Source: Romeriopsis navalis LEGE 11480
Lineage (GTDB): Bacteria > Cyanobacteriota > Cyanobacteriia > Leptolyngbyales > Leptolyngbyaceae
Length of the DNA: 64,000 nt
Assembly: GCF_015207035.1 (NCBI RefSeq)
Contig: NZ_JADEXQ010000016.1
Location: forward strand, 1-64,000
Direction: 5' to 3'
This document shows positions 1 through 64,000 of the stretch, one piece after another. Below the pieces are notes generated by a model. The model saw nothing but the letters and a program-made list of their open reading frames with translations, searched no databases and was not told the origin of the DNA. Position 1 is the stretch's first letter. The number at the start of each line of letters is the position of its first letter. Made by a program: the position numbers and the translations under genes.

Positions 1-1616
1 TTGAGCCAGGCGATCGCGTTTGATTGGCCGCTACGTGCGAGTTTCATGGCAGCATTCCAAGCCTGTAATGCGCGATTGCCAGGGGTAATCGTTGTGGCGG
101 CTTTGAGTCGGCGAATGAGTTGTCCGGCGTCAGCATTGAGGAGTTCAATGACATCTTCGCGATCGCCGGGTACGGACTTGACGACGGCGATGGCTTTTTC
201 CCACCGACCATCCAGGAGATGGGCTTGGACTTGTTGGCTGGTACTCGCGGAATCACGATCGGCCTGGGTTTGAAACCGCTTGGCATGGTAGGCGATAACG
301 TCCCGCTGCAGTCCCGCTACAGGGTTTTTGGTAAAGGTTTGTTTGCCAAATGACTGGAGCCGTTTGAGTGCTAAAGACCAAAGGCCATTGCGGGCTAAAT
401 CAATTGCATCAGCGTATTGTCGATCGTTGAGGGCCGGTTGCTTCAGGTCGATCGGCTTCAGTGCGAGACCGCTAACATTACGGCTATCTGGCTGTAATGA
501 ATAAACCTGATATAGCGTCTCAAGCCCGATCGTTTGGTCCACCACCAGCTCCGATGTGCCACCCGAGGCAATATTTTCCCAATTGGGCAATTCGCCGTTA
601 GGACTGCTCCAAGGAACCATCGCAACGAGGCTAGCGGTTTTGGGACTATAGAGAAAAATCTGACCGTAAAGCCCGAGCTGCGTCTGCTCACCTTTCAGGG
701 TGAGCCAGGTGCCACCTTTCGGGGCGCGGCGTTCTAGTTTTTCAACCCTGTCAAATCCCAGGAGTCGATCGCTTGGCGGTGGAACATCGACTTGGGCATT
801 CACAAAGGGTTCTTGGACAAACCAATCTTCCATTCCCGAGATTGGCAGCTGGTCAATCATTTGGAAATGCGGTGACTTGGCTTTTTTATAGGGATGTTGC
901 GTTGGCCGATAAACCCGGAGTTCGACGATCTTGGTGCAGGTATTGAGACTACTGATGCAGGTGTTATCGGTTTTTAACACCGGAATCAGCATGTCGGCTT
1001 GTTTGCCGTTGGTGAGGCGGATTTTGGCGCCCATTGTGAGTCCAGAGGCCTTGAGCTGTCGCTGGACCTCAATCAGCGTATAGGGTTGATCCCAACCGGC
1101 AATCTTGATTTGCAGGGGTTTGGGTAAGTATGAGTTGACCCACACGATCGATTTGGGATGCATCAAATACTGCATACTGAGCCAGCCAATGCCGCTCACT
1201 AAGCTGCCAACGCCAATCACCAGAAGGACCGATGAAATGCTGCTCATCCAAGGTCGATAGCGCAGTTCGAATTTAAACGGCTTTTTCTCCCGCTTGGTTT
1301 TGGTTTTTGGGTCAGGTTCTTCTGGTGCGTAGGGAAACCAGTTAGATTTTGGTAAATTCCGTCGTTGGGCCGGATGCTCCGTTTTGAACCAAGTGTTGCG
1401 TTTTTTCTGCCAGGGGAAGCGGAATGATTTTTTGGGTGCGCGCCTGGCTGACCGACTACCTGGAGCGGCCTGAGTCCTTTGGGTGAAGCGTTTTCGGCCC
1501 TGGGATGGAGCAGTTTTGCGGTTCGGTCTTGACCGTCTGTTTTGGGTCTGAGGGTTTGGTTTTCTGGGCGCTGGACCGCGGGGTGGCTGGCCAGGGCGGC
1601 GGGGTGGGCGTTGCAT
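1..1616 (-). CDS. Membrane-anchored protein of unknown function, C-terminus beyond left edge
   Basis: An open frame of 538 codons starts at ATG 1616-1614 and is still open at base 1. Residues 1-120 are very basic and rich in Pro, Arg, Lys and Gln, so probably disordered and cytoplasmic. One hydrophobic segment lies at about residues 127-149. The remainder is soluble and presumably on the far side of the membrane. It reads as real protein, with no stop and normal codon use, and ends in a helical region. The start lies 2 bp after the stop of the upstream glycosyltransferase gene, so the two are probably co-transcribed. I recognise no catalytic domain. A cell-envelope role is inferred only from the neighbours. 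Topology is predicted from hydrophobicity alone. Confidence 0.85.
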   Translation of the reverse strand, partial: MQRPPRRPGQPPRGPAPRKPNPQTQNRRSRPNRKTAPSQGRKRFTQRTQAAPGSRSARRAPKKSFRFPWQKKRNTWFKTEHPAQRRNLPKSNWFPYAPEEPDPKTKTKREKKPFKFELRYRPWMSSISSVLLVIGVGSLVSGIGWLSMQYLMHPKSIVWVNSYLPKPLQIKIAGWDQPYTLIEVQRQLKASGLTMGAKIRLTNGKQADMLIPVLKTDNTCISSLNTCTKIVELRVYRPTQHPYKKAKSPHFQMIDQLPISGMEDWFVQEPFVNAQVDVPPPSDRLLGFDRVEKLERRAPKGGTWLTLKGEQTQLGLYGQIFLYSPKTASLVAMVPWSSPNGELPNWENIASGGTSELVVDQTIGLETLYQVYSLQPDSRNVSGLALKPIDLKQPALNDRQYADAIDLARNGLWSLALKRLQSFGKQTFTKNPVAGLQRDVIAYHAKRFQTQADRDSASTSQQVQAHLLDGRWEKAIAVVKSVPGDREDVIELLNADAGQLIRRLKAATTITPGNRALQAWNAAMKLARSGQSNAIAWL

Positions 1617-1618
1617 CA

Positions 1619-2815
1619 CTAAACCTCGCCAAGGACGACTTGGGCATAGCGCGCACCGGCATTTTCCCAGATGAATTCTTGGGTGACGTAGGTATGTGCG
1701 GCATCGGCGATCGCCTGACGCAGGTTAGCGTCTTCAAATAATTGACTAATTCCGCCAACGTATTCGGGCACTGATTCGGCCCGCACAGCCCGTTGGGGCT
1801 GCTCGATCGCTAATCCCTCTAAGCCGCGCTCCCCCGAAATAACTGGTACACCCGCGGCCATTGCCTCGAGTGTTTTATTTTTGATCCCGAAACCCGTTCG
1901 CATAGGAATTACACACACTGTCGCCTGATGAAGGTATTCTGCCATTGATTCCACGGATCCGGTCACTTCGATCGCGGAATTTTTGCCTAACGCGATAATT
2001 TCTGGTGTTGGTCTTGCGCCCACCAGCGAAATTTTCACCTCAGGATAGCGCTGCTGAAGGGCTGGCAGAATTTCTTCGCAAAGAAACTTCGCAGCATCAA
2101 TGTTCGCGAGATTATCCATGGCCCCAATGAACATCAAATGCTGGCCTCCTGGATCCTGAGTACGCTTCGGGAAGGCGGCGAAGTCGACGCCATTGGGAAT
2201 GACGGCAATCGGTGTTGTGGGGGCGAATTGCTGCAGTTGTACTTGGTCGTCGGGGGTTGTGGCAACAATCTGGCTAAATTTTTGGCAGTATCGTTGCTCG
2301 TAGCGTTTTAGCAGGGGAAGATTAATCCGATCACGCAACGCATTTTCGGCTGTACCCGTTTGCAGTTGGTTTAAACAGGTGGCATAAACCGAGCTATGGA
2401 CATTCACAATTGTGCGCACCCGATCGCGCCATTCCGGTCGAATATAGGCTTCATTGACGCAATGTTCGGCCGTAATCACATCGAACTTTTCGGCCACAAC
2501 GGCTTGGTCAATCCATTGCTGCATTGCCTCGGAGTAACCGGCTTTGACGCTGGGTGGCATGCCGTGAATCGCGAATTCTGCCAGGCGTTGCAGCTTCGAC
2601 CCGGCGGCGGTGCTGGGTCGATCAAAGATCACTAACTCGTCCACACAATCACGTAGACCGGCAATTTCCTCATCCGTAACGGCGGCTGTGCGTTGCGTTG
2701 CCAAAGTTACATGACTCTCTCGCTGGAGATACCGCATGAGGTGGAATGTCCGCACATGTGTCCCTCCACGGGTAGGTGGATAGGGGAAAGTATTGGACAA
2801 CATTAAGATCTTCAT
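1619..2815 (-). CDS. Family 4 glycosyltransferase
   Basis: 398 residues with the GT-B two-domain layout. The N-terminus MKILMLSNTFPYPPTRGG is the usual glycine-rich acceptor-domain start. The C-terminal half has IPNGVDF near residue 205 and the GT4 donor-site block GFGIKNKTLEAMAAGVPV near residues 310-330, where the family E-x7-E motif is represented by its second Glu. The family transfers sugars from NDP- or polyprenyl-linked donors with retention. Donor and acceptor cannot be told from sequence. It is first in a two-gene unit with the partial membrane protein and diverges from a second glycan gene set at 3071. A role in exopolysaccharide or glycolipid synthesis is inference. Confidence 0.88.
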   Translation of the reverse strand: MKILMLSNTFPYPPTRGGTHVRTFHLMRYLQRESHVTLATQRTAAVTDEEIAGLRDCVDELVIFDRPSTAAGSKLQRLAEFAIHGMPPSVKAGYSEAMQQWIDQAVVAEKFDVITAEHCVNEAYIRPEWRDRVRTIVNVHSSVYATCLNQLQTGTAENALRDRINLPLLKRYEQRYCQKFSQIVATTPDDQVQLQQFAPTTPIAVIPNGVDFAAFPKRTQDPGGQHLMFIGAMDNLANIDAAKFLCEEILPALQQRYPEVKISLVGARPTPEIIALGKNSAIEVTGSVESMAEYLHQATVCVIPMRTGFGIKNKTLEAMAAGVPVISGERGLEGLAIEQPQRAVRAESVPEYVGGISQLFEDANLRQAIADAAHTYVTQEFIWENAGARYAQVVLGEV

Positions 2816-3070
2816 GAGCAGTGCGGCGCGAGCGATGAGGATTGGTGAAATTACTGGCGTGGCGCTAAAAAATTAGCTACAAATAGTACATGAGCCTGCG
2901 TGGTTTCGCTGAAGAAGGACTGGCCTGAGTGGTGATGACTTCTAGTATTTACGCAGTCCTTGGTGTGAAACAGGGGATTGCCGACAATTCGTTGAATTTA
3001 CGGACTCATTGAATTTGCGTACTTAGGGTGCCCGATCTGCTGCTTTGACAATCTATTCCAACCAAAGACC

Positions 3071-4093
3071 ATGAAAACTTTTGGCATATATACCCTTGGT
3101 AATGACGGTGTTTATGATCAGGTGATTGCCCTGCTCAACAGCATTGAGCGGAATGTCGGGCAGGATATTCCAGTCTGTATTATTCCGTTTGATAACCGGA
3201 TGCAGAAGTTGGAAAAGGCGATTGCCGATCGGCCCCAGGTGACGATTTTTGATAATGCAGCTTCGATTGCCCGTTGGGATCGGTTTGCGGAAGAAGTCTG
3301 GGCCGCACATTCGCAGTCAGCCGCCGTGAATTTTCGCAGTGTGCCGAAGTGGTATAAGCAGTGCCAGCTGTTGCGGAAGATGTCGGCGTTTGATGGTGAG
3401 TTTGAGCAGTTTGTGTTTTATGACGCCGATAGTTTGGCGATGCAGCCCTTGGATGATGTGATCGCCAAGCTGCAAACCCATGATTTTGTATTTGATGATT
3501 GGGAGCACCAGAAGCAAACGGATGTTGCCGCACTCAAGTTTGACTTGATTGAGGCGGAGCTGGGTTTAAGTGAGGCGGAAGTGCGACCGCAAATTCATTG
3601 TTCGAGTTTCTTTGGGGGACATCGTGATTACTTCAGTCCGCGCGTGTTGCGGGAGTTGAAGCAGCGCCTGGTGGAGGATGACGAAATTAATTGGATTAAT
3701 GATTTGGCATTTTGGTGCGATGCGGATTTGTTCTCTTACATTACGCTGCGGTTAGAGGCGACGGTGTGGAACTATACCTTGAGTCCAGTGGGGCGCGATC
3801 GTACCGGAAATACCGCAGAAGCACGGTACGTAAACCGCGATCAGGTGTTGTACAACGAAGAGGGTGTTAAGCCAATCCGCCGTTTGCATTACATCACGCA
3901 TTCTGCCGCTCGTTTCCGTCAGCTTTGTCGGGGTGAGGTGGTAGAGCTGCCGCAACAGGAACTGTTTTTGTATTATCGCTTTTTGCATGAGCCGGAGCGC
4001 TGCCCGAAGGTCTTTCGAGTGCCGAGTTGGGTGCAGTTGCGGTCACGGTCTATGAGTTCTAAGGTGAAAAAGTTGCAGCAGCTGATTGCTTAG
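3071..4093 (+). CDS. Putative nucleotide-sugar transferase-like protein (GT-A fold, GT8-like)
   Basis: 340 residues starting MKTFGIYTLGNDGVYDQ. The order of features resembles GT-A glycosyltransferases of the glycogenin type: an N-terminal strand, a stretch on bystander positions (IPVCIIPFDNRM), then FVFYDADSLAMQP near residues 115-128, a D-x-D element typical of metal and sugar-nucleotide binding, and later a conserved W/H-rich segment. I recall similar cyanobacterial proteins annotated only as an uncharacterised Nostoc-type family. The ATG has no strong Shine-Dalgarno sequence. It is followed at 112 bp by a GT2 gene on the same strand, which supports a glycan role. Substrate unknown. Confidence 0.7.
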   Translation: MKTFGIYTLGNDGVYDQVIALLNSIERNVGQDIPVCIIPFDNRMQKLEKAIADRPQVTIFDNAASIARWDRFAEEVWAAHSQSAAVNFRSVPKWYKQCQLLRKMSAFDGEFEQFVFYDADSLAMQPLDDVIAKLQTHDFVFDDWEHQKQTDVAALKFDLIEAELGLSEAEVRPQIHCSSFFGGHRDYFSPRVLRELKQRLVEDDEINWINDLAFWCDADLFSYITLRLEATVWNYTLSPVGRDRTGNTAEARYVNRDQVLYNEEGVKPIRRLHYITHSAARFRQLCRGEVVELPQQELFLYYRFLHEPERCPKVFRVPSWVQLRSRSMSSKVKKLQQLIA

Positions 4094-4129
4094 TCTTTGG
4101 GGTCGGGCGGATTGGTGGTTGGTTATTGA

Positions 4130-4185
4130 GAACGGGGGACTTTGCCCCCGCGTCCCCTTCTCGTTGAGGGAAGGGGTGAATTAAG
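4130..4185. repeat. GC-rich hairpin repeat between glycan genes
   Basis: Two adjacent inverted repeats lie between the genes ending at 4093 and starting at 4205: GGGGGACTTTGCCCCC (about 4135-4150) and CCCCTTCTCGTTGAGG followed by GAAGGGG (about 4153-4177). They resemble the palindromic REP-like elements scattered in cyanobacterial genomes and share the GGGGGACTTT word with the insertion in menD at 21461-21500. There is no T-tract, so a terminator is less likely than a mobile or structural repeat. Confidence 0.55.
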
Positions 4186-4204
4186 CCGTTTTTTGCTTTT
4201 CCCC

Positions 4205-5146
4205 ATGCCTAAAATTTCTGTTTGTATTCCGACGTTTAATCGTGAACATTTTTTGCCGATCGCGATCGAGAGTGTGCGCTTGCAGACGGAGCGTGATTGG
4301 GAGCTGATTGTTTGCGATGATGGATCGAACGATCGCACAGTCGATATTATGGCGGCTTATCAGATGCGCGATCCGCGGATTCGCTATGTCCGACATGAAC
4401 AGAATGTTGGCAAGAGCAACAATATGCGATCGGGGTTTGAGGCGGCGACGGGAGAGTATTTCATCAAGTTTGATGATGACGATCGTTTGACGCCGGAGTT
4501 TTTGGCGAAAACCAGCCAGATTTTAGCCGACCATGATGCGATTGATTTTGTGGGGACGGACCATTGGGTGATTGACCCGGATAATCAGCGACGTCTGGAT
4601 TGGACTGATGCGAATACGCAGAAGTGGGGGCGATCGGATTTGCCAGAGGGGGCGATCGAGAACCTGCTGGAAGTTCTGTTCGTCAAACAAAGTTTGCAAA
4701 TTGGTGCAACGCTTTTCCGCCGGGATGCGCTGGTGGCAGCTGGCTATATGCGGGCGAACATTCAGAACTGTGAGGATAACGATCTGTTAGTGCGATTGGC
4801 GGAAGCTGGGAAGTCTGCCTATTATTTGCCGGAGCGGTTGATGGAATATCGCTTCCATCCGGAGCAGCAGAGCCCGGGACGAGCAATTCAGTATTTAAGT
4901 GACAAGCTGAACTATTTGCGGAATTTCACGTTTGAGCAACCGAACGTGGAGCGCGTGCGCGTGCAGCGGATTGCTGAGACGCAGGTGTTGCTGGGATTAC
5001 GGTTGATTGAGCAGGGGGATACTGACGCGGGACGAATTTTGCTGTGGCAAGGACGACAGCATTCACCGGCCAAGATGCTGGTGGGGATGGCTTTATCCTG
5101 TTTGCCCGTAGATGTCCGTCCGGCAGCGTTTGGGCGATTTCGATAG
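4205..5146 (+). CDS. Family 2 glycosyltransferase
   Basis: 313 residues from ATG 4205. The frame is open further upstream through the hairpin repeat, but MPKISVCIPTFNREHFLP is the canonical GT2 start, so the shorter form is chosen. The GT-A fold shows ELIVCDDGSNDRT near residues 35-47 and the metal-binding FDDDDRLTPEF near residues 95-105. A later W/E-rich region, NCEDNDLLVRLAEAG, carries the ED catalytic-base motif near residue 190. The family makes beta-glycosidic bonds by inversion. It sits behind the GT8-like gene and probably decorates the same polymer. Acceptor unknown. Confidence 0.88.
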   Translation: MPKISVCIPTFNREHFLPIAIESVRLQTERDWELIVCDDGSNDRTVDIMAAYQMRDPRIRYVRHEQNVGKSNNMRSGFEAATGEYFIKFDDDDRLTPEFLAKTSQILADHDAIDFVGTDHWVIDPDNQRRLDWTDANTQKWGRSDLPEGAIENLLEVLFVKQSLQIGATLFRRDALVAAGYMRANIQNCEDNDLLVRLAEAGKSAYYLPERLMEYRFHPEQQSPGRAIQYLSDKLNYLRNFTFEQPNVERVRVQRIAETQVLLGLRLIEQGDTDAGRILLWQGRQHSPAKMLVGMALSCLPVDVRPAAFGRFR

Positions 5147-5212
5147 TCCGCTCCGCATTGGGTAAGCGGTCATTTTTGGGAATTGCGTATCGATTAAGAC
5201 TGGAGATTAAGG

Positions 5213-5791
5213 ATGAACGGGAATTATCAGCAAGTGAGAGCGTTTTATCAACATCAACTTCTCCTGAGTGATTACGAGATTGGTGGTTTGAGCAAGGGTT
5301 TTGCGGACTCGCGCATTGCCCGGATTGAGCTTGGCCGGCTGGGTAATTCTGGTTTATTCGATAGTGTTGAAATGGAGCTGATTGTCGTTGATGTACCGTC
5401 GCCAGTGCGTAAGGCGTTCGATCGGCACGCTTGGTTGTCCAAGTATTGTTTGAGTAACGTCTGTCTTTTTCGAGTGCCTGTTGCGGGTCAAGTAACTTAT
5501 GCCTTAACGGCTTTGGGGTATGTGAGTGATGGGTGGGACGGGTTCTGCCAATTGCTTGAAATTTTTGATCATACAGGTGTTTTTGTGGGTGCGACTAAAG
5601 CGGAGGCGGATAACTTCACTTGGTTAACCGTGCCATTTAATGGTGATGCCTTTCCCGGTAGCCCAGATGTTCACTGGACTCCAACCGCGACAGTCGACGA
5701 AAATGCGCTGTGGTCGGTTGAGAAAGCGATGCGAATTGAAGATCAGGGAAAAATGGCCCGTCTAAAATTCCCTTGGGCCGATATCGCTTGA
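5213..5791 (+). CDS. Hypothetical protein
   Basis: 192 residues, ATG preceded by AAGG at close spacing. No signal peptide or membrane segment. The sequence is a mixed alpha/beta soluble protein with a phrase VEMELIVVDVPSPVR near residues 58-72 and a Trp-rich C-terminus. I do not recognise a family. It lies 67 bp behind the GT2 gene on the same strand and is followed by a strong hairpin, so it may be the last gene of the glycan unit. No function is proposed. Confidence 0.7.
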   Translation: MNGNYQQVRAFYQHQLLLSDYEIGGLSKGFADSRIARIELGRLGNSGLFDSVEMELIVVDVPSPVRKAFDRHAWLSKYCLSNVCLFRVPVAGQVTYALTALGYVSDGWDGFCQLLEIFDHTGVFVGATKAEADNFTWLTVPFNGDAFPGSPDVHWTPTATVDENALWSVEKAMRIEDQGKMARLKFPWADIA

Positions 5792-5833
5792 ACACCCCGA
5801 TCGATGGTGAGATATTCCCGATGTGATGGCCTC

Positions 5834-5866
5834 ACCTCATGCGTCCAAATTGCGCATGAGGTTTTG
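5834..5866 (+). terminator. Rho-independent terminator-like hairpin
   Basis: A 10-bp perfect stem (ACCTCATGCG at 5834-5843 pairing with CGCATGAGGT at 5853-5862) with a 9-nt loop, followed by TTTT. It lies 43 bp after the stop of the hypothetical gene and before the convergent CPBP gene, so it can end transcription of the glycan unit. Confidence 0.7.
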
Positions 5867-5930
5867 GCTTTGGCTTTGTGAATCGATCGGCTGGGGGATT
5901 AATTGACTTGTTGTTGGGTTGCGCGTTGCT

Positions 5931-6470
5931 TCATCCAACCGACTCAAATTTTGCGAGCCCGCCAAAGACTAGCAACCACAAGCTGACAATCGCCCAATGC
6001 AAAAATACCGCCGTCCAGATCGATCGGCTTTGCCAATAACTGAACGTACAGGCAATCCCAACTAACCCGACGCCAATTAAAAATGCTGGCGTTTTGAAGA
6101 AATCTGGTGTCCAAGGTGGTACATGGTAGAGCACAAATAAAATCCAACTGCACATTTGCCAAAGCCGCTGGACCATTGGGCGCATTGGTTCCGTAGGATG
6201 CGGCAATAACAGCACGCGAAAAATTAGTTCCTCATTTATCCCAGGCATGAGTAAGGCGGTTGCCGCAACCGTGATTACTAACCCTGGATTGAGCTGCGGT
6301 GCGAGTTTCAGAAACCCTGTGTGAAAGCCGATCGGCAAGTAAATCAACCCAAATAACCCCAGCAAAATCAGCGTATATCGCCAATCGCGTGGGGCAGGAA
6401 TTGTGATGACTGCGGTTTGGATGCGATAGCGGAGTCGATCGTGCCAACGCAAAGACTGGATTGGCTGCAC
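5931..6470 (-). CDS. CPBP family glutamic-type intramembrane protease
   Basis: 179 residues with four or more hydrophobic helices. The family's first motif E-E-x3-R is present as NEELIFR near residues 78-84, and the second and third motifs fit the His in VLYHVPPW (residue about 115) and the His in VFLHWAIV (about 157). These residues bind water or metal in Rce1-type proteases and process prenylated or membrane substrates. The start is GTG at 6470 and its first base is the last base of the uvrB stop (TAGTG), so translation is probably coupled. The link to UvrB is positional; no shared function is known. Confidence 0.85.
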   Translation of the reverse strand: MQPIQSLRWHDRLRYRIQTAVITIPAPRDWRYTLILLGLFGLIYLPIGFHTGFLKLAPQLNPGLVITVAATALLMPGINEELIFRVLLLPHPTEPMRPMVQRLWQMCSWILFVLYHVPPWTPDFFKTPAFLIGVGLVGIACTFSYWQSRSIWTAVFLHWAIVSLWLLVFGGLAKFESVG

Positions 6471-8476
6471 TAGGATTTTCGCCCGAGCAGCTTATCGCGC
6501 AACGTTTTGATCTTGTCGCGATATTTCGCGGCGTCTTCAAACTCCATTTTCTTGGCGGATTCTTTCATCTGATCTTCCATTTGCTTAATTAGCACCGGAA
6601 TATCTTCTAGGGGAATGTCATTGACTTGGGTGTAGGCTTCTTCCAGTTCTTGGGAGTTGAGCCGCCGGGAGACATCGAGAAAACTCAAGATCGCATTGGT
6701 CGATCGTTTGATAATCGACTTTGGCGTGATGCCATGTTTCTTGTTGTAGGCAATTTGGACTTTGCGTCGGTCTTCGGTGACTTTAATCGCTTTGGCCATG
6801 CTATCGGTCATCCGATCGCCATAGAGAATCGCTTGCCCCTGAATATGCCGCGCCGCCCGTCCGATCGTTTGAATCAACGATCGCTCGGCCCGCAGGAAGC
6901 CTTCTTTATCCGCGTCAAGAATTGCCACCAGTGAAACTTCCGGTAAGTCCAAGCCTTCACGCAGGAGGTTAACCCCGATCAGCACGTCGAATAGTCCCTC
7001 GCGCAGGTCTTGAAGAATTTCGATTCGTTCGATCGAACTGATCTCCGAATGCAAATAACGAACTCTTACACCACGTTCTTGGAAATACTCGGTTAAATCC
7101 TCAGCCATCCGTTTGGTTAACGTTGTCACCAATGTTCGTTCATTACGTTGGCTCCGTTCTTGGATTTCACCCAATAAGTCATCAACTTGCCCTTCGGTCG
7201 GTCGCACAAAGATTTCTGGATCGAGTACCCCAGTCGGCCGAATCACCTGATGCACGATATTTTCTTCAGATTGCTCAACTTCCCATTCGCCGGGAGTCGC
7301 TGATACGAAAATACATTGCTTCACTTTATTCCAAAACTCATCGGCTTTGAGGGGACGATTATCTGCGGCACTGGGCAACCGGAAACCGTGATCGATTAAA
7401 ACACGCTTGCGGGCTTGATCACCGTTGTACATGGCCCGAATCTGGGGAATCGTCACGTGGGACTCGTCAATCACTAAAAGCCAATCATCATGGGGGAAGT
7501 AATCGACTAGACATTCCGGTGGATCGCCAGCATTCCGCCCGGCTAAGTGGCGTGAATAGTTTTCGACACCCTGGCAAAACCCTACTTCTTGCAGGACTTC
7601 TAAGTCGTAGCGGGTGCGTTGGTCGATGCGTTGTGATTCGAGTAATTTGCCTTGGCCTTCTAATTCCTCTAAGCGTTCTTTTAATTCATCCCGAATGGCA
7701 TTGCAGGCTTCTTGGAGCCGGTCTTCGGGGGTGACAAAGTGACGGGCGGGATAGATATTTACCGCTTCCATACTTTGCATCGTCGCCCCAGTGATTGGGT
7801 CAACGTAGCGAATTGCATCGATTTCATCGCCGAAGAATTCTACGCGAATGATCCGGTCTTCGTAGGCCGGGCCAATTTCTAGTACATCGCCTTTGACCCG
7901 GAATCGCCCCCGGCCAATGTCTAAATCATTCCGGGTGTACTGGACAGATACGAGATCCCGCAGGACTTGGCGCTGGTTGATTTCTTCGCCCACACGCAGG
8001 GGAATTGCTGCATTCAGATACTCGGTTGGTATTCCCAAACCGTAGATACAGCTAATGGAGGCGACCACAATCACGTCTTTGCGTTCAAACAGCGATCGGG
8101 TGGCCGAGTGTCGCAGCATGTCGATTTCTTCGTTAATCGATGCGGTTTTCTCGATAAAGGTGTCACTGACAGGGATATAGGCTTCCGGCTGGTAGTAGTC
8201 GTAGTAACTAATGAAATATTCCACCGCATTGTCTGGGAAAAATTCCCGTAGCTCATTACAGAGCTGAGCGGCGAGGGTTTTGTTGTGGGCTAGAACTAGG
8301 GTCGGTTTGCCGACGTTGTCGATGACACGGGCTATCGTGTGGGTTTTTCCCGTGCCCGTTGCCCCGAGTAGGGTCTGAAACTTTTTTCCGGCTTTGAGTC
8401 CCTTGGCCAGCGCTTTGATCGCTTTGGGTTGGTCACCTTTTGGTTCAAAGGGGGCTTGAATATCGAAATCTGGCAT
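6470..8476 (-). CDS. uvrB: Excinuclease ABC subunit B (UvrB)
   Basis: 668 residues, the usual UvrB length. Walker A GATGTGKT at residues 38-45, the DNA-clamping beta-hairpin region [20 protein letters not shown] around 91-110, DEAD-like motif VIDESHVT near 338, helicase motif QTIGRAARH near 535, and the C-terminal UVR motif ([20 protein letters not shown]) that binds UvrC. UvrB receives damaged DNA from UvrA and positions it for UvrC incision in nucleotide excision repair, in the cytoplasm. All catalytic motifs are intact. ATG 8476 is the only reasonable start. It overlaps the downstream CPBP protease by one base. Confidence 0.98.
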
Positions 8477-8591
8477 GGCGAGAGGTAAATGGCGGGAAAC
8501 AACCGCTTACCAGTTTAGCGAGTTTTGGCGGGGGCGGGGGTGCGGATCGGACTTCTTGACAGTGGAAATATTATGAGTGACTCAAACCCCC

Positions 8592-9485
8592 TTAACGTCT
8601 TCCTCGCCGGCCAAATCCCCCAGAGCGAGAGCGGCGACTACTGCCAAAGCCAAAGCTGCGTTTACGGCGGGTGGTAGGACGTTTGTAAGTGCGACGATCG
8701 CGCTTGAGGGTGCTGCTGCCAAAGCCGGAGCCGGTTGAGCGCTTTTGGTTGAGCGTATTTTTGCGCTTGGATGTGGCGGTGCGAGTGTTGCGGAGACGAC
8801 CGTTGCTCAGTTGACCGGTGCTCCGGAATTTCGTGCGGTTGCGTTCGACGGCAGGGGGGCGATTGTAGCGGGTGCGATATTGTGCGACCGCGCCGCGATA
8901 GCTCCGTCCATAGCCGCCGTAGCCGAAGAGCCCACCGCCGGATTGGTAGACCGGTGGCACGTAATATTGCGGTCGGAAAAGCATACTGCCGATCGCTTGC
9001 CCGGCGACAGCCCCGAGGAAGGGGGACCAAAAACTCGATTCGCGCCGGACGATGACGGTTTCGCGCTGGCCGGTGCTGGGGTTGGTTTGGACTTCGGTGA
9101 CGTTGTGGGTGTAGTTGATTTTGAAGTCTTCGGTGAGGTAGAGCGTGGGTTGTTTATTTTCGATTTTGACCGAACTTTTTTCACCGGCTTTGATTTGCTC
9201 GTCGGTGAGGCGGGCCATTTTAACGTCGGTGAGTTGAACGGTGGAAGGCATTCCCGTCGGGGTGTTCAGCAACATCAACGTATAAGCGCCGCTGGCATCA
9301 TCAAAGCTGGCTTGCTGGAGGGGGTATTGGCCGTCTTGCAGATTTTGGGTTGGGCGGGTGGTGCTGTTGCGGGTGATGGCGGGTGAATTGGTCTGGGGGG
9401 GCAGATTTGTCATGCCGGCATTGCTACAGCCCCAGAGGGGGATGAGTAGGAGGGAGGTGAGGGCGAGTTTTTTGGAGCGTGTCAT
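8592..9485 (-). CDS. Arg/Gly-rich lipoprotein of unknown function
   Basis: 297 residues. A short positively charged N-terminus, a hydrophobic stretch and the lipobox LWGC near residues 17-20 predict a lipoprotein signal. Residues 50-150 contain beta-rich sequence. A short hydrophobic glycine segment, FLGAVAGQAIGSMLF, follows near 155-170. The last 100 residues are low-complexity Arg, Ser, Gly and Thr with a net charge that is strongly positive. The glycine segment and RG-rich tail recall the N-terminal part of DUF1517 proteins, and a DUF1517 gene lies 75 bp upstream on the same strand. No enzymatic motif is seen. Confidence 0.75.
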   Translation of the reverse strand: MTRSKKLALTSLLLIPLWGCSNAGMTNLPPQTNSPAITRNSTTRPTQNLQDGQYPLQQASFDDASGAYTLMLLNTPTGMPSTVQLTDVKMARLTDEQIKAGEKSSVKIENKQPTLYLTEDFKINYTHNVTEVQTNPSTGQRETVIVRRESSFWSPFLGAVAGQAIGSMLFRPQYYVPPVYQSGGGLFGYGGYGRSYRGAVAQYRTRYNRPPAVERNRTKFRSTGQLSNGRLRNTRTATSKRKNTLNQKRSTGSGFGSSTLKRDRRTYKRPTTRRKRSFGFGSSRRSRSGGFGRRGRR

Positions 9486-9560
9486 GTTGCTTGGGGTTGA
9501 GAGGTTTGAGGTTGATGGGGTGTTTACTTATTGCGTTTGAATGTGGGGTTTACAACGGTT

Positions 9561-10154
9561 TTAGAGCGGTAGAAGTTCGGGGAAGTTTTCGAGTAGTTGG
9601 TCGCTGGTGAGGACATCGCCATAGGCGGCGGGGGAGAAGTGGATTTGGATGGCACGGAGGCGTTCTTGGGTATGGAGTGTGGCGATCGCGGGTAATGCCG
9701 CTTTGAGCGCGTCGATCGAGGCTAAGTCGGTTTCGATTTCGGGGGATTCGCCTTCAAAGGCCAGGGTGAGCATAACGACGAGGTTTTGGACGGGGGTGAT
9801 TGTTAGTTCATCGTCTTCAGCGTCAATATTTACGTCACTCAGGTAACGTTGGGCGGCGTCGGTGAATAGTTCTTCGACGTAATCCGCGGCTTCGCCTTCG
9901 TTCCAGAGGACATCGCCTTCGTTGGTGGTGCTTTGCCAGTAGGTGTCGTAGCGCAGGAGGCTGGTGCAGATTTCGACTAAGCCTTGGCCCATGATGTCGA
10001 GGTCGCCATCGTGGTCGATCGCATTGCGGCCGACTTGGTTCAGCACACCCAGTAGTGGCGCAACTTCATCGCCTGCGAGGTGGAGAAAGAGGCGCGAGAC
10101 GACAAAGCGTTTGCGTCCGGTAAATTGATTGAAGCGATCGTTGAGGGAAGCCAC
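9561..10154 (-). CDS. DUF1517 domain protein
   Basis: 197 residues, GTG start. The C-terminal two thirds fit the DUF1517 family of cyanobacteria and plastids, with the closing block LTSDQLLENFPELLPL and the preceding LRAIQIHFSP as the recognisable signature. Typical family members have an N-terminal signal or membrane helix and a Gly-rich linker; this one starts directly in the globular domain and has no membrane segment. Function of the family is unknown. It is followed by the lipoprotein gene at 8592-9485, which may act with it. Confidence 0.72.
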   Translation of the reverse strand: MASLNDRFNQFTGRKRFVVSRLFLHLAGDEVAPLLGVLNQVGRNAIDHDGDLDIMGQGLVEICTSLLRYDTYWQSTTNEGDVLWNEGEAADYVEELFTDAAQRYLSDVNIDAEDDELTITPVQNLVVMLTLAFEGESPEIETDLASIDALKAALPAIATLHTQERLRAIQIHFSPAAYGDVLTSDQLLENFPELLPL

Positions 10155-10380
10155 GTTGGATGAAATAGCGAGTGCTTACATTTCTGTTCTACAGGATGGG
10201 TTGTGTGAGTTGCGGAGGTGGAAAACCCGATAGGGGTGTGGGGTTTCCCGATGGTGAAGTGCTAATAAGAGCCGTGGCTTTGACGGATTTTCTAAAGGAT
10301 TTGGTGACAATTGGCCAGGGTTGAGGAATTTACGACATACTGTGTGCAGCAAATAAAATCCTTCGTCGGTTTTGATCAAG

Positions 10381-13065
10381 ATGGCTGCCAATCGTCCGAA
10401 GTCTCCGAAAGAACGGCGTGATGAAAAGAATGCTCGGTTGTTTGTTGGTCGGAGTGATCAGCAGAATGAGTTTCAGCGTGCGTTGGTTCAACCGAATCAT
10501 GCGGATGCGAAGGTTGTGTTTAGTATTTCGGGTGTGGGTGGTGTGGGTAAGACGACTCTGTTGAAAGAGTTTCGTCGTATTACTGAGAAGCATGCGCATA
10601 TTCCGGCTTATGTCGATGAAGGTGTAGCAACCAATCCAGTGGATGATGTGCCAGAGGCAATGCATCGATTGGTTGAGGATTTGGAGCGGCAGGGCTATAA
10701 GTCTGAGGCTTTTCGTAAGCGATATAAGGATTACCGGGTTAAGAAAAAAGAGCTAGAAGCTGATCCGGAAGGGCCAAAGAATCTGGTTAAGGATGTGGTT
10801 CGAGGGACGACTAAGGCGGCACTGGATTTAGGTAAGTCATCGGTGCCTGTTGTGGGTGAAATGATTGATAGTGAACCGATTGCTTCGACGATGGGGGAGC
10901 TGGCGGATGCGGGGTGGCAGCGCTTCCGGAATAAGGATGATGAACGGTTGATGAATGAGACTTTGGAGGAGTTGACACCGCTGTTTCTAGAGGGTTTGAA
11001 TCGATTGCCGGAGGAGAAAACTCTGGTGTTGATGCTGGATACTTATGAGGTAACGGGAGATTTTCTAGATGCTTGGTTGAGATCATTTCTAGAAGAGGAA
11101 TTTGGTCAGCCAAAAATTGGCATATTAGTGTGTGTGGCGGGGCGTAAGCCGCTTGACTCAAATCTCTGGATTGAGTGGGAAGGTCTGATGGCGCGATCGC
11201 CGTTAGAACCTTTTGAAAAAGAGGAAGCGCGGCAGTTTCTGGCGGCGAAGGGGGTCAAAAGTGAGGCGATTATTGCGGAAATTTGGCGGTTATCGTCTGG
11301 AGGACTGCCGCTGTTGGTGTCGATGTTGGCCGATGTCGCACCAAAGGGTGTGGATGCCAAAGTGGTTTTGGATGATGTCTGTGTGAAAGCGGTGGAGCGG
11401 TTTCTAAAGTGGGAAACGGATGATGAAAAGCGTAAATTAGCTGCGGATGCGGCCTGTGCCAGAGTGCTGAATCAAGATGTGGTGAATGTGTTGGCCGAAG
11501 GCCAGTTTGACTGGTTGAAAGGTCGGGCGTTTGTGTTGCGGGATGGAACGCGGTGGCGGTATCACTTGGTGGTGCGGGAGCAGATGTTGCGGTATTTGGG
11601 GCAGAAGTCGCCAAAGCGTTATGCCGAAGTCCATGAAAAGTTGGCGGCTTATTATGATGGGTTGCGAAGTGGCTTGGGCTTGGAGGTGGGGAAGGAAGCA
11701 GAGGATAAGGCTTGGCGGGAGTATTCGCTGGAGTGGATTTATCATGGGCTTTGTGCCGCGCCGCAAGCGAAGCTGGGTGTGGTGCTGAATGGATTTTTGG
11801 TGTCGTTGAAGTGGTCGCGAGCGTTTGCGCAAGACTGGGCGGAAGTGATGCGGCAGGTTGGACAGGAAACAAAATGTGAGACTTTGCGACGATGGGGTGA
11901 CCAATTGTGGGATGGGATGGCAGCGTTGAAGAAGAAGTGCTATGAAGATGCGCTTCCATGTTTGACTGCCATTTTGGGAGTCGAACAAGTTGAGGAAAAA
12001 GTCAAGGCCGTGGCTTTTTACGAAAGAGGTGTGACTTATGCTTTGCTTGTGAAATATGACGAAGCAATTTTTGATTTAGAAAATGCGACTGAAATCGAAA
12101 ATAGCATACCTGTTTATCATTTAATCTTGGGCAATACCTACTATGCCCAGCAGCGATATGACGAAGCAATTGTGGCCTATGAACGGGCGATTGAACTGAA
12201 TCCGGAAGATGCTACGGCCTACTATAATCTGGGCATTACCTACAAAGCCCAGCAGCGATATGACGAAGCAATTGTGGCCTATGAACGGGCGATTGAACTG
12301 AATCCGGAAGATGCTACGGCCTACAATAATCTGGGCATTACCTACAAAGCCCAGCAGCGATATGACGAAGCAATTGTGGCCTATGAACGGGCGATTGAAC
12401 TGAATCCGGAATATGCTACGGCCTACAATAATCTGGGCAATACCTACAAAGCCCAGCAGCGATATGACGAAGCAATTGTGGCCTATGAACGAGCGATTGA
12501 ACTGAATCCGGAATATGCTACGGCCTACAATAATCTGGGCAATACCTACAATGCCCAGCAGCGATATGACGAAGCAATTGTGGCCTATGAACGGGCAATT
12601 GAACTGAATCCAGAAGATGCCTGGGCGATCGGAAAACGGGGTGAAATTTATTTGCGAACTAATCAACTTGAAAAGGCGATTCAGGATTTTGATTTGGCAA
12701 TTAAATTAGACTCTGATCATGATTGGGAACTCTATTTGCGAGCACTTGCCTATCTCAAACTAACTCAATCAGAAGCTGCTCACACTGATTTACAACAGGC
12801 AATTATCCTCGCTACAGAAAAGCTGACTAACGACTCGCAGGATGGTCACAGCATTGTCAATTTACCTCTCTATTATTTGGCGATGGGAGATAGCATGACT
12901 GCGGATTTACACTATCAGAAAGCTCTGTCAGCTCCAATCGAACGGTTACAAGAAGCGATCCAAGACCTCGACGACTTACTCAACCTATTCCCCGATCACC
13001 CCCAAGCCCCACAGATAAAACAACTGCTCCAAGCGGAAATTAAACAGCGATCCCCCGCCACCTAA
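10381..13065 (+). CDS. STAND-type P-loop NTPase with C-terminal TPR repeats
   Basis: 894 residues from ATG 10381; a TTG at 10372 is a possible alternative. Order of domains: short basic N-terminus; FVGR motif near 21; Walker A GVGGVGKTT at 51-59; Walker B LVLMLDTYE around 214-222; sensor-like CVAGRKPLD near 245; GGLPLLV near 300; a helical winged-helix-like region at about 330-430; then TPRs at about 545-800. Five consecutive 34-residue TPR units are nearly identical. STAND NTPases (AP-ATPase/NACHT relatives) use NTP-driven oligomerisation to switch on signalling, and many bacterial ones act in phage defence. No N-terminal effector domain (nuclease, protease, TIR) is visible, so the output is unknown. 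The small HTH gene 101 bp downstream is on the same strand but has its own promoter. Confidence 0.85.
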   Translation: MAANRPKSPKERRDEKNARLFVGRSDQQNEFQRALVQPNHADAKVVFSISGVGGVGKTTLLKEFRRITEKHAHIPAYVDEGVATNPVDDVPEAMHRLVEDLERQGYKSEAFRKRYKDYRVKKKELEADPEGPKNLVKDVVRGTTKAALDLGKSSVPVVGEMIDSEPIASTMGELADAGWQRFRNKDDERLMNETLEELTPLFLEGLNRLPEEKTLVLMLDTYEVTGDFLDAWLRSFLEEEFGQPKIGILVCVAGRKPLDSNLWIEWEGLMARSPLEPFEKEEARQFLAAKGVKSEAIIAEIWRLSSGGLPLLVSMLADVAPKGVDAKVVLDDVCVKAVERFLKWETDDEKRKLAADAACARVLNQDVVNVLAEGQFDWLKGRAFVLRDGTRWRYHLVVREQMLRYLGQKSPKRYAEVHEKLAAYYDGLRSGLGLEVGKEAEDKAWREYSLEWIYHGLCAAPQAKLGVVLNGFLVSLKWSRAFAQDWAEVMRQVGQETKCETLRRWGDQLWDGMAALKKKCYEDALPCLTAILGVEQVEEKVKAVAFYERGVTYALLVKYDEAIFDLENATEIENSIPVYHLILGNTYYAQQRYDEAIVAYERAIELNPEDATAYYNLGITYKAQQRYDEAIVAYERAIELNPEDATAYNNLGITYKAQQRYDEAIVAYERAIELNPEYATAYNNLGNTYKAQQRYDEAIVAYERAIELNPEYATAYNNLGNTYNAQQRYDEAIVAYERAIELNPEDAWAIGKRGEIYLRTNQLEKAIQDFDLAIKLDSDHDWELYLRALAYLKLTQSEAAHTDLQQAIILATEKLTNDSQDGHSIVNLPLYYLAMGDSMTADLHYQKALSAPIERLQEAIQDLDDLLNLFPDHPQAPQIKQLLQAEIKQRSPAT
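12129..12638 (+). repeat. Five tandem 102-bp units encoding TPRs
   Basis: Near-identical units start at 12129, 12231, 12333, 12435 and 12537. Each begins GGCAATACC or GGCATTACC and encodes one 34-residue TPR. They differ at only a few positions, many of them in the same places, such as GAAGATGCT against GAATATGCT. That pattern indicates recent duplication or gene conversion rather than ancient divergence. Confidence 0.95.
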
Positions 13066-13101
13066 CCCAAAATCGCATCAGCGGCGATCAGTGTATAGCG
13101 A

Positions 13102-13130
13102 TCGACCCATAGCTCTCAGCACGGTATAAT
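13102..13130 (+). promoter_or_regulatory. Sigma70-type promoter for the HTH gene
   Basis: A perfect -10 box TATAAT lies at 13125-13130 with TCGACC at 13102-13107 as a 4/6 match to -35, spaced by exactly 17 bp. It is 36 bp before the ATG at 13167 and after the stop of the STAND gene, so the HTH gene can be transcribed independently. Confidence 0.6.
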
Positions 13131-13166
13131 CAGCGCGCTCAAGTTCAATGATGCAAGCGATTTCCC

Positions 13167-13553
13167 ATGGATTCAGTTATCCTTACCCTTGAAGAACTAG
13201 CCACATATCTTAAACTCCCCGTCGAGACCATTCGCGATCAAGTCGAAGCGGGCCAAATTCCCGGTCGCAAAATCGTCGATGAATGGCGTTTCCTCCAAGC
13301 CGCGATCGATGATTGGCTCCGCGCTGACGCACACCATAGCCCTCACCATCCCGAACCTCCCACACACGAGCTGGATGATAATCGCCCCATCTTCCCCACA
13401 AAAGCCGCAGTTCCAGACCGTCCGCCCGCTAAGCTAATCGATCGTACGGGTGTCACGCCGGATAATCCTTGGGCGGAAGTCCGCGCTGTGAGCGAAGATG
13501 ACGCCGCCGTGCTCGAAATTGCCGCCGAACTGCGAGCTGAAATCGACTTGTAA
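13167..13553 (+). CDS. Small helix-turn-helix (excisionase/MerR-like) DNA-binding protein
   Basis: 128 residues. Residues 5-52 form a winged HTH of the HTH_17 type: LTLEELATYLKLPVETIRDQ followed by VEAGQIPGRKIVDEWRF and an aromatic end (AAIDDWLRA). Such domains occur in excisionases and plasmid/toxin regulators. The rest is a His/Pro-rich linker and an acidic C-terminus, SEDDAAVLEIAAELRAEID, possibly an interaction helix. It lies directly downstream of the STAND NTPase gene and has a clear -10 box of its own. Target sites are unknown. Confidence 0.78.
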   Translation: MDSVILTLEELATYLKLPVETIRDQVEAGQIPGRKIVDEWRFLQAAIDDWLRADAHHSPHHPEPPTHELDDNRPIFPTKAAVPDRPPAKLIDRTGVTPDNPWAEVRAVSEDDAAVLEIAAELRAEIDL

Positions 13554-13875
13554 TTCAGTGACAGTGGGGCAACTCACATCAATGCCGCTTGCCGATAGTG
13601 AATCGCGATCGGGCCACACTGCAACGCAAAATTTGATTCGACGATTGTATTGAGCGATCTGGGGACGCTGGAAACGTACATGGGATATTTTATTGTTGCT
13701 TGTGTGTCGTGTTGAGCCTGAATCTTAAGTGCTTTCCGACGCCGTTAATTCTGGGAAAGCATGAAAATTACTGATAAATACTGATTATGAAGCGCTTATG
13801 TCAGCAAACACTAATTTTAAGATATTTTCCCGATATCTTTACTCTCTCGTGGGTCAAGAGTTGACCTGAATTTTG
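13554..13875. other. Intergenic region with two inverted repeats
   Basis: No credible gene. It holds GCTTTCC (13731-13737) facing GGAAAGC (13754-13760), and AAGATAT (13819-13825) facing ATATCTT (13833-13839). The second lies 37 bp before the TPR lipoprotein start and could be an operator or an mRNA hairpin. No T-tract follows either of them. Confidence 0.4.
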
Positions 13876-14778
13876 ATGCTCACTTTTTTTAGATCTTTTG
13901 GTAGCAATGGTGTCAAGGTACTCAGCGTACTGCTTTTGCTATCGGGTGGAATGTTGTTGAATGGTTGTGATGAAGTTGATCAATCGGCTAATGCTGAACC
14001 ACAGACAACGGAGCAATCAGATGTTGCTGAAAAGGATAAACCACAAACGATCGCGCAGTTGAATGCGGCAGTGGAAGATAATCCTGAGGATTTCGAGGCC
14101 TACTTTCAGCGGGGTGTGTATCATCATGAGGCTGGTGAGTTAAACAAAGCAATGGCTGACTATAATCAGGCAATTGAATTGAAGCCTGATGCGGCTGGTG
14201 CTTATGGTAATCGGGCGATTGTTCACAAGATGCAGGGTGATCCGGAGAAGGCTTTAGCCGACTTCAATCAATCAATTAAGCTCAATCCGAATGATGCATC
14301 TGTGTATGACAATCGCGGTATGCTATATTCCTCTGCAGGCCAATTTGAAAAAGCAATTGGTGATTTTAAGCAAGCATTAAAGGCTGATGCTAAGCTCGCA
14401 TCGGCCTACAAAAACTTGGGTTTTGCTTATCGAGAGATGGGCGATTTTGATACCGCTCTAACTAATTTCGAGAAGGCAATTGAAATTGATCCGGAAAGCG
14501 ATGATGAAGCCTATGTTGGGCGTGCGATGGTTTATGCCAAGCAAAATAAACTCGATCAAGCATTGGGCAGTATTAATAAAGCGATTGAGCTTAATGCTAA
14601 TAATCCCCGTGCCTACTATGTCCGTGGTATAACGTTGGTCAAAAAACGCGATCCAGAGGGAGTTGCTGATCTCCAGAAAGTAATTGCTATGGATGCACCG
14701 CCAAAGCTCCAGGCAGGCTCCAAAGCAATCCTTGAGGACCTTGAGCAGAAAATGCAGGCAGCGGAGGCCGATTCATAA
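13876..14778 (+). CDS. TPR-repeat lipoprotein
   Basis: 300 residues from ATG 13876 (a TTG precedes it). The signal segment VLLLLSGGMLLNGC ends in a lipobox with Cys near residue 31, so the mature protein is probably a lipid-anchored periplasmic or thylakoid-lumenal protein. After an acidic linker rich in Gln, Thr and Glu, about six TPR units follow, such as YFQRGVYHHEAGELNKAMAD. TPR proteins act as scaffolds for protein complexes; no enzymatic domain is present. Unlike the repeats of the STAND gene upstream, these TPRs are divergent. Partner unknown. Confidence 0.85.
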   Translation: MLTFFRSFGSNGVKVLSVLLLLSGGMLLNGCDEVDQSANAEPQTTEQSDVAEKDKPQTIAQLNAAVEDNPEDFEAYFQRGVYHHEAGELNKAMADYNQAIELKPDAAGAYGNRAIVHKMQGDPEKALADFNQSIKLNPNDASVYDNRGMLYSSAGQFEKAIGDFKQALKADAKLASAYKNLGFAYREMGDFDTALTNFEKAIEIDPESDDEAYVGRAMVYAKQNKLDQALGSINKAIELNANNPRAYYVRGITLVKKRDPEGVADLQKVIAMDAPPKLQAGSKAILEDLEQKMQAAEADS

Positions 14779-14802
14779 ATCTCGGGCTAGAACGCCATGA
14801 TG

Positions 14803-14850
14803 AAAAACCTCGATCAGCTTACCTTTCTGGGTGGCGAGATCGCGGTTTTT
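14803..14850 (+). terminator. Terminator hairpin between convergent genes
   Basis: AAAAACCTCGATC at 14803-14815 faces GATCGCGGTTTTT at 14838-14850, pairing at 12 of 13 positions with a 22-nt loop. The T-tract is part of the stem. It lies 25 bp after the TPR lipoprotein stop. The leading A-run reads as T on the other strand, so it may also serve menB. Confidence 0.6.
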
Positions 14851-14938
14851 CGCTTTACGTGCATCCACCTTTGCATTGGTTATGGCAAGCGGGGATGATT
14901 GCAATTGGCTGAAGGGGGCATGTTGGTGTGTCGAACCT

Positions 14939-15766
14939 TTAGGGTAGCCAAGGGTACTTGCGAAAGTCTGGCTGGCGTTTCTCCAAGAATGCCTGCTTCC
15001 CTTCCGAGCCTTCCTCCGTCATGTAGTAGAGCATCGTCGTGTTGCCCGCGAGCTCCTGCAAACCCGACTGTCCATCACAGTCAGCATTAAACGCCGCCTT
15101 CAGACAGCGAATCGCGATCGGGCTTTTCTCCAAAATCTCCTGTGCCCACTGAATCCCTTCCGCTTCCAGTTGCTCAATCGGCACCACCGTATTCACCAAC
15201 CCCATCTCCAACGCCGCCGCCGCATCATACTGACGGCAGAGATACCAAATCTCTCTCGCCTTTTTCTGACCGACGACCCGCGCCATATAACTCGCCCCAA
15301 AGCCGCCATCAAAGCTGCCCACCTTCGGCCCTGTTTGCCCAAAAATCGCATTATCGGCGGCGATTGTCAGATCACACAGCAAATGCAGCACATGGCCACC
15401 CCCGATCGCATAACCCGCAACCAGCGCAATCACCACCTTGGGCATCGATCGAATCAGCTTCTGCAAATCCAGCACATTTAGCCGGGGCATCCCCCCTTCA
15501 TCGATATAGCCGCCCTCACCGCGTACACTCTGGTCGCCCCCGGCACAGAACGCATACTTGCCATCGGTATGGGGTCCCATGCCGGAAAATAGCACCACCC
15601 CAATCCGACTATCCTCCCGGGCATTGGCAAAGGCATCGTAGAGTTCCACCACCGTCTTCGGCCGAAACGCATTGCGCTTGTGGGGCCGATTGATCACGAT
15701 TTTGGCGATGCCATCCGCTTTGTAGTAGAGGATGTCTTCATATTCCTTAACGGGCTGCCAATCCAT
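14939..15766 (-). CDS. menB: 1,4-dihydroxy-2-naphthoyl-CoA synthase (MenB)
   Basis: 275 residues, full length. A crotonase-fold enzyme that closes o-succinylbenzoyl-CoA into the naphthoate ring of phylloquinone, the quinone of photosystem I. Signature blocks: [13 protein letters not shown] near residue 26, [11 protein letters not shown] near 74 and [16 protein letters not shown] near 119-134. The block [14 protein letters not shown] near 143-156 carries Gly where the Mycobacterium-type enzyme has Asp. That places it with the bicarbonate-dependent MenB type (known for E. coli). It is cytoplasmic. The gene stands alone, about 5 kb from menD, and is divergent from the peptidoglycan-binding gene. 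Confidence 0.97.
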
Positions 15767-15852
15767 AACACGCGTGCTTAACCAGAGATTTCAACAAAGC
15801 CATCGCTGATCTTACGTGATTTTCTGGGGGTTTTTGCGGAATCTCTGCTGGT

Positions 15853-15891
15853 GAAGTTGATGTCACTACTGGGTGACACACTGAAAACTTC
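15853..15891. promoter_or_regulatory. Nested inverted repeats in a divergent promoter region
   Basis: TGTCAC (15861-15866) faces GTGACA (15873-15878) across 6 bp. An outer pair, GAAGTT (15853-15858) and AACTTC (15886-15891), encloses it. The element lies between menB and the peptidoglycan-binding gene, 28 bp before the latter's ATG. It could be an operator for either gene or a leader hairpin. No matching motif was noticed elsewhere in the window. Confidence 0.4.
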
Positions 15892-15918
15892 ATCAAAATC
15901 GTCAGGGTAGGTAGACCA

Positions 15919-16404
15919 ATGGCTACAGTAATTCAACTCAAGAAGCCCTTCCTCCGCGCTGGTTCCCGAGGTGCATTTGTGCGGGAGCTCCAGGAATTGC
16001 TCCAGAAATATGCCCGCTTCGTGCATAACCGCGCCATCAGCCCAGGACCGATCGATGGGGTATTTGGTCCACGCACCCAAGCGGCGGTGATGAATTTTCA
16101 GGGACAGGTGTTTTTGCCACAGATGGGTGTGGTGGCAGACTATACCTGGAAAGCGTTGTATAACCGTGCGCCGGTGGATATGCCAACGGTGAGTCGCGGC
16201 AGCCAGGGGGAATTAGTTGAGCAGTTGCAACTGCGACTGAAGCTAGCGGGTTACTATCGCGGGGCGATCGGGGGACATTATGGTCAATTCACCTATGCCG
16301 CTGTCCGGAATTTTCAGCGAGATATGCGGCTGATGCAGGATGGGGATGTGGGTGAAAAAACCTGGTATGCCTTGAGCAAAGTTGTGATGCCCAGCAGTTG
16401 GTAG
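15919..16404 (+). CDS. Protein with two peptidoglycan-binding domains
   Basis: 161 residues with two PG_binding_1 modules: residues about 10-75 (RAGSRGAFVRELQELLQKY to FGPRTQAAVMNFQ) and about 88-150 (SRGSQGELVEQLQLRLKLAG to FTYAAVRNFQRD). The repeated pattern of G, LQ, DG.FG..T..AV..FQ is diagnostic of the cell-wall-binding three-helix fold. There is no obvious signal peptide and no catalytic domain, so export or location is uncertain. AGGTAG before the ATG is a plausible ribosome binding site. The stop is 7 bp from the convergent dioxygenase gene. Confidence 0.88.
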   Translation: MATVIQLKKPFLRAGSRGAFVRELQELLQKYARFVHNRAISPGPIDGVFGPRTQAAVMNFQGQVFLPQMGVVADYTWKALYNRAPVDMPTVSRGSQGELVEQLQLRLKLAGYYRGAIGGHYGQFTYAAVRNFQRDMRLMQDGDVGEKTWYALSKVVMPSSW

Positions 16405-16411
16405 AGGTATC

Positions 16412-17191
16412 TTAATTGAACGCATAAGCGGCCATGCTCAGTACGCTGTAGGTGTAGTTTTGATGGATCTGTCGCGCATTGGCTGATTTACCAGCTGCCC
16501 CGATCACCACAAACAGCGGTAATAAATGCTCCTCCGTGGGATGATTCTCGGCGGCATAGGGTGCGTCGCGTCGATAGTTGATTAACCGTTGCCGATCTAA
16601 TTGTGTAATCGAATCTTGCATCCATTGATCAAATTGTTTGACCCAATGTGGAGCATTGGTATCATAATCATCGGCCATATGGGCTAAGTTATGGGTCATG
16701 CTGCCACTGCCGATAATTAGAACCCCCTGATGGCGCAGGATGGCAATCGCCTGACCGATTTTCCAGTGGTACTCCGGTGTCTGTTCGTAGTTGATCGAGA
16801 GCTGCACGATCGGGATATCGGCTGCGGGATACATCAGCATTAGCGGCACCCAGGCTCCGTGATCGAGCCCGCGATCGGGATTGATTCGGCAAGGAATCTG
16901 GGATTGTTCCAGTAAGGTTTGAATCTGTATTGCGAGTTGCGGTGACCCAGGTGCTTTGTATTGCATCGCATAGAGTTCACTGGCAAAGCCTGAGAAGTCA
17001 TGAATGGTTGCAGGGTTGGTCATGCCACTCACCATCGTGGTGCGGCTATGCCAATGGGCGGAAATCACCAAAATTGCTTTTGGACGGGGGAATGCCTCCG
17101 GTAGGACTTGGAGGAAATCTTGGGTTGCACCTTGATGAATTGCTAAATCCGGTGCGCCATGGGAGAGAAATAGTGTCGGTAAATGGTTCAT
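16412..17191 (-). CDS. LigB/YgiD-type extradiol ring-cleavage dioxygenase
   Basis: 259 residues of the class III extradiol dioxygenase family (DODA/YgiD). The N-terminal SHGAPDLAI near residue 10, ISAHWHSR near 43-50 and the GSGSMTHNL block near 160-168 supply the His residues that bind the non-haem metal; DHGAWVPLMLMYP near 108-120 supplies another His. E. coli YgiD cleaves 4,5-DOPA; the natural substrate here is unknown. It is the last gene of the tight DoxX-cytochrome b561-LigB unit (3-bp gaps), which suggests a role in removing catechols or quinol-derived aromatics. Control by the nearby MarR protein is inferred from operators upstream. Confidence 0.88.
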   Translation of the reverse strand: MNHLPTLFLSHGAPDLAIHQGATQDFLQVLPEAFPRPKAILVISAHWHSRTTMVSGMTNPATIHDFSGFASELYAMQYKAPGSPQLAIQIQTLLEQSQIPCRINPDRGLDHGAWVPLMLMYPAADIPIVQLSINYEQTPEYHWKIGQAIAILRHQGVLIIGSGSMTHNLAHMADDYDTNAPHWVKQFDQWMQDSITQLDRQRLINYRRDAPYAAENHPTEEHLLPLFVVIGAAGKSANARQIHQNYTYSVLSMAAYAFN

Positions 17192-17194
17192 CGA

Positions 17195-17800
17195 TTAACG
17201 TGATAACAGTCGAATTTGAATAAATTTCTGCACCTGCCGCCAGTGGGCCCGGACGACTTTCCACTGGGCAATTAGATGCAAAATAGTCAATGCGAAAAAG
17301 CTGTAGGCCAGCCAGAAGTGGAGATTCCGGGCGATTTCCACGGTGTCGGTATTTTGTGGAAACAAGTCGGGGATAGCAATGCCAAAGAATTTGACGTTGT
17401 GGGCTTTGTAGGCATTGGAGAGCCATACCCCGGTGATCGGTACGCACCCCATAAACAGATAGAGCAGCGTATGCAGCATGACCTTGTGCAGCCAAGCCGG
17501 TGTCACTTGAGGCGGACGCTTTGTATATTTTCGCCACCAGACTTGAATCAGTATGACGACCCGCCAAGCGAGGAAAATCAATGTCAGAATCCCGAGGGAT
17601 TTGTGCAAATCGTAGGCGAAATCGCGTCCATCCTGGGGCAATGGCACATGCACCATGCCCCAGCCACCGGCTAGGAGGAGGACATAGAGCCGTGCCATCC
17701 ACCAATGAATTGACATCAGGTGCAGAAAAGCCGAGTTCGATCGACGCGGTGGTTTGGATGCGCGGGTTTGATTTGGGGATGTCATGGCTCGGAATGGCAT
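17195..17800 (-). CDS. Cytochrome b561-family membrane protein
   Basis: 201 residues with four transmembrane helices. His residues for two b-type haems are placed as expected: LMSIHWWMARLY near residues 28-39, FAYDLHKSLGIL near 65, a His in HKVMLHTLLYLF near 105, and NLHFWLAYSF and ILHLIAQWK near 160-180. The family (CybB, b561) moves electrons between quinol and periplasmic or cytoplasmic acceptors. The start MPFRAM is 3 bp after the doxX-like stop; a second Met is at residue 6. Its place between DoxX and a dioxygenase suggests quinone-linked redox protection. Confidence 0.85.
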   Translation of the reverse strand: MPFRAMTSPNQTRASKPPRRSNSAFLHLMSIHWWMARLYVLLLAGGWGMVHVPLPQDGRDFAYDLHKSLGILTLIFLAWRVVILIQVWWRKYTKRPPQVTPAWLHKVMLHTLLYLFMGCVPITGVWLSNAYKAHNVKFFGIAIPDLFPQNTDTVEIARNLHFWLAYSFFALTILHLIAQWKVVRAHWRQVQKFIQIRLLSR

Positions 17801-17803
17801 AAA

Positions 17804-18283
17804 TTAACGTTTGTGGGACCAAAAATTACCGACGGCGAAAGCCCCGTTGCCCAGTAGGAATTGCACCAAGCAAGCAACCATGAAAAATGCTGGAAATTCC
17901 CAGCCGCCGCCTTCATTCGTGAAGAGCCAGCCGTTGCTGCCATGGACTTTGAAGGTGGCAACCATCAGAATTGGGAATAAGCCTAGAGCGATCCAGCGGG
18001 TGTAGACCCCAGCAATGAGTAAGAGCCCGCCCACAATTTCCAATAGCGCGACTGGCGTAGCCATAAATCCGGGTAGCCCAACACTGACAAAAAACTGCGC
18101 TGTGCCCGCCAGCGTAAACGTAAATACCTTGAGCAAACCGTGAGCTAGGAACAATATGCCTAAGCTGACCCGTAATCCCAAAATGGCATAGGGGGCAGTT
18201 TCCAGATTGATCGTGGCTTGATCGAGACGTGTCGATCGCGGGGCTGTGGTTAAAGTCGGAACGTCGTGAATTTGAATCTTCAT
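17804..18283 (-). CDS. DoxX family membrane protein
   Basis: 159 residues with four hydrophobic helices. The first is preceded by LGLRVSLGILFLAHGLLKVF, the DoxX family signature (near residues 37-56). GGLLLIAGVYTRWIALGLF near 90-108 is the second family block. DoxX relatives are quinone-linked or thiol-stress membrane proteins; their biochemistry is poorly defined. A GGAG site precedes ATG 18283. A perfect palindrome, GTTCTA-AA-TAGAAC, lies 22 bp upstream and matches sites before the marR and CDGSH genes. It heads a three-gene unit with cytochrome b561 and LigB. Confidence 0.88.
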   Translation of the reverse strand: MKIQIHDVPTLTTAPRSTRLDQATINLETAPYAILGLRVSLGILFLAHGLLKVFTFTLAGTAQFFVSVGLPGFMATPVALLEIVGGLLLIAGVYTRWIALGLFPILMVATFKVHGSNGWLFTNEGGGWEFPAFFMVACLVQFLLGNGAFAVGNFWSHKR

Positions 18284-18304
18284 GATTTACTCCTGAGTAG
18301 AAAA

Positions 18305-18318
18305 GTTCTAAATAGAAC
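18305..18318. promoter_or_regulatory. MarR operator upstream of doxX-like gene
   Basis: GTTCTAAATAGAAC is a perfect 6-2-6 inverted repeat, 22 bp before the DoxX start codon and after the CDGSH stop. Nearly the same sequence occurs at 18567-18580 and 19105-19118. MarR dimers typically bind such short palindromes. Binding by the local MarR protein is inferred from proximity. Confidence 0.7.
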
Positions 18319-18345
18319 TAAAAGGGCTAAAAAACAGCAGAATTA

Positions 18346-18522
18346 CTACTGGCTGATTTCGACCAGCTTAGGGCTGTCGAGTTCGAGTGCAAGGGGTTGA
18401 AACAGGGTGCCTTTGTGGCCACCATCGCAATAGGGAAAATTCTGGGATTGCCCGCAGGAGCAGATCCAATGAGTGCCAGCTTCGAGGGAGACGGTTGTCG
18501 AGCCAGGGTTTGTTTGCGTCAT
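18346..18522 (-). CDS. CDGSH-type iron-sulfur protein
   Basis: A 58-residue reading frame from ATG 18522 to TAG at 18346. It contains the motif CSCGQSQNFPYCDGGH at residues 21-36. This matches C-x-C-x2-(S/T)-x3-P-x-C-D-G-(S/A/T)-H except that the small residue before His is Gly. Three Cys and one His would hold a redox-active [2Fe-2S] cluster that is labile and often a sensor of oxidative state. It is cytoplasmic and close to the minimum size of the family. It sits between two matching palindromes in the MarR cluster, which supports a redox-stress role. Confidence 0.85.
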   Translation of the reverse strand: MTQTNPGSTTVSLEAGTHWICSCGQSQNFPYCDGGHKGTLFQPLALELDSPKLVEISQ

Positions 18523-18566
18523 GATGCTTCGTCTTGTGAGATTACAAAATTGTTCGAGAGAATTTA

Positions 18567-18580
18567 GTTTTAACTAGAAC
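18567..18580. promoter_or_regulatory. MarR operator upstream of the CDGSH gene
   Basis: GTTTTAACTAGAAC, an imperfect copy of GTTCTAAATAGAAC, lies 45 bp before the CDGSH start and after the marR stop. It keeps both outer half-site ends (GTT...AAC) and the TAGAAC half-site. Confidence 0.6.
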
Positions 18581-18637
18581 AATAATTCAAATCTACCCGA
18601 TCGATTTAGAAATGGCAAGGAGAATTTGGATTTTTTC

Positions 18638-19087
18638 TTAGAAAGCCTGTTGCAATCGACGGAGGAGGACTTTGAGAAGTTCAAGTTCTGATGGGTCGAG
18701 TTGGTCGAAGCGTTCTTTGAGGTGGGCGATATGGGCTGGAAAGACTTGCTGGAAAACTGCTTCGCCTTGGGGTGTGAGTTGGACGAGGACACTGCGGCGG
18801 TCGCCATCGGGGGTTTCACGCTGAACCAGGTCTTTTTTGATCAGCCGATCGATCACCCCAGTCAGTGTGCCTTTTGTGATCAATGTGCGTTCGCCAATTT
18901 CCCCCATGCTCATGCCGTTCGTATTTCCTAGAGTGGCGATCACATCGAACTGTGATGGGGTGAGATCGAATTGTCGAATGTGCGATTCGGAGTAGGCAGA
19001 AAATGCTTGATAAGCCCTCGCTAGCTCCCGCATGGTTGGGATGAAAGATTCTTTCGCCGCTTCGCTAGGTCGTTTGGGCTGAGGCAT
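18638..19087 (-). CDS. MarR family transcriptional regulator
   Basis: 149 residues. The winged-helix domain spans about residues 40-130: LTPSQFDVIATLGNTNGMSMGE (helices 2-3), the recognition helix in LITKGTLTGVIDRLIKKDLV, and the beta-wing RETPDGDRRSVLVQLTPQG. MarR proteins are homodimeric repressors released by phenolic ligands or cysteine oxidation. No Cys is visible here, so ligand control is more likely than thiol oxidation. Overlapping palindromes directly upstream (19105-19126) indicate autoregulation. The same motif precedes the CDGSH and doxX-like genes. Ligand unknown. Confidence 0.92.
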   Translation of the reverse strand: MPQPKRPSEAAKESFIPTMRELARAYQAFSAYSESHIRQFDLTPSQFDVIATLGNTNGMSMGEIGERTLITKGTLTGVIDRLIKKDLVQRETPDGDRRSVLVQLTPQGEAVFQQVFPAHIAHLKERFDQLDPSELELLKVLLRRLQQAF

Positions 19088-19104
19088 AGAATACGCTGCA
19101 AACT

Positions 19105-19126
19105 GTTCTAAATAGAATCTATTCTA
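19105..19126. promoter_or_regulatory. Double MarR operator upstream of marR
   Basis: Two overlapping inverted repeats: GTTCTA-AA-TAGAAT at 19105-19118 (one mismatch) and TAGAAT-CT-ATTCTA at 19113-19126 (perfect). They lie 18-39 bp before the marR ATG, the usual place for an autorepressor site. Confidence 0.7.
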
Positions 19127-19152
19127 GATGTTGTGTCCAATTTCTAAAAACT

Positions 19153-19797
19153 TCAGTCACAGCCCCCAATATCGCAGCCATCACAGCCGCCGATATCACA
19201 ATCGCCCACATCGCAGCCGCCGATACCACAATCATCGATGTCGCAGATGCCCGCATCACAATCGCTACAGCTGTCCAATATGTCACAGTCCCCCGTGCTA
19301 TCACAACTGCCCAACCCACAGTCCGGAGTATCGCAATTGCCAATATCTTTGGAGAATATATCGCATCCACAGTCCGCCACATCACACCAGTTACCATCAC
19401 TGTTACTGGGATTGTTGGATTTTCGTTGGGGATTGTCGTCTTCCCCATTTGCTTGAATGCGGTTAGTGCGGATTGTTTGGATGCGACTGGCGCGGATGGT
19501 GAGATTTGCTTGGTGGCATTCTTGGAGTCGCTGCTGAAAGGGCTGAATTGCTTGGGTGAAGCCTTTCGTGCTCAACAGTTCGCGAAAGTAGGCGGAGCAG
19601 GATGGGCCACCGTGAAGTTTGGTGTAGGCGCAGGAGAAGCCTTTACGGGGGGAGAGATGTTTTTGGTATTTGCGGACAGCGAAGTCTGCACTCCGATCGA
19701 ATGCGCCACTTAACCCAATACTGCTAGCCAGTTTGCCGATCGGTGCGAGGTGAGTGAGAGAAGTCGCAATGATTCCGCGTCGATAAGTGCTGTGCAT
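19153..19797 (-). CDS. YidD-like protein with Cys-Asp-rich tail
   Basis: 214 residues. Residues about 38-85 match the YidD (membrane protein insertion efficiency factor) core: VRKYQKHLSPRKGFSCAYTK, then PSCSAYFRELLSTKGF. YidD assists YidC-dependent membrane insertion and is normally only 70-90 residues. Here an added C-terminal tail of about 80 residues is built from Cys-Asp and Gly motifs (such as GDCDIGGCDGCD) and holds 16 cysteines. The tail could bind metal ions or form disulfides; this is inference. The DNA under the tail is a degenerate repeat. The gene lies just upstream of marR but is not obviously part of its regulon. Confidence 0.75.
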   Translation of the reverse strand: MHSTYRRGIIATSLTHLAPIGKLASSIGLSGAFDRSADFAVRKYQKHLSPRKGFSCAYTKLHGGPSCSAYFRELLSTKGFTQAIQPFQQRLQECHQANLTIRASRIQTIRTNRIQANGEDDNPQRKSNNPSNSDGNWCDVADCGCDIFSKDIGNCDTPDCGLGSCDSTGDCDILDSCSDCDAGICDIDDCGIGGCDVGDCDIGGCDGCDIGGCD

Positions 19798-19817
19798 GAT
19801 TTGGGGGCATTTGATAG

Positions 19818-20651
19818 TCAGTGATTGGCCGTAAACCAGCCCGGCTGGAGCTGGTCACGGTGCATTGATGCACGATCGAAAATTGGCTGGAAAGGCAGTT
19901 TCCCTTGACGTTGCAAATCCGTAAATTGCTCAATCGCATAACGATGGGCAAATTCTTCTTTCATTTGGCTCGGCTTGGTTGTGAAGGCTTGCTCAATGCG
20001 CTCTACCTCAAGCTGATCGGCAAGCTCAGAAGTGGGCCAAATCACGCTCTGCAACCAATCAATATAGTGCCCCAATTCATGTAAAACGGTACGAAATAAG
20101 ATCGTATTGCGCATTGAGATGGCCGTTGACGTAATTTGATAGCCGCGTTTGGTTTGGTGAATTAGATGCCCATCGGTGCGGAGTCGATCGAGTTCTTTAA
20201 CGTCGTATGGGGTCAGAGAACGCCCCCAGCTCAGCGGTTGCTTCAGAGATTGGGCTTCAAGGCAAATCGCGGTTCCCGCATATTTTCCGGGCGTTGCATA
20301 GTAGAGAAAGCGGCCCCAGACAGGATTTTGATTGCTTTGTTTGCGCGTTGGTTGCCGGAAGATAATTAATTCCAAGCCTTCGAGATGTGTCTCTGGGACA
20401 AAGTTTAGTATTTTCGCGACATCATCCACGGTGCAGGGGTAGAAATAATCCGGATGGGTTGGTTCTACCAGAAACGTAATGACCTGATTTTGGATTGTGC
20501 GGGTGATGGCGATCGGGTGTGATAGCACTTCATAGAAGATTCGATCGTCCGGCCAAGCGTGGGGAATGTTCAGACGATTGTTGTGTCCGTGGCCTTGCTT
20601 CGCTGTGCCAATATTGCGGTTCCGCCTTGTGGGATTCCATCCGGGTCGCAT
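19818..20651 (-). CDS. Putative zinc metallopeptidase-like protein (HExxH)
   Basis: 277 residues from ATG 20651 (an upstream TTG at 20663 is possible). The motif VLHELGHYIDWLQ near residues 190-202 is the zincin HExxH helix, with HELGH as metal and catalytic residues. A downstream Glu (KEEFAHRYAIEQF near 240-252) could be the third ligand, as in gluzincin-type minimal proteases. No signal peptide is seen. I know no family for the N-terminal half. It sits between menD and the YidD-like gene on the same strand. Substrate unknown; peptidase activity is inferred from the motif. Confidence 0.65.
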   Translation of the reverse strand: MRPGWNPTRRNRNIGTAKQGHGHNNRLNIPHAWPDDRIFYEVLSHPIAITRTIQNQVITFLVEPTHPDYFYPCTVDDVAKILNFVPETHLEGLELIIFRQPTRKQSNQNPVWGRFLYYATPGKYAGTAICLEAQSLKQPLSWGRSLTPYDVKELDRLRTDGHLIHQTKRGYQITSTAISMRNTILFRTVLHELGHYIDWLQSVIWPTSELADQLEVERIEQAFTTKPSQMKEEFAHRYAIEQFTDLQRQGKLPFQPIFDRASMHRDQLQPGWFTANH

Positions 20652-20682
20652 AGGTGCTCTCAAGATGTTGGATTAGAAGTGG

Positions 20683-22521
20683 CTACACCCCAGCGGCGAC
20701 ATTTTCCTGAAACTGTTTACGCCATGTGACATCAACTGTCCGATCACACCTGACTTCTAAGACTTGAATGTCCTGTTTTGGCAGTGCTTCGAGCTGGTGG
20801 CAGAATGTTTCCCAGTCGTTAATGACGCAATGGTTAATTCCGTAGGTTTTGCATAGATCGGCGAAGTCAACATTTTGCGGTGTCGAAAAGAATTCTTCAA
20901 AGGGTGGTTCAAACTGCGCAATCGGCAGCATCCCGAAAATTCCACCACCGTTGTTATTGATTACGACGATCGTCAAACTCCCTCGGAGATATTTGCGCAT
21001 TAGAAAGCCATTTGTGTCGTGGAGAAGTGCCAAATCGCCTGTCAGCAAAACCGTTGGCTTGCCTTGATGTGCTACCCCGAGGGCGGTTGATAATGTGCCG
21101 TCGATGCCGTTGGCCCCACGATTGAAAAAGGGTTGGATATGGCGATCGTTCCCCGGCCAGAAATATTCCACATCCCTTACGGGCATACTGTTGGCGATGA
21201 AGATTGGTGTGTTGGGGGGTAGGACTTGGGGGAGGAGCCAAGCGACTTTGCTTTCGAGAATGTTGGTTGTAGCTGTGAAGATTTGGTCGATGTGAGTACG
21301 GAGTTTGGATTCGGCGGTTTGCCAGAGATTGAGGTAGTAGCTTGCCTCCCCCCCTTGTGTTGGCACAGCCCCTCTGAAGGAGTTAGGGGGGATCAGATCT
21401 GGCGCGATCGATGTTGGATTTTGAGTTGCTCCGGTTTGATTGATTGGTTCCGTGGTGGGTGATCCCCCTAAATCCCCCTTCATAAGGGGGACTTTTAAAT
21501 CCTCGATCGTGGCATAGATTTGCTGAGTGCGCCCATGAATTGGGTCGATCGACCTTGGGGTTTCGTCGATGATCCAAATCTCTGGGTTTACCTGTGTCAG
21601 CCAACTCCGTAGTATTTTGCTAATCGGCATGGCTCCAATGCGAATAACAATTTCTGGTGCTAACTTTGCTGCTCGATCGTGATTGCGCAAAATCGAGTCG
21701 TAGGTTGTAATCAAGTGCGGTTGGAAACTAGCAAAGTTCCGAACGGGGGAAAGCCCTTCAGCTAAGACGGAATAGCCCAGTGTTTGTGATAGCTGTGCAA
21801 TTGCGGTGCAATAAAGCTCTGGATGTTTTGGTGCAGCAACGCCAGCAATAATAATGCCTTTGCGGTCATGCCACTCTGATGGAATCGGAAACGATTGATC
21901 AATCGCTGGTGATTGAATGCTTAAATGCTGAAAGAAATCTTCTGGAAATGATTTTGATGATGCTTGAATGTCTTCAGCAATAACCGGAGCCAATGGATCG
22001 CGCAATGGGATATTTAGATGTACTGCGCCTGCAACTGGAGCGATTGCCTGCTGAAATGCCTGGGCAACTTTTTGGCGTAAATAATCAAGTAAGTCAGTTT
22101 CCGGAATCGCTAACTCGGCATAGTAATTGGGGAAATCGCCAAATAATTTCTGTTGGTCGATCGCTTGCCCCGCATTGCAATCGCGTAGCTCTGGCGGTCG
22201 ATCGGCGGTTAAGACAATCAGCGGTACGCGGCTTTCCTTGGCTTCAATTACGGCGGGATAGAAGTTCGCACCAGCGGTGCCGGATGTGCAAACGAGGACT
22301 ACGGGTTTGTGGGTGCGTTGGGCGATACCGAGGGCAAAAAAACTCGCCGATCGTTCGTCTAAGACTGGAATGGCTTCAACCGCTGGATGCTGGGCGAATG
22401 CCACGGTCAGTGGCGCAGAACGGGAACCCGGACAGATGATCGCGGTTTCGAGGCCACAGCGGTAAAGGGTTTCGACTAGGACCGAAGCCCAGAGCGTGTT
22501 GAGGTTACGGAAATCCAGCAT
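20683..22521 (-). CDS. menD: 2-succinyl-5-enolpyruvyl-6-hydroxy-3-cyclohexene-1-carboxylate synthase (MenD)
   Basis: 612 residues. A thiamine-diphosphate enzyme that adds succinic semialdehyde (from 2-oxoglutarate) to isochorismate, the second committed step of phylloquinone synthesis. N-terminal ICPGSRSAPLTVAFAQHP near 28-45 and VLDERSASFFALGIAQ near 53-68 form the substrate side with catalytic Glu. The TPP pyrophosphate motif is LLTGDLALLHDTNGFL near residues 490-505. About 50 extra residues at roughly 340-392 are encoded by hairpin repeats (see separate entry); the family is usually about 560-580 residues. The insert is in frame and falls between the central and C-terminal domains, so activity is probably kept. 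Confidence 0.95.
   Translation of the reverse strand: MLDFRNLNTLWASVLVETLYRCGLETAIICPGSRSAPLTVAFAQHPAVEAIPVLDERSASFFALGIAQRTHKPVVLVCTSGTAGANFYPAVIEAKESRVPLIVLTADRPPELRDCNAGQAIDQQKLFGDFPNYYAELAIPETDLLDYLRQKVAQAFQQAIAPVAGAVHLNIPLRDPLAPVIAEDIQASSKSFPEDFFQHLSIQSPAIDQSFPIPSEWHDRKGIIIAGVAAPKHPELYCTAIAQLSQTLGYSVLAEGLSPVRNFASFQPHLITTYDSILRNHDRAAKLAPEIVIRIGAMPISKILRSWLTQVNPEIWIIDETPRSIDPIHGRTQQIYATIEDLKVPLMKGDLGGSPTTEPINQTGATQNPTSIAPDLIPPNSFRGAVPTQGGEASYYLNLWQTAESKLRTHIDQIFTATTNILESKVAWLLPQVLPPNTPIFIANSMPVRDVEYFWPGNDRHIQPFFNRGANGIDGTLSTALGVAHQGKPTVLLTGDLALLHDTNGFLMRKYLRGSLTIVVINNNGGGIFGMLPIAQFEPPFEEFFSTPQNVDFADLCKTYGINHCVINDWETFCHQLEALPKQDIQVLEVRCDRTVDVTWRKQFQENVAAGV
21345..21500. repeat. REP-like hairpin insertion inside menD
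   Basis: Two GC-rich hairpin blocks flank a short stretch. 21461-21500 contains GATCCCCCTAAATCCCCCTT and TCCCCCTT facing AAGGGGGA across CAT (21473-21491). 21347-21395 contains CCCCCC facing GGGGGG with inner repeats. The words match those of widespread cyanobacterial palindromic repeats. They are translated in frame within menD as a Pro/Gly-rich insertion. Confidence 0.75.
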
Positions 22522-22695
22522 TGCATAAGCTTACCCCGAATCGTGTTTAGGTCATGTTCAGCAGACAATGGATTACCGAATGATCGCTATATCCCACTGC
22601 TGGAAATGCTCACCCTTTCCTGGAATTCCTGCACTGACTGGTGAAGGTAGAGGTAGGGGGCAATCTGAATCGCGTTAGTTTATCCGGTATTACAA

Positions 22696-23127
22696 ATGAA
22701 ATCTTGGAAGTTCGGCCTTGTGGGGATTGGTTTAGTGGTGGCAATGGGTGGCGGGGCAATCATCCAGAATGCAAGCACAGTCAATGCTCAGCCCCAAGGT
22801 CCAAATTGCCAAAATCCGACAACCCAGTTGGCGATGAATATCTGCGCTGCAAGGGACGCCGAAAGGAGCGATCGTCAACTGAACCAAGCCTATCAAAAAG
22901 TTCGCCAGACATATCGTTCCTACTCCGATCTCCCAAAATATCGGGCGATGCGGCTGAAAAAACTCACCGATGCCCAACTTGCTTGGATCAAATACCGCGA
23001 TACCAACTGTAAATGGCAGACCAGTAAATATGATGGCGGTTCGATTCAGCCTTTGATTTATGCTTCCTGTGTGAAGAAAATGACTGATCAACGCACGCAG
23101 GAATTGTTGGATTCTCTGAATCCTTAA
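22696..23127 (+). CDS. LprI-like secreted protein (lysozyme-inhibitor family, DUF1311)
   Basis: 143 residues. A signal peptide is predicted at residues 1-32 (hydrophobic GLVGIGLVVAMGGGAI, then VNAQP). The mature part has the DUF1311/LprI pattern: CQNPTTQLAMNICAARD with two Cys, LNQAYQKVRQ, then LTDAQLAWIKYRDTNC and a fourth Cys in YASCVKKMTDQRTQEL. The cysteines probably form disulfides in the periplasm. Known relatives inhibit lysozyme or are of unknown role. It diverges from menD and converges on menF with a 22-bp gap, as a single-gene unit. Confidence 0.85.
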   Translation: MKSWKFGLVGIGLVVAMGGGAIIQNASTVNAQPQGPNCQNPTTQLAMNICAARDAERSDRQLNQAYQKVRQTYRSYSDLPKYRAMRLKKLTDAQLAWIKYRDTNCKWQTSKYDGGSIQPLIYASCVKKMTDQRTQELLDSLNP

Positions 23128-23149
23128 ATGCGCTCAACTATTAAAGTGC

Positions 23150-24571
23150 CTAAACTAATGCTTTGAGTAAAGCCTGAAGTTTGAGTTGGACTTCGTTTAA
23201 CTCCTTCTCAGGGTCAGAACCAGCCACAATACCGGCACCAGCAAACAGCCTGGCGGTATTTCCTTTGAGCAGAGCCGATCGAATTCCCACGGCAAACTCG
23301 CCATTGCCTTGGGTGTCGATCCAGCCGATCGGTGCGGCATAAAGTCCGCGATCGAAGTCTTCGTAGTGCGGAATATGTTGGCAGGCGATTTCACGGGGTA
23401 AACCAGCGACTGCTGGCGTGGGATGCAATGATCCGACGACATCGAGAATATGTCCGTTCTCTGGCATGGCAGCACTAATGGGCGTATGCCGATGCTGGAT
23501 GTTCGGTAGGCGTAATAACCGCGGTTCGTCTAGCTTCGCACAAATGTTTAATTTCGAGAGTTGTTGTTGGATAAAGTCAATCACAAGCTGATGTTCACGG
23601 GCTTCTTTGTCGCTATTAATCAGTTGATTGGCGAACTTTTGGTCTGCTTGGGTGGTTTTTCCACGGGGCGCGGACCCCGCTAAGGCTTCGGTTTTGAGTT
23701 GTTGATCCTGGACAGCGACTAAGCGTTCGGGACTCGCACCGATAAAGGTTTTGCCCGCACCACAAGTCGCGGAGAAGATATAGCAGCTGGGATAGTGATC
23801 GCGGAGATTTTGCAATGAGCTGATTAAATCGAATGGCTCTGATGCATGGATATCGAGGGTTTTCGCCAGAACAATCTTATCCAGTTGGCCATTGCTGATC
23901 GACTTCAAGGCGTTCGTGACGGACTGCTTAAATTGGACTTGGGTCGAAGTACTCTGCGGGGCGATCGTCGCGGTAATGGCATTAACGGGTTTGGTTAAAA
24001 CGGATTTTGCCGATCGCAGATTCTCTAATTCTTGGGAAATCCGCTGGCTTTCCGCTTCGGGAATAAAATCAGGATGCAGAACAATATTGACAATGGCCCA
24101 AGCGGCTGGTTGATCGCTGCTAGTCTTTTGCTCGACCTGCCAGCGCGGTAGCAAAATGGCGGCTTGACTCGTATCGGTTTGGCCTTGAGCAAAAAATGAA
24201 AAATTACAGAAAAACCGGCTGTCCGTAATAGCTTGAACGGTACCGGCGGCATCGACTGAGAGGATTTGGCTGCTGAGATCTGTGATTAAGTCACGGGTTT
24301 GGGCAAACCGATCACGGCTCTCGACCGTGAGCTGAATTGCTTTGCCTAGCCCAACAAAGCAATCATCTGCATGCTCGAAGTAAAAATGATGGTGTTGCGC
24401 TCCGTGAAACCGCTGCAAAATCGCCAGGGGATTGAAACTGGCAATCGGAAACTTAATGCTGACGAGACGGGGGTGCCGATTGTTGCGGAACGCTAGGTAG
24501 CATTCGGTCAAAAAATCAGAAAGTTGATAGGCGCTTTCTAAGGCAAAAAACGGTTTTTCAATAACAGACAT
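23150..24571 (-). CDS. menF: Isochorismate synthase (MenF)
   Basis: 473 residues of the chorismate-utilising enzyme family. It converts chorismate to isochorismate, opening the phylloquinone pathway. The active-site blocks are all in the C-terminal half: KIVLAKTLDIHA near residue 232, ASPERLVAVQ near 280, TEALAGSAPRG near 295-305, SDKEAREHQLVIDFI near 320 and PAVAGLPREIACQHIP near 390 with GLYAAPIGW. Magnesium-binding Glu residues are present. A perfect 14-bp palindrome lies 61 bp before the start codon. It is the first of the men genes on this side and faces the lprI-like gene in a 22-bp convergent gap. Confidence 0.95.
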   Translation of the reverse strand: MSVIEKPFFALESAYQLSDFLTECYLAFRNNRHPRLVSIKFPIASFNPLAILQRFHGAQHHHFYFEHADDCFVGLGKAIQLTVESRDRFAQTRDLITDLSSQILSVDAAGTVQAITDSRFFCNFSFFAQGQTDTSQAAILLPRWQVEQKTSSDQPAAWAIVNIVLHPDFIPEAESQRISQELENLRSAKSVLTKPVNAITATIAPQSTSTQVQFKQSVTNALKSISNGQLDKIVLAKTLDIHASEPFDLISSLQNLRDHYPSCYIFSATCGAGKTFIGASPERLVAVQDQQLKTEALAGSAPRGKTTQADQKFANQLINSDKEAREHQLVIDFIQQQLSKLNICAKLDEPRLLRLPNIQHRHTPISAAMPENGHILDVVGSLHPTPAVAGLPREIACQHIPHYEDFDRGLYAAPIGWIDTQGNGEFAVGIRSALLKGNTARLFAGAGIVAGSDPEKELNEVQLKLQALLKALV

Positions 24572-24631
24572 AATTTTCGATCGATAACCAGATTGCCAGT
24601 AGGCAGCGAAAAATCAGGCCAGTAAACCAAA

Positions 24632-24645
24632 GTAACTTAAGTTAC
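24632..24645. promoter_or_regulatory. Palindrome GTAACTTAAGTTAC upstream of menF
   Basis: A perfect 14-bp palindrome, 61 bp before the menF start. It also fits GTA-N8-TAC, the known NtcA consensus in cyanobacteria. I see no convincing -10 box about 22 bp downstream, so NtcA control is only a possibility. Confidence 0.4.
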
Positions 24646-24768
24646 CCGCCAATTCTGAGCGCCATGCTAGCCGAATGATTAAACCGATCTTATATGGACT
24701 TCGACGGAAGCCCTAGCGTTTGTAACAGAACACAACGTAAGCGCTCGATCAATGTGGGGGATCGCCCG

Positions 24769-25515
24769 CTACAGCTTCATTTGAAACCAGAGATAGTAAT
24801 TAGCCAGCGCGATTACGGCATCGATCGCCGATTCCTGGAGCTGAAGTTGCCGGGCGGGGGGCACATCCAGTTGATATTGCGTTTGCCAATAGCTATAGGC
24901 AATGGCGTAAGTCCGCGGATGAAATTGAGCGACGTGGGCCATGATGCGGTGGTCGGTCGATTCGATGCGACAGCGTGAGAAGGCCGTGGCAAAGTGATAA
25001 TCCCAGTCCCGCTGCATCCGTGCGGGTAACTGTCCATAGCTAAATCCCGCTTGCAAACTACTCAATAACTGGCGTAGTGGTTGGGTTTGGAAGTAAAACA
25101 GGTTGTACCAGATGATTTGCTGAAAGTGGGTGACTTGGGGGTTGTCTCCCCGAAATCCCCAAAGCTGGGCCACCTGCTGGTGTTCTGTATGAATCACATG
25201 GGCTTGGCTGCGGGGGGCATACTTCGCGGTGCTGCTGCGCGTGAACTGGAAGTCAGGCGTCAGTTGACAAAAAATCGCGTGGTCCGGCGCCTGGGGATCT
25301 AAACATTGACGGAGCAGCTTGTAGAGGCTGTGCTGGTTGTCAGCAGTTTCGTAGCGGTAACCCCAGCTCCATCGCGGTGTACTGCTTGGCTGGTGTGGCG
25401 ATTGGCGGCCACCCAGGACGGCATCGGTCCGTCGATTCTGATCGGGCTGACCAATCACGGCATCATATTTCTGCGGTGTTTGAGCGGAGTCGGGGATTGG
25501 CACAAAATCTGGCAT
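24769..25515 (-). CDS. Hypothetical protein
   Basis: 248 residues from ATG 25515 (TTG at 25518 also in frame). No signal peptide or membrane helix. N-terminal 50 residues are rich in Pro, Gln and Asp and look disordered. The rest is helical with many aromatic residues, including IIWYNLFYFQTQPLRQLL near residues 135-152 and ATAFSRCRIESTDHR near 180. I do not recognise a family. It lies upstream of menF on the same strand with about 200 bp between, and diverges from menA, but nothing in the sequence ties it to quinone synthesis. Confidence 0.65.
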   Translation of the reverse strand: MPDFVPIPDSAQTPQKYDAVIGQPDQNRRTDAVLGGRQSPHQPSSTPRWSWGYRYETADNQHSLYKLLRQCLDPQAPDHAIFCQLTPDFQFTRSSTAKYAPRSQAHVIHTEHQQVAQLWGFRGDNPQVTHFQQIIWYNLFYFQTQPLRQLLSSLQAGFSYGQLPARMQRDWDYHFATAFSRCRIESTDHRIMAHVAQFHPRTYAIAYSYWQTQYQLDVPPARQLQLQESAIDAVIALANYYLWFQMKL

Positions 25516-25794
25516 CAAAGGTCCGGCGGCAATATGGTGATTGACGAAGCTAATCTAGTTATAAGGTATCGGGTTGGGAAATTGCGGATTTCAATGCAGC
25601 GAAATTGGCTTGCTGTGCCGAGCAAAAGTTATCTCTGTAACATTTCTATAAAAGCTCCATCCCGGACTGAGGGGGAGATGGGAGACTAGAAACCAAACAA
25701 CATCAGCTTTTGAGCAGTCAGCTCACGCGATTGACTGCGACTAGAATATATCCGGATTTAATCAGGCTTTTTTGATACACGGGAGTTTTGGGCT

Positions 25795-26745
25795 ATGACA
25801 ATGCCGGGTCTTGAACATTCAGAGATTGACCAATCGGAACACCCCCAGCCGGTAACGGCTGAGGCTGCCGATCGTCAACTTTGGTGGGCGGCAATTAAGC
25901 CACCGATGTATAGTGTGGCGATTATGCCGATTTGGATTGGTTCGACCTTGGCTTTTTGGCAGCGCAATGCGGCAAATCCGTTGATCTTCTTTTTGTTTTT
26001 AGGGTCAGCAGTCTTGATTCTGGCTTGGGAGAATCTGAGCAATGATGTGTTTGATGCGGATACTGGCGTGGATGTGCACAAGCGTAATTCCCTGGTCAAT
26101 ATGACGGGGCAGAAGTCGTTGATTTTCTGGATTGCTAATGGTTTACTGGCCGCCGGATTGGTGGGGATTGCGGCGATCGCCGCTTTACAGCAAGATCTGA
26201 TGGTGGTTTGGCTGGTGTTGGGCTGTTGTGCCATTGGATATATTTATCAAGGCCCGCCCTTCCGGTTGAGTTACAAAGGGGTGGGTGAGTTGCTCTGTCT
26301 GATCGCCTTTGGTCCCTTGGCCTGTAGCGCAGCTTATTACAGCCAAACCCAGAGCTGGTCATGGAATAATCTGTTTGCTTCCTTGATTGTGGGGCTGGCC
26401 ACAAGTCTAATTTTATTCTCCTCCCACTTCAATCAGATCAAAGATGATTTAGCGGTGGGTAAGCTATCGCCCGTGGTGCGGTTGGGCGGGCAGCGGGCGG
26501 CCAAATTATTGCCTTGGCTCTGTGGCTTGGTTTATGCGCTGCTGACGATCGGGGTGATGACGAAGCTGTTTCCGGCTTGGACGATTCTAGGTTTACTCAG
26601 TTGTCCGGTTGCCCAGCGCCTATGTGAAACCGTGGGTCGCGATTATCAGCAGCCGGAGAAGTTGCTGAAGTGTCGTTTGATTGCGGTAGAGATGCACTTT
26701 TGGTTGGGGTTATTCTTTGGTTTGGGCTTTTTATTGCCGGGATAG
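25795..26745 (+). CDS. menA: 1,4-dihydroxy-2-naphthoate phytyltransferase (MenA)
   Basis: 316 residues, UbiA superfamily membrane prenyltransferase with about eight helices. The first Asp-rich motif NLSNDVFDADTGVD near residues 82-95 binds the prenyl diphosphate magnesium ions. The second, FNQIKDDLAVGKLSP near residues 212-226, is the MenA-type partner. It attaches the phytyl chain to the naphthoate ring in the thylakoid or plasma membrane, giving demethylphylloquinone. A GGGAG site lies about 12 nt before ATG. It stands alone, followed by a lapA-like gene. menC, menE, menH and menG are not in the window. Confidence 0.95.
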   Translation: MTMPGLEHSEIDQSEHPQPVTAEAADRQLWWAAIKPPMYSVAIMPIWIGSTLAFWQRNAANPLIFFLFLGSAVLILAWENLSNDVFDADTGVDVHKRNSLVNMTGQKSLIFWIANGLLAAGLVGIAAIAALQQDLMVVWLVLGCCAIGYIYQGPPFRLSYKGVGELLCLIAFGPLACSAAYYSQTQSWSWNNLFASLIVGLATSLILFSSHFNQIKDDLAVGKLSPVVRLGGQRAAKLLPWLCGLVYALLTIGVMTKLFPAWTILGLLSCPVAQRLCETVGRDYQQPEKLLKCRLIAVEMHFWLGLFFGLGFLLPG

Positions 26746-26869
26746 CGGGTGAATCGGTGGACTCGTCAGCGTTTGTCTCGCTGTAAGGGAAAATATGGCG
26801 CAGGCTTGCCGCATCGAACCGTCGAGCAAATCGCGATAAGCTGTTAACGATCCTTTCTGGCCAGATTCT

Positions 26870-27313
26870 ATGGCTTTACTTCGACTCATTGTTTTGTTGC
26901 TGTTGATCGCTGTTTTTGCTGCCTTAGCGGTGCAAAATACGGTGCTGTATCCGCTGGTGATTTTGGGGCAGAAAACGATTTCCCTACCCCTCTGGTCTTG
27001 GTTACTTGGAGCGTTGGTGCTGGGTGGCCTGACGAGTATATTCCTGAGTGGTCTGATTCAGTGGACGGCGTTTTGGAGCCGGCGACATGAGCGTAAGGTG
27101 ATGCGATCGGTGCCCGCCGGAGCCCCGCGGGCCAAAGGCTGGGGATTTGGCCGGAAGTCATCGCCGGATCAGGTTGAGACATCGCCGAACGCTGCGTCGC
27201 CTCGGCCCGCCGCTCAAAACGCGGCCTATCAGCCGCCGCCGCCCCCCAAGGAAGTCGTGGATGCGGATTTTCGGGTGATTCGTCCACCATCCCGTAGCCT
27301 AGAGGATGAGTAA
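26870..27313 (+). CDS. LapA/DUF1049 family membrane protein
   Basis: 147 residues. Two hydrophobic helices: LIVLLLLIAVFAALAVQN near 5-22, with the family motif AVQN, and WLLGALVLGGLTSIFLSGLI near 43-62. A basic stretch follows, then a long Pro/Ala/Ser-rich cytoplasmic tail. E. coli LapA/LapB control LPS assembly; cyanobacterial members are poorly known. The stop is 8 bp before the aroK start, so they may be co-transcribed. Confidence 0.8.
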   Translation: MALLRLIVLLLLIAVFAALAVQNTVLYPLVILGQKTISLPLWSWLLGALVLGGLTSIFLSGLIQWTAFWSRRHERKVMRSVPAGAPRAKGWGFGRKSSPDQVETSPNAASPRPAAQNAAYQPPPPPKEVVDADFRVIRPPSRSLEDE

Positions 27314-27321
27314 TTTTTATA

Positions 27322-27927
27322 ATGTTTATGGATACTGCAACTTGGCTGCAAGGGATCAATGTTTACTTGATCGGCATGATGGGATCTGGCAAAACTACCA
27401 TTGGTCAGCGGTTTGCCGAGGCGTTGGAATATCGCTATTTTGATACGGATCAATTGATTGAAACGGCGGCCAAGCAACCCGTGACACAGATTTTTGCGGA
27501 ATCCGGAGAGCCGGTATTTCGTGAGTTAGAAACCAACACACTTCAGGCGCTATCGTCGATGACCCGCTGCACCATCGCGACGGGCGGGGGGATTATTCTG
27601 AAGCCAGAAAACTGGGGTTATCTGCGTAATGGGGTCATTGTTTGGTTGGATGTCCCGGTGGATGTGTTGTATGACCGACTGCAGGCCGATACGACGCGGC
27701 CACTTTTGCAGCAAGGTGATTTGCGCGAGCAGTTAGAAATTCTGGATGCGTCACGTCGATCGATCTATTCACAAGCCGATATTCATTTGCCCATTACTGC
27801 GACTGATACGCCGGCCCAGATTGCGACGCGGGGTTTGACGCTAATTGCTCAGGCTTGTGAAGCGAAGGCGAAAGAAGATGATCAGATTCAACGGATGAAT
27901 GCTGATAAACCCTTCACCGTCAATTAG
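27322..27927 (+). CDS. aroK: Shikimate kinase
   Basis: 201 residues. Walker A GMMGSGKTTIG near residues 18-28, DTDQLIE near 42-48 with the shikimate-binding Asp, GEPVFRELETN near 68-78 with the Arg-Glu pair, and CTIATGGGI near 91-99. The lid TTRPLL near 135 has the conserved Arg. It phosphorylates shikimate at O3 in the cytoplasm, two steps before chorismate, the feedstock of the men, plastoquinone and Trp pathways also found here. ATGs at 27322 and 27328 are both possible starts. Confidence 0.95.
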   Translation: MFMDTATWLQGINVYLIGMMGSGKTTIGQRFAEALEYRYFDTDQLIETAAKQPVTQIFAESGEPVFRELETNTLQALSSMTRCTIATGGGIILKPENWGYLRNGVIVWLDVPVDVLYDRLQADTTRPLLQQGDLREQLEILDASRRSIYSQADIHLPITATDTPAQIATRGLTLIAQACEAKAKEDDQIQRMNADKPFTVN

Positions 27928-28015
27928 TTGCTCTTCCTAGCCAGCACCCGCAGAATCGCCGGTAAAACGACGATAATTTCGCGGTAGATTGGTGAGAACT
28001 GCTATCCGAATTGCT

Positions 28016-28900
28016 ATGACTTCCGATAATCTTCAAGACGCGCTCCAAATTGATGCGGCGGCCCGTGTGCGGGTGTTGAGTGAAGCGCTGCCCTATATGC
28101 AGCAATTTGCGGGTCGGACGATCGTCATCAAATATGGTGGTGCCGCCATGAAGGATAGCCGACTGAAAGACAAAGTAATGCGGGATATTGTCTTTATGGC
28201 CTGTGTCGGGATTCGTCCGGTGTTGATTCATGGCGGTGGACCGGAAATTAACACTTGGCTCGGCAAAATGAATATTGAGCCTCAGTTTAAAGATGGTTTG
28301 CGCGTGACTGACGCCGATACGATGGATATCGTCGAAATGGTTTTGGTTGGTCGCTTGAACAAGCAAATTGTTTCCTTGATTAACCAGGCGGGTGGCTCCG
28401 CGGTGGGCATCTGTGGCAAAGACGGTAACCTGGTGACGGCCCGGCAAATTTCCCAAAAAGATGTGGGATTTGTTGGTGAAATCGTCACGGTCAATACGAA
28501 TATTGTTGATTCACTGATTAGCCGCCAGCATATTCCAGTGATTTCTTCCGTGTCAGCGGATGAAACGGGCCAGTCTTACAACATTAATGCGGATACATTT
28601 GCTGGGGAAATTGCGGCTGCCGTAGGTGCGGAAAAACTCTTTTTGATGACTGATACGCCGGGATTGATGAAGGATTTCCATGATCTAGAGAGTTTGATTC
28701 CCCGGTTGGATATTCGGGAGGCGCGGCAGTTGATTGACTCTGGGATTGTTTCGGGGGGGATGATCCCGAAATTAACCTGTTGTATCCGATCGTTGGCCCA
28801 GGGGGTGCGTAGTGCGCATATCATTGACGGGCGAATGCCGCATTCCTTGTTGCTAGAGACGTTCACTGATACCGGAATTGGGACGATGATTACGGCCTAG
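28016..28900 (+). CDS. argB: Acetylglutamate kinase (ArgB)
   Basis: 294 residues from ATG 28016; upstream TTG and GTG starts are in frame, but [11 protein letters not shown] leading to [17 protein letters not shown] is the usual cyanobacterial form. Amino-acid kinase fold: [10 protein letters not shown] near residues 35-44, HGGGPEIN near 70-77, [11 protein letters not shown] near 93-103, and the C-terminal ATP-site block [15 protein letters not shown] near residue 250. The enzyme catalyses the controlled second step of arginine synthesis and in cyanobacteria is bound by PII (GlnB). The N-terminal helix that gives the Arg-sensitive hexamer is present. Confidence 0.96.
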
Positions 28901-28911
28901 AAGCCGGTTTT
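28893..28911 (+). terminator. Short terminator overlapping the argB stop
   Basis: CGGC (28893-28896) faces GCCG (28903-28906) across the TAG stop region, followed by GTTTTT. The stem is only 4 bp, so strength is doubtful. Confidence 0.35.
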
Positions 28912-28984
28912 TGTGCCCTATTCAGAGAAATTGTGGCTGGCATAATTTTGAGGTCTGATATGTTGCTTAACGGATGAGGCCCTG

Positions 28985-30001
28985 ATGATGCTTACCCCAG
29001 CGTTTGTTGCCCAAGTGGCGCAGCAAGAATCTATGTTGCCACTGCGCAACGATCGATGTCGATCACGCTTCTGGTTACATGACGCGCCGACCTCACAGGT
29101 CTTTGTCCTATTTCATGGAATTACGGCGGCCCCTTATCAGTTTGATACGCTGGGCGAGCGGCTTTATGCGGCGGGCTACAACGTCTTGGCCCCATTAATG
29201 CCAGGGCATGGTCAAGCCGGGGATTGGGACGCTAGCAATCCTCCGCCATTGCCGGAAGATATGCGGATATATCAGGATTTCGTCGATACTTGGCTGGTGC
29301 GCGCGCAGCCGTTAGGTGAGGCACTTATTGTGGGTGGTTTGTCCGCCGGTGGGGCGTTAGCTACCTGGGCGGCAGTTAAACGTGCCGATCGCGTTAGTCG
29401 GGCATTGCTGTTTGCCCCTTACTTGAGCAATGCCTCATTGTTTGTGGATCTGATTGCCAGCCGGGCTCAGGGATATTTTGCTTGGCCGAATGGTCGCGAT
29501 CGAATTGGCTATCCGGGCTTTCGATTTCCAGCCTTGGATGTATTTCCGCCGATGGGGCGTGAATTGTTAAGGCTGGCCGCAATCCAAAAAACTGCACCGA
29601 TGTGCATTATCTCGACTGACACGGATGTTGCGGTCGATAATGACGATCACGTCGCGTTATTTGAATCGATTCGTGGTCGCCAGCCGATTAGTTGGTATCA
29701 TCGCTTTCCCGTTGCAATGGATATTCCCCATGCGATGATGGCGCCGGAAGAAGGGAATCAGTGGACGGCAATCCTCAATACAATGGTGCTGGCCTATGTG
29801 GAAAGTCAGTTGAGTTGGGCTGAAGTTGAAGAAATCGCCTATCGTATGACGGACGGAAAAACCTTCCCGCAGGTTGTATCAGCGTTAGGGGTGCAAGATA
29901 AATGTTCGCCCTACATGCCCGCAATGATGACGATGGTGGATAAGCGCAAAATTGTGCTCGATCGCCAAAAGCGGCACCAGCGAGGTAGTGGTTTTAGTTA
30001 G
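28985..30001 (+). CDS. Alpha/beta hydrolase (lipase/esterase-like)
   Basis: 338 residues. Residues 45-130 give the fold start: VFVLFHGITAAPYQFDTLGE with the oxyanion HG motif, then LAPLMPGHGQAGDWD. The nucleophile elbow is GGLSAGGALA near residues 117-126 (G-x-S-x-G, Ser 120). An Asp in STDTDVAVDNDDH near 217-229 and a His in MDIPHAMMAPEE near 252 complete the catalytic triad. Similar enzymes are monoacylglycerol lipases or carboxylesterases. No signal peptide, so cytoplasmic. The substrate is unknown. The last codons overlap a 12-bp tandem duplication. Confidence 0.85.
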   Translation: MMLTPAFVAQVAQQESMLPLRNDRCRSRFWLHDAPTSQVFVLFHGITAAPYQFDTLGERLYAAGYNVLAPLMPGHGQAGDWDASNPPPLPEDMRIYQDFVDTWLVRAQPLGEALIVGGLSAGGALATWAAVKRADRVSRALLFAPYLSNASLFVDLIASRAQGYFAWPNGRDRIGYPGFRFPALDVFPPMGRELLRLAAIQKTAPMCIISTDTDVAVDNDDHVALFESIRGRQPISWYHRFPVAMDIPHAMMAPEEGNQWTAILNTMVLAYVESQLSWAEVEEIAYRMTDGKTFPQVVSALGVQDKCSPYMPAMMTMVDKRKIVLDRQKRHQRGSGFS

Positions 30002-30062
30002 GACTCGAGTTAGGACTCGATTGGATATGATGGACGGCTTCTCAATCGACGGCTTCTCAATC
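29996..30062. repeat. Two short tandem duplications side by side
   Basis: AGTTAGGACTCG occurs twice in tandem (29996-30007 and 30008-30019), spanning the stop of the hydrolase. GACGGCTTCTCAATC occurs twice at 30033-30047 and 30048-30062, in frame in the next gene (DGFSI twice). Confidence 0.9.
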
Positions 30063-30452
30063 CTCGTAATCGGATTGCTGCTGCCAATCCTGCAAATAAT
30101 TAGCTTTATTGGGTTGTTGAATCGCCGTCAGATTTACTTCAAGCGCCGCGCCACACTTAAAACAGCCTACTTGACCGTTTTCCCAGCAATGGTGTTGTGG
30201 TTAACCTATGGCGTGTTTAGCTTGATTCTGCTTAATCTCTGGACTGTGGGTTTACGACCGAACTGGCTGATTCTGCTGTGGGCTGGCTTAACGGTTGTGA
30301 ATCGAGTGGTGTTGCCGATTACGATCGGTTTGGCCTTGTTGCCGCCCTATCCACCCCGTGTTTGGCTATCGTCAATTTATCGGGTGAGTGCGATCGGCAT
30401 GGCAGTCATTGCCTGTTATATGACGCAATTTGTGTTTCCGATGGCTTGGTAA
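30027..30452 (+). CDS. Small integral membrane protein of unknown function
   Basis: 141 residues from ATG 30027 (second Met follows at once). Four hydrophobic segments near residues 11-30, 50-72, 80-101 and 115-137 predict a four-helix membrane protein. The N-terminus has DGFSI duplicated. I recognise no family. It follows the hydrolase by 25 bp and ends at a strong hairpin before the convergent propeller gene, so it may be the second gene of a hydrolase unit. No function is inferred. Confidence 0.7.
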   Translation: MMDGFSIDGFSILVIGLLLPILQIISFIGLLNRRQIYFKRRATLKTAYLTVFPAMVLWLTYGVFSLILLNLWTVGLRPNWLILLWAGLTVVNRVVLPITIGLALLPPYPPRVWLSSIYRVSAIGMAVIACYMTQFVFPMAW

Positions 30453-30456
30453 ATTT

Positions 30457-30491
30457 GCGCCGAGGATAAGATGTGAATCCCACCTCGGCGC
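30457..30491. terminator. Strong hairpin between convergent genes
   Basis: GCGCCGAGG (30457-30465) faces CCTCGGCGC (30483-30491), a perfect 9-bp stem in a 51-bp gap between the membrane protein and the propeller gene. No long T-tract is seen on either side, but the position suggests a bidirectional transcription end. Confidence 0.6.
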
Positions 30492-30503
30492 GGTGTTATG
30501 CCT

Positions 30504-31625
30504 CTATCGAGCTTGGCTAAAGGTAAAGTGGGGCCGACTCTTAAAGGTTTTCATATGGACCCATGCGAGTCCTTCGGTTGTGCCGACCCATAGTTTTTTG
30601 CCGGTATCTGGCGCAACTGCGAGAATGCGATCGCTGGGTAAACCGGCGATTTGGCCTAAAACTTGTCCGTTGTAGGGATTCACTCGCACTAAACCGCGGC
30701 CGGTCCCGACCCAAGCACTGCCAGCCCGGTCAAATTTGATCGAAACAATATCCCGGCCCCGGAGTTGTGTAACGCTACGTTTGATTGTTCGTTCTTGTGG
30801 GTCGATTTCGACCAGATTACTAGTTGTGCCCGCCCAAATTGCGCCGAATCGATCGGTGGCAACGGCTTGGACGCTGCCACCGGGGAGCTCCTTGACGTGA
30901 TAGAGCACCTTCGCACTAGCGGTATTCACATGCAGCACGCCTTCTAATGTGCCGACCCAAAGGTTTCCCTTGGCATCAAGGGTTAAGGCGTTGGCACTGA
31001 CTCCCGGTAAGTTTTGGATGGTGGTCATCCGAAGACCGCGATCAGGACTAATCAAGGCAAGGCCGCGATCGGTGCCCACCCAGAGGTAACCGCGTTGATC
31101 AACTTGCAATGATAAGACGCGGTTGGACGGAAGCGTGTAGTTTGCCGCCGTAATTTCTTTAGTGCGGGGGTCAATTCGCCAGAGTCCTTCGTAGGTCCCG
31201 ACCCACAGTCGGCCGGACTTATCTTCGGCCATCGCATTGACTTCGTCACTCGGGATATTTACCCGCGCCAGAATCTTGCCTGTGTTGGGGTCAATCTGGG
31301 CTAATCCGCGCCAGCCACCAACCCAGAGATTGCCGCGATAGTCGCGTTGGAGGGCCGGAACCCGCGGATCAATTGCGGGTTGTAAGGCATCTTGTTTCAC
31401 CCGTTCATCCGGCAGGATATCGACGGCGGGGGGTGGCGCGGCTGGCTTATAGAACGGTGAAGTTGTGACTGGTTGGGGATTTTGGGCGATTGTTTGATCA
31501 TGTGATGGGCCATGGTGTGCCCCAACAGCGCCACCATGCGCCATAACGCCTAGGGATACCAAACTTGATATCCCTAGAAAATTTAATGTAGTGCGCCACG
31601 ATCGGCTGTTCTGCAACAACGCCAT
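30504..31625 (-). CDS. Secreted beta-propeller protein (two-component-regulator-propeller repeats)
   Basis: 373 residues. The N-terminus NFLGISSLVSLGVMAHGG is a signal peptide, followed by a Pro-rich linker. From about residue 90, repeats of some 40 residues such as GRLWVGTYEGLWRIDP, GYLWVGTDRGLALISP and GNLWVGTLEGVLHVN match the Reg_prop blade. About six to seven blades close a propeller. The family is often the sensor part of hybrid kinases; here it is free-standing, so it may be a periplasmic sensor or structural protein. A strong GAGGAGG ribosome binding site lies before ATG. Partner unknown. Confidence 0.85.
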   Translation of the reverse strand: MALLQNSRSWRTTLNFLGISSLVSLGVMAHGGAVGAHHGPSHDQTIAQNPQPVTTSPFYKPAAPPPAVDILPDERVKQDALQPAIDPRVPALQRDYRGNLWVGGWRGLAQIDPNTGKILARVNIPSDEVNAMAEDKSGRLWVGTYEGLWRIDPRTKEITAANYTLPSNRVLSLQVDQRGYLWVGTDRGLALISPDRGLRMTTIQNLPGVSANALTLDAKGNLWVGTLEGVLHVNTASAKVLYHVKELPGGSVQAVATDRFGAIWAGTTSNLVEIDPQERTIKRSVTQLRGRDIVSIKFDRAGSAWVGTGRGLVRVNPYNGQVLGQIAGLPSDRILAVAPDTGKKLWVGTTEGLAWVHMKTFKSRPHFTFSQAR

Positions 31626-32148
31626 TTTTAGACCTCCTCAGATCGCCCAAATTCAATACTGATTGGCATTTATGCCGCTTGGTTGGCATTTATTTCGCGG
31701 GCCGCGATGGATTACTGCGGCGCCCAATAGATGCCATGATACTGCGGGATTTTGGGGATGTTGCGTTAATCTCGAGAATCAGCCAAGCTGGCCCGTTTTA
31801 GGGTAACTGCTGGGTGGTGGGAGGTAGCAAACGAGCCGTTAATCTTCAGATGTGGCTCCAATGCCGATTGTCAACAAGATTGTGATTTAATTAATCCTTT
31901 TCCAAAGACAATAATTTGCGGTGATTTTGGGCAAACTAGAATTACGTCAAGCGAGGCGTTGGCGATTGTATCTCTAACTATTTTTGCGCTTGATCAAATT
32001 AAATCAATCACCTTTCTGGACGGCAATGTAAGTAGCTGTCCTTTTTGCTTTTAAATCAATTTCTGGGGAGGCAAATTGTCACCAAACAAAATTATCGTGC
32101 TGCTATTTTGGTGCTTGGAAAAGTTAAATTCTGGGGCGATGATGTGAA
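31626..32148. other. Intergenic region, 523 bp
   Basis: Contains the leader of the propeller gene and the 3' end of lipB. The strong ribosome binding site of the propeller gene is at about 31630-31637. TTGGCATTTAT occurs twice (near 31661 and 31683). CACCAAA (32080-32086) faces TTTGGTG (32107-32113) and may end lipB transcription. No gene or RNA is otherwise recognised. Confidence 0.4.
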
Positions 32149-32850
32149 TTATCCCATGGTCGGAGAAATCGATCCGTTGTCTGAACCAGTTAGCTTATGG
32201 GGTTGTAATTGGCACTTAAGCTGAAAGGTTTGCTCAAAAGCCTGGATGACGATCGGTTTAACCTCGGCGACTGTAATACCAGGAATCCAAGTCCGCATGC
32301 TGCCCACGGACCGATCTGGAATCCCACAGGGCACGATGGCCTTAAATCCATGCAGATCAGGACAAACGTTGAGCGCAAAGCCATGCATGGTCACCCAACG
32401 ACTGACTTTAATTCCGATCGCCGCGACTTTCTGACCTTCGACCCAAACGCCCGTCAATCCCGCAATTCTTTCACCCTTTAAGCCATAGTATGTGAGCACT
32501 TGAATGATCACGGCCTCAAGCTGACGCAGGTACCAGTGCAAGTCTTTGGTGTGTCGATGCAGATTCAGAATTGGATAGCCCACAAGTTGGCCGGGACAAT
32601 GGTGGGTGACTTCGCCGCCGCGTTCAATCCGGTGTAGTTCGTGTATACTGTTTTCGGGGTCGAATTTTAGAAAGTCCGGATCAGATCCCTGCCCCAAGGT
32701 GTAAACCGCTGGATGTTCGAGCAAAATCAGGCTGTCGGGTTGATTGCTGTTTGCTTTGCATTTGGCCACAAGCTGTTTCTGCCAGTCCCAAGCCAGCTGG
32801 TACGGAATTAAATCCGCTGCATATAACTCACAAGGGGCAGAAAAAAGCAT
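32149..32850 (-). CDS. lipB: Octanoyltransferase (LipB)
   Basis: 233 residues. It transfers octanoyl from acyl carrier protein to the lipoyl domains of 2-oxoacid dehydrogenases and GcvH, the first step of lipoate synthesis. Family blocks: [12 protein letters not shown] near residues 46-57, [17 protein letters not shown] near 76-92, [20 protein letters not shown] near 135-154 with the catalytic Lys, and [13 protein letters not shown] near 168-180 with the catalytic Cys. ATG start 32850. It stands alone and diverges from a hypothetical gene at 33042. lipA is not in the window. Confidence 0.96.
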
Positions 32851-33041
32851 AAATGTCGATGTGAAAAATCGGCGGGTCTGAGCTTACACTACGGATCACT
32901 GAATTGAGTGCCACCTCGATTTTGCCGGTGTGATGTGGCTTCAGTTTTTGCAGTGATTCTGGTCTTGCGATCGTACCGGGTATCGGACTTAATTTGATCA
33001 AATTCCACGATCCCCTGCACAATATCTACCATCAACCTTGA

Positions 33042-33479
33042 TTGTTATCTGCCCCCGTGAATCTTCCTGTAAATTCTTCAACGTATCTACCGACTGTGCC
33101 AGCCCTGGGCGTTCACCGTGATTCAACGATTCATCCGCTGCAATACGGCGAAATTATCCATAGTCCCGGTTGTCATTTCACCTATCGGGTCATTGGTCCT
33201 TGTTGCCGCTTATTTGATCGTGAAACCTTGCCCTGGCCATCTTGCCGCATTGAGTGGCATAGCAAAGAACCGAGTTGGCGTCGTATTGGCAAACGTTATG
33301 TGGCCGATATGGCGACCCGTAATAGTCCCTCCTATAGCGTCGAAATTGTCGGCCAAGAGGGGAAGCGCGACCCGATTGAAATTACGGTGTATGCGATCAA
33401 GCTGACTCCGGCGCAGCGGGAATGGTGGCATTCCCGCAAACCGGCGACCCTCGGGCAAGCCTATCCGCCGGAGAGTTAA
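33042..33479 (+). CDS. Hypothetical protein
   Basis: 145 residues if begun at TTG 33042; a GTG at 33057 is another candidate and neither has a strong ribosome binding site. The sequence is soluble with clustered aromatic and Cys residues: SPGCHFTYRVIGPCCRLFD near 40-58, EWHSKEPSWRRIGKRYV near 70-86 and PAQREWWHSRKPATLG near 122-137. I know no domain. It is followed by another short hypothetical gene on the same strand. Role unknown. Confidence 0.6.
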   Translation: MLSAPVNLPVNSSTYLPTVPALGVHRDSTIHPLQYGEIIHSPGCHFTYRVIGPCCRLFDRETLPWPSCRIEWHSKEPSWRRIGKRYVADMATRNSPSYSVEIVGQEGKRDPIEITVYAIKLTPAQREWWHSRKPATLGQAYPPES

Positions 33480-33565
33480 CGGATTCGTACTTGTGGCTAA
33501 TACTGGACTGTCGATTGTTTGGGTCTGCGGTTGGGAAAAATAATCTCTAAGGGGTGTTGTCGCCA

Positions 33566-33832
33566 ATGACATCATTACTTGGAGACGATGCAATGCGGGC
33601 CGTTCCCTATCGATTTGTGGCAACTTTAGCCGAAGAATATGGTGCCATCCAATGCTGTTGGCGTGAGTCTGAACGTTCGTTTACGGGGTTTGTGGCGGAG
33701 GTTTGGTTTGCCAAACCGATGGGTGACTTTGCCCAGCGGTGGGCCAGTGTGATTGGCTATCAAATTCGCACTCGCTGCGCCAGTGAAGGCCCTGGCGCTT
33801 ACGTAATGTCGATTCCAGTCGCGTTGGGTTAG
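33566..33832 (+). CDS. Hypothetical small protein
   Basis: 88 residues from ATG 33566 with AAGGGGTG at a suitable distance; a TTG 12 bp upstream is in frame. Soluble, with aromatic residues (CCWRESERSFTGFVAEVWF near 33-51). No motif recognised. Its stop overlaps the convergent stop of the ABC exporter gene by 4 bp. It may pair with the hypothetical gene just upstream. Confidence 0.6.
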   Translation: MTSLLGDDAMRAVPYRFVATLAEEYGAIQCCWRESERSFTGFVAEVWFAKPMGDFAQRWASVIGYQIRTRCASEGPGAYVMSIPVALG

Positions 33833-35604
33833 CTGGCAAACTGTTGGGCATAGAAGCCGGCATAGCGACCCTGCTCCGCAATCAGTTCTTCATGTGTGCC
33901 CGCTTCGACCACTTGACCTTTTTCCATCACGAGAATGCGATCGACGCGTCGAACGGTAGCCAAGCGGTGGGCAATGATAAACACGGTGCGACCTTGCATA
34001 ATCCGTTCTAGGGCTTCTTGGACCAAAGCTTCTGATTCAGAATCGAGGGCGGAAGTTGCTTCATCGAGGATCAGAATCTTGGGATCAAGCAAGATTGCGC
34101 GGGCGATGGCAATCCGCTGCCGTTGACCGCCGGAGAGATTCACTCCCCGTTCACCGACCCAGGTTTGATAGCCCTGGGGAAATTGGCTGATGAAACGGTG
34201 GGCATTGGCAATTTTGGCGGCACTTTCAACTGCCGCTAAATCGAATTTTGATTGACCAAAGGCAATGTTCTCGGCGATGGTGCCGGCAAACAAGGTGGTT
34301 TCCTGGGGAACAATCCCGATTTGGCGGCGCAGGCTAGTAAGTGTGGCATCGCGAATATCCATGTCGTCGATGCGAATTTGCCCGCCCTGGGGATCATAAA
34401 ACCGCGGGATTAAATTAACGAGTGTGGTTTTGCCGGCGCCGGATGCCCCAACCAAGGCAGTCATTTGACCTGGCATCGCGGTCACGTCAAGTCCTTGAAG
34501 GACTGGCCGGTCGGCTTCATATTCAAAATCAACTTGTTGAAATTCAACTTTCCCGACCATTTCGGGCATGACGATCGCGTTGGGCCGAGTCTTGACCGTT
34601 GGCGCAATTCGCTTGAGTTCAAAGATCCGGTCAACCGATGCTTCGCCTTGTTTAAAATCGTTGAAATTATTTGCCAGAATATTGACGGGGTCGATTAGCA
34701 TTGCGACGGCGGCCGCATAACTGGCAAAGGCTGCACCGGTGAGGTTGCCCTCCTGAATTTGCCATCCGGCCAAGACAAACAGCATCAGGACACTGATCGA
34801 GAGAATAAATCCCACGACGGGGTACTCGATCGCCCGTAGGCGTTCGATGTTGTACTTGGCTGTGCGATTATGTTCGGCGGCGACCTCAAAGCGTCGGTAC
34901 ATTTCGGATTCAGCCGCAAATGCTTTAATCAGGCGGATCCCACCAAAAATTTCAACTAGCTGGGACGACAGTTCTGAAAGTTGCTTTTGACTGCGATAGG
35001 AAAACCGTCGCATGCGCTCGCCAAACCAGCCAATTAGTAGGGCCATGACGGGGGCGATCAGAAAAATTGCGAGGGTCAGCTGCCAATTGAGCCAAATGAT
35101 ATAGGCCAGGAGGGTGGCCAATTGTAATAAGCAAGGAATGAACTGATGAAAAAACTTATGGGCCGCGTCGCCAATGCGATTGACGTCTTCCGTGACACGG
35201 TAAGTCAAATCGCCGGTCGGAGCGGTCTCAAAATAACTGAGGCTGAGTGATTGCAGATGGCCAAATAGGTCTTTACGGAGTCCGTGGGCCACATTGAAGG
35301 CCCCTTTGGCACTCAATGTATCCTGACCAAATTGCGCGATTTTCTGCACGGCCCAAATTGCGGCGACGAACAGGACCAAATCGAGAATATTCAGCACTTT
35401 GCCTTCATTGATGTAAGGCACAAGGCGTTGGGCTTGGTGGGCAAGCAGTGGCCAAGCGGTGTTAAATACTAAAGTGCACAGGAAAGCCCGGAAGAAGGTA
35501 CCGCGTTGTTGCCGGACATAGGGCAACAGTTGCTGATAGCTCGAATTTTGGTTAGCGCTAGAGTTTTTTTTCAAGATCGATGCGGATGGTAGAACGATCG
35601 GCAA
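33829..35604 (-). CDS. MsbA-like ABC exporter (fused permease and ATPase)
   Basis: 591 residues. Six membrane helices in residues 30-320 form the type IV exporter core, with SYFETAPTGDLTYRVTEDV near 120-138 as a coupling element. The nucleotide-binding half has Walker A GASGAGKTT near 390, Q-loop VPQETTLFAG near 435, signature LSGGQRQRIAIARA near 495-508, Walker B KILILDEATSAL near 515 and the H-loop in IIAHRLATV near 548. It probably works as a homodimer that exports lipid or peptide in the plasma membrane. The TTG start is forced: no ATG or GTG lies near the N-terminus. Substrate not predictable. Confidence 0.93.
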   Translation of the reverse strand: MPIVLPSASILKKNSSANQNSSYQQLLPYVRQQRGTFFRAFLCTLVFNTAWPLLAHQAQRLVPYINEGKVLNILDLVLFVAAIWAVQKIAQFGQDTLSAKGAFNVAHGLRKDLFGHLQSLSLSYFETAPTGDLTYRVTEDVNRIGDAAHKFFHQFIPCLLQLATLLAYIIWLNWQLTLAIFLIAPVMALLIGWFGERMRRFSYRSQKQLSELSSQLVEIFGGIRLIKAFAAESEMYRRFEVAAEHNRTAKYNIERLRAIEYPVVGFILSISVLMLFVLAGWQIQEGNLTGAAFASYAAAVAMLIDPVNILANNFNDFKQGEASVDRIFELKRIAPTVKTRPNAIVMPEMVGKVEFQQVDFEYEADRPVLQGLDVTAMPGQMTALVGASGAGKTTLVNLIPRFYDPQGGQIRIDDMDIRDATLTSLRRQIGIVPQETTLFAGTIAENIAFGQSKFDLAAVESAAKIANAHRFISQFPQGYQTWVGERGVNLSGGQRQRIAIARAILLDPKILILDEATSALDSESEALVQEALERIMQGRTVFIIAHRLATVRRVDRILVMEKGQVVEAGTHEELIAEQGRYAGFYAQQFAS

Positions 35605-35710
35605 AGAGAACTGAAATCCCCAGCCAATAGACTATCAGGATTAGGTACCGGGCCAAAAAGTTCCGAGTTGATTGATTGGAGTGCCAGACCCTCCATGATA
35701 ATTAATCCGC

Positions 35711-36334
35711 CTAGGGCCGGTGTTTTTGGGTTTGCCGGCGTCGCCAGATCCAACCACCGGCTACCAGTAATAAACCGATGAGAATATATTTTGAGATCGG
35801 CCCCAGATAAGTTTCAACCAGGCCATAGTTTTGGCCCAGGACATACCCGCTGTAGGTGAGCAGGGTGCACCATAGGGCGGTGCCGATCGTCGAATATAGG
35901 ATAAATGCCCCGATCGGCATGGCGTTGATTCCGGCTGGCACCGAAATGAGCGTGCGGACACCCGGCACCAGACGGCAGAGCAAAACGGCCATTCCACCGC
36001 GTTTATGAAACCAGTGGTTGGCTTTGCTGATATCTTCCCCGGAGATGGTGAGCCATTTGCCATAGCGATCGGCCAGTTGGCGAATCCGTGACTCACCGAA
36101 TAATTTCCCGATGTAGTACCAAGGCAATGCGCCAATTACGGTGCCAATCACGCCTGCCAGTACGGCATATTGGAAATTTAACTCGCCCTTCGATACCGTA
36201 AATCCCGCGAGGGGCATGATCAGTTCTGAGGGGATCGGCGGAAATAGATTTTCCAGAAACATGAGTAAACCGATCCCAAAGTAGCTGAGTCGTTCCATGA
36301 CCTGTGGGATCCATTCGAGTAGCCATTGGGTCAT
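35711..36334 (-). CDS. DedA family membrane protein
   Basis: 207 residues, five or more hydrophobic segments. Signature blocks: FPPIPSELIMPLAGFTVSKG near residues 33-52 with the conserved Glu, GTVIGALPWYYIGKLFG near 64-80, and LCRLVPGVRTLISVPAGINA near 115-134 with the paired Arg residues. DedA proteins are undecaprenyl-phosphate or phospholipid translocases linked to proton flux and envelope health. The gene is single, about 100 bp upstream of the ABC exporter on the same strand. Confidence 0.9.
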   Translation of the reverse strand: MTQWLLEWIPQVMERLSYFGIGLLMFLENLFPPIPSELIMPLAGFTVSKGELNFQYAVLAGVIGTVIGALPWYYIGKLFGESRIRQLADRYGKWLTISGEDISKANHWFHKRGGMAVLLCRLVPGVRTLISVPAGINAMPIGAFILYSTIGTALWCTLLTYSGYVLGQNYGLVETYLGPISKYILIGLLLVAGGWIWRRRQTQKHRP

Positions 36335-36496
36335 AGAGCTGTGCCAACGTGAGATAGCATCGGTGGAGAAATTTCAGATTGGTATCGTGATTCTGGATTC
36401 AGTCACGGTACTCGTTGCTCAAATATATCGATATCAACGCCATCAACTCACCGTGAATTTAACCACTTGTGGTCGGTTGAGGCAGTTTGAACTACG

Positions 36497-36568
<72 letters not shown>

Positions 36569-36835
36569 CATCACTGTTGAAGTAATGAAACACCCTACAA
36601 ATATAGCTTTTCCCTGGGGCTGTCAATCATCAAATATTCCAGATTGATTCCGTCCAGCCTGGGGTTTCGCATATAAAATATAGAGTCCCTGACTGTAGTT
36701 AAGTCTGCTGTATTGCTGATGTTCTTGCTGAAGATCTTCTGTTATCTTTTGCCTGTACCTCGGTAAGTTAGGCTTGCTGTAACAAATCTGCGTACCTAAT
36801 TCGTTCGACAGATATATCTCCGACTTGCGTGCGTT

Positions 36836-37522
36836 ATGTTTATTTTGAAGCGTCAGGATGTTGACATTACTAGCGTTCAGCATCCGACCAAAGACCAGAA
36901 AATCCCAATTCTGAACTACCAAGGCATGACGTTTCGTCTGCTGAATATCTTTCCGGCGAATCAGCAAGATGAAGCGCGGGCGCTGTGGCGTGAGCTTACG
37001 GATAATCAGGGCAAAGCCTGTGTCCTGCTGGAAGAAACAGAGCGTTACAGCATTTGGGGCAAGGTACGTTTAGAGCAGCTGGTGGGTGAACTGTCGGTGC
37101 CGAAGCCGTCCAAAGCGACCAGTGGCGGTGTTGTGTCGCCGGTTTTTACCCAGGCTTGTTTATTGATGCTGCAGGCGATCTACATTGATGTTGAAGATTT
37201 ACTCGGGGCCAAGCAGAGTGAAGCCTTTCAGCGGGATTTGATGCAGCTATTTAAGCAGGGACAGTTTGCGAATACGGCGACCCCCGATGCGGTGATTCAA
37301 CTCCTGACCTTTGATCCACTGAATAGTTTGCAGCCGCCACCATGGCAGGAACCACAGTTGGTCAAACTGTTGCAAGATATGCATCATTTGGGCAAAAGTT
37401 ATTTTGGTGGGAATTCTTTTAATAAGCGGGTTCTAGAAGCCTTAGACGATCTGTCATCCTATGATCGAACGCGGTTCTTGGAATGGCTTAAGCAGTCTCC
37501 AGCCGCTACTGTCTGGTTGTAG
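36836..37522 (+). CDS. Conserved cyanobacterial protein of unknown function
   Basis: 228 residues, soluble. N-terminus MFILKRQDVDITSVQHP, then NYQGMTFRLLNIFPANQQDE and ERYSIWGKVRLEQL near residues 70-83. The C-terminal half is helical. The sequence resembles a cyanobacteria-specific conserved family that I recall only as uncharacterised. No catalytic residues or membrane segment. It is followed by a membrane protein gene on the same strand at 98 bp. Confidence 0.75.
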   Translation: MFILKRQDVDITSVQHPTKDQKIPILNYQGMTFRLLNIFPANQQDEARALWRELTDNQGKACVLLEETERYSIWGKVRLEQLVGELSVPKPSKATSGGVVSPVFTQACLLMLQAIYIDVEDLLGAKQSEAFQRDLMQLFKQGQFANTATPDAVIQLLTFDPLNSLQPPPWQEPQLVKLLQDMHHLGKSYFGGNSFNKRVLEALDDLSSYDRTRFLEWLKQSPAATVWL

Positions 37523-37620
37523 GGCGATCGGGCTGAGTGAATGATCGTTGATGTGGACGATCGGGTAGTGTGGACCGATTTTAAGAACTGATTTATGTCC
37601 TGGTGTTTATGAGGAGTGCT

Positions 37621-38607
37621 GTGAAAAAGTCATCTCTTACGTTGTTTGCCATTCAATTTGAGATTCTATTCGGTTTTTTTACCCTGCTGTTTTTCTTGTT
37701 GTTTAGTTCAAGTGCGACTGGCCAGGGGTATCCGATTTGGTATAGCCGCGGTACGACCATCTTGGAGCTGTTTGCCTTTTTTCTGGCGATGATATTGTGT
37801 TTGCGCAATGCGTTTAGTTCGATGATTGTCAGTAGCCGTAAGGTGTGGTTGGGGATCGGGTTGGGGATGCTTTGCTACTTTGTGGGCAATATCTTTTTTG
37901 CTTACTGGGAGTTGGGTTTGAAACGTGAGCCCGATGTCTCCCCAGGAGATTTGTTCTATATCCTCAGCTATCTATTCCTAATGGTGTCGATGGGGTTAGC
38001 GGTGTTTGAGCGTCGCCTCAATCTTGAAGGTTGGCAATATGGTGTGATTGGGGCTGTGGGCGCGATGGGCGTGGTGGTCGCGATTGTTTTGTCTGCTGGT
38101 GATCAGCCAGCGGCTCCAGCCGCTCAGCTCAATCCTTTCCATACACCCAAGGCGATCGCCGCGCCTGTTCCAGTCAAAACTCCGCTGCTGCCGGTTCAAG
38201 TCGCCCCGAGTTTCGCGCCATTGGTGGCTCAGGCGGCAGCTCCAGTGACGACTGGCGTTCCGGGTTGGGTTGTGGCGATCGAGGGATTTCTCGATCCGTT
38301 TAAGGGCTTATTAGGCTTTTTGTATTTGATTGCGGATACTGTGCTGTTGATTATCGCCACAACGCTGTTTCTGGCGTTTTGGGGCGGACGGTTTGCCCAG
38401 TCTTGGCGGATGATTGCCGCAGCGACCTTTTGTCTCTACATTGCGGATGCGTGGTTTAAGTTTGCGACGACGCGTTTGCCGAACTATCAGAGTGGTGGCT
38501 TGTTAGAAGTGGGTTGGGTCCTCAGTGCAATTTTATTTGGCTTGGGTGCGGCCCTGGAATATCGCGCCAGTCACCAGCGCCGCGCCAGCTCGCGGCGGCG
38601 GGCATAG
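37621..38607 (+). CDS. Polytopic membrane protein with Pro/Ala-rich loop
   Basis: 328 residues from GTG 37621, chosen because GAGGAG lies 4 nt before it; an in-frame ATG at 37609 has no site. Hydrophobic segments near residues 10-30, 45-65, 80-100, 115-135 and 145-165. A Pro/Ala/Val-rich stretch at about 165-210 (loop) leads to further helices near 222-250, 260-280 and 300-320. Such alternation suggests 7-8 helices with a disordered loop. The C-terminal basic tail RRRA and a clear terminator follow. I recognise no family. Confidence 0.75.
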   Translation: MKKSSLTLFAIQFEILFGFFTLLFFLLFSSSATGQGYPIWYSRGTTILELFAFFLAMILCLRNAFSSMIVSSRKVWLGIGLGMLCYFVGNIFFAYWELGLKREPDVSPGDLFYILSYLFLMVSMGLAVFERRLNLEGWQYGVIGAVGAMGVVVAIVLSAGDQPAAPAAQLNPFHTPKAIAAPVPVKTPLLPVQVAPSFAPLVAQAAAPVTTGVPGWVVAIEGFLDPFKGLLGFLYLIADTVLLIIATTLFLAFWGGRFAQSWRMIAAATFCLYIADAWFKFATTRLPNYQSGGLLEVGWVLSAILFGLGAALEYRASHQRRASSRRRA

Positions 38608-38649
38608 GCCGCGGCGGCTGAGCTGCATGCGTAAAAATCTTGTTTTTCG

Positions 38650-38673
38650 CCCCGGCCATGTGCTGGGGTTTTT
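38650..38673 (+). terminator. Rho-independent terminator
   Basis: CCCCGGC (38650-38656) pairs with GCTGGGG (38662-38668), 7 bp with one G-T pair and a 5-nt loop, followed by TTTTT. It lies 42 bp after the stop of the membrane protein gene. Confidence 0.8.
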
Positions 38674-38753
38674 GCTGCGATCAGCGTGAATCGCACCCGC
38701 GGCTTAAAAGAAAAGGCTATGATGAGGAGAGATGTTAACTTGTGCAAAGTTTC

Positions 38754-39350
38754 ATGACGGCGATCGTTAATCCTTCCAAACAAATTCCTCAGACGACATG
38801 GCATCGCCTCAATCCAGTATGGGAAGCCAATGTGCAAGATGTTGAGCAGGGTGTGCCCCACGAGCGCCTGTCGCCCGCCTGGCAAGTCTTTTTGCTAGGG
38901 GATGGTTCGCCAACACGCCATTTGCGGTTGTTGACTGGGCACCCGACGGAGGTGGATGTGATTGATATGTCATCGATTGGTGATGACTTGGATCAAGCGC
39001 CCCAAATCGTTGAGAAAATTCCTGGCCCCCGAACGCGGCGTCAAGTGTGGCTGAAAAATGGGGGGCAGCGCTTAGCCTATGCCGCTTCCTGGTGGGAGCT
39101 GAGTCATGTGGATGAGTATTTACAAAATCGATCGTTGCCAATTTGGGCCAGCCTGGCGACCCGCCGGACGGAACTATACCGTGATGTACAGGGCCTTTAC
39201 TGTGGCTATAGTGAAGCCTTGTCAAAGACGTTTAACCATCCTGGGCCGTTCTGGGGCCGACATTATCTGTTCTGGCACCATGGTCAGCCCCTAACGCTAA
39301 TTTATGAGGTTTTTTCACCTCAATTACAGCAATACTTGGGTAAAAGCTAA
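38754..39350 (+). CDS. Chorismate pyruvate-lyase (cyanobacterial DUF98 type)
   Basis: 198 residues from ATG 38754; GTG 38742 is in frame four codons before. The family makes 4-hydroxybenzoate, the first step of plastoquinone synthesis in cyanobacteria. Seen blocks: LSPAWQVFLLGDGSPTRHLRLLTG (in parts), PRTRRQVWLKNGGQRLAYAASWW with a core Arg and LPIWASLATRRTELYRDVQG near residues 128-147. The fold is a beta-barrel with a central pocket and no cofactor. Assignment rests on these conserved segments. The stop overlaps the convergent acetyltransferase gene by 4 bp. Confidence 0.85.
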   Translation: MTAIVNPSKQIPQTTWHRLNPVWEANVQDVEQGVPHERLSPAWQVFLLGDGSPTRHLRLLTGHPTEVDVIDMSSIGDDLDQAPQIVEKIPGPRTRRQVWLKNGGQRLAYAASWWELSHVDEYLQNRSLPIWASLATRRTELYRDVQGLYCGYSEALSKTFNHPGPFWGRHYLFWHHGQPLTLIYEVFSPQLQQYLGKS

Positions 39351-40021
39351 CGGTTGGGCTCGTTGGTTTGGTGAGTCGCTGGTGGCGTCAATTTCGGTTG
39401 TAGCATTGTGCGTTCGTACTTGGCCTTGCAGGGGCTGCCCCAGCAGACTTGGCCTGCCGGTAGATCGCGTAGCACCGTGCTGCGGGCGCCGATAATACTG
39501 TTTGTGCCGATCGTGACGCCCGGTGCAATGAAGCAATCGGTCGCGATCCAGGCACCATTGCCGATTGTCACAGGTGCTGTGGTCAAGCCAAAACTTGGAT
39601 CTTGAACGTCATGGCTGCCAGTGCAGATGTAACTTTTCTGGGAGACGACGCAATGCTCCCCAATGTGGATGTGATCGAGGCTGTATAGCACAACATCATC
39701 CCCAATCCAGCTCCAGGCATCAATGCGAATTTTCCACGGATATGTAAAACGGGCAGTAGGTCGAATTAGCACGCCCTCGCCAATTTCCGCCCCAAACTGT
39801 CGTAGTATCCAGCAGCGTAAGCCACTGGCAAAATGCGGCGTTAGCGGAAAAGTAACGGCTTGGACCAACCACCAGAGTAAGATAAGCCAGCCGGGCCGTC
39901 CCCGATCGAAATGCGATTGGTCATAGGTGCGTAAGTCAATCCAAGGCCGATCATCGATCGATAATTCAGCTTGCGGTAACGCGTTCAGCGGTTGTTGCGC
40001 TAAATCTGGGTAAGTCAGCAT
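39347..40021 (-). CDS. WcaF-like acetyltransferase (left-handed beta-helix)
   Basis: 224 residues. Residues 90-200 carry hexapeptide repeats: GVLIRPTARFTYPWKIRIDAW, GDDVVLYSLDHIHIGEHCVV, then GAWIATDCFIAPGVTIG and GARSTVLRDLPAG. The family acetylates sugars of colanic-acid-like exopolysaccharides with acetyl-CoA as donor. His 144 or so in GSHDVQD is a candidate catalytic base. It lies upstream, on the same strand, of nothing but its convergent neighbour, and downstream of GT2 and WcaI-like genes, so it belongs to their glycan unit. Confidence 0.88.
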   Translation of the reverse strand: MLTYPDLAQQPLNALPQAELSIDDRPWIDLRTYDQSHFDRGRPGWLILLWWLVQAVTFPLTPHFASGLRCWILRQFGAEIGEGVLIRPTARFTYPWKIRIDAWSWIGDDVVLYSLDHIHIGEHCVVSQKSYICTGSHDVQDPSFGLTTAPVTIGNGAWIATDCFIAPGVTIGTNSIIGARSTVLRDLPAGQVCWGSPCKAKYERTMLQPKLTPPATHQTNEPNR

Positions 40022-40115
40022 GGGCGAAAGTGATGAAATTAGGTTTCACCCCCCGGTGCGAATCCAGCCTGTTGCAGCGAGGGGCAAGTGTGAATCATTT
40101 AAACCATCAAGCGCA

Positions 40116-41072
40116 CTACGATTCTGGTTGCGGTACACCCGCAATCATGGTTTCCGGAGTCGGTTTTGCGATTGCTACTTGCTGGCTACTATTGAACGTA
40201 CCGCCAAAATTCTTTAATTCGAAGAGTTTGACGCCGATTTGGTATTCGTACTGGCTGATCAAACGGGCATAGATATAGCCGGCTTTGCCGTCCAGAAATC
40301 CCAATTGGATAATGTAGACCAGGATAAATCGCAATAACGGCTTAAAGGGCAGATGCACCCAAATTCGTTTGAGGAAACGCTTGCGCTGAACAGCATTGCC
40401 AAAGAAGCTGCCACCGATCGTGCCATCATCGTTTTTGCCATTTAAGGTATTGAGATAAACCTGTGCTTCCCAGTTTGAGTAGCGGTTGTGGCGCGCAATC
40501 CACTGGAACATATCGCGGAAGTCGATATGGAGCATATCTTCTTTGAGATACTCGACTGGGCCATCGATCACGACATGCTCATGCACTTCATTGTCGCCGG
40601 TGTTCTGGATATTCTCTGTTTTGAGATTTTCGTAGCGCCCCAGCTTGTGTTTGAACAAGCGCAGGTTCCAGTCTGGATATTTGCCACCGTGCTCTAGCCA
40701 CTGCCCTAGGAAGAAAATCCGGCGGTTGAGATAATAACCAGCGCATTCATTCTGCTCGATGCGCTCGGCCATTTCGGCCCAAAGTTCCTCGGTAATGCGC
40801 TCGTCACAGTCGACGATTAAAACCCATTCGTTGCGGAAAGGTAGATTTTCCAGCGACCAATTTTTCTTCTTTGGCCAGCTCCCGTTGAACTCAAACTGGA
40901 CTACCTGTGCGCCGTAACTTTCTGAGATTTCGATCGACCGATCCGAGCTCTGTGAATCAACGACAAAAATTTCATCGGCCCGACTGAGGCTTTCTAGACA
41001 AGCCGGTAAGTTGGATTCTTCATTCTTGGCTGGAACGATAACAGAGATCGGAATTTTGGGCAGGGTATTCAT
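40116..41072 (-). CDS. Family 2 glycosyltransferase (WaaE/KdtX-like)
   Basis: 318 residues. Start MNTLPKIPISVIVPAKNEESN, then FVVDSQSSDRSIEISES near residues 36-52 and WVLIVDCDERITEEL near 83-97 with the D-x-D metal site. The later motif HEHVVIDGPVEYLKEDMLH near 166-184 and the helical C-terminus match the group of GT2 enzymes that modify LPS cores. It is the middle gene of a three-gene polysaccharide unit. Acceptor not predictable. Confidence 0.88.
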   Translation of the reverse strand: MNTLPKIPISVIVPAKNEESNLPACLESLSRADEIFVVDSQSSDRSIEISESYGAQVVQFEFNGSWPKKKNWSLENLPFRNEWVLIVDCDERITEELWAEMAERIEQNECAGYYLNRRIFFLGQWLEHGGKYPDWNLRLFKHKLGRYENLKTENIQNTGDNEVHEHVVIDGPVEYLKEDMLHIDFRDMFQWIARHNRYSNWEAQVYLNTLNGKNDDGTIGGSFFGNAVQRKRFLKRIWVHLPFKPLLRFILVYIIQLGFLDGKAGYIYARLISQYEYQIGVKLFELKNFGGTFNSSQQVAIAKPTPETMIAGVPQPES

Positions 41073-41202
41073 GTTGAGACTCTAAAAAATGCTTCACACG
41101 GTAAAGATGGCATCACCCAATGATCTTAGATTTCCCGACGGAGTAATTTAAGCTATCGGTGAAATTGCCGGTTCACAGGGCATACGTGACGCTCAAGTGG
41201 AC

Positions 41203-42492
41203 TTAGGAGGAAAGATTGGCGCTGGATTTCTTCGGGCGCAATGAGAAAATCCGATTGGCTTGGGTACTGGCCACAACCCTTTCGAATAGCGCTTCGTATT
41301 GATTGAGCGATTGCTCAAACGAGTAACGATCGAGGGCAAATTGGCGACCTTGCTTGCCAAATGCGGCGGCGAGTTCTGGATGCGCTTGCAGATGCAGAAT
41401 TGCGTCCGCTAGGGCTTGGGGATTTTCGGGTTCAACCACCATGCCCCCCCGGCTTTTTTCGATCGCTTTAGCCGCGCTGCCGGTACTGGGGACTGAGGCG
41501 ATCGCCGGACGACCACTGGCCAAAATGACCTGGGTTTTGGAGGGCATGTTAAACGACACAACATGACGCCGCTGGACAATTAAGCTGACATCGGCGGCGG
41601 CGAGCATTTCGGGTAAGCGTTCCCGCGGCTGAAATGGCAGCAGTTTGACGTTGCTTGCCCCTTGGGCATCGCAATATTCCTGGAGTTTGGCTAAGGCCCG
41701 CGACTCCCCGACAATCACAAACACAATTTCGGGGTTGTCTAGCATTTGGGTGGCGGCTTCAACGACCGTTTCCAAACCCTGGGTCAAAGCAATATTGCCA
41801 GAATAGAGGGCCACAAATTTTCCCTCAAGCCCGAATTCCCGCCGAAACGCATTGTCATCACGCTCTAAGGGCTGGATGAAATTTGTATTTACCCAATTGG
41901 GAATGCAGGTAATCTTTTCGGTTGGCACGCCTTTACTTGTGAGGTTATCGACAAAGCCATCGGCAATGACGCTGACTGTATGTGCTGTGCTGTAGGCAAA
42001 CTGCTCTAGTTTTTCCATCACGCGAATCAGTGCTGGATTTTTGAGCAAGCCCACATGGACTGCCGCCTCTGGCAGAATATCTTGTACGTTCAAGACTACC
42101 GGACAACGATAGAGCCAGCCGAGTAAGTTCGCTGGTACGGCGATCGGCAGTGGCGGTACCGTCAGCAAAATCACGTCTGGTCGCCAACCCCGTAGGGCTT
42201 GAACCATACTACTCATGACAAAACTGCCATCGAGCAGGACACGATCTACCAAATTCGGTTTAGGTTTAACCCAAACAAAACTGCGCTGGATGATCACGCC
42301 ATGGCGTTCCTCGGTTAGGTATAGTTTGTCCTCATAGCCATCGTAGATTTGACGTTGCGGGTAATTGGGCATGCCAGTGACGACGCGGACCTCATGGCCG
42401 CGTTTGACCAATCCTTCGGCCAGTTCGGTCATGAGTGGCGCGATGCCAATTGGTTCAGGGTAATAGTTGTAAGAGTAAATTAAAACTCGCAT
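41203..42492 (-). CDS. WcaI-like family 4 glycosyltransferase
   Basis: 429 residues from ATG 42492; upstream ATGs at 42504 and 42531 are in frame but MRVLIYSYNYYPEPIGIAPL is the standard start. Blocks: GMPNYPQRQIYDGY near residues 46-59, VLNVQDILPEAAVHVG near 125-140, then the C-terminal ALYSGNIALTQGLE near 225 and PSKTQVILASGRPAIASV near 335. That matches the colanic acid WcaI family. Cytoplasmic peripheral enzyme. First gene of the GT4-GT2-acetyltransferase unit. Donor unknown. Confidence 0.9.
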   Translation of the reverse strand: MRVLIYSYNYYPEPIGIAPLMTELAEGLVKRGHEVRVVTGMPNYPQRQIYDGYEDKLYLTEERHGVIIQRSFVWVKPKPNLVDRVLLDGSFVMSSMVQALRGWRPDVILLTVPPLPIAVPANLLGWLYRCPVVLNVQDILPEAAVHVGLLKNPALIRVMEKLEQFAYSTAHTVSVIADGFVDNLTSKGVPTEKITCIPNWVNTNFIQPLERDDNAFRREFGLEGKFVALYSGNIALTQGLETVVEAATQMLDNPEIVFVIVGESRALAKLQEYCDAQGASNVKLLPFQPRERLPEMLAAADVSLIVQRRHVVSFNMPSKTQVILASGRPAIASVPSTGSAAKAIEKSRGGMVVEPENPQALADAILHLQAHPELAAAFGKQGRQFALDRYSFEQSLNQYEALFERVVASTQANRIFSLRPKKSSANLSS

Positions 42493-43139
42493 AGCTCTTG
42501 TCATGAGGCGATCATTGCTGACGCATCCCACTAGGCAGGCTGATCATAAAACAGATCGACTGACTTGACGCGTGGGTGTCCGGCACTGTCCAGGTCTGGA
42601 ATTCGATTTGAGAAAATCTTCGGCAGCTTTGATGTGACTCGTAGTTAGCTGGAGCGTAGATGCTTTTGCTCTCAGTGCGTTGTTTGACTTAACCCTGTTT
42701 AAGTCTGGAAATCCAACGCCTACGGATCGACCATTGAACATGGTTGATCAAAATTCCGGTTATTCGATGTTCTAACGAACGATCGCTGCACCGAAACGTC
42801 ACCTAACTTAAGAATGCCCATTGGTAATTTTCCCACTACATGAGATCCACGCAATTGCCTGGTAACTCAGGGTTCGTGGAATTACACAAAGTTTTTAAAA
42901 TGTCTTGAAATAAAAAACTGTCGCGTAATTTTCACGATCGATATTGATTCGCTGCCGGGGTTGCAGCAGTCCCGTAGTCCCGCAGTGATAGCGGTCAGGC
43001 CAAGTGTTGCGCAGTTTTACGGATTGTTGGGTATCGCACCGTGTTAATACTGCGTTTAAAATGTAGCGAAAATCACTGACTCTGTGCTCTGCCGTTCAGT
43101 AGAGTTTCCTATTTTATTTTGTTGGGTAATTGATGAAGA
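42493..43139. other. Intergenic region, 647 bp, no gene seen
   Basis: Holds the promoter region of the WcaI-like gene and the 3' side of the dehydrogenase gene. GACTTAA (42686-42692) faces TTAAGTC (42699-42705) across 6 bp. A minus-strand frame at 42544-42741 is short and lacks a ribosome site or codon bias. No RNA gene was recognised. A run of A and T near 42890-42945 is AT-rich against the background. Confidence 0.4.
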
Positions 43140-43997
43140 TTATGGCGATTGGATCTGGCTAAAGAGGGCGGAATAATCGCCATCAGCGAGTCCGGCGGCG
43201 ACGGTTTGGTGTAAGAGTTGGCTGATCGGCGCGATTAACTCGGTGGGGATTGCGTAATCATCGGCGGCTTGGTGGAATAGCTGCATGTCCTTGAGTAAAT
43301 GCTTCGCCGGAAAGTTGGGGTTGGCGTAATTTTGCTCGAGCATACGGGTTAGCTTTTTATCGAAGGTCGGGGCGTAAAGCGCACTCTGCCGGAGGATGCC
43401 CATAAAAATGTCGGGGTCAACGCCCGCTTTCTGGGTTAAAGCGAGGCTCAGGCCAAAGGCGGTGGTGAGTGATCCGATCAATTGGTTTAGGGCTAATTTG
43501 ACCGCCGCTGCGGTGCCAACTGGTCCGACTAATGTGGGGTCGGGGCCGAGCTGTTGTAACAAGGCTTGCCATTGCTCGAACTGTGGGGTCGTGGCACCAA
43601 CCATCACAATCAATTTGCCAGATTTCGCCTCGGGAATACTGCCTAAGACTGGTGCCTCAAAATAAGCTCCACCTTGAGATGTAATCCGATCGTGGAGATT
43701 TTGACTTTGCTGCGGTGCGATGGTGCCCATCTGGATCACTGTGCGCTGCTTCAGGGGGACTGCTGGTTCAAATAATAGATCCGCGATCGCGTTGGCATCG
43801 GTCAGCATCAGGATAATTACGTCGGCCTGTTCAAACACCTCCGTGGGCGTTGTGGCAACCTGCGCTCCTTGAGCTTGGAGGGCCTGAGTTTTGGCCGTGG
43901 TGCGGTTATAGACGGTGAGGCAATCAGCTTGATCAAGTAAACGCATTGCCATCGGCTCGCCCATAAGTCCGGTGCCGATTACGCCGATGTTAGCCAT
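43140..43997 (-). CDS. NAD(P)-dependent 3-hydroxyisobutyrate dehydrogenase-family oxidoreductase
   Basis: 285 residues. N-terminal Rossmann motif VIGTGLMGEPMAMRLL near residues 5-20 (GxGxxG). The substrate-binding signature FEAPVLGSIPEAKSGKL near 116-132 and the catalytic Lys region AAAVKLALNQLIGSL near 162-176 are in place. C-terminal PAKHLLKDMQLF near 225. Relatives act on beta-hydroxy acids, glyoxylate or succinic semialdehyde. Substrate unknown. The gene is single and on the minus strand. Confidence 0.9.
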   Translation of the reverse strand: MANIGVIGTGLMGEPMAMRLLDQADCLTVYNRTTAKTQALQAQGAQVATTPTEVFEQADVIILMLTDANAIADLLFEPAVPLKQRTVIQMGTIAPQQSQNLHDRITSQGGAYFEAPVLGSIPEAKSGKLIVMVGATTPQFEQWQALLQQLGPDPTLVGPVGTAAAVKLALNQLIGSLTTAFGLSLALTQKAGVDPDIFMGILRQSALYAPTFDKKLTRMLEQNYANPNFPAKHLLKDMQLFHQAADDYAIPTELIAPISQLLHQTVAAGLADGDYSALFSQIQSP

Positions 43998-44085
43998 GAT
44001 TTTTACCTGATCTACTGGAAGCGGTGGTCAGCCAATATAGCGGCTCAGTGTTTAAGCCTACCGCCAAACGGCGGTCCATTGGATG

Positions 44086-44121
44086 ATAAAAAACCAGCTT
44101 CGCCCGAGGGCAAAACTGGTT
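44086..44121 (-). terminator. Rho-independent terminator after the Hpt gene
   Basis: On the minus strand, AACCAG and CTGGTT (plus-strand 44116-44121 and 44092-44097) close a stem enclosing GCCC/GGGC, followed by TTTTTT. It lies 36 bp after the Hpt gene stop. Confidence 0.8.
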
Positions 44122-44156
44122 GACGAATCAGCGCGGATTTTTTTAAGTGGTGTGAT

Positions 44157-45188
44157 TTACGACTGAATTGACTTCATTAAAAACTCCGCTAATTGAATGA
44201 GTTCATTTTTGCTAAATGCATCAAGTAAGGCGCGGGCGGCGGCTTTGGGATCGTTGGGAACGCTGATGGTGCGTGGCCGCAGCGTCGCTGGCGGCTTGGC
44301 GATCGTCATAGTCTGGGCCTCTGCCTCGACCTGGGCGATCGGTGTTGGGTGCGAACGGACCTGGGTAATCGATTGGGCTTCCGCCAACTGATCGGGTGTG
44401 AGTTGTGGCGTGGGCTTTTTCGTCAGCCGTTGGAGCGCGGTACTGGGAATAATTTCACCACTGCGTCCAGCCAGCAGTAGGTCGCTAGATAGCTTTAACT
44501 CCTTGATCAGGATGGGTGCGAGTTTGGCGTAGGGATTGGCTTGATTGGCGATGGCGCGTTGTGCCGTTTGCCCCAGATGTATCCAAGGTTCGTTTTTTGG
44601 GGCAATTTGCATCATGCGCGTGCAAAGTGCAATCAATTGCTGACGACTTTTGGCATTATCGCCTTGCTTAAACAGTTGCAACATCACCTTGAGGATCTTG
44701 CTCACCTGACCACTCGCTTGTGGTGTGACCAATGGCTGAGTTGGTGTGGGAGCGGCATTCCCGGCCTGAATCAGCTGGTTCAGGTATTGACCCAGCTCCG
44801 CAAAAATTGGCTCTGTCCCTTGGACGATATGTTCGGCATCCTCGTCCCGCAGGCCAAATGTCCCTTGGAGTTGGTCAACCAAGGCCTTGAGTGCATCAAA
44901 GCCCTTGAGAAATAGATCCTCGAGTCGTCGATCGACCTTGATACTGGGATTTTCCTTCAATAATTTGAAGTAGTCTTCCAGATGGTGAGCGACGCGCTGA
45001 ATGCTATTGAAGCCAAGCATGGCGGCCCCACCCTTAATCGAGTGGGCGGCGCGGAAGATCTGATTCATATCTTCCGTTTCAGCCATCGTTTGGCTCAAAT
45101 TCAGCAAGCCACTTTCGATCGAGTCGAGGTGTTCTTTTGCCTCTTCGATGAAATATCCTAGAATTTGCTGCTGTTTCGTTGTCTGCAC
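44157..45188 (-). CDS. Histidine phosphotransfer (Hpt) domain protein
   Basis: 343 residues, GTG start 45188. N-terminal Hpt domain at about residues 8-105 with phosphoacceptor His49 in FRAAHSIKGGAAMLGF. This is the CheA/PixL-type Hpt of cyanobacterial phototaxis or pilus systems. The middle (150-235) is helical and the tail (240-320) low-complexity Pro/Gln/Ala. No kinase ATPase, CheW or receiver domain follows, so it is a detached phosphorelay module. Partner kinases are not in the window. Confidence 0.88.
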   Translation of the reverse strand: MQTTKQQQILGYFIEEAKEHLDSIESGLLNLSQTMAETEDMNQIFRAAHSIKGGAAMLGFNSIQRVAHHLEDYFKLLKENPSIKVDRRLEDLFLKGFDALKALVDQLQGTFGLRDEDAEHIVQGTEPIFAELGQYLNQLIQAGNAAPTPTQPLVTPQASGQVSKILKVMLQLFKQGDNAKSRQQLIALCTRMMQIAPKNEPWIHLGQTAQRAIANQANPYAKLAPILIKELKLSSDLLLAGRSGEIIPSTALQRLTKKPTPQLTPDQLAEAQSITQVRSHPTPIAQVEAEAQTMTIAKPPATLRPRTISVPNDPKAAARALLDAFSKNELIQLAEFLMKSIQS

Positions 45189-45479
45189 AGCTTTGCTCCC
45201 ACGCTGAATTCGGTAAAATGCGGATGAATTGAAAATTCGTTATTGTGGCTTGCCCAATTCAGGCAGAAGCCGCAGTCTCAATTACTGGCTGATTCATCCA
45301 CGGGCTAATCGACCGACGGGCTTATCCGTCTACAGAAATTTAGCGCCTTGACTTGCCAATATTATTCTTGTAACTCCAGGAAAAGGCCTCCCTAGTTACG
45401 CTTATGTTGCCCAGGGGATCGATAGATAGCTCTCCGTAGGAATGACGAGAATTGGGGCTAATCCGATCGCATCTGCGTA

Positions 45480-46001
45480 CTACTGAGGGGGGGAGAGTGG
45501 GGGCCATGTCGTTACGATAAAGACCACCACGGGCGTGATGGCAATCACGCCTTGGACAAGATTGCCCACCACCGAACCGACAACGATGCCGACACCCGCT
45601 TTGACGGATTTCTGCAGGTCTTTGGTGTAGAGAAATTCCCCGCCAATCGCACCGAGTAGTGGTCCGAGCAGTAAGCCTAAAATCGGGCCACCGATGGGCA
45701 GCGCTGGCAGTAACCCGAGAAATCCGATCATCATGCCAATGATGGCACCCCACTGCCCCCAATTACTCGCTCCGGCTTTTTTCGCGCCCCATTGACTAGC
45801 CAATAGGTCAATCCCAAGGCCAAAGACCAAGACGAGGATCGCCACGCCCAGCGGCCAAGCAATCGCCGCAAAATTCTGAATGCCTAAACCCCAAATGACG
45901 ATCGCGGCCAGGATAATCGTGGGACCAGGAATGCCAGGGAGAACGGCCCCAATAATCCCGACTAACATAACGGCCAACAAGACCCAATACAAAATCACCA
46001 T
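45480..46001 (-). CDS. DUF456 family membrane protein
   Basis: 173 residues with five or six short hydrophobic segments. The start VLLAVMLVGIIGAVLPGIPG near residues 5-25 and the Gly-rich repeats (GPILGLLLGPLLGAIGGEFL near 102-121) are the DUF456 signature. The Gly-zipper helices suggest a small oligomeric membrane protein. Function is unknown for the family. Followed by a 291-bp gap to the Hpt gene. Confidence 0.88.
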   Translation of the reverse strand: MVILYWVLLAVMLVGIIGAVLPGIPGPTIILAAIVIWGLGIQNFAAIAWPLGVAILVLVFGLGIDLLASQWGAKKAGASNWGQWGAIIGMMIGFLGLLPALPIGGPILGLLLGPLLGAIGGEFLYTKDLQKSVKAGVGIVVGSVVGNLVQGVIAITPVVVFIVTTWPPLSPPQ

Positions 46002-46138
46002 AATGTTCGGCAGGCTTTGGGATGAAGAGCGACAGTGTGGCGATGCTGGCTGAACGGTCAGAAACTTCCGCTCACTGTATGTTTAATCTAACTCAAACTG
46101 TAAAAGGCGGTGGCGGCGGTGACAGTACGGATTTTTCT

Positions 46139-46849
46139 CTACGGCGATGTTGATTCTGGGCGAGCGGGTGGGGGATTGCCGATGAGATTGAAGCTATAGC
46201 TGAGTTTGTCCGCAATGCCGGCAATCCAGGCTTCATCTTGCTTTGTATAACTGCGGGGTGCATTCGCCCCGAGGATGATTACACTGTCGGCATCGATCGG
46301 TTGGCAAATTACCCCTTGTGTATTTTCCGGTAAATAATCAAATTCCACCCGGCCTGGGTATAGTTTGAGCGCGACTAAATAGACCGCTTTTTGGGTTTCG
46401 AGGACACGTTTGACGATCGCCCCTGGGGTGAGCTGGGGATTTTTGCCCAGAATGCCGCGCCGTAGAATTATTTTGCCTTGGTGATACACGACGATCGATT
46501 TTGTCACGGTGTTGTTCAGCAAAAGTTTGGAAGCCCAAGCGAGTTCGGTGCGGATTGCATCGGGCAGTGTTGCTTCCAGTTCAAAGCCAGATTCGCCAAT
46601 TAGATCGACACTTTCCGGCGCATTTGGTTGGAAGTTTTGCCACAGTAGTCCAGTCAAAATCAAAACGGCGCTAATGATTATCCCCAGTGCATCCGAACGC
46701 GATTGTGTCGGAGCGAGATTGGGCGTGAGAATGCGATTGACCACCAAGAGGCTACTGGCAATGATGCCCACGACGATGGGCATGCGTTTGAGCATTGTGG
46801 TGGCATTCGCCGGTTGAGACTTTGCTGGGTTGGGATTTGACGAGGCCAT
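46139..46849 (-). CDS. Cofactor assembly of complex C subunit (CCB2/CCB4-type)
   Basis: 236 residues. Two hydrophobic helices near residues 25-42 and 55-72 (LGIIISAVLILTGLLWQNF), then a soluble domain with ELAWASKLLLNNTVTKSIVV and GKIILRRGILGKN near 110-150. This matches cyanobacterial and plastid CCB proteins that attach haem c(i) to cytochrome b6 of the b6f complex. It would sit in the thylakoid membrane. Diverges from the carboxypeptidase gene. No other b6f genes are near. Confidence 0.85.
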   Translation of the reverse strand: MASSNPNPAKSQPANATTMLKRMPIVVGIIASSLLVVNRILTPNLAPTQSRSDALGIIISAVLILTGLLWQNFQPNAPESVDLIGESGFELEATLPDAIRTELAWASKLLLNNTVTKSIVVYHQGKIILRRGILGKNPQLTPGAIVKRVLETQKAVYLVALKLYPGRVEFDYLPENTQGVICQPIDADSVIILGANAPRSYTKQDEAWIAGIADKLSYSFNLIGNPPPARPESTSP

Positions 46850-46994
46850 TGCAGATTTCGCTAAACTCCGATAGCTTGATGTAACCTAATTGTTCATTGT
46901 CGCTTAAAATCTTGGCGCAGCAGTGCTTAAGGGCATAATTCTGCCAGATTTTACGGGCGCTGGACTTTGCTGCGATGTTCTTCGGAGTCTACCT

Positions 46995-48347
46995 ATGTTG
47001 TCCTTGTTGAGTCGGCTCACCGCTGCTACTTTATTTGATGTCTCCCTGGCGGCTGGTTTGGTGCCGGGATTGCTGAATTTTTTTAGTCCACCGCAACGGT
47101 TGACGATTAAAGATCCGGTGGGTATCAGTCGGCGGATTTCCGAACCTTGGGCTGTGTTGCGTGATAGTCGTGACCCCCAAGCCGAGGTGATCGTCCAGGG
47201 TTATCTGAAATCGCTCAAGGCGTTAGGGCTATCGACCAAAGAGCAAGGTGTCTGGTTGCAGTCGGGTTTATTTCGTTTGGCTGATCATCAAGGCCAAACG
47301 CCGCTCTCTGCGGCATCGTTGACGAAAATTGCGACAAGCTTGGCGGCGCTGGAAACCTGGGGACCACAGCATCAATTTGCCACGGATGTATTGACTAATG
47401 GCACGATCCAAAATGGGGTGGTGCAGGGAGACTTAATCATTCAAGGCAGTGGCGATCCGATGTTTGTCTGGGAAGAGGCGATCGCCCTGGGCAATGCGCT
47501 GAATCGCTTGGGGATTAAACAGGTCACGGGGAATCTCGTGATTACTGGGAATTTTGTGATGAACTTTGAGTGGGATCCAATTAAGTCGGGGAACTTGTTG
47601 AAGCAGGCGTTGAATTCCGCCACTTGGCAGGCCCAGATTCAAGTGCAACATGGCAAGATGACTGCCGGTACACCCAAGCCAAAAGTGGCGATCGCGGGGA
47701 ATGTGGTTCGGGCACAGCCAACCCAAGGCCAACTCCTGGTCAAGCGCAAGTCGCTACCCCTGTGGAACTTAGTCAAACGGCTGAATGTTTATAGCAATAA
47801 CTTTATGTCCGAGGCGCTATCGCGGTTGATGGGCGGGCCACCTGTGGTGATTAAAACAGCGGCGGCGGCGGCCGGGGTCGCGCCGGATCAGATTCGCTTA
47901 ATTAATGGTTCGGGCTTGGGGGAAGAAAATCGCATTTCGGCCCAAGCAGCTAGTGCAATGTTCGCAGCAATTCAGCGCTATGCCAGTTTGCATCAGTTGA
48001 ATATTGCGGATCTATTTCCGATTTCGGGGACGGATGTGGGGACGATCGAAGACCGGGAAATTCCTCGCAATGCGGTGGTGAAGACGGGTAGCTTGAGTGT
48101 CGTAAGTGCGCTCGCCGGTGTAGTGCCGACGAACCAACGGGGGGTAATTTCCTTTGCGATTATCAATCGCGGCTCGAATTTAGAGGGTTTGCGGGCCAGC
48201 CAAGATACGCTGTTACGAAAGTTGCAGCAGGCTTGGGGCGCACCGACGAAACGACCAGTGGAAATTAGCCCGATCGCACCGGCCCAAGATGAGATGGTGA
48301 AGTTGGGCACGATGAGTCGTAATTTTGTGCCGGCACCGAAGTCGTAG
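46995..48347 (+). CDS. D-alanyl-D-alanine carboxypeptidase/endopeptidase (PBP4, family S13)
   Basis: 450 residues from ATG 46995, chosen because GGAG precedes it and a signal-like hydrophobic N-terminus follows (an upstream in-frame start at 46923 is less likely). Catalytic motifs: SLTK at residues 108-111, SNN in VYSNNFMSEAL near 265, and KTG in VVKTGSLSVVSALAG near 363. These trim peptide stems of peptidoglycan in the periplasm. The family insertion domain lies between residues 115 and 250. The C-terminus is soluble. Confidence 0.93.
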   Translation: MLSLLSRLTAATLFDVSLAAGLVPGLLNFFSPPQRLTIKDPVGISRRISEPWAVLRDSRDPQAEVIVQGYLKSLKALGLSTKEQGVWLQSGLFRLADHQGQTPLSAASLTKIATSLAALETWGPQHQFATDVLTNGTIQNGVVQGDLIIQGSGDPMFVWEEAIALGNALNRLGIKQVTGNLVITGNFVMNFEWDPIKSGNLLKQALNSATWQAQIQVQHGKMTAGTPKPKVAIAGNVVRAQPTQGQLLVKRKSLPLWNLVKRLNVYSNNFMSEALSRLMGGPPVVIKTAAAAAGVAPDQIRLINGSGLGEENRISAQAASAMFAAIQRYASLHQLNIADLFPISGTDVGTIEDREIPRNAVVKTGSLSVVSALAGVVPTNQRGVISFAIINRGSNLEGLRASQDTLLRKLQQAWGAPTKRPVEISPIAPAQDEMVKLGTMSRNFVPAPKS

Positions 48348-48760
48348 TCTGACTCAATCGTTGACGACCAAAATTTGGCATAGTATTCGATTACCACGCG
48401 GAGAACCGTTTCTGCCCCACCCCGAGCTTTGGTGTGATGCTATTTGAATCATGCCGGATTTTGGATTCTGTCAACCCATCTGACTCAAGCGATTTCTATA
48501 CGTTGCGCCGGAAATCTGTGCTAGAGGTGTCGGCTCACTATCATGACGATCGGTGACTCGACGCCTTTAGTACACCGGCTGAACTAACTCGCTATAGCAT
48601 CGATGTGCACAGCACACGTCCCCCATACTTCACGGTATGCGCTGCAAACTGAAAATTGTTGGAGATATGACTGACGAATTTTTAGGGTAATTCTATGCGC
48701 GATGGAGCGGCTTTTGTATGTCCGGTTCTCCCTTATTTGAGGTGCTAGCTGGTTGAGCTG
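48348..48760. other. Intergenic region, 413 bp
   Basis: Lies between convergent genes. I see no gene, RNA or strong terminator. Sequence is of ordinary composition. Confidence 0.4.
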
Positions 48761-49954
48761 CTAGCGGGCAAAATTCGGCACAATTTCTGTTACCACACGA
48801 TTGTCGGCCTCTGGGCCGCCGGTGATTTTGACTTGCTGATTTTGGATGGTGCCGGAGGCTTTCGTGCCCACGAGATTAAACGGTGGATTGGTTTGGCGAT
48901 ATTTGACGTTGCCGTTGGCTTCAAACGACTGATTGGTAAGAAACCAGGTGAGATTGTCAGAACTGACTTGAGCTTGATTTGAGAGCGAGAGGCCCCGCAC
49001 ATTGCCGGTCAGAGTCGCGGTATTTTGGCCGATATTGAGTTGGCCTTGGTTGCCGGTGAGGGTGACTTTTTTCGCCGTTTCCACCATGGTGATGGGCTGC
49101 TTTGCCTCAACAAGTTGCTGTTTGATGTACCAAACTAGCTCATTGCTTTTTGCTTGGATATTTTGTGCCGGTACAAAAACCTGTGCATTGTTTTTCAGTG
49201 TGGCGATTTGGTCTTTGAGATTATAAATTCCCTGTTTGGCGGTCGCTTGATCGGTCACTTTGCCATTTGCGAGGCGATTGATCTGTACGGGTTGCTGACT
49301 TTCGATTCGCTGCTGCTGCATAAACCATTTGAGTTGCTTGGTTTGCATCCGCAGGTTGGGGGTTTTCGCCTTCGCCGTTTCCTTCATTTCCGCAATCACT
49401 TTGCCAATGACTTCCGCTTCCTGTTTGCGCGAAGTAAAGCGCCCCTCTTCCCCGACGACTTTGATTTGCTTTTGCTCGGCGACAAATTGCTTGCGGACAA
49501 ATAACTTGTCGTTCTGGGGCTTCCATTCGATTTCCTTGCCCTTGAGAACCGTGCCGTCGCGTAAATCCGTTGCGATAATGTCTCCCCGCAGCACGATCGA
49601 TTTACCGTCTTGGATCACTTCACCTTTTTTCGCCTTTAGTTTAAAGACGGCTTTGCCATCTTGAAACAATTCGCCTTCTGGGTTTTCGACGGTGGCGACT
49701 TTTTTGTCTTTACTATAAATTGCTTTCGCGGCGTTCACCTTCCACCACAGCTTTCCCTGTTCGTCTGCCTGTTCGAGGGTGACGTTGCTGAAGGTGAGGC
49801 TATTGTCGAACTTTTGCAGATCACTACTGCCTTCCCGTAGGCCATCGGCGGCTTGACGTTTGTTCGAGGATGGTAGGTTGACCACTACGACGCCCACTAG
49901 TCCGACGAAGACCAGTATGCCGATGCCCCAAAGTAGCCGTGATGATTTCAACAT
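48761..49954 (-). CDS. lptC: LptC-type lipopolysaccharide transport protein (cyanobacterial long form)
   Basis: 397 residues. One membrane helix near residues 8-27 (LWGIGILVFVGLVGVVVVN), then a periplasmic part made of repeated beta-jellyroll units: VTLEQADEQGKLWWKVNAAK near 60-78, and repeated TATLTGNVRGL / KKVTLTGNQGQL type strands. LptC passes lipopolysaccharide from the LptB2FG extractor to LptA. This is the two- or three-unit form usual in cyanobacteria, longer than the about 190-residue E. coli protein. It is 39 bp downstream of tgt on the same strand. Confidence 0.88.
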   Translation of the reverse strand: MLKSSRLLWGIGILVFVGLVGVVVVNLPSSNKRQAADGLREGSSDLQKFDNSLTFSNVTLEQADEQGKLWWKVNAAKAIYSKDKKVATVENPEGELFQDGKAVFKLKAKKGEVIQDGKSIVLRGDIIATDLRDGTVLKGKEIEWKPQNDKLFVRKQFVAEQKQIKVVGEEGRFTSRKQEAEVIGKVIAEMKETAKAKTPNLRMQTKQLKWFMQQQRIESQQPVQINRLANGKVTDQATAKQGIYNLKDQIATLKNNAQVFVPAQNIQAKSNELVWYIKQQLVEAKQPITMVETAKKVTLTGNQGQLNIGQNTATLTGNVRGLSLSNQAQVSSDNLTWFLTNQSFEANGNVKYRQTNPPFNLVGTKASGTIQNQQVKITGGPEADNRVVTEIVPNFAR

Positions 49955-49993
49955 AGGAATCTCCCGATAGATCGGAGTCGTAAGGCAAAAGGT

Positions 49994-51115
49994 CTAGTGA
50001 ATCGGTTCGTCCAGCCACCGCGCAAAGTCCTGACGAAAGGTGCCGTTGAGAATACTTTGGCGAATCCGTTGGGTGAAATGAATTAATTCAGTGATGTTGT
50101 GAATTGACAACAGCGTATAGGCCAAAAGTTCCTGTGATCGTAGCAAATGACTGATGTAGGCGCGGCTGAAATTTTGGCAGGTGTAGCAAGGACAGCCTTG
50201 ATCAATCATCTCGAAGTCTTCGCGAAATCGGGCATTCTTCAGATTCCAGCGTTCGCCGTCCACTAAGGCACAGCCATGCCGCGCCAGTCGGGTAGGAATG
50301 ACGCAATCAAACACATCAATGCCATGGCCGATCGCCCGGGCCATTTCCCGGTAGCTACCGACGCCCATTAAGTAGCGCAGCTTGTTATCTGGCAGTAGCG
50401 GCGCCGTGTGTTTGACTACTTGATCAATGATTTCTGGGGCCTCCCCGACGCTGACACCACCGATGGCGTAGCCCGGTAAATCTAAATCGACTAATTGTCT
50501 GGCGGCTTCGGCTCTTAAGTCTAAATACTCGCCGCCCTGGACAATCCCAAATAGTGCTTGATCTTGGCGTTGATTTGCTGATATGCAGCGTTTGAGCCAA
50601 CCATAGGTACGGTCCATTGCTTGTTCAACCGCATCCCGGCCTACGCCCGGTGGGGCACATTCATCAAAGGCCATAATCACATCGGCCCCGAGGGCGTTCT
50701 GAATCTCGATCGATTTCTCGGGTGTAATGTTGATCATGCGGCCATCCCGCGGTGAGCGAAACTTGACGCCCTCATCGGTAATCGATCGTAAATCGCTCAG
50801 ACTAAAGACTTGAAATCCGCCGGAATCAGTCAGAATCGGACCCGGCCACGCCATAAATTTGTGTAGGCCACCGGCTTGGGCGACGATATCTTCCCCCGGT
50901 TGTAAATGCAGATGGTAGGTATTTGATAGCACCATCTGGGCTCCAGCATCCTTCAGATGCGCGGGAGTCACCGTTTTGACATTGGCTAATGTACCCACTG
51001 GCATAAAGCGTGGTGTTTCCACAATGCCATGTGGGGTATGGAATACACCCGCCCGTGCCCCTGTATCCGGACACTGTGCTTGTAATTCAAAAGAGAAGTC
51101 GTTCAAAACCCGCAC
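49994..51115 (-). CDS. tgt: Queuine/preQ1 tRNA-ribosyltransferase
   Basis: 373 residues, the usual length. Exchanges guanine 34 for preQ1 in tRNAs with GUN anticodons. Blocks: [16 protein letters not shown] near residues 27-42, [12 protein letters not shown] near 93-104 with the general Asp, FDECAPP near 150, GGVSVGE near 218, [14 protein letters not shown] near 266-279 with the nucleophilic Asp, and the zinc site CPCYTCQNF...H near 303-335. All catalytic residues intact. ATG 51115. Confidence 0.97.
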
Positions 51116-51208
51116 CGAATCAGCAGAAGATTCATTGTGCCATTAAACTGAACGCTCTGGGTGGCTTGTGTTTTACCGCTAAGATTCAAGCGAGAACTTG
51201 TCTCACGG

Positions 51209-51667
51209 CTATAGTTCACCTAATTCTTCATCGTCAATCTGGGCATCCCAACTCGCGGACAGGACATCGGCGACAACTGCTTCTAAAGCGGCTGAATTAA
51301 TTGGTCGGGCTGGCCGGGTTTGGAGTGGGTTTGAGAGTGGCATTAAGCGCAGTTGGCGACCATCTTGGATCAAGTCGAAGCAAGATTGGCCATCGGGTAG
51401 ACTGCTCATTTCTAAATAATCAAAGCTACAGACATTGAGATACAGCGTATGGTTGGCGACCAATGTGGCGCTGTGGTGATCGGCAAAAACTTCCAGAATG
51501 CAGCCTTCGCCTTCACGGATGACTTGGCCATCTTGGATATGGACATAACGGACGCGACTGAGATCAGCCAATAGCCGCTGGATATCGCGCTTATCCACGA
51601 TCGTGCCCGTGTCGATGAGACAAGGTGCGGGAATGTGGGTACGGCTGGACTGGGATTCTTGACTCAT
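51209..51667 (-). CDS. Conserved hypothetical protein
   Basis: 152 residues, soluble. Blocks: LIDTGTIVDKRDIQRLLADL near 17-36, RVRYVHIQDGQVIREGEGC and ATLVANHTLYLNVCSFDYLE near 68-87. The tail (AVVADVLSASWDAQIDDEELGEL) is acidic. I do not recognise a domain. It lies 93 bp upstream of tgt on the same strand. Role unknown. Confidence 0.7.
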   Translation of the reverse strand: MSQESQSSRTHIPAPCLIDTGTIVDKRDIQRLLADLSRVRYVHIQDGQVIREGEGCILEVFADHHSATLVANHTLYLNVCSFDYLEMSSLPDGQSCFDLIQDGRQLRLMPLSNPLQTRPARPINSAALEAVVADVLSASWDAQIDDEELGEL

Positions 51668-52155
51668 AAAACTGAAAGCCTATCGCTTACACACGTTCAA
51701 TAATATTTCGGCTGAATTTGCTGGCCACACTATTGGGGGGGAATAGCTCTATGGACAATCATCTTCGGTTAGCAACTTCAGCGGCACTTCACGACTGTAT
51801 CTAAATACTAGCGAACACTCACTCAAAAGAAATAACTCCTTGGGCAGATCCTCTAGGGTAGAGATTCATCACCGTGGAATTGTTTCGGTGGAGTAATGCT
51901 GGTGCCAAGTTAGACAAGACTGATTTTAGGGAGGGCGATGCTTGACTCGCTGGACTGTCAGAACAAGCTAGCTGCCATTCGGGACGTTTGGCCAGTTGGT
52001 TGAGGTTGGTGGTGGGGTAGGGGTAATGTTTCGATAGTTAGCATTCTGTCACAGGACATTGAGTATTTCCGGAATTTTCACCAAGTCTTGAAAATTGTTA
52101 AGTCTTGAGAGGTTGCAAGTTTTGGCAATTCGCCAGGGGGGGCAGACTTGTTTTT
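51668..52155. other. Intergenic region, 488 bp
   Basis: Divergent region between the hypothetical gene and cobS. I searched for a cobalamin riboswitch before cobS and saw no B12-box-like element. No gene or clear promoter is identified. Confidence 0.4.
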
Positions 52156-52956
52156 ATGTATTCATCAATGCTTTATCTTTTCAGGCAACTTTGCCAAAGA
52201 CCTTTTGCCCGATTTAATGCGGCTTTTCTCTTCTATACCGCTTTACCGTTGCCTCAGTGGTGGCCCGTTGAGTTTGAGGGGATTGCACAGTTTGCGCCGA
52301 TCGTCGGTTTGGGGATGGCCGGCTGTCTATGGATCATCTGGACTGGTTTGACGGCTTTAGGTCTGTCGTCGGGTTTGGTGGCTGTGATCGTCGTGGCGAT
52401 CTGGTTGCGAATTACCGGTGGCTTGCATTTAGATGGTGCGATGGATGCGGCCGATGGGTTAGCGGTGATGGACCCGGAGCGGCGGCTGGCGGTGATGTCG
52501 GATAGTCGATCGGGGGCGTTTGGGGTGATGGCAGCGATCGTCATTTTGGCGGGCAAAACCGTTGCTTTAGCCAGTCTGAGCCAAGCACATCTATGGGTTT
52601 TGCTGGCGGTCTGTGGGTGGAGCCGTTGGGGGCAACTGGCGGCGATTGTGCGTTATCCCTATATCAAACCTCAAGGGAAGGGGGCTTTTCATCGGGCGAC
52701 TTTGACGTCCCCCTGGCAAGCCTTGCCGCTGTTTTTAGGACTATTTGGGCTGGGATTCTTGCCGTTATGTCTGGGGCTATCCAGTGTGAAATTAACCTTC
52801 GCGCTGACGATTGGGGCAGGTGGGATTTCGCTATGCGTCGGTGACTGGTTTAATGCGAAGTTGGGCGGTCAAACCGGTGATACCTATGGGGCGATCGTGG
52901 AATGGAGTGAAGTGCTGATTTTGGTGTTGGCCAATGTGGTATTGGCGATCGGGTAG
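52156..52956 (+). CDS. cobS: Adenosylcobinamide-GDP ribazoletransferase (CobS)
   Basis: 266 residues from ATG 52156 (upstream TTG at 52105 gives an implausible extension; ATG 52168 is an alternative). Six or more hydrophobic helices. Motifs: FLFYTALPLP near 22-31, the conserved Asp-rich GGLHLDGAMDAADGL near 94-108 and SDSRSGAFGVMAAI near 115-130, then GDTYGAIVEWSEVLILV near 238-255. It joins alpha-ribazole with adenosylcobinamide-GDP to finish the nucleotide loop of cobalamin in the membrane. No other cob genes are near. Confidence 0.93.
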   Translation: MYSSMLYLFRQLCQRPFARFNAAFLFYTALPLPQWWPVEFEGIAQFAPIVGLGMAGCLWIIWTGLTALGLSSGLVAVIVVAIWLRITGGLHLDGAMDAADGLAVMDPERRLAVMSDSRSGAFGVMAAIVILAGKTVALASLSQAHLWVLLAVCGWSRWGQLAAIVRYPYIKPQGKGAFHRATLTSPWQALPLFLGLFGLGFLPLCLGLSSVKLTFALTIGAGGISLCVGDWFNAKLGGQTGDTYGAIVEWSEVLILVLANVVLAIG

Positions 52957-53071
52957 CGGCACCAGACCAAGATGCATGTAAGTAACTGCCGCTCAGTAAC
53001 TGCCGTGAAAGTCAGGATTTGCGATAAATGTAATGTGAAATTTTGAAATTGGGATTCCTATGGATGTGCGC

Positions 53072-53767
53072 TTAGCGCAGTTTGAGTTCGACTGTATCGA
53101 CGCGATCGTTCGTAAATCGTAAGCGGAGTGATTCATTTCCTTGTTGGTAGCTCAGAATTTTGCGGTGCTTCCGCACGGTCTTAAATTGTGGTTGGCCATA
53201 GGCCTTGAGCACTTTGGTGAGTTGATCTCCCACGCGGATATCATGACTGAGCGCCCATTGAGGATTTTGAGTGACAAAGCGAACGATGACTAAATCAGCG
53301 GTGCTGGTTTGACTAACGGCTGATCGTTTTGATTGGGCGTTGCGGGCGAATGTGCGATTTTGCACGATTGGATCGTCAGATGCAAGTCGATCGCTGAACT
53401 GGCGGCGGATCGACGACACTGCGGGGCGCCAGCGTAAATTTGACGTAGCTGGACGTTGATTTAGGGAATCTAATACCACCAACGTATCCCGGTCATATTG
53501 CAAATTAACTCGGTGTGAGGGACAGCGGACCGCCATCTTCTTACGGGATTGGGGGTTCCCTAACCGTTTGATCAAATCGGCTTCATGACTGCCCAGATGC
53601 AAGCCATTTTTGAAGCTGAAGGTTGTATTGGTTTTAGCGATGGGCGATTGCGCGCTAACGCTGCAAGCCATGGCATCTGTGGGCTGCAATAGGACTGTGA
53701 TGCCGCCAACTAGCGATGTGAGCAGTAGGCTCGTCGTGATAAATAGTCGTTGCGATCGCTTGCCCAT
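53072..53767 (-). CDS. Secreted protein of unknown function
   Basis: 231 residues from ATG 53767 (TTG 53773 also in frame). Signal peptide: basic MGKRSQRL followed by ITTSLLLTSLVGGITVLL and AMACS near residues 33-37; the Cys could be a lipobox but the -3/-1 pattern is imperfect. The mature protein has a repeated element: LHLGSHEADLIKRLGNPQ near 56-73 and IRVGDQLTKVLKAYGQPQF near 180-198. The repeat suggests a duplicated small alpha/beta unit. No family recognised. It is convergent with cobS. Confidence 0.72.
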   Translation of the reverse strand: MGKRSQRLFITTSLLLTSLVGGITVLLQPTDAMACSVSAQSPIAKTNTTFSFKNGLHLGSHEADLIKRLGNPQSRKKMAVRCPSHRVNLQYDRDTLVVLDSLNQRPATSNLRWRPAVSSIRRQFSDRLASDDPIVQNRTFARNAQSKRSAVSQTSTADLVIVRFVTQNPQWALSHDIRVGDQLTKVLKAYGQPQFKTVRKHRKILSYQQGNESLRLRFTNDRVDTVELKLR

Positions 53768-53898
53768 AGCCAAAGTGGTATTGATGATTGGGATATTGAT
53801 GATTACGTCTGGATTGTTCTAAATATGCCAATTCCACCGGCGATCGGACATCGAGAAGATTACTGATACTGCTGGACGGCGAGCATCCTGCGGACGCT

Positions 53899-54738
53899 TT
53901 AAGTGAATGTACGATTTGATACGGGTAACTCATGCGATTGAGGCTGTGGTTTGGGTAAATTTAATTGATTACCGCAGGCTTTGCAGTAGCGGGCGTCATG
54001 ATCGTGCAGACTTAAAGTGCAATGCGCACAGGTGATTTGCTGCCGATCGCGGTCTTTTACAAAGCGTTTGAATAAATCCCCGAGTTGCCACGGAATTAGC
54101 ACTAATCCCGTTAACATCATCAAGATAGAGAGTAGACGTCCGAGTTGGGAAATGGGGTTGATGTCACCGAAGCCGGCCGTCGAAATTGAGGAAACAGCGT
54201 AATACACAGCATCCAGAAACGTCCCAAATTGTTCTGGGTTAATGCCATGTTCGACCTGATAAATCAGGCCAGAGTAGACAAAGATAATCGCAAAAATCGT
54301 GAATAAAATGCGTACCGCAATCACCCCATCTTCACGATTTACACCAAATAAAGTCTGCTGCTCAAAGAAACGAATTAAGCGCAGAATTCTAAGCCAGCGA
54401 AAAATTCTGAGAAATCCCAGGGTGGTCGTGCCGAGTAGAAACGGGAGCAATACGACCAAATCGATCAGGGATGAGAGTTTGAGAAAATGCTGAGTGCGTT
54501 TGGGTGCAGCCCATAACCGCAGGAGATATTCCAGGGTAAAGACCACGAAAATTCCATTGTCGAACCAGCTTAACCATGACTGTATCGTCGTGGGCAGTAG
54601 ATAAGTTTGTGCGACAAAAATACCGCAGGAGGCCAAGATTAAGCCCGTGATCAAAAAATTGATGACGCGACCGGTGGCTGTATCAAAGTCGTCAAAATAA
54701 AATGCGAGCTTCTCCCGGAATGCAGCAGGTACAGCCAT
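53899..54738 (-). CDS. Ion channel protein (voltage-gated K+ channel-like) with zinc-ribbon tail
   Basis: 279 residues. Six hydrophobic segments with a voltage-sensor-like S4, FLRIFRWLRILRLIRFFEQ near residues 108-126 (Arg every third residue). Pore loop SSISTAGFGDINP near 182-194; classical K+ channels have TVGYGD, here TAGFGD, which still matches the TxGxGD frame. C-terminal CAHCTL...CKACGNQL near 237-259 is a zinc ribbon (four Cys). Homotetramer in the membrane. Selectivity is inferred from the filter. Minus-strand single gene. Confidence 0.88.
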   Translation of the reverse strand: MAVPAAFREKLAFYFDDFDTATGRVINFLITGLILASCGIFVAQTYLLPTTIQSWLSWFDNGIFVVFTLEYLLRLWAAPKRTQHFLKLSSLIDLVVLLPFLLGTTTLGFLRIFRWLRILRLIRFFEQQTLFGVNREDGVIAVRILFTIFAIIFVYSGLIYQVEHGINPEQFGTFLDAVYYAVSSISTAGFGDINPISQLGRLLSILMMLTGLVLIPWQLGDLFKRFVKDRDRQQITCAHCTLSLHDHDARYCKACGNQLNLPKPQPQSHELPVSNRTFT

Positions 54739-54776
54739 GATCCAGTTTCTCTAGCGGGGTAATGCCTTAATTTTAA

Positions 54777-54832
54777 GGGGTAATCCATTGAACGAAACCA
54801 GGAGAGAAAACTGGTTGCTAACGGATTACCCC
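54777..54832 (-). terminator. Large nested hairpin after the NDP-sugar synthase gene
   Basis: GGGGTAATCC (54777-54786) and GGATTACCCC (54823-54832) form a perfect 10-bp stem. Inside, AACCAG (54796-54801) pairs with CTGGTT (54811-54816). On the minus strand a T/A-rich tract follows. It lies 54 bp beyond the stop codon at 54886. Next to it is CCTTAATTTTAAGG at about 54764-54777, a further palindrome. Confidence 0.6.
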
Positions 54833-54885
54833 GAGGGTTACGCTGAGTGGCTGCTGCAATGACTGAAGTCATTACATAACCTGGT

Positions 54886-56118
54886 TTAGATCGAAGCGAC
54901 AGATGGATTGGTTGCTTCCGATGAACTGGTTGCTTCCGATGAACTAGTTGCTTCGACGTTGTCGACACCGAGCAATTCCGCGATCGCCTGATGTTCCATC
55001 GCTGGTGAGTTTGGCATCGCATGGCGGGCATCGGTGATCAGCCAATCCAGTGCTGCAGCCTGAACGTCAATTGTGGCACCAGTTTTATCCACACAGTAGC
55101 GACCAAATACCAGCTTGTCGACGAGGCGAACGCCAGGGCCGAGGCGGGAATAATCGAACACAATGCTGTTATCCACGACCGCGCCACTGCAAATATGGCA
55201 GCTGGGACCAATCATCGATGGGCCAATGATGGTGGCGCCATCTTCGATCTTGGTCATGGCACCGATATAAACGGGGCCTTCGATGTTGACTTTATCCCAG
55301 TTGACGGCAACGTTGAGACCGGCATAAACCCCTGGCTTAACTTCACGGCCCGGCACCGGCACATTTTTAACTTCGCCTTTGAGGACGCCCCGAACTGCAT
55401 GCCAATAGTCGGGCACTTTACCGATGTCCACCCACTCAAAGTCCATCGGTAAACCGTAGAATGGTGCATCCATTTCGACCAGTTTTGGGAATAGCTCCCC
55501 ACCAATATCGAATTCTGTACCCGATGGCACATACTTTAGAACTTCTGGTTCGAAGATATAGATGCCTGTGTTGATGTTGTTGCTCAGGGCTTCTTCGACG
55601 CTGGGTTTTTCTTGGAAGGCTTTGATTTTGTCATCTTCGTCTGTGACAACAACGCCATAGCTCGGGACTTCGTCCTGGGGCACCGTTTTCATAATCACAG
55701 TCGCGATCGACCCTTTTTCCCGGTGCCAGCGGACGGCTTCGGTGAGGTCAAGGTCAATCAGTGCATCACCACAGAGCACGATGAATGTGTCATCGAAGAA
55801 TGGGGCAAAGTCCTGAATTTTCTTCATGCCACCGGCGGAGCCAACGGCTTCACCCACCAGCTCACCGTCAACAATTTTACCCTCGAAGGAGTAGCCGATT
55901 TGGACCCCAAACCGTTGACCGTCGCGGAAATAACCTTCAATTTCGTTAGCCAGGTGGCTAACATTTACCATAATTTCGTCAAATCCATGTTGCCGAAGCA
56001 GTTCGAGCAAAAATTCCATTACTGGCTTTTGCAGAATCGGAATCATTGGTTTCGGGATCGTATAGGTAATTGGACGAACCCTGGTACCTTTGCCCGCGGC
56101 CAGAATCATGGCTTTCAT
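54886..56118 (-). CDS. NDP-sugar pyrophosphorylase (mannose-1-phosphate guanylyltransferase-like)
   Basis: 410 residues. N-terminal nucleotidyltransferase domain: MILAAGKGTRVRPITYTIPKPM (G-x-G-T-R) at about 4-24, FIVLCGDALIDLDL near residue 112 with the metal Asp, and FQEKPSVEEA near 165. The C-terminal part has left-handed beta-helix repeats: GPVYIGAMTKIEDGATIIGPSMIG near 284. The last 20 residues contain two copies of EATSSS in a tandem repeat (54910-54954). It makes GDP-mannose or a related activated sugar for the glycosyltransferases in the window; the nucleotide is not certain. Confidence 0.9.
   Translation of the reverse strand: MKAMILAAGKGTRVRPITYTIPKPMIPILQKPVMEFLLELLRQHGFDEIMVNVSHLANEIEGYFRDGQRFGVQIGYSFEGKIVDGELVGEAVGSAGGMKKIQDFAPFFDDTFIVLCGDALIDLDLTEAVRWHREKGSIATVIMKTVPQDEVPSYGVVVTDEDDKIKAFQEKPSVEEALSNNINTGIYIFEPEVLKYVPSGTEFDIGGELFPKLVEMDAPFYGLPMDFEWVDIGKVPDYWHAVRGVLKGEVKNVPVPGREVKPGVYAGLNVAVNWDKVNIEGPVYIGAMTKIEDGATIIGPSMIGPSCHICSGAVVDNSIVFDYSRLGPGVRLVDKLVFGRYCVDKTGATIDVQAAALDWLITDARHAMPNSPAMEHQAIAELLGVDNVEATSSSEATSSSEATNPSVASI
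54910..54954 (-). repeat. 18-bp tandem repeat in the coding tail
   Basis: GGTTGCTTCCGATGAACT occurs twice (54910-54927 and 54928-54945) with a partial third copy to 54954. It encodes the EATSSS repeats at the C-terminus of the NDP-sugar synthase. Confidence 0.9.
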
Positions 56119-56351
56119 AGTTTGTTCTCTCTATGCGTGCGTCACACTAAAACGACTGGATCATTTGGGCAGAAATAATAGACTGCCGTTATAGCTCCCC
56201 CTGTAGGTGGCTGGCCTGTCACTGCTGCGATAAGTAACCGCGACGGATGGTCTCAGCGGAGGGTCTGCCCCATCCTACAAGAGCTTTCTCTAGCTTGCCC
56301 ATTTCTCTGATGAGAGTTGAAGTGATGCTGGGTGATTGCTGGAATCGATGA

Positions 56352-57191
56352 CTAGTCCACCGCGATCGCCGCTAAAGCATCAATTTCGCCTAAACCAGCG
56401 GCTAAAGACCGTACACGCAGGTCTTGATAAAATTCTTCCTGGGATAAATCTACTTTTGATTGGGATGCCAGGAGCAACAAGGCCCAAAATACACCGACCC
56501 GTTCGTGGGTATCGGGATCCGCACCGTGGAGCTGCTGTCCGTCAGAAAATTCAGCGGCCTTGGTTTCCTTCCAAAACTCGACTAGCAGATCAAAATCAAT
56601 CCATTCTTTACCCTGGGAAAGCTCGGTCCAATATTCGACAAAAAACTCTTCCAGGGCAACGGCCATTTCAGTGAGGTTTTCCTGGTGTGCCAGTTGGGCG
56701 ATGACTTTGACCGCTTGGGACCGGGATTGGGCTTTGGGCCGAACTTTTCGTCGTTGGGGTTGATCTTCTTCTAAGGCGGAGGCAATGACTTCTAACTGGT
56801 TGATCAGTTCTTTCAGGGTGACACGTCGGCGGACCGGTGGTTGGGCCACGGCACGGCGACGCAACGATCGGTCGAGATTCATGGGCAGGACATTCGCCGG
56901 TAACTCGTCGTAGAGTCCGTCGTCCAGATAGTCGTCGGTCAGGGGTTCAGGTTCAGGAGTTGTCAGGCTATCGGCTTTGAGCAATAGCAACATGGAGGCG
57001 TAGAGGAACGCCTGGCCCGATTGCGACAGATTATTGGCGTAGTTGTCGCGACCCACGGCTGTGAAAGGGGATAGCTCGCTTAAAAACCGATCGATGACGT
57101 CGACCACTTTTACATCCCACGGATCGATCTCGCCCTTTTCGGCAAGATCGATCATAAAGGCAATTGCATCGCGGGCTAAAGATTGCGCCAT
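56352..57191 (-). CDS. scpA: Segregation and condensation protein A (ScpA)
   Basis: 279 residues. Kleisin-like layout: N-terminal helical domain AFMIDLAEKGEIDPWDVKVVDVIDRFL near residues 11-37 that binds Smc, then FLYASMLLLLKADSL near 63-77, an acidic linker, and a C-terminal winged helix. ScpA joins Smc and ScpB in the condensin complex that organises chromosomes before division. ATG 57191 is 2 bp after the stop of the small membrane protein gene, so they share an operon. scpB and smc are not in the window. Confidence 0.92.
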   Translation of the reverse strand: MAQSLARDAIAFMIDLAEKGEIDPWDVKVVDVIDRFLSELSPFTAVGRDNYANNLSQSGQAFLYASMLLLLKADSLTTPEPEPLTDDYLDDGLYDELPANVLPMNLDRSLRRRAVAQPPVRRRVTLKELINQLEVIASALEEDQPQRRKVRPKAQSRSQAVKVIAQLAHQENLTEMAVALEEFFVEYWTELSQGKEWIDFDLLVEFWKETKAAEFSDGQQLHGADPDTHERVGVFWALLLLASQSKVDLSQEEFYQDLRVRSLAAGLGEIDALAAIAVD

Positions 57192-57192
57192 A

Positions 57193-57345
57193 TTAGCGGG
57201 TTGCGGCTCTCAAAAAATAAAAGGCGGAGATTAGAATTAGACCGAATAAAGCGCCAGGAACTGACAAACTCCAGAGGCTTTCAGGATCCACTAATTTGCC
57301 CAACATTGTAGCGGAGAAGTGTGATAGTGCAAATGAATTTATCAT
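57193..57345 (-). CDS. Small single-helix membrane protein
   Basis: 50 residues from ATG 57345 (GGA 8 nt before); the next Met at 57306 would give 37. The hydrophobic helix is VPGALFGLILISAFYFLRAA near the C-terminus, preceded by LVDPESLWSLS. It reads like the many tiny subunits of cyanobacterial membrane complexes, but does not match PsbX, PsbJ, PsaM or PetN as I know them. It is co-transcribed with scpA (gap of 1 bp between TAA and ATG). Function unknown. Confidence 0.55.
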   Translation of the reverse strand: MINSFALSHFSATMLGKLVDPESLWSLSVPGALFGLILISAFYFLRAATR

Positions 57346-57403
57346 AGTTTTTCCAATGCTGCGACCAACGGGCACAAACGTCCCCAGAAAAAACCTGGTA
57401 TGC

Positions 57404-58558
57404 CTACTCTGGATTTGGTTCTGGCGATTCCTTGCGCAGGCCTTTAACGGGTGGATTCAGCCGCGATTCCTCAAGGGATTCGAGCAATGGTGCCTGTTTT
57501 AATGCCTGCCGTTGGGCCAAAATGGCTTCAAAGGTGCCCTTGATTGTGCCGGCGATCGGCACGGCCAGAAATGCGCCGAGGACGCCGCCATATTGCAACC
57601 CGATGAGCAGCACGATAAATACGTAAATCGGATTGAGGCCAGCGATGTCACCCATCAGTTTTGGGGCCACGACATTATCGCGAATTTGCTGCAAGACGAC
57701 ACAGACAAAGCCGACTTGGAGTGCCATGCCGGCATCTTGAAATAGCAGGAGGAGAAAGACAATACCAATGCCGAGCGTTGCTCCGATTAAGGGAATCAAC
57801 TCCGCTACGCCAATGAGCAATGTAAACAGGAGTGCAAAAGGAACCTTCAGCCAGAAGAAAAAGGGGATGAGGGCGATCGTCATTAATGCCGCTAGGAGCA
57901 ATTGACTGAGGAAGAAGCCATTGAAGTTGAGTTTCAGCGATTCGTCGAGGGGTACCGCAATATCGTTGGGCAGGTACTTAATCAATCCCCGCCACAGATG
58001 CTTGCCGTAAAGCAGCATATAAAACGTGAGGACAAACACAATAATGCTATCGATAAAACCAGATAAGGTGCCAAGGGCTAAATCCACGCCAATCTTGGCA
58101 ATGTCTTGGGCCTGTTGCTCAAGCTGGGTATTGATTTTGTCGGAGCTACGACCGATAAACCCTTGCAGGTCGAGGTTGTAGTTGCGACTGCGGGCCCATT
58201 CATCGAGCCCTTGGAGATTCTTCTGGCTTTCGGTAAACCATTGTGGCAGGCGATTTGCTAGTTGGGTGATTTGCTCGATCAAAATCGGCACGAGCGTAAT
58301 CCCCAGCACCACTAAAATCGTGGTCGTCACCAAAAAGACCAACATGACGGCCAGGGTGTGATTGACTCGGAACCGCCGTAGCAGCTTAACCGGGTAGTCC
58401 AGCAGAAATGCCAAAATCGCCGAGATGGCGATCATTTGCAGCAGATTCTGAAAGAACCCAAAAAACTGGCTCAGCACATAGGCATTCAGGCCAATAATCG
58501 GGGGGACTAAGCCAAGCAGTAGCCAACGCTGCAGTTGGCGGTTGGTAGGTTTTCGCAT
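57404..58558 (-). CDS. AI-2E transporter family (PerM-like) membrane protein
   Basis: 384 residues. Hydrophobic segments near residues 12-45, 68-95, 155-180, 210-270 and 285-340. The conserved C-terminal block, IGVAELIPLIGATLGIGIVF near residues 240-260, and VAPKLMGDIAGLNPIYVFI near 298-316 are signatures of the family. Members are trimeric or pentameric permeases; some export AI-2, others Na+. The C-terminal tail is charged and disordered. Single gene on the minus strand; substrate unknown. Confidence 0.9.
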   Translation of the reverse strand: MRKPTNRQLQRWLLLGLVPPIIGLNAYVLSQFFGFFQNLLQMIAISAILAFLLDYPVKLLRRFRVNHTLAVMLVFLVTTTILVVLGITLVPILIEQITQLANRLPQWFTESQKNLQGLDEWARSRNYNLDLQGFIGRSSDKINTQLEQQAQDIAKIGVDLALGTLSGFIDSIIVFVLTFYMLLYGKHLWRGLIKYLPNDIAVPLDESLKLNFNGFFLSQLLLAALMTIALIPFFFWLKVPFALLFTLLIGVAELIPLIGATLGIGIVFLLLLFQDAGMALQVGFVCVVLQQIRDNVVAPKLMGDIAGLNPIYVFIVLLIGLQYGGVLGAFLAVPIAGTIKGTFEAILAQRQALKQAPLLESLEESRLNPPVKGLRKESPEPNPE

Positions 58559-58603
58559 CCTGGAGTAAGCACGATGAGGAAATTCAGGTAGTTAAAACGG
58601 TGG

Positions 58604-59365
58604 CTATGTGGCTTGGTTGCGATTGTAATAGGTGCCAGCGGCAACCAGGCCCACAATGAAGGCTGCACCTAGTCCAATCGGACTGGGCATCCATACGGTC
58701 GCTTCGATGTGATTTGGCTGTCCTGGTTTGAGGGACCAAATGGATTGTCCGGCTTGTTTTTGACTAGCTGGGCCACCGGCGCCCCAAGGGCCCGTGACCC
58801 CGAAGTTGAGATCAAGACCGCTACCCGCATCGAATAAGACATCACCATCGTCCGATTGTAATCCGAGCGCCGTTAGGTCGATATCGTAAATTAATTTATC
58901 CCGCTGTAATAGCAGGAGATTACTGGTTTTGACCTGTAAGTGCGCCTGAATATCGGGTAAACCACTGGCTTGTGCCGTGCTCCCTTGGGGCGGGCTGACC
59001 AGTTGGTTAAATTTGGTCTCGAGATCTTTGGCGTTAGTGAACGGAATTGTGATTGCTAGTTCTTGTCGCGATGGCCGCTTGACGGTGGCGTCGAGTTTAC
59101 GAGCTTGGCTTTCGAGATTATTCAGCCAGCCTTGGGCCGCTGCCAGTTGACTACCGAGTTGAATTTTTTGTACTACTTGTCCGCGATGCGGACTGTCAAA
59201 CTTGATGCTGGTCTGAGAATCAAGACAGCCAGTTAAGCCAACTGCCAAAACGAGCATCAGCATCGCCGATCGCCAATGTCGAAATGGCTGATTAAAGACT
59301 TGTTGGAACGGTGCGAAAACCGATTTGACTAAATCCGAATCAAGAGCGATGGCTTTGAAATGCAT
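58604..59365 (-). CDS. DUF3153 family lipoprotein
   Basis: 253 residues from ATG 59365; an upstream TTG at 59413 gives a longer form. A hydrophobic stretch MLMLVLAVGLTGC near residues 34-46 ends in a lipobox, though it lies unusually far from the start. Mature domain: IKFDSPHRGQVVQKIQLGSQL near 53-73 and QELAITIPFTNAKDLETKFNQL near 100-120 match DUF3153. A C-terminal membrane helix (IGLGAAFIVGLVAAGTYY) follows near 228-245. Function is unknown. Diverges from the RMD1 gene. Confidence 0.82.
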   Translation of the reverse strand: MHFKAIALDSDLVKSVFAPFQQVFNQPFRHWRSAMLMLVLAVGLTGCLDSQTSIKFDSPHRGQVVQKIQLGSQLAAAQGWLNNLESQARKLDATVKRPSRQELAITIPFTNAKDLETKFNQLVSPPQGSTAQASGLPDIQAHLQVKTSNLLLLQRDKLIYDIDLTALGLQSDDGDVLFDAGSGLDLNFGVTGPWGAGGPASQKQAGQSIWSLKPGQPNHIEATVWMPSPIGLGAAFIVGLVAAGTYYNRNQAT

Positions 59366-59535
59366 GAGCTTAGGGCACGTACAGATGGCATTAACGAACG
59401 ATTTGTGCTTCAAGTTTAGCCTTCTAAGGCAACATTCGAGATTTCGGAATCTTAAGGTAATCTCAGAATCATGGGGGATGGCTGTCGCGTGAGTTGCGAG
59501 ATCTGGTTTTTTACTGAAGTCTGCTGAATATTGTG

Positions 59536-60471
59536 ATGTCGCTCGATATCCTAGGAAAGGCGATAGCCGTTACCGATTCCGGGATTTGCATGATTTCTTC
59601 GTCGAACAATATGATTCAACCGTCTGATAATACTGGTGCGTTCAACGTGTTAACCCCAGCATCATTGGACTGGGATAGCACGACTCGAATTTCAGTCCAG
59701 GCGCGGTTGGTCGGTGAACGCCTGATTCTCAAAACGCTCGAAACCACTGATCCGCTAGCGACAAACCCCTTGATGACGCGGGCTGGGAAAGCCGGATGTG
59801 CGGTTTTATTGCGTTATGGCGTGGTCGTTTTATTTAATTTGACGGCGCTGGAAGCCGCGAGTTTTTTGGAAACGCTGAAGCCATTTGTGAAAGAACCGAA
59901 AGTAGAAACGGTGACGGAAAATCTGGCCCTCGCATTTAAGAGCGGCGCACCGGATCAACTGGGAAAAGAGCGAATTGAGCGCGATGTGCTGTGGCTCCGG
60001 AATAATGATGTCGAACGGCTCCAAATTGTGGCAGAGGCGTTGGCGAAAAGTGTTGTGCTGGAATATTACGAAGCGGAAATCGCCAAGATTTTCGATCGTA
60101 TGCAGGTATTCGCCACCGCCATTCAGAATCAAAGTGCCCGTCCGCCCAAAGAACATGAACTGCTCCGCGATGTCGGTGGCACGTTGTTGATTCAGCAAAA
60201 AATGTTGGGTTCGGTGGAAGTGGGTGAAAAGCCCGACCCAATTTGGGATCATCCGGAGCTCGATCGCCTATATTTACGCCTCGAAGATGAGTACGAACTG
60301 CGAGAGCGCTTGTTGGCTCTGGAGCGGAAGCTTGACCTAATTGCCAAGACGGTGGAGACAGTGCTGGGAATTTTACAGCGCGATAGCAGTCATCGGGTTG
60401 AGTGGTACATCGTGATTTTGATTGTGGTGGAAATTTTACTGTCGGTCTATGACCTATGGATCAAAGGTTAG
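59536..60471 (+). CDS. RMD1/DUF155 family protein
   Basis: 312 residues from ATG 59536. Family layout: a beta-rich N-terminal half (ILKTLETTDPLATNPLM, then VLLRYGVVVLFNLTALEA near 93-110), the conserved KERIERDVLWLRN near 144-156, a helical region LRDVGGTLLIQQKMLGSVEVG near 209-229, and one C-terminal membrane helix VEWYIVILIVVEILLSVYDL near 288-308. Yeast RMD1 and mitochondrial relatives are inner-membrane proteins. No enzyme activity is known. Convergent with a TPR-like gene. Confidence 0.88.
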   Translation: MSLDILGKAIAVTDSGICMISSSNNMIQPSDNTGAFNVLTPASLDWDSTTRISVQARLVGERLILKTLETTDPLATNPLMTRAGKAGCAVLLRYGVVVLFNLTALEAASFLETLKPFVKEPKVETVTENLALAFKSGAPDQLGKERIERDVLWLRNNDVERLQIVAEALAKSVVLEYYEAEIAKIFDRMQVFATAIQNQSARPPKEHELLRDVGGTLLIQQKMLGSVEVGEKPDPIWDHPELDRLYLRLEDEYELRERLLALERKLDLIAKTVETVLGILQRDSSHRVEWYIVILIVVEILLSVYDLWIKG

Positions 60472-60539
60472 CGCCGGAATACAACCTTGCGCTGAGCTGA
60501 GCAGACACCCTTCGGCGCTGGTTTACCTCTTACCGGTAT

Positions 60540-60555
60540 ACCCCGCGGGGTTTTA
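60540..60555 (+). terminator. Weak terminator-like hairpin
   Basis: ACCCCGCGGGGT (60540-60551) is a perfect dyad and is followed by TTTAT. Its loop can only be about 4 nt. It lies in the 114-bp convergent gap. Confidence 0.35.
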
Positions 60556-60585
60556 TGGGTTTAGCTATGGTTGGCGAAACCCGGC

Positions 60586-61152
60586 CTATGGCGTTAGCCC
60601 AAACCATGCTAAACCGGCTAACACCAGACCAATGCTGCCGAGCGCCACCCAAACAAATGCTTTATCCTCAGTCTCGACTTGAGTTGGGTCTGTGGGTTCA
60701 GGAATTTGATAGCCTTCGTCTTGGACGAGAGGCTTACGGGGTGCCGCTGGTTTATAACTTGATGGGCTACCCCAGTTCTTGCTGTCCTTAGCTGCTTCGA
60801 GTTCTTCAAGGTCAGGGATTTTGGTTTGCCATTCTTCACGGCGTCGCAGAATCGGTGCCTCAAGAATGTAAAGCAACCGTTTGCCCTCTTTGCGGGTATC
60901 CCAATGGGGATGTTTGGAGGCAAGTTTGCATAAATTACGCGCGGCTTCCCGATTGCCCGCTGCTTCATAAGCGGTGATAAGCCAGATGGTAACTTCGCCA
61001 TTGAGCGCTGTGCCAGGTTCGGTCGCGCCCAGAGCTTGTTCGAGAAATTTGGTGGCAGCGCGATATTGCCCTGATTCAAAGGCTGCTTGACCGCGCTTGA
61101 GATCTTGTTCGGCCAGATTATTTTGACGGCGGGGCGGCTGTTCTGCGGTCAT
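60586..61152 (-). CDS. Tail-anchored TPR-like protein
   Basis: 188 residues from ATG 61152 (2 bp after the trpA stop). Helical region ALKRGQAAFESGQYRAATKF-like near 15-45 resembles a TPR, followed by a charged linker and Pro-rich part. One C-terminal membrane helix (FVWVALGSIGLVLAGLAWFGL near residues 165-186). The arrangement after trpA, DUF3007 and ndhL is typical for cyanobacteria. It probably anchors to the thylakoid or plasma membrane. No enzyme motif. Confidence 0.82.
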   Translation of the reverse strand: MTAEQPPRRQNNLAEQDLKRGQAAFESGQYRAATKFLEQALGATEPGTALNGEVTIWLITAYEAAGNREAARNLCKLASKHPHWDTRKEGKRLLYILEAPILRRREEWQTKIPDLEELEAAKDSKNWGSPSSYKPAAPRKPLVQDEGYQIPEPTDPTQVETEDKAFVWVALGSIGLVLAGLAWFGLTP

Positions 61153-61154
61153 GC

Positions 61155-61973
61155 TTAACCCTCGGGCGTAATTGCCGCCTTCAAGCTCTGACAAAACTCT
61201 CCGATTGAGCGTAGACCTTCTACGGTGCTACCCTCATTTAATCGTTTGACAAAGGCACTCCCGACGATCGCGCCGTCAGCGCCCCATTCCATCATTTGTT
61301 TGGCTTGATCCGGCTGGGAAATGCCAAACCCAACGCCGATCGGCTTATCGGTCACTTGGCGCAGTTGCAGGAGCATTTCACGCACTTTGCCTTGGACTTG
61401 GCTACGCATGCCAGTAACGCCGGTGGTACTGACGAGATAAATAAAGCCTTGGGATTGGGCGGCAATGGCCTTAATCCGCTCCGGTGAGCTGGTTGGTGCC
61501 ACCAGCAAAATCACTTCAATGCCGTACTTCTCGGCGGGTTTCAGCAAGGTGTCAGATTCTTCCAAGGGCAAATCCGGTACGACTAAACCACTGGCTCCAG
61601 CGGCCTTAATTTCCTGGAGGAACTGGTCGATGCCACGGTTCAGAATGGGGTTGTAGTAGGTGAATAGGACGATCGGTGCTTTGATGCGGGGGACAACTTC
61701 GTGCATCATCGCCAGGACTGCTTCGAGTTTGGTGCCGTTTGCCAAGGCGCGAGTGGCGGCCGCCTGAATCACCGGACCATCGGCTAGGGGGTCGGAATAG
61801 GGCACACCTAACTCGATAATGTCTGCCCCTCGTTGGTCGAGGATTTGGAGCGCGGCGGCGGTGGTTTTAAGGTCAGGATCACCAGCAGTGATGAAGGGAA
61901 TCAGCGCGCATTGAGCCCGATCGCGCAAATAGATGAATTTTTCAGCAATGGAGGGTCGAGTAGCGGCGGTCAT
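61155..61973 (-). CDS. trpA: Tryptophan synthase alpha chain
   Basis: 272 residues from ATG 61973; the frame extends upstream to TTG 62030, which overlaps the DUF3007 stop. The shorter form fits family length. TIM barrel: [15 protein letters not shown] near 23-37, [21 protein letters not shown] near 51-71 with catalytic Glu and Asp, [11 protein letters not shown] near 130-140, [12 protein letters not shown] near 155, [12 protein letters not shown] near 176 and [14 protein letters not shown] near 214. Cleaves indole-3-glycerol phosphate to indole and glyceraldehyde-3-phosphate. The beta chain gene is elsewhere. Confidence 0.95.
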
Positions 61974-62026
61974 AGGTGCGATTTGGCGATAGGGAACGGA
62001 GGCTGGTGGCTGCAATTGCCGGGAAT

Positions 62027-62365
62027 TCAAGAGGGGTTTGAATTACTGTCCTGGGCGGCTCGACGCTGTTTCAGGTCGAGTACTTCGGCTTGCAATTTTT
62101 CCCGCGCTTCAGGCGACATCTCAGCGTAGCGTTTTTCCAGCACGGCATCTTCATAGTCTTTGAGTTGTTGGACATAGGTCATTTTTTGCGTCAGTGCCCG
62201 GTAGAGGTAGGTTGAAACCCAACCCAAAACCCCAATCACGAGCAAAAATTGACTCCAGACTCCGGCATTGGCGGAGTCGAAGCCCGCAATCTCAAAGCCC
62301 CAATAGAGGATGCCACCCGCGACGAAGACGCCAAGACCAGCAAAAATTACATCAATGCGCCGCAT
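62027..62365 (-). CDS. DUF3007 family membrane protein
   Basis: 112 residues. Two hydrophobic helices, [20 protein letters not shown] near 6-25 and [19 protein letters not shown] near 40-58, then a coiled-coil-like tail with [22 protein letters not shown] near 63-84. The family is found only in cyanobacteria and plastids and lies next to ndhL, which suggests a part in NDH-1 assembly. Its stop overlaps the possible TTG start of trpA by 3 bp. Confidence 0.88.
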
Positions 62366-62470
62366 AAATCGCCCAGGAAAAATTGCTGCAAAACAGTTGA
62401 ATATCTTTAAGTTAAGTCAGGCTTGCCTAACTCAGCATGAACTGAGTTGGCGCTAGCCCATTTGGCTGAT

Positions 62471-62683
62471 CTAATTCGGAACAGTGCGCTTTTCGGGCCG
62501 AAAGTTCAAGAACGGCGATAGCACCAGCAGGCCAGGGAAAAACATGAAAACGAGGAAATATAACAAGACTCGCTCGATCGAGCTTGCGACGTACCAACGT
62601 TGCTTCAAGAGGAAGAAGATCGCCAATGGCAGCACCAATAGGTACGCGCCACCCAACATTAGGTACAAAAGTGCAACCAGCAT
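62471..62683 (-). CDS. ndhL: NAD(P)H-quinone oxidoreductase subunit L (NdhL)
   Basis: 70 residues, usual length. Two helices: [20 protein letters not shown] near 5-24 and [21 protein letters not shown] near 39-59. The block [19 protein letters not shown] between them is the family signature. NdhL docks the ferredoxin/O-specific part to the membrane arm of cyanobacterial NDH-1 in thylakoids. First gene of the ndhL-DUF3007-trpA-TPR unit. Confidence 0.93.
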
Positions 62684-63011
62684 AAGCCTTACAGTTCTAA
62701 GAAAGGTCGATGGAATATCTCGCAGCGAGGGACTCGATACGAAGCAGTTCCATAACTATTTTAAGGGGCGATTGCAGCGATCGCACGCCAAATACTGAGA
62801 TAGCGGCGGTAAAGTTCGCCGAATTATCCCCCTCTCTGTGGGAATATGCCGCATGAAATAGCAACTTCCGTCGGATCACTAGAGCCAATTTCTGAAAAAG
62901 GTTGATCGAAACTGCAGTTTAATGATGCAATATATAGACGGTCGATTCAGTAAGTTGCTGAGTTGAGTCTGGTTGCTTGCTTTGGTCAATGTGGCATTCA
63001 AGCATTTGTTC
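62684..63011. other. Intergenic region, 328 bp
   Basis: Between ndhL and the tRNA-Leu gene. It must contain the promoters of both units, but I see no clear -35/-10 pair. No gene is visible. Confidence 0.4.
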
Positions 63012-63094
63012 GGGGGCATGGCGGAATGGTAGACGCTACGGATTTAAAATCCGTTGATCGCAAGATCGTGAGGGTTCAAGTCCCTCTGCCCCCA
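63012..63094 (+). tRNA. tRNA-Leu(TAA), intronless
   Basis: 83 nt. Acceptor GGGGGCA pairs with TGCCCCC, D-loop with GGAATGGTAGAC, anticodon stem ACGGA/TCCGT with loop TTTAAAA (anticodon TAA), a variable arm GATCGCAAGATC as for a class II tRNA, and T-arm AGGG-TTCAAGT-CCCT. Discriminator A is at 63094; CCA is not encoded. In many cyanobacteria this gene has a group I intron in the anticodon loop; here it is absent. Confidence 0.96.
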
Positions 63095-63265
63095 TCCGCT
63101 TTTCAATTCGTGATGGTTTGATAAATCATCGGTTTACAAACTACGTGCATTCTTTGAAGTGATGACGAATTTGTCCGTGTATTCGCGGCTTGATTCAAAT
63201 TCATCGTGTAAAATTGTTTCTATACAAAGAAACTGTAGATGTCACCCTAACTCCTGAGTCGCCGA

Positions 63266-64000
63266 ATGATAGGGGATTTATTGCCAAACGATAATTGGAG
63301 AGATATTGCCCGTGGTGAATCACCGCTGCGCAGTTCTCGTCCTGTGCCTAAAATTCAGCGAGCCCAGCAGACGGTTTATACGTTTTTGTTGGGGATCGTC
63401 AAAAAGTGGCCACCTGAAGAGGTCTTACTTGAGTTTAAACGTCTGTTTTTGTATAACGTTGACGGTGTTACCTCAAGCGCAATTGATGCGATCTATGAGA
63501 TCGTATTTGCCAATGATCAAGCCGAATTTTGCAATACCTTGAAGCGATGTTGCTACATCCTTGTGAATAACTGGGATGCCTCTCGGCAAGTGAGTTCGAT
63601 TAAGGAATTGTTGGCAGCATTTGAAGAAGAACTGCCATTTCGCGAAACCGCATCACCGACTTTAAAGCGGTTGAAGCAGTGGGTCGATAGTTTTAGACGA
63701 AGCCAAGACTTTGACGATCTAAAGCTATTTGTCGCCCGTTATGACCGTCAAGCGGAAGAAGACGCGCCCTGGGCGAATCGGTTTACGTCTTATCTACTCG
63801 TACCGCAGTATATTAATCTCAAAAATCCAGTTGAGCAGCGAGAAGCGGCACGGGCTTTGGCGAAGCAGCTCCGCCATCAGTTCAAAGTCGATTTGGCGAT
63901 GTACGTGGCACGTTCCCAATCCGCTCAGTCAGTGGAACAACCACCGGATAATCCGACGGCCCTCGGCGATGATGTTTTGCGGTTGATTAAAACAGTCGTG
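63266..64000 (+). CDS. Hypothetical protein, C-terminus beyond right edge
   Basis: 245 codons from ATG 63266, still open at base 64000. The sequence is soluble and helical, with MIGDLLPNDNWRDIARGESP at the start, a run LLGIVKKWPPEEVLLEFKRLF near 45-65, IVFANDQAEFCNTLKRCCYILVNNW near 80-104 (several Cys) and LKRLKQWVDSFRRSQDFDDL near 140. I know no family. It is downstream of the tRNA-Leu on the same strand. Function unknown. Confidence 0.75.
   Translation, partial: MIGDLLPNDNWRDIARGESPLRSSRPVPKIQRAQQTVYTFLLGIVKKWPPEEVLLEFKRLFLYNVDGVTSSAIDAIYEIVFANDQAEFCNTLKRCCYILVNNWDASRQVSSIKELLAAFEEELPFRETASPTLKRLKQWVDSFRRSQDFDDLKLFVARYDRQAEEDAPWANRFTSYLLVPQYINLKNPVEQREAARALAKQLRHQFKVDLAMYVARSQSAQSVEQPPDNPTALGDDVLRLIKTVV

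Follow-up and report, generated by a model that had tools for sequence, protein, structure and literature searches.

Within the 64,000-nucleotide stretch of Romeriopsis navalis LEGE 11480 DNA analysed here (the window), a gene for a MarR-family regulator lies beside a set of redox and aromatic-compound genes, which raises the question of whether it controls them and to what signal it responds. All five genes are on the minus strand: the regulator itself (149 aa, 18638–19087; Pfam MarR_2 9e-17, MarR 2e-15), a CDGSH-type iron-sulfur protein (58 aa, 18346–18522; zf-CDGSH 3e-9), a DoxX-family membrane protein (159 aa, 17804–18283; DoxX 2e-21), a cytochrome b561-type membrane protein (201 aa, 17195–17800; Ni_hydr_CYTB 5e-19), and a LigB/YgiD-like class III extradiol dioxygenase (259 aa, 16412–17191; LigB 6e-43). 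Each passes the Pfam cut-offs, and the gene identities and single direction given in a preliminary description of the locus are borne out. CatD of Bacillus subtilis is also DoxX-like. Compared with known structures, the LigB-like protein matches a 4,5-DOPA dioxygenase extradiol (8in2, E 5e-61) and YgiD (2pw6, 6e-49), and it scores 226.3 bits against NCBIfam PRK10628, for which the cut-off is 233. No homologue of the cytochrome b561 was found at the other 54 of 55 homologous loci; because only the window has it among these loci, we reject it as a conserved core member and regard it as a local addition.

A motif search places three predicted operators resembling the palindrome GTTCTANNTAGAAC on the minus strand of this cluster. 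The site before doxX (GTTCTATTTAGAAC, 18305–18318, 22–35 bp before the ATG) is a perfect copy of the palindrome and also of the exact string GTTCTAAATAGAAC; that before the CDGSH gene (18567–18580, 45–58 bp before the ATG) has one mismatch to the palindrome and two to GTTCTAAATAGAAC; and that before marR (GTTCTAaaTAGAAT, 19105–19118) has one mismatch to each. Four matching palindromic operators had been proposed, of which these three stand, whereas the supposed fourth (19113–19126, TAGAATCTATTCTA) is an everted pair that has the half-site TAGAAT in common with 19105–19118 and adds a third half-site. Rather than two sites, the segment 19105–19126 is best described as a single composite operator made up of three half-sites. 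This predicted operator is unique in the 6.47-Mb genome at ≤3 mismatches, occupies a position kept in orthologous loci, and stops 17 bp short of the marR ATG. The motif had been noticed nowhere else, and this is right for the window, in which the remaining matches have three mismatches.

A possible −10 box (TAGAAT, 19121–19126, minus strand) overlaps the composite operator; as a promoter-like match it is weak alone, because the scan found 4 against 3.3 expected (near background), and TARAAT recurs directly left of the marR site at 11 of 21 orthologous marR sites. After the CDGSH gene, a terminator-like stem followed by a T run (18335–18351, minus strand) suggests that doxX may form a unit separate from CDGSH, in a scan with five such sites against 2.9 expected, which is weak and near background.

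Could these sites simply be chance AT-rich palindromes beside an incidental gene grouping? The perfect palindrome occurs once in the genome, and at ≤1 mismatch there are 8 places, three of them in this cluster, compared with 26 for a reversed-pattern control; the motif therefore lacks genome-wide enrichment and is concentrated at the marR cluster. Random frequency throughout the genome, named beforehand as evidence against a regulon, is what the total count shows but not what the location shows: the Poisson probability of at least three sites in 1 kb is about 3e-10. We find chance hardly credible, even though the genome-wide total does not exceed the control and the window's 9 matches at ≤3 mismatches (3.8 expected) were reached in 2 of 100 shuffles, given both the local density and the retention of sites before corresponding genes across many genera, described below. 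The regulon in R. navalis LEGE 11480 is local. A wider one in its own genome was rejected, as the five other ≤1-mismatch places lie inside genes or beside unrelated genes, with no aromatic genes seen among them; from our reading of the translations, one is near trigger factor/clpP and another follows ilvD. The genome also encodes a glutathionyl-hydroquinone reductase (GHR) away from the cluster (C15:44593–45438), at which no exact or near-exact site was seen.

Close relatives of the regulator are present in 49 of 388 cyanobacterial genomes, and at 32 of 55 loci some of the module genes (LigB/YgiD-like dioxygenase, GHR, CDGSH, DoxX, and SnoaL) lie near marR. The locus counts include L064 (G030), which is below the homologue-search threshold, and omit L066 (G020, E 1.3e-55), whose neighbours include no module gene; L109 and L025 look like the same stretch, as do L026 and L125, with identical neighbour coordinates and sizes, and near-identical regions were removed by dereplication from the upstream and gap counts that follow. 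Of the 23 dereplicated loci in which a module gene follows marR, 15 have a ≤1-mismatch site in the gap (0.02 in shuffles), compared with 0 of 24 loci, even at ≤2 mismatches, where none follows; this difference already contradicts the chance explanation. The latter group includes four loci (L062, L138, L139, and L143) in which a ligB-GHR pair precedes marR. Counting against the regulon reading, several module loci have no good gap site: the best match has seven mismatches in L131 (26-bp gap), four in L135, and three in L121, L123, L133, and L137. A site at ≤3 mismatches precedes marR in 21 of the 40 loci left after dereplication (shuffles 2.1, maximum 7), and the other 19 have none at that threshold.

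The sites stand before leading genes, namely marR, CDGSH, doxX, SnoaL, and ligB; neither the doxX-ligB gap nor the ligB-GHR gap of these loci has one. Perfect sites precede CDGSH in L025, L105, and L113, and the CDGSH-doxX gap carries a site with one mismatch in L025/L109 and in L113, and with three in L105. In total, 25 regulator-bearing genomes have 25 perfect sites; by coordinates, 18 of these sites, from 16 genomes, were assigned to the marR cluster. Of the seven outside it, six fall within genes, close to an mnmE-like gene, or in other intergenic positions, and one (L166, genome G220) lies 30 bp ahead of an ORF whose nearest models are quinone oxidoreductases; we treat this as a lead only, since the protein scores 115 bits against a curated cut-off of 296.8. 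On a MarR tree the module genes are clustered (6 changes versus 13.1 in shuffles), and 23 of 26 module rows fall within one group of 31 with 100/99 support, although the tree does not show a single origin. In one genus and a few others, MarR homologues lie in a different setting, RPE65 dioxygenase-MarR-DAO/Rieske-HIT-psbA, with no site at ≤2 mismatches before those genes and only the marR site present. The comparison with other cyanobacteria that had been proposed shows site and module genes kept beside marR in relatives. A MarR-operator-regulon reading is strongly supported by this footprinting across cyanobacteria, and because distant members keep the switch together with a changing set of enzymes fit to remove toxic quinones and catechols, it is probably a real stress-response circuit.

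What kind of regulator is this? It scores above the cut-offs of Pfam MarR_2 and MarR, and at E ≤ 0.001 it matches only MarR-type and generic winged-helix models, with no HxlR-type domain such as marks CatR/YodB (DUF24/HxlR). Its AlphaFold model (pLDDT 92.7) matches MarR-family structures at Z of about 16, including the quinone sensor MhqR (9qdr, Z 16.2; 9qdr/9smz are among the nearest), but many are tied within Z 1 and we therefore claim no single closest relative. The protein contains no cysteine, which is also absent in 24 of 42 homologue rows, and no column has cysteine in more than 8 of the 42. For this reason we reject its identity with thiol-sensing MarR proteins of the OhrR/QsrR type, which use a reactive N-terminal cysteine, and with ChlR, in which C18 and C25 hold a [4Fe-4S] cluster (PMC13421787, in part). 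ChlR, likewise a cyanobacterial MarR-family protein, is moreover an activator with targets chlA2-ho2-hemN and the motif TTMCC-N3/4-GGWAA, according to the same excerpt, and the sites here differ from that motif. The precedent of ChlR could favour activation, or thiol or Fe-S redox sensing, by the window MarR, but with cysteine lacking, the motif and targets different, and the sites close to start codons, as repression would predict, we judge this very unlikely.

The proposed phenolic or quinone theme is supported by the gene content, in the 4,5-DOPA-dioxygenase-like LigB and the relatives' GHR; the ligand itself is putative. The GHR beside marR in relatives (L025) matches full-length to 6gzf (4e-108), YqjG (3r3e, 1e-94), and the GHR 4uss (2e-88). 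Its Xi-class GST homologue in Synechocystis, Slr0605, is needed for benzoquinone tolerance and also protects against cobalt, and in the excerpted text of that report no MarR control of Slr0605 is named (PMC11673678). In the part of another study available, LigB (39x), GHR YqjG (23.5x), DoxX (5.9x), cytochrome b (3.5x), and azoreductases are induced together in Pseudomonas fluorescens In5 confronted with Rhizoctonia, and the authors suspect phenolics (PMC5557065).

Other known systems offer partial parallels, each taken from excerpts of the reports cited. MhqR of Staphylococcus aureus and B. subtilis is a cysteine-independent, autoregulating MarR repressor with a palindromic operator overlapping the transcription start, and it targets a ring-cleavage dioxygenase and a quinone reductase (PMC12893000, PMC6798810). 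In an alignment, MhqR F39 corresponds to F47 in the window MarR (kept in 42 of 42 rows) and H111 to H119 (40 of 42), but E43 and F11 are replaced by A51 and M19, such that two of the four quinone-pocket residues are kept; F39 and H111 are also shared by MarR-family members that bind different ligands (PMC12893000). MhqR also differs in its operator, TATCTCGAA-ATCGAAATA (PMC12893000) rather than GTTCTANNTAGAAC, and the window module differs in its enzyme families (YgiD-type LigB, Xi-GST, DoxX, and CDGSH) and its cyanobacterial host. The catDE operon of B. subtilis (CatR/YodB/Fur) similarly combines the gene for a catechol dioxygenase and another detoxification gene, both negatively controlled by a sensor of catechol, and has two CatR boxes, although CatR is described as of the MarR/DUF24 type and CatE as a catechol 2,3-dioxygenase, in contrast to the classical MarR and class III LigB here (PMC6212828). 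RosR-MstX of Corynebacterium glutamicum likewise places a Xi-class thiol transferase under a negative MarR-type sensor, but involves H2O2 sensing and mycothiol, and the excerpt describes no LigB/DoxX/CDGSH module (PMC6815410). The best reading by analogy is that the window MarR may work like firmicute MhqR and CatR/catDE while belonging to neither.

The circuit could be real and yet answer a different signal (urate-like, fatty-acid, or redox), its genes serving general redox or membrane homeostasis. Structures of MftR, PecS, and HucR (urate) score as high as MhqR, sequence cannot reveal a MarR ligand, DoxX and CDGSH have broad roles, and the cobalt protection by Slr0605 fits as well; against this, a LigB-family dioxygenase and GHR, both acting on catechol or quinone chemistry, recur beside the regulator and share its sites. 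We consider a different signal unlikely, and favour, at a probability of about two-thirds, an autoregulated, cysteine-free MarR repressor that is released by a phenolic or quinone and controls detoxification genes.

For this favoured reading, we infer binding, repression, ligand, and enzymatic roles as follows. A MarR dimer would bind GTTCTANNTAGAAC in the promoters of marR, CDGSH, and doxX, probably beside the transcription start or overlapping it, and would keep expression of marR, CDGSH, and doxX-b561-ligB low. Entry of a phenolic, catechol, or quinone into the pocket on the F47/H119 side would release MarR from DNA, and the induced proteins would then clear the releasing compound: the LigB/YgiD-like enzyme could open catechol-type rings, DoxX, b561, and CDGSH could supply or relay electrons, and in many relatives GHR could strip glutathione from hydroquinone adducts.

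The cluster splits menD-menB in R. navalis; in 16 of the 30 loci sampled, these two genes are immediate neighbours. An own-quinone version, in which MarR senses the cell's naphthoquinone or benzoquinone and LigB-GHR-DoxX-CDGSH-b561 form a membrane-linked repair line for quinone homeostasis, seems to us distinctly improbable; we speculate that such a signal would be made by or leak from phylloquinone/plastoquinone metabolism, dihydroxynaphthoate being one example.

Our literature search found no report of a MarR/GTTCTANNTAGAAC regulon, and the excerpt of a review gives ChlR as the cyanobacterial MarR regulator (PMC13421787). If true, the favoured detoxification circuit would be a second conserved cyanobacterial MarR circuit with a defined operator, and would bring characterised GHR, DODA-like LigB, DoxX, and CDGSH proteins into one pathway. 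It would also supply a ready-made candidate phenol/quinone-responsive promoter. Phototrophs depend on quinones and encounter phenolics from plants and algae, and the circuit would offer a genetic entry point for studying how they sense and clear reactive quinones.

Five minus-strand genes, each passing its Pfam cut-off, make up the cluster: marR (18638-19087), a CDGSH gene (18346-18522), doxX (17804-18283), a cytochrome b561 gene (17195-17800) and a LigB/YgiD-like dioxygenase gene (16412-17191). The GTTCTANNTAGAAC palindrome occurs perfectly at 18305-18318 on the doxX side, and with one mismatch at 18567-18580 by the CDGSH gene and at 19105-19118 beside marR, with start codons 18-58 bp downstream of these sites. 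The preliminary description had counted four matching operators; those at marR, CDGSH and doxX are present, and the second marR site is an added half-site, the third, which stretches the marR-side site to 19126. This composite is the sole occurrence in the genome at up to three mismatches, and a weight matrix built from other genomes' marR sites places the three window sites as the top three in the 64 kb.

The perfect palindrome occurs once in the 6.47-Mb genome, and at up to one mismatch in eight places, three in the marR cluster and five scattered; since a reversed control motif has 26 occurrences in the same genome, the palindrome itself shows no genome-wide excess. Three sites within one kilobase have a chance of about 3e-10, and the unusual feature is the concentration of sites in the cluster, not their genome-wide total.

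Homologues of the regulator were matched in 49 of 388 cyanobacterial genomes (E<=1e-54), and we examined 55 loci, the window and 54 others, for nearby LigB, glutathionyl-hydroquinone reductase (GHR), CDGSH, DoxX and SnoaL genes. At least one such module gene lies near marR in 32 of the 55, in variable order (marR-ligB-GHR, marR-SnoaL-ligB-GHR or ligB-GHR-marR, and marR-CDGSH-doxX-ligB-GHR in Elainella, L025). LigB is the most frequent (25 loci), followed by GHR (19, the L131 copy being a short fragment), CDGSH (nine) and DoxX (seven), with b561 limited to the window; the relatives' GHR is a Xi-class GST, matching solved structures over its full length. A flavin-reductase-like gene lies on the opposite strand just past ligB or GHR in L102, L103, L121 and L123, and a pyridine-nucleotide oxidoreductase of ~435 aa adjoins CDGSH in L133, L135 and L137.

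The interval from marR to the nearest following module gene holds a perfect site in 10 of 23 dereplicated loci, and a site at up to one, two or three mismatches in 15, 17 and 21, against shuffled means of 0.00, 0.02, 0.22 and 2.18; none of the 24 dereplicated loci with no module gene after marR has a site at two or fewer mismatches. Upstream of marR (40 dereplicated loci) the counts at up to one, two and three mismatches are 5, 8 and 21 (shuffled means 0.00, 0.21 and 2.13). The doxX-side site, perfect in the window, recurs in the CDGSH-doxX gap of relatives, with one mismatch in L025/L109 and L113 and three in L105, and the SnoaL-ligB gap holds a site in L060 (perfect) and L112 (one mismatch); the doxX-ligB and ligB-GHR gaps hold none better than four mismatches. 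In another setting (L026, L116-L120, L122, L125, L130, L140 and, in part, L115), genes for an RPE65-type dioxygenase, MarR, a DAO-Rieske oxidoreductase and a HIT protein run in one direction with psbA; marR keeps its own site there and the other genes have none.

Across 25 regulator-bearing genomes there are 25 perfect sites in 18 genomes, and 18 of these sites lie by coordinates within the marR cluster (16 genomes), and 20 genomes without a close homologue have three; the regulon is thus mostly local. One outside site (L166:3073, genome G220) lies 30 bp upstream of an ORF whose nearest models are NAD(P)H quinone oxidoreductases, scoring under their cut-off. The window's genome also encodes a 55% identical MarR paralogue (G000:C32:31032-31454, L065), whose homologues in many relatives share a TTAGTACTGT-like element upstream.

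The window MarR has no cysteine, and 24 of 42 homologues are cysteine-free, with no Cys column above 8/42. Staphylococcus aureus MhqR is the fourth-best solved sequence to a profile of the 42 (2.3e-17), and in searches with the predicted structure (pLDDT 92.7) Foldseek places it second and VIA-align third, at a Z of 16.2, tied with MftR, PecS, HpaR and AbsC. Two of the four published MhqR pocket residues (F11, F39, E43 and H111; PMC12893000) are common to both, F39 as F47 (42/42) and H111 as H119 (40/42), and the same source reports these two in MarR proteins with other ligands; E43 and F11 are replaced by A51 and M19. Although the proposed circuit resembles MhqR and CatR/catDE in how it would work, the operator, pocket and enzyme families differ, and we therefore do not assign the regulon to either; a search of mostly open-access literature found no description of it.

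We propose that a dimeric MarR would repress marR itself as well as the CDGSH gene and doxX-b561-ligB, and that ligand binding would free it from the operator. Of 21 orthologous marR sites, 11 have the hexamer TARAAT immediately on their left, an arrangement that fits a -10 box leading into an operator, and the MhqR operator is likewise reported to cover -6 to +12 (PMC6798810). The module's function finds support in print: benzoquinone tolerance is reported to require the GHR Slr0605 (PMC11673678), and LigB, GHR, DoxX, a cytochrome b and azoreductases are described as co-induced in Pseudomonas fluorescens In5 confronting Rhizoctonia, where the authors suspect phenolics (PMC5557065).

Elsewhere in the window, a YidD-family protein (19153-19797) has a long C-terminal tail in which Cys-Asp-Gly motifs recur, a feature that seems atypical of YidD, and the translation of an NTPase-like protein (10372-13065) shows by eye many almost identical TPR-like repeats in a long series. 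The cluster is flanked by menD (20683-22521), near an isochorismate synthase gene (23150-24571), and menB (14939-15766), which it separates by ~4.9 kb. No MenB turned up close to marR in any of the other 54 loci. Among 30 menB loci sampled, counting the window's own, where the two genes are apart, menD and menB are immediate neighbours in 16, and none of the searched module genes lies between them there. The position of the cluster between menD and menB may be a coincidence, or it may hint at an endogenous naphthoquinone signal.
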